7,431 nt of DNA from Clostridiales bacterium (lineage in GTDB: Bacteria > Bacillota > Clostridia > Oscillospirales > Oscillospiraceae): positions 1 through 7,431 of the forward strand of contig JAJQHP010000238.1 of the NCBI GenBank assembly GCA_021199695.1, read 5' to 3'. A program made the position numbers and the translations under genes. The first letter of the stretch is position 1. Each line of letters begins with the position of its first letter. Shown one piece after another: positions 1-7,431 of this stretch. The notes beneath the pieces are model-generated. The model saw only the letters and a program-made list of their open reading frames with translations, was not told the DNA's origin and ran no database searches.

Positions 1-1757
1 GGGTTCACTTTGCCCCTCACCGGACGGACGAGGAACTGCGCATCCTTTGGGCCGATTGTCTGGCCAGAGTGGAGCAAAAGCTGGACGGACTCCCCCATGA
101 CTCAGAAATCGACCAGGCCAGGCGGGAGATTTCAGCCCGCTGCAAGGCTGGCGCTACCCTGCCCAGCGGCGTTCTTCGCCTGAATGCCCCCACTGGCGGC
201 GGCAAGACCCTCGCTTCCCTGCGCTACGCGTTAGCTCATGCAGAGGCCGCCGGGAAACGCCGTATCATTTTTGTCTCGCCTCTGCTGACGATTTTAGACC
301 AGAATGCCAAGGTGATCCGGGACTATGTCCAGGATGACAGTCTGATTTTGGAGCACCACTCCAATCTGGTGCGGGAGGAGAGTATTCCAGACCGGCTGGA
401 CGAGCGAGAGCTGCTGATGGAAAACTGGGACGCTCCCATCATCATTACCACCCTGGTTCAGCTGCTGAACACCCTCTTTTCCGGGAAAATGGGCGCAGTG
501 CGTCGATTCCAGGCTCTGTGCGGCAGCATCATCGTCATTGATGAGGTACAGACTGTGCCGGTGAAGCTGCTGTCTCTGTTTACCCTGGCGGTGAACTTTC
601 TGGCTGAGTTTTGTCAGGCCACCGTGGTGCTTTGCTCCGCCACTCAGCCGACTATGGAGCAGACCGCCCACCCGCTCCACAGCCCCGTCCGGGAGCTGCT
701 GCCCTATGACCCGGCGCTGTGGGCCGTTTTTCGCCGGACAGAGCTGCGGGACGGCGGCAGCGCCTCTTTGGACGAAATCGCCGACCTATCCCGGGAGCTG
801 CTGGAGGAGGCGGACAGCCTGCTGGTGGTGTGCAACAAGAAGGACGAGGCTCAATCCCTGTTTCACAGCTTGAAGGACGTAGACGGAGACTGTTTTCACC
901 TGTCCGCTGCCATGTGTCCCGCTCATCGGCAGGATGTGCTCCAGGCCCTTAACGTCTCCCTGGAGCACAGGGAGGCTGGCAAAACCCTGTGCGTCGCCAC
1001 TCAGGTGGTAGAGGCGGGGGTGGACATCTCTTTTGCGCGGTGTCTGCGGCTTGCCGCCGGTATGGACAGCGCCGTCCAGACGGCGGGTCGCTGCAACCGG
1101 AACGGTGAGGCCGGGCCTGGTGCAGTTGCACCGGTGGTCGTGGTTCAGTGTAAAGGCGAAAAGCTGGGGAATCTGCCCGATATTCAGCGGGGAAAAGACG
1201 CCACATTGGATCTGTTTCACGCCTTTCGCCGGAAGCCGGAGCGTTTTGGAAACGACCTGGCTTCTGACGCATCCATACAATATTATTATCAACAGCTTTA
1301 CGCCCGGATGCCGGTAGGTGCCCAGGACGGCCCAGTCGCCGTCAAGGATCAGACCTTCACGCTTTTCTCTCTGCTGTCTCAAAACGAATCGCTCTTGCCG
1401 GATGAAAGGCCACCTTATTATTTTCAGCAGGCGTTCCGGCTGGCTGGGTCGCTGTTCGAGGTGTTTGACGAAGACTCTATTGACGTCATCGTACCCTACG
1501 GCGAGGGAAAGGAACTGATCGACAAGCTGAATAGCAGTCGGGCGGGGCACGATTTGGCCTATGCAAAGCAGCTGCTGCAACAGGCAAAGCCATACTCCGT
1601 CTCCCTCTATCGGTATCAGATTGATGTGCTGGAGCGGGAAGGCGCATTGCTGCCACTTTGCAGCGGCGCAACCGCATTGGTCGGACATTATGATGCGCAA
1701 ACCGGTTTTACGCTTGGGGAGCAGGCAGGCTCGATGCCCTATTTGGGCGTTGACTAA
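1..1757 (+). CDS. cas3: Cas3 helicase-nuclease, 5'-truncated by window edge (type I-C)
   Basis: Cas3 is recruited by target-bound Cascade, unwinds the DNA with its ATP-driven helicase and degrades it with an N-terminal HD nuclease. The frame is open from base 3 to the TAA at 1755-1757 (584 codons). A GTG at 69 is not the true start, because coding continues upstream of it to the edge. Counting from base 3, the SF2 motifs are Walker A PTGGGKT (63-69, bases 189-209), motif II DEVQ in IIVIDEVQ (180-183, bases 540-551), motif III SAT (212-214), motif V TQVVEAGVDI (333-342) and motif VI QTAGRCNRNG (359-368). The remainder is the Cas3 C-terminal domain, apparently complete (for example VIVPYGEGKEL). 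The HD domain, roughly 200 residues, should lie left of the window. No frameshift or lost helicase motif is visible. A 388-base gap separates it from cas5c, so Cas3 is probably made from a different transcript than Cascade. Confidence 0.97.
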   Translation, partial: VHFAPHRTDEELRILWADCLARVEQKLDGLPHDSEIDQARREISARCKAGATLPSGVLRLNAPTGGGKTLASLRYALAHAEAAGKRRIIFVSPLLTILDQNAKVIRDYVQDDSLILEHHSNLVREESIPDRLDERELLMENWDAPIIITTLVQLLNTLFSGKMGAVRRFQALCGSIIVIDEVQTVPVKLLSLFTLAVNFLAEFCQATVVLCSATQPTMEQTAHPLHSPVRELLPYDPALWAVFRRTELRDGGSASLDEIADLSRELLEEADSLLVVCNKKDEAQSLFHSLKDVDGDCFHLSAAMCPAHRQDVLQALNVSLEHREAGKTLCVATQVVEAGVDISFARCLRLAAGMDSAVQTAGRCNRNGEAGPGAVAPVVVVQCKGEKLGNLPDIQRGKDATLDLFHAFRRKPERFGNDLASDASIQYYYQQLYARMPVGAQDGPVAVKDQTFTLFSLLSQNESLLPDERPPYYFQQAFRLAGSLFEVFDEDSIDVIVPYGEGKELIDKLNSSRAGHDLAYAKQLLQQAKPYSVSLYRYQIDVLEREGALLPLCSGATALVGHYDAQTGFTLGEQAGSMPYLGVD

Positions 1758-1837
1758 GGCAGCAGGGAGCGCAAAGAAGCTCTGATTTTACAGTCTTAGT
1801 CCATTTTATTGGACAGTGTTTTTGTTATAATCGGAGC

Positions 1838-1877
1838 AGAGAAAGAAAAGGCCCGGCGAAGCAAAACTTCACCGGGC
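1838..1877 (-). terminator. Rho-independent terminator of the crRNA-like RNA
   Basis: In minus-strand RNA, GCCCGG-U-GAAG pairs with CUUC-G-CCGGGC around a UUUUG loop (1851-1877), giving an 11-bp stem that includes one U-G wobble. It is followed by CUUUUCUUUCUCU (1850-1838). In + strand RNA the wobble becomes a C/A mismatch and no T-run follows, so the element works leftward only. It occupies the place where a second CRISPR repeat would normally sit. Confidence 0.85.
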
Positions 1878-1930
1878 AGCTGGAGACGTACATGATCCAA
1901 CAAACTTTTCAATCCACAGCTTGCGCTGAC
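1840..1930 (-). ncRNA. crRNA-like cas-regulating RNA (CreR/CreA-type), candidate
   Basis: A predicted RNA of about 90 nt starts near 1930 and ends in the T-rich tract near 1840. Read 5' to 3' it has three parts. First, a degenerate I-C repeat (1906-1930), whose stem CAGC/GCTG closes a GCAA loop and is followed by the 11-nt tail TGGATTGAAAA. Second, a spacer-like segment of about 28 nt (1905-1878) beginning GTTTGTTGGATCATGTA. Third, a terminator hairpin. Known I-C repeats end in GTGGATTGAAA plus one variable base, and Cas5c cuts at the 3' foot of the hairpin to leave an 11-nt handle; a cut after the stem here would leave exactly 11 nt. The spacer-like segment matches the cas5c promoter region beside a TTC PAM. 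The inferred role is to guide Cascade to repress the cas operon, as described for CreA/CreR RNAs and analogous to the long tracrRNA of some Cas9 loci. The RNA itself has not been demonstrated. Confidence 0.85.
1906..1930 (-). repeat. Solitary degenerate type I-C CRISPR repeat
   Basis: Reading the minus strand from 1930, the element begins GTC and forms a 4-bp stem CAGC/GCTG around the loop GCAA, a GNRA tetraloop. It ends with TGGATTGAAAA. The opening GTC and the GTGGATTGAAA end are the conserved edges of I-C repeats, which are usually about 32 nt. This copy is 25 nt because the stem-loop is shortened. It stands alone, since no second repeat follows the spacer-like segment. The loss is in the hairpin body, while the part read by Cas5c and kept as the crRNA 5' handle is intact. 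The array repeat of this genome is not in the window for comparison. Confidence 0.85.
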
Positions 1931-1936
1931 GTGTTA

Positions 1937-1965
1937 ATTATAACGCCTATGCTCAGGAAGCGCAA
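1937..1965 (-). promoter_or_regulatory. Promoter of the crRNA-like RNA
   Basis: On the minus strand a perfect -10 hexamer TATAAT (complement of 1937-1942) lies 17 bases downstream of TTGCGC (complement of 1960-1965), a weak -35 box (3 of 6 to TTGACA). Initiation 5 to 7 bases past the -10 would fall at 1932-1930, where the repeat-like GTC begins. The transcript would therefore start almost exactly at the repeat, with no leader. Confidence 0.75.
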
Positions 1966-2058
1966 GTAAAGCAAAGAAAAAGAAAGTGGGGACTGCCGGA
2001 GAATGCGTATAGCATAGTTCCCGTCAAATGAAAGCCTGGAAAAAAATAAAACTGAGCC

Positions 2059-2087
2059 TTGACATTTCTTCTTCTCCGCTGTATTAT
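2059..2087 (+). promoter_or_regulatory. Promoter of the cas5c-cas8c-cas7c-cas4-cas1-cas2 operon
   Basis: A consensus -35 box TTGACA (2059-2064) is separated by 17 bases from TATTAT (2082-2087), a near-consensus -10. An A-rich stretch lies upstream (around 2040-2050) and could act as an UP element. Initiation would fall near 2093-2095, leaving a leader of about 50 nt before cas5c. The predicted start point lies inside the protospacer-like site at 2091-2107. Confidence 0.8.
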
Positions 2088-2090
2088 TTT

Positions 2091-2110
2091 TACATAATCC
2101 ATCAAACGAA
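2091..2110 (-). promoter_or_regulatory. Cascade operator: protospacer with TTC PAM matched by the crRNA-like RNA
   Basis: On the minus strand TTC (complement of 2110-2108) is followed by GTTTGATGGATTATGTA (complement of 2107-2091). The spacer-like segment of the RNA reads GTTTGTTGGATCATGTA. They agree at 15 of 17 positions, differing only at 6 and 12; from position 18 onward the agreement falls to background. TTC is the established I-C PAM. The site starts four bases past the -10 box and covers the predicted transcription start, so bound Cascade should block initiation. The short match is expected to be too little for full R-loop formation and Cas3 attack. Confidence 0.85.
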
Positions 2111-2128
2111 TATTACGTTGATGTAATT

Positions 2129-2149
2129 GGAGGTGCATCCATGCAATGA
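2129..2149 (+). promoter_or_regulatory. cas5c ribosome binding site with two-codon leader ORF
   Basis: The Shine-Dalgarno GGAGG (2129-2133) lies 7 bases before an ATG at 2141 but 12 bases before the cas5c ATG at 2146. The first ATG opens ATG CAA TGA, which encodes Met-Gln and then stops. Its TGA (2147-2149) overlaps the cas5c start in ATGA fashion. No in-frame cas5c start exists further upstream before a stop at 2119-2121, so 2146 is the start. Ribosomes may load on the dipeptide ORF and re-initiate on cas5c. Confidence 0.6.
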
Positions 2150-2874
2150 AGTATCCAAATGTCGTAGAGTTTGAAGTCTCTGGCGACTACGCTCTCTTCT
2201 CCGACCCGCTCATGCGGGTGGGTGGGGAGAAATGTACCTATCAGGTGCCCACCTATGAAGCGCTGAAGGGGATTCTTTCCTCAACCTATTGGAAACCAAC
2301 CTTCACGTGGCTTATCACCGAAGTCCGGGTAATGAACCCCATCCAAACGGAGGTCAAGGGCGTCCGCCCCATCAAATATAGGGAAAGCGGCAACGACCTG
2401 TCCTACTACACCTATCTGAAAAACTGCCGCTATCAGGTGCGCGCCCATTTTGAGTGGAACGAGAACCGCCCAGAGCTTGCCAGAGACCGCAATGAGGAGA
2501 AGCATCACAACATTGCCAGGCGGATGATTCAAAAGGGTGGCCGGAGGGATATTTTTCTGGGCGCCCGGGAGTGCCAGGGCTATGTGGAGCCCTGCGTGTT
2601 CGGGGAGGGGCCCGGCGCTTACGATACCATTCCGGAGCTGAGCTTCGGCCTGATGTATCACGGCATCACCTACGCTGACGAGGCCTACTCTCCTGAGACG
2701 GCCCACCGAATGACCGCCCGGTTCTGGTATCCCACCATGAAGAACGGGGTCATCTCCTTCGTGCGGCCGGAGGACTGTCCCCTGACCAAGCCGCTGCGCT
2801 CCATGGAGATCAAGCCCTTCGGTGTAGAGCAGGGCAACTTCTCCGGTCTGGCAGAATTTGGGGAGGTGCAATAA
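2146..2874 (+). CDS. cas5c: Cas5c (Cas5d), pre-crRNA processing endoribonuclease of type I-C
   Basis: In type I-C systems, which lack Cas6, Cas5c cuts the repeat at the 3' foot of its hairpin, holds the 5' handle of the crRNA and caps the Cascade backbone. The protein has 242 residues, normal for the family. Lys119 and His120 in EEKHHNIARRM and Tyr48 in SSTYWKP match the Tyr-Lys-His catalytic set (Y46, K116, H117) known from Bacillus halodurans Cas5d; this assignment is by pattern, not alignment. The N-terminal PNVVEFEVSGDYALFSDP is typical of the Cas5 RAMP fold, and a Gly-rich stretch follows the catalytic residues (QKGGRRDIFLG). It is the first gene of the operon and its stop (TAA 2872-2874) directly abuts the cas8c ATG. 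It is the likely processor of both the array transcript and the crRNA-like RNA encoded upstream. Confidence 0.97.
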   Translation: MKYPNVVEFEVSGDYALFSDPLMRVGGEKCTYQVPTYEALKGILSSTYWKPTFTWLITEVRVMNPIQTEVKGVRPIKYRESGNDLSYYTYLKNCRYQVRAHFEWNENRPELARDRNEEKHHNIARRMIQKGGRRDIFLGARECQGYVEPCVFGEGPGAYDTIPELSFGLMYHGITYADEAYSPETAHRMTARFWYPTMKNGVISFVRPEDCPLTKPLRSMEIKPFGVEQGNFSGLAEFGEVQ

Positions 2875-4671
2875 ATGGGCCTGCTGCAAAAAGCCTGTGA
2901 AACCTATGACACCTTCCAGCATTTGGCCGGTGTAGAGATTCAGGACAAAGCCACTTTAGCTCCTCCTGGCTACAATTCCACCCGGGCGGACATTGAGATC
3001 ACGCTGGATCAGGACGGCGGCTTTCTGTCCGCCAGGGCGGTGGAGAAAACGGAGCCCAAAATCGTCATTCCGGTCACGGAGGACTCCGCCGGGCGCACCA
3101 GAGCGGCCTGCGCCCGCCCTCTGTGTGACCAGCTGGTTTATTTGGCCCCCTATGAGGAAAAGAAGCACGCCCTGTATGTGGAACAGCTGGCAGATTGGGC
3201 TGCGTCACCTTACAGTCATCCCCAACTGCCGCCGATTTTGACTTACATCCAGGGGGAGACAATTTTAGATGATCTTGTATGGACTGATGTGATTACTTTA
3301 AATGAAAAAGGGCAGCCCAAAAAAGATGATGCGCTGGTGCGCTGGGTGGTGCTGGGGTTGGACGCCGCCGACAGCGGGCCATGCTGGACGAACCGGGGGC
3401 TGACGGAATCGTTTCGTCGATACTACGCCAGTCGCAAAGAGGGCTGGCCGAAAAACCTCTGCATGGTCTCCGGAGACTGGGATGTGCTGGCCAGGCAGCA
3501 CATCAAGGGCATCATTCCCGCCAACGGTAACGCCAAGCTGATCTCCGCCAATGATGATAAAGGTTTTACCTATCGTGGCCGCTTTGATGAGAGCTGGCAG
3601 GCTGCCTCGGTGGGGTATACCGCCTCCCAAAAGGCACATAACGCCCTGCGCTGGCTGGCGGATAACCAGAGCGTCACCATGGGAGGAAGAACCTTCCTCT
3701 GCTGGAATCCCCAGGGGAAGGAGGTCCCATCCCCTACTAACGCAATGACCCGGCGGGGACATCGTAATCAGCCCAGCGCCAAAAATCCCACCGAATACCA
3801 AAAGCAGCTGCGGGAGACCCTCTCCGGCTGGAGGGCGGATCTGCCGGACAATGCGGACGTGGTCATCGCCGCCTTTGATGCGGCCACCACCGGGCGGCTG
3901 GCCCTGACCTATTATAACGAGCTCAAGGGCTCTGATTTCCTGCAACGACTGTACGACTGGGACGCCAGCTGCTGCTGGGTGAACGGCGGGTTCGGCGTTC
4001 AGTCCCCCGGCCTGTACTGGCTGGCGACCTGTGCATTTGGCAATTACCGGGAAGACAAATGGGCCGTAGACGACAGAATTTTAAAGCAGCAGATGCAGCG
4101 GCTGGTGGCCTGCCGGATAGACCGGGCCATCTTCCCGGTGGATGTAGAGCGCCTGCTGGTGCAGCGGGCATCCAATTTGCAGCTGCTGCCCCGGGAGGAG
4201 CGTCAACGGCTGTTGTTTCTCACCTGCGCCGCCATCCGAAAATACCATTATGACACCACAAAGGAGGAATACGGGATGTCATTGGACAAAAATAACACAG
4301 ACCGGAGCTATCTCTTTGGCCGGCTGCTGGCCATTGCAGAGGCGGTGGAGCGGAGCACCTACGATGACAAGGAGACCCGGGAGCCCAACGCCATCCGGCT
4401 GCAGTCGGTTTTTGCGCAGCGCCCGTTATACGTCTGGCGCATTTTGGAGGAACGGCTGATTCCCTATTACCAGAAGCTGCCACCGCGTCTGCGTGCGTAT
4501 TACCGAAACCAGGCAGATGAGATTATGGATAAACTTTCTCTGGACGATGAAACCCTGAATCGGAAGCTGGAGGATACCTATATATTGGGGTATCGGAACC
4601 AGCGAGCATATCGAACGCCAAAAGACGGCCCACAGGAAGCCGCAACCGAAACGACAACAGAAGGATTTTAA
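2875..4671 (+). CDS. cas8c: Cas8c (Csd1), large subunit of type I-C Cascade
   Basis: Cas8c reads the PAM, opens the target DNA and provides the surface that recruits Cas3. At 598 residues it fits the Csd1/Cas8c family. Family-typical stretches include the N-terminal MGLLQKACETYD and APPGYNS (residues 29-34) and the central block HIKGIIPANGNAKLISAND (209-227), YRGRF (233-237) and SVGYTASQKAHNALRWL (245-261). The start is an ATG placed immediately after the cas5c stop, with GGGAGG (2861-2866) 8 bases upstream inside the cas5c end. The stop TAA (4669-4671) overlaps the cas7c ribosome binding site. The C-terminal 131 codons carry their own start signal (see cas11c). The last 15 or so residues are rich in Thr and Glu and look like a flexible tail. 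Confidence 0.97.
   Translation: MGLLQKACETYDTFQHLAGVEIQDKATLAPPGYNSTRADIEITLDQDGGFLSARAVEKTEPKIVIPVTEDSAGRTRAACARPLCDQLVYLAPYEEKKHALYVEQLADWAASPYSHPQLPPILTYIQGETILDDLVWTDVITLNEKGQPKKDDALVRWVVLGLDAADSGPCWTNRGLTESFRRYYASRKEGWPKNLCMVSGDWDVLARQHIKGIIPANGNAKLISANDDKGFTYRGRFDESWQAASVGYTASQKAHNALRWLADNQSVTMGGRTFLCWNPQGKEVPSPTNAMTRRGHRNQPSAKNPTEYQKQLRETLSGWRADLPDNADVVIAAFDAATTGRLALTYYNELKGSDFLQRLYDWDASCCWVNGGFGVQSPGLYWLATCAFGNYREDKWAVDDRILKQQMQRLVACRIDRAIFPVDVERLLVQRASNLQLLPREERQRLLFLTCAAIRKYHYDTTKEEYGMSLDKNNTDRSYLFGRLLAIAEAVERSTYDDKETREPNAIRLQSVFAQRPLYVWRILEERLIPYYQKLPPRLRAYYRNQADEIMDKLSLDDETLNRKLEDTYILGYRNQRAYRTPKDGPQEAATETTTEGF
4261..4267 (+). promoter_or_regulatory. Internal Shine-Dalgarno for Cas11c within cas8c
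   Basis: AAGGAGG sits inside the cas8c coding sequence (codons for Lys-Glu-Glu in TTKEEYGM), 8 bases before an in-frame ATG at 4276. It is as strong as the site used by cas7c (AAGGAGG at 4670-4676, also 9 bases from the last G to the ATG counted inclusively of the start base), which supports real internal initiation. Confidence 0.75.
4276..4671 (+). CDS. cas11c: Cas11c, small subunit of Cascade from an internal start in cas8c
   Basis: Type I-C loci have no separate small-subunit gene. In studied systems the small subunit Cas11c is made by internal translation of the 3' part of cas8c and lines the belly of Cascade, stabilising the R-loop. Here Met468 of Cas8c (ATG 4276-4278, beginning MSLDKNNTDRSYLFGRLLAI) lies in frame 8 bases after AAGGAGG and would give a product of 131 residues, sharing the cas8c stop. 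The predicted protein looks mainly helical and is rich in Arg, Leu and Glu, as expected of the small subunit. Other internal Met codons nearby (for example in LKQQMQRL and in DEIMDKLS) lack a good ribosome binding site. The start is inferred from sequence; the protein has not been shown for this locus. Confidence 0.82.
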   Translation: MSLDKNNTDRSYLFGRLLAIAEAVERSTYDDKETREPNAIRLQSVFAQRPLYVWRILEERLIPYYQKLPPRLRAYYRNQADEIMDKLSLDDETLNRKLEDTYILGYRNQRAYRTPKDGPQEAATETTTEGF

Positions 4672-4685
4672 GGAGGTAACAGAAG

Positions 4686-5555
4686 ATGAGCGTATTACAG
4701 CATAAAATTGACTTCGTGGCCCTGATTTCCGTGACCATGGCTAACGCTAACGGGGATCCCCTGAACGGCAACAGTCCCCGCACCGACTACAATGGCTACG
4801 GGGAAATGTCCGACGTGTGCATCAAGCGAAAGATCCGCAACCGGATGCAGGACATGGGCAACCCCATCTTTGTCCAGTCGGAGGAGCGCTGCGACGACGG
4901 CTGCGCCAGCCTCAGTGAGCGGGCAAACAAGCTGCTGGGCAAGATGACCGATCGTGAGGCCTCCGCGAAGAAGGCCTGCGAAGCCTGGTTGGACGTGCGT
5001 TCCTTCGGGCAGGTGTTCGCTTTCAAGGACAGCAAGGGCAAGGATTCCAAGGGAAAGGAAACCAAGGGCGTTTCCGTGGGGGTCCGCGGCCCTGTCTCCA
5101 TCCACCAGGCGGTCAGCGTCTCCCCCATCCAGGTGGCGGATATGCAGATCACCAAAAGCGTCAACGGTGACAAGAGCGAAAAGCTCTCCTCTGACCGCAT
5201 GGGTATGAAGCACTTCGTCCGCTTCGGGCTGTACAAGGTTAAAGGCTCCATCAATGTGCAGCTGGCGGAAAAGACCGGCTTCACCCAAGCGGATGCAGAG
5301 ACGGTGAAGGAGTGTCTGCGGACGCTCTTCGTCAACGACGCCTCCTCCGCCCGTCCGGACGGCTCCATGGAGGTGGTACGGCTCTACTGGTGGGAGCACA
5401 ACTGCAAAGACGGCCAGTATTCCTCTGCCCGGGTGCATCGCTCTGTTAAAGTGACACAAAAGAACCCCTCCGCCCTGCCCGCCTCGGTGGAGGACTATGA
5501 GATCACCCTGGAGCCGCTGCCCGGTCTGGAGCCGGAAGTGATTGATGGCATTTGA
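4686..5555 (+). CDS. cas7c: Cas7c (Csd2), crRNA-binding backbone subunit of Cascade
   Basis: Several copies of Cas7 polymerise along the spacer part of the crRNA. Each copy's thumb kinks the crRNA-DNA hybrid so that every sixth base flips out. The protein has 289 residues, usual for Csd2. Motifs are ANGDP (21-25), DVRSFGQVFA (103-112) and GVRGPVSIHQA (132-142), all characteristic of the Cas7 I-C/I-B group. The ATG at 4686 follows AAGGAGGT (4670-4677) by 8 bases; this site overlaps the cas8c stop and is among the strongest in the operon, which fits the high copy number of Cas7 per complex. A short Lys-rich DSKGK duplication lies between the second and third motifs. The stop at 5553-5555 lies inside the start of cas4. 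Confidence 0.97.
   Translation: MSVLQHKIDFVALISVTMANANGDPLNGNSPRTDYNGYGEMSDVCIKRKIRNRMQDMGNPIFVQSEERCDDGCASLSERANKLLGKMTDREASAKKACEAWLDVRSFGQVFAFKDSKGKDSKGKETKGVSVGVRGPVSIHQAVSVSPIQVADMQITKSVNGDKSEKLSSDRMGMKHFVRFGLYKVKGSINVQLAEKTGFTQADAETVKECLRTLFVNDASSARPDGSMEVVRLYWWEHNCKDGQYSSARVHRSVKVTQKNPSALPASVEDYEITLEPLPGLEPEVIDGI
5028..5057 (+). repeat. Five-codon tandem repeat (DSKGK x2) inside cas7c
   Basis: Residues 115-124 of Cas7c read DSKGK twice, followed by ETKGV, a third partial echo. The codons differ between the copies (GAC AGC AAG GGC AAG against GAT TCC AAG GGA AAG), so the duplication is old or the two units arose separately. The Lys/Gly/Ser composition suggests an exposed flexible loop, possibly touching nucleic acid. 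Confidence 0.55.
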
Positions 5556-6201
5556 CGAGGACGAATACCTGCAACTCTCCGGCATCCAGCACTTCATCTT
5601 CTGCCGCCGCCAGTGGGCCCTCATCCACCTGGAGCAGCAGTGGGCGGAAAATCTGCGCACTGCCGAGGGGGAGCTGCTCCACAAAAACGCCCACGACGCG
5701 GAGCAGCGGACCCTCCGGGGCAACCTGCTGACCGTCCGGGCCATGCGGGTACACTCCGCCCGGCTGGGTCTCTCCGGGGAGTGCGACGTAGTGGAGTTCC
5801 GGCGTTCCGCGGAGGGAGTGCCGTTGGCAGGAGAAAAGGGCCTGTGGCTGCCTTACCCCGTGGAGTACAAGCGGGGCCGAGCCAAGCCCACCGCCTGCGA
5901 CGAGGCTCAGCTCTGCGCCCAGGCCATGTGCCTGGAGGAGATGCTGTGCTGCACGGTTCCGGAGGGGGCGCTGTTCTACGGCCAGCCCCGGCGGCGGCAG
6001 GAGGTGACCTTCACCCGGTCGCTGCGGACGCTGGTGGAAGACGCCGCCCAGGAGATGCATCAGCTGTTTCAGCGGGGGTACACCCCTAAGAGCAAGCCCT
6101 CCAAGGGATGCAATGCCTGCTCGCTGAAGGATTTGTGCCTGCCCCGGCTGGCCAAAGCGCCCAGCGTGTCGGACTATCTGAGAGGGGAGCTGAACGAGTA
6201 G
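5545..6201 (+). CDS. cas4: Cas4, iron-sulfur RecB-like exonuclease for spacer acquisition
   Basis: Cas4 works with Cas1-Cas2 to trim prespacers and select those next to a correct PAM. The preferred start is ATG 5545 (MAFDEDEYLQLSG, 218 residues), with GGAAG 6 bases upstream; a TTG at 5542 would add one residue and is less likely. Four Cys expected to bind a 4Fe-4S cluster are present: Cys20 in FIFCRRQW and Cys189, Cys192 and Cys198 in GCNACSLKDLCLP. RecB-type nuclease residues visible are His46 (LLHKNAHD), Asp81 (GECDVVEF), Glu107 and Lys109 (PVEYKRG) and Gln122 (DEAQLCAQAM), so it should be active. It overlaps the end of cas7c by 11 bases and its TAG shares one base with the cas1 GTG, which points to coupled translation. 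Confidence 0.97.
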   Translation: MAFDEDEYLQLSGIQHFIFCRRQWALIHLEQQWAENLRTAEGELLHKNAHDAEQRTLRGNLLTVRAMRVHSARLGLSGECDVVEFRRSAEGVPLAGEKGLWLPYPVEYKRGRAKPTACDEAQLCAQAMCLEEMLCCTVPEGALFYGQPRRRQEVTFTRSLRTLVEDAAQEMHQLFQRGYTPKSKPSKGCNACSLKDLCLPRLAKAPSVSDYLRGELNE

Positions 6202-7232
6202 TGAGACATCTGCTGAACACCCTTTTCGTCACCGTAGAGGACGCCTTTGCCACCCTGGACGGGGAAAATGTGGTGATCCGCCGGGAGGATGAGATCCTGG
6301 GCCGGTTTCCGCTCCACATTTTAGAGGGTATTTTCCTGTTCACCTATCCCGGTGCCTCCCCCGCCCTGATGGGCAAATGCGCCCGGGAGGACGTGAATCT
6401 GGTCTTTCTGACCCCCAGAGGGCGGTTTCTGGCCCGCACCTGCGGTATGAGCCAGGGCAATGTGCTGCTCCGCCGCACCCAGTACCGGGCGGCGGACGAC
6501 CCGCTGCAGAGCTGCCGCATCGCCCGGAACATGATCTTCGGCAAGCTGAGCAACGCCCGGCAGGTGCTGGACCGTGCCCGCCGGGATCACGGCCCCCGCA
6601 TCGACGTGCAGCGCTTCCAGACGGTTTCCGACCAGCTCCGGGGACTGCTGCCCCAGGTGCTGGAGGAAACCTCGCTGGACGCCCTGCGGGGGTTGGAGGG
6701 CGCCGGGGCCAACGCCTATTTTGGCCTGCTCGACGACATGATTTTGCGCAGCAAGGACGTGTTCTTCTTCCACGGGAGGAACCGCCGTCCGCCCCTGGAC
6801 AGGGTCAACGCCCTGCTGTCCTTTGTCTACACCATGCTGGGCAACGAGTGCGCCTCGGCTCTGGAGATGGTGGGGCTGGACGCTTATGTGGGCTTTCTCC
6901 ACCGGGACCGCCCGGGGCGGACCTCTCTGGCCCAGGATCTGCTGGAGGAGCTGCGGCCCTGCATGGCGGACCGCTTCGCCCTGACCCTCATCAACAACCA
7001 GGAGATCTCCGGCAAGGACTTTGAGGAGCAGGAGAACGGCGCCGTTTTCCTGACTGCCGAGGGCCGCAAAAAGGTCCAGCGGGCCTGGCAGGAGCGAAAG
7101 CAGGTCGTCATCACCCACCCGTTTTTGAAGGAAAAGCTGCCCTGGGGTCTGGTCCCCTATGTGCAGGCGTTGCTGCTGACCCGGTACCTCCGGGGCGATC
7201 TGGACGGCTATCCGCCGTTTCTGTGGAAGTGA
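6201..7232 (+). CDS. cas1: Cas1, spacer integrase (type I-C)
   Basis: Cas1 with Cas2 inserts new spacers at the leader end of the array. The chosen start is GTG 6201, overlapping the cas4 stop as TAGTG, giving 343 residues, the usual I-C length, beginning MRHLLNTLFVTVEDAFATLDG. The frame is open further upstream to 6108, but that extension lies wholly inside cas4 and does not resemble Cas1. A GGGGAG ribosome binding site (6184-6189) lies 11 bases upstream. The likely metal-binding catalytic residues are Glu166 (GLEGAGANAYF), His234 (VGFLHRDRPGR) and Glu249 (AQDLLEELRP), with conserved GLDAYVGFLH and NALLSFVYTML around them. All are intact, so integrase activity is expected. The TGA lies 7 bases before cas2. 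Confidence 0.97.
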   Translation: MRHLLNTLFVTVEDAFATLDGENVVIRREDEILGRFPLHILEGIFLFTYPGASPALMGKCAREDVNLVFLTPRGRFLARTCGMSQGNVLLRRTQYRAADDPLQSCRIARNMIFGKLSNARQVLDRARRDHGPRIDVQRFQTVSDQLRGLLPQVLEETSLDALRGLEGAGANAYFGLLDDMILRSKDVFFFHGRNRRPPLDRVNALLSFVYTMLGNECASALEMVGLDAYVGFLHRDRPGRTSLAQDLLEELRPCMADRFALTLINNQEISGKDFEEQENGAVFLTAEGRKKVQRAWQERKQVVITHPFLKEKLPWGLVPYVQALLLTRYLRGDLDGYPPFLWK

Positions 7233-7239
7233 GGCCGGT

Positions 7240-7431
7240 ATGCTTGTCGTCATTACCTACGATGTCAACACCGCAGACGCCGCCGGACAGCGCCGCCTGC
7301 GCAAGCTGGCCAAGCAGTGCGTGAACTACGGCCAACGGGTACAAAACTCCGTGTTTGAGTGCTCTCTGGATGCTGCTCAGTACCGCTTGCTCAAGGCGAA
7401 GCTGTGGGATATGATAGACCCAGAGCGGGAC
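7240..7431 (+). CDS. cas2: Cas2, adaptation complex scaffold, 3'-truncated by window edge
   Basis: Cas2 dimers bridge two Cas1 dimers in the integration complex. The first 64 codons are present, beginning MLVVITYDVNT and running to the window end in MIDPERD. The family is usually about 96 residues, so about a third is missing. Asp8 at the end of the first strand (ITYD) is the conserved Cas2 metal-site residue. NYGQRVQNSVFECSL is the second typical block. The ATG follows the cas1 stop by 7 bases, with GAGG (7231-7234) 5 bases upstream. The CRISPR leader and array usually follow directly in this subtype. Confidence 0.95.
   Translation, partial: MLVVITYDVNTADAAGQRRLRKLAKQCVNYGQRVQNSVFECSLDAAQYRLLKAKLWDMIDPERD

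Follow-up and report, generated by a model that had tools for sequence, protein, structure and literature searches.

The question raised by this locus is why a short minus-strand unit that resembles a single piece of a CRISPR array lies between cas3 and cas5c of a type I-C operon. The window, meaning the whole stretch of 7,431 nt that was analysed, is one whole contig and belongs to an incomplete genome (68% complete). Profile matches identified the following operon genes on the plus strand: the 3' part of cas3 (3-1757; TIGR01587 cas3_core, above the cut-off; the contig starts inside the gene), cas5c (2146-2874; TIGR01876, 244 bits), cas8c (2875-4671; TIGR01863), cas7c (4686-5555; TIGR02589), cas4 (5542-6201; TIGR00372; a listed ORF with a TTG start), cas1c (6201-7232; TIGR03640) and the 5' part of cas2 (7240-7431; TIGR01573; the contig stops inside the gene). 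The start of cas1c was placed at the probable GTG at 6201; the listed ORF spans 6108-7232 and the match begins at residue 35. The cas3-cas5c gap is 388 nt long, with the unit on its minus strand and a cas5c promoter-like site on its right side. A pattern scan found a terminator-like hairpin 3' of cas3 (1799-1814, plus strand), and we infer that cas3 is a separate transcription unit. A TATAAT-like plus-strand box follows this hairpin (1799-1831), is similar across the seven related gaps aligned below, and might drive an antisense RNA through the unit.

The unit occupies 1841-1965 on the minus strand. The initial annotation had described a promoter, an I-C-like repeat, a spacer-like segment and a terminator, and all four parts were found where it had placed them. 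The promoter-like site (1937-1965) has a -35 box TTGCGC (1960-1965), a spacing of 17 nt and a -10 box TATAAT (1937-1942). It is a call by consensus match alone, being absent from the sites of the first consensus scan and scoring 9/12 in a looser one. The repeat-like stretch that follows is GTCAGCGCAAGCTGTGGATTGAAAA (1930-1906). Its 5' half, GTCAGCGCAAGCT (1918-1930), is predicted to fold together with the following G into a 4-pair hairpin, CAGC-GCAA-GCTG. The 5' handle of the type I-C repeat, GTGGATTGAAAA, comes next (1906-1917), and GTGGATTGAAA also closes the array repeat GTCGCTCCTCTTGCGGGAGCGTGGATTGAAAT of a relative whose Cas5c is 95% identical. Compared with that array repeat, the window repeat retains GTC and the handle without the stem; the relative's array was used here, and the window's own array was not assembled. 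Repeats outside arrays are typically degenerate, according to the available portion of PMC9458426, and the window repeat is likewise.

Behind the handle are a 17-nt guide, GTTTGTTGGATCATGTA (1889-1905), and a guide tail with little match to the target (1878-1888). The unit is closed by a predicted terminator (1841-1877) with a 12-pair stem (1877-1851), eight pairs of which are G-C, and a T-rich tail (1850-1841). Folding of the RNA from 1930 to 1843 gave z = -4.0, and its largest helix is the terminator stem. Rfam covariance models run against 1750-2200 produced 0 matches up to E = 1. The handle has one exact copy in the genome and one copy at ≤1 mismatch in the surrounding stretch. Classification as a CRISPR array, with at least two repeats flanking spacers, was considered and rejected on account of the single handle. 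What the locus contains is a repeat-derived, crRNA-like unit outside an array yet inside a cas locus, a property of CreR RNAs.

The guide has a partner at the other end of the gap. The cas5c promoter-like site (2059-2087, plus strand) consists of TTGACA (2059-2064), 17 nt and TATTAT (2082-2087), and matches the consensus at 11/12 positions. Directly past its -10 box lies the target (protospacer) GTTTGATGGATTATGTA (2091-2107, minus strand), beside a TTC PAM (2108-2110, minus strand) that is invariant in 7/7 aligned gaps. TTC is a published I-C PAM in the part of PMC8406640 available to us. Guide and target are identical at 15/17 positions, which reproduces the match first claimed, and the mismatches are confined to positions 6 and 12. 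These are the positions that do not pair in type I complexes. The second CreR property, a PAM-adjacent partial match to a cas promoter, is thus present as well, the promoter itself being a consensus call.

Such a match could in principle be an accident. The initial annotation had set its chance at about 1 in 10^9 per site, which is too low; by arithmetic at even base use, the chance of at least 15/17 is ∼7e-8 per site. The gap has 17 TTC sites, and 2/200,000 shuffled guides (∼1e-5) reached 15/17 at one or another of them. Despite the corrected figure, the match is unlikely to be chance. This bears on the idea that the unit is what remains, without function, of a decayed CRISPR array, its spacer matching the promoter by accident. 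A single repeat beside cas genes could be a relic of this kind, and most surveyed cas loci are without one. The shuffling result argues against it, as do the relatives described below, and we regard it as highly improbable.

The genome was also searched for other targets. The single site within two mismatches of TTCGTTTGNTGGATNATG in this 68% complete genome is the 2107-2091 target itself. The result speaks against the guide acting chiefly on a gene elsewhere, with the cas5c match secondary, although at 68% completeness another target could be missing. The guide might alternatively tune chiefly its own promoter, as the targets of L038, L047 and L101 appear to lie between divergent unit and cas promoters. 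In the window, however, the target sits directly past the cas5c -10 box and ∼125 nt from the unit promoter. Either version is extremely unlikely in our judgement.

Relatives were then compared. Within the genus, 14/32 genomes have a Cas5c match, the window's own included. Five relatives (L003-L007) with Cas5c 88-95% identical retain the gap and the unit, the unit of L005 being damaged, and a sixth, L031 (Cas5c 88%), came from a scan of genome contigs. Mean identity over the seven-gap alignment is 99% for the handle, 89% for the terminator stem, 86% for the guide and 87% for the target, against 67% for the stretch from the unit to the cas promoter and 62% for the leader. The promoter-like site and terminator are kept in 6/7 gaps, which is not what an array relic would predict.

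Alignment of relatives had been proposed as a way to see whether guide and target co-vary, and they do. The L031 guide ATTTGATGGGCAGTATA and target ATTTGATGGGCTGTATA differ from the window guide and target by identical changes at positions 1, 10, 11, 13 and 15 in both partners, while positions 6 and 12 changed in the guide only. L006 has a change at position 10, and L030 one at position 5, in both guide and target. This co-variation is a further argument against an array leftover with an accidental match. Relatives that keep the repeat and terminator and lose the match had been named in advance as counter-evidence. Two loci come near to this. In L030 (same contig as L007) the first five positions are kept, yet 10/15 scored positions (1-17 minus 6 and 12) match. 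In L029 (same contig as L005) the promoter-like site of the unit and the 5' half of the repeat are gone through a 37-bp deletion, and the target matches at 13/15 scored positions, poorer than in L006. L029, upstream of 8001, is perhaps a natural loss case.

Within this clade the arrangement appears confined to the gap. No handle was found upstream of cas3 in L027-L031, and no second target with at least 13/15 scored positions was found in these loci, the best others having 9 to 12. Sites with 12/15 scored positions occur in L029 (PAM CTC) and L031 (PAM GTC). One genome, G013, has two I-C loci, L007 (Cas5c 88%) and L016 (59% to the window), and the gap and unit are present only in L007.

A CreTA-like addiction module was considered as an alternative. 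In such a module the guide would repress a small toxin expressed from that promoter, with the cas genes as downstream passengers. The sole candidate noticed in the window is a three-codon mini-ORF, ATG CAA TGA (2141-2149), with a GGAGG ribosome site; it overlaps the cas5c start. Mini-ORF and ribosome site (2129-2149) are present in 7/7 aligned clade gaps, and their exact sequence occurs at the cas5c start of 5/80 loci (the best 80 listed), all from the window's clade. Very short toxins have precedent: the CreT ORF of H. hispanica comprises four codons (PMC8501985, available part), and a putative type I-E CreTA between cas3 and casA is described for Citrobacter rodentium in the available text of PMC12055562. 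Elsewhere in our survey, L104 and L081 each have a small ORF, of two and 14 codons respectively, that carries a ribosome site and lies in the stretch from the target to the cas3 start. Against a toxin, the mini-ORF shares the leader and overlaps the cas5c start, which leaves no room for a separate transcript. Among 10 gapless units examined for translated toxins, 8 lack any small ORF equipped with a ribosome site in the stretch from the target to the likely cas3 start, the starts being chosen by a simple rule. We consider an addiction module very unlikely.

The wider survey comprised the best 80 Cas5c loci listed from genome contigs plus the window, L006 and L014 (83 loci). The cas3-cas5c gap is ≤56 nt in 71/80 of the best 80 loci listed. 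All gaps of at least 150 nt in the 83-locus survey contain the handle (9/9), eight of them exactly and L014 with one change. Some gapless loci have the unit 5' of cas3; the guide there is unrelated, and it too matches a site of its own near promoter-like sequence. Targets in other loci precede a -35-like box or are flanked by divergent promoter-like sites. Recurrence of an identical layout with unrelated guides is difficult to reconcile with a decayed array.

A strict scan was applied in which GATTGAAA with ≤1 change, a TTC PAM and a match at ≥13 of 15 positions (1-17 minus 6 and 12) were required. The 78 scanned regions were the 9 gaps and 69 regions upstream of cas3; 11/80 loci gave no region because cas3 was not found or its start was off the contig. 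The scan passed 16/78 regions, comprising 7/9 gaps and 9/69 regions upstream of cas3, and 60/69 regions upstream of cas3 have no unit by this rule. Control scans of the same 78 regions with six other PAMs produced 0, 1, 0, 0, 0 and 0 passes (the single one with GAA), five altered handles produced 0, and three shuffles produced 0, 0 and 0. L040 (17/17, PAM TTT), L014 (PAM CTC), L030, L094 and L103 fail the strict scan.

At the level of the phylum, 103/398 genomes have a Cas5c family match, and 60 stretches were taken and scanned. A 14-of-15 rule passed 4/60, of which three are plausible (L143, L148 and L191). The fourth, L195, is probably chance; its handle is imperfect and unit and target are ∼670 nt apart. 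In control scans of the 60 stretches, six PAMs yielded 0 passes and four altered handles 0, 0, 0 and 1. Plasmids gave 33 records with a match, and six were read. In one, the Paenibacillus amylolyticus plasmid L202, a unit of repeat, guide and terminator lies within the 536 nt that separate cas3 from cas5c; it is a weak case, its match being confined to positions 1-5 and 7-9 (10/15 scored). No convincing unit was found in the other five records read. With three plausible loci in 60 stretches and one weak case in six plasmids, the unit is therefore patchy in its distribution. The plasmids L199 (Lysinibacillus sphaericus) and L200 (Lacticaseibacillus paracasei) carry cas5c, cas8c and cas7c with no cas3 in the stretch read, for which the gene table is incomplete. 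In L099 (Caproiciproducens faecalis, 15748-15800) the spacer between the last two array repeats matches a site upstream of cas3, beside TTC, at 14 of the first 15 positions. It is perhaps a self-silencing guide kept within an array.

The mismatches seen in the window recur across these loci. To examine them, guide-target pairs were selected in a position-blind manner (≥13/17 beside TTC), and 17 regions were reduced to 13 pairs by dropping the clade copies L006, L027, L028 and L029 and retaining L031. Independence among the 13 pairs is close to complete, the exception being the window and L031, which belong to a single clade; L097 is weak. In these pairs 17/25 mismatches fall at position 6 or 12 (binomial p ∼7e-11). 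In the 12 pairs left when L097 was dropped, matching is 98% at positions 1-17 minus 6 and 12, a figure shaped by selection because 13 of 15 was required, 29% at positions 6 and 12, and 25% at positions 18-34. Positions 6 and 12 and all positions past 18 look like chance, and the 29% and 25% figures are unselected. As matches below the cut can be shorter (L094, L103 and L202), position 17 or 18 is an upper and not an exact end of the match. The guides of L065 and L072 match at 18/18 and 17/17, positions 6 and 12 included, and are possibly young guides copied from the promoter.

Taken together, the unit at 1841-1965 is likely to encode an RNA of the CreR type, which would direct the Cascade of this same operon to the cas5c promoter region for repression. 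We assign this reading a probability of roughly 0.88 on the sequence evidence. The autorepressor reading of the initial annotation is supported as the best one. Judging from the consensus promoter and hairpin, the transcript would run from about 1930, where the repeat begins, to the terminator. Cas5c, which we take to be the processing nuclease, would cleave the CAGC-GCAA-GCUG hairpin at its base and leave UGGAUUGAAAA, a handle of 11 nt, which is the I-C length. Cascade loaded with this RNA would then open the DNA at 2091-2107, at the start site directly past the -10 box. By its geometry, a full-length complex would cover the -10 box as well.

Because the match stops at position 17, full activation of Cas3 is not expected, and the promoter would be blocked and not cut. 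Limited pairing would fit binding without cutting. By analogy with known CreRs, array crRNAs or anti-CRISPRs may relieve repression: they would take up Cascade, less of it would remain free, and the operon would be derepressed. The hairpin after cas3 and the separate cas5c promoter suggest that in the window's clade cas3 is seemingly outside this loop.

We also lean, with some reserve, towards a broader proposal. I-C systems of Bacillota may carry a patchy, far-flung family of fast-turning self-silencing guides that obey a pairing code, with at most three 5-bp segments beside TTC, positions 6 and 12 free and nothing past 17 or 18. Under this code Cascade could occupy its own promoter while leaving Cas3 unlicensed. 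The entire switch would, in the window's clade, lie in the cas3-cas5c gap, so that Cascade and the adaptation genes would be self-limited and cas3 would not. If this is true, evolution would have written out a pairing that represses without cutting, spanning 17 positions with no more than 15 scored bases. It would supply I-C gene silencing with a ready-made design rule and serve as a natural test for the R-loop length needed before Cas3 is recruited. The clade with cas3 seemingly outside the loop also raises the question of why Cascade should be held down and the nuclease not.

Several known systems resemble this one. The guide in SpyCas9 autorepression is a long tracrRNA. That system is type II and uses a single protein, in contrast to the type I-C Cascade here. 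It is similar in that a CRISPR effector shuts its own promoter and Acr proteins relieve the repression (PMC13131331, available part). Racrs, the RNA anti-CRISPRs of phages, share the solitary repeat unit, as far as the available part of PMC10651486 describes them. They are viral, whereas the present unit is found in a bacterial genome, flanked by cas3 and cas5c. Identity with a Racr was rejected: the locus is a bacterial cas locus, and the exact 19-nt guide had 0 matches among viral contigs.

CreA of the I-B CreTA modules of H. hispanica and H. hubeiense is similar in its pairing, with a TTC PAM, positions 1-5 and 7-11 paired and 6 and 12 free. In H. hubeiense, pairing of 1-5 and 7-11 beside TTC is reported for CreA, and changes at 6 and 12 are tolerated. 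CreA of H. hispanica also shares the one-repeat form closed by a terminator (all from the accessible text of PMC8501985). CreA keeps a toxin RNA repressed, whereas in this locus cas5c is the first complete gene downstream of the targeted promoter.

The closest likeness is to CreR, a crRNA-like RNA from a mini-CRISPR that partially matches a cas promoter and mediates autorepression (PMC12737573 and PMC13131331, in the portions available); the present unit is predicted to do likewise. CreRs are described for types I-B, I-E and V-A in the available text of PMC13131331, and their feedback and its relief by crRNAs or anti-CRISPRs are told in reviews (PMC12737573, PMC13131331 and PMC12948488, each as far as available). 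No type I-C CreR was found in the literature searched, the original CreR paper (Cell Host Microbe 2023) lying outside it. According to the available part of PMC12737573, CreR is widespread among type I systems, and I-C cases may therefore have been listed before. The present unit differs from the known CreRs in its subtype, I-C, in having one short repeat closed by a terminator, in its place in the cas3-cas5c gap, and in a match that reaches position 17 at longest. From sequence comparison, our best reading is that the unit is a further case of the CreR type, with an unusually clean pairing pattern and a mechanism already known for I-B, I-E and V-A.
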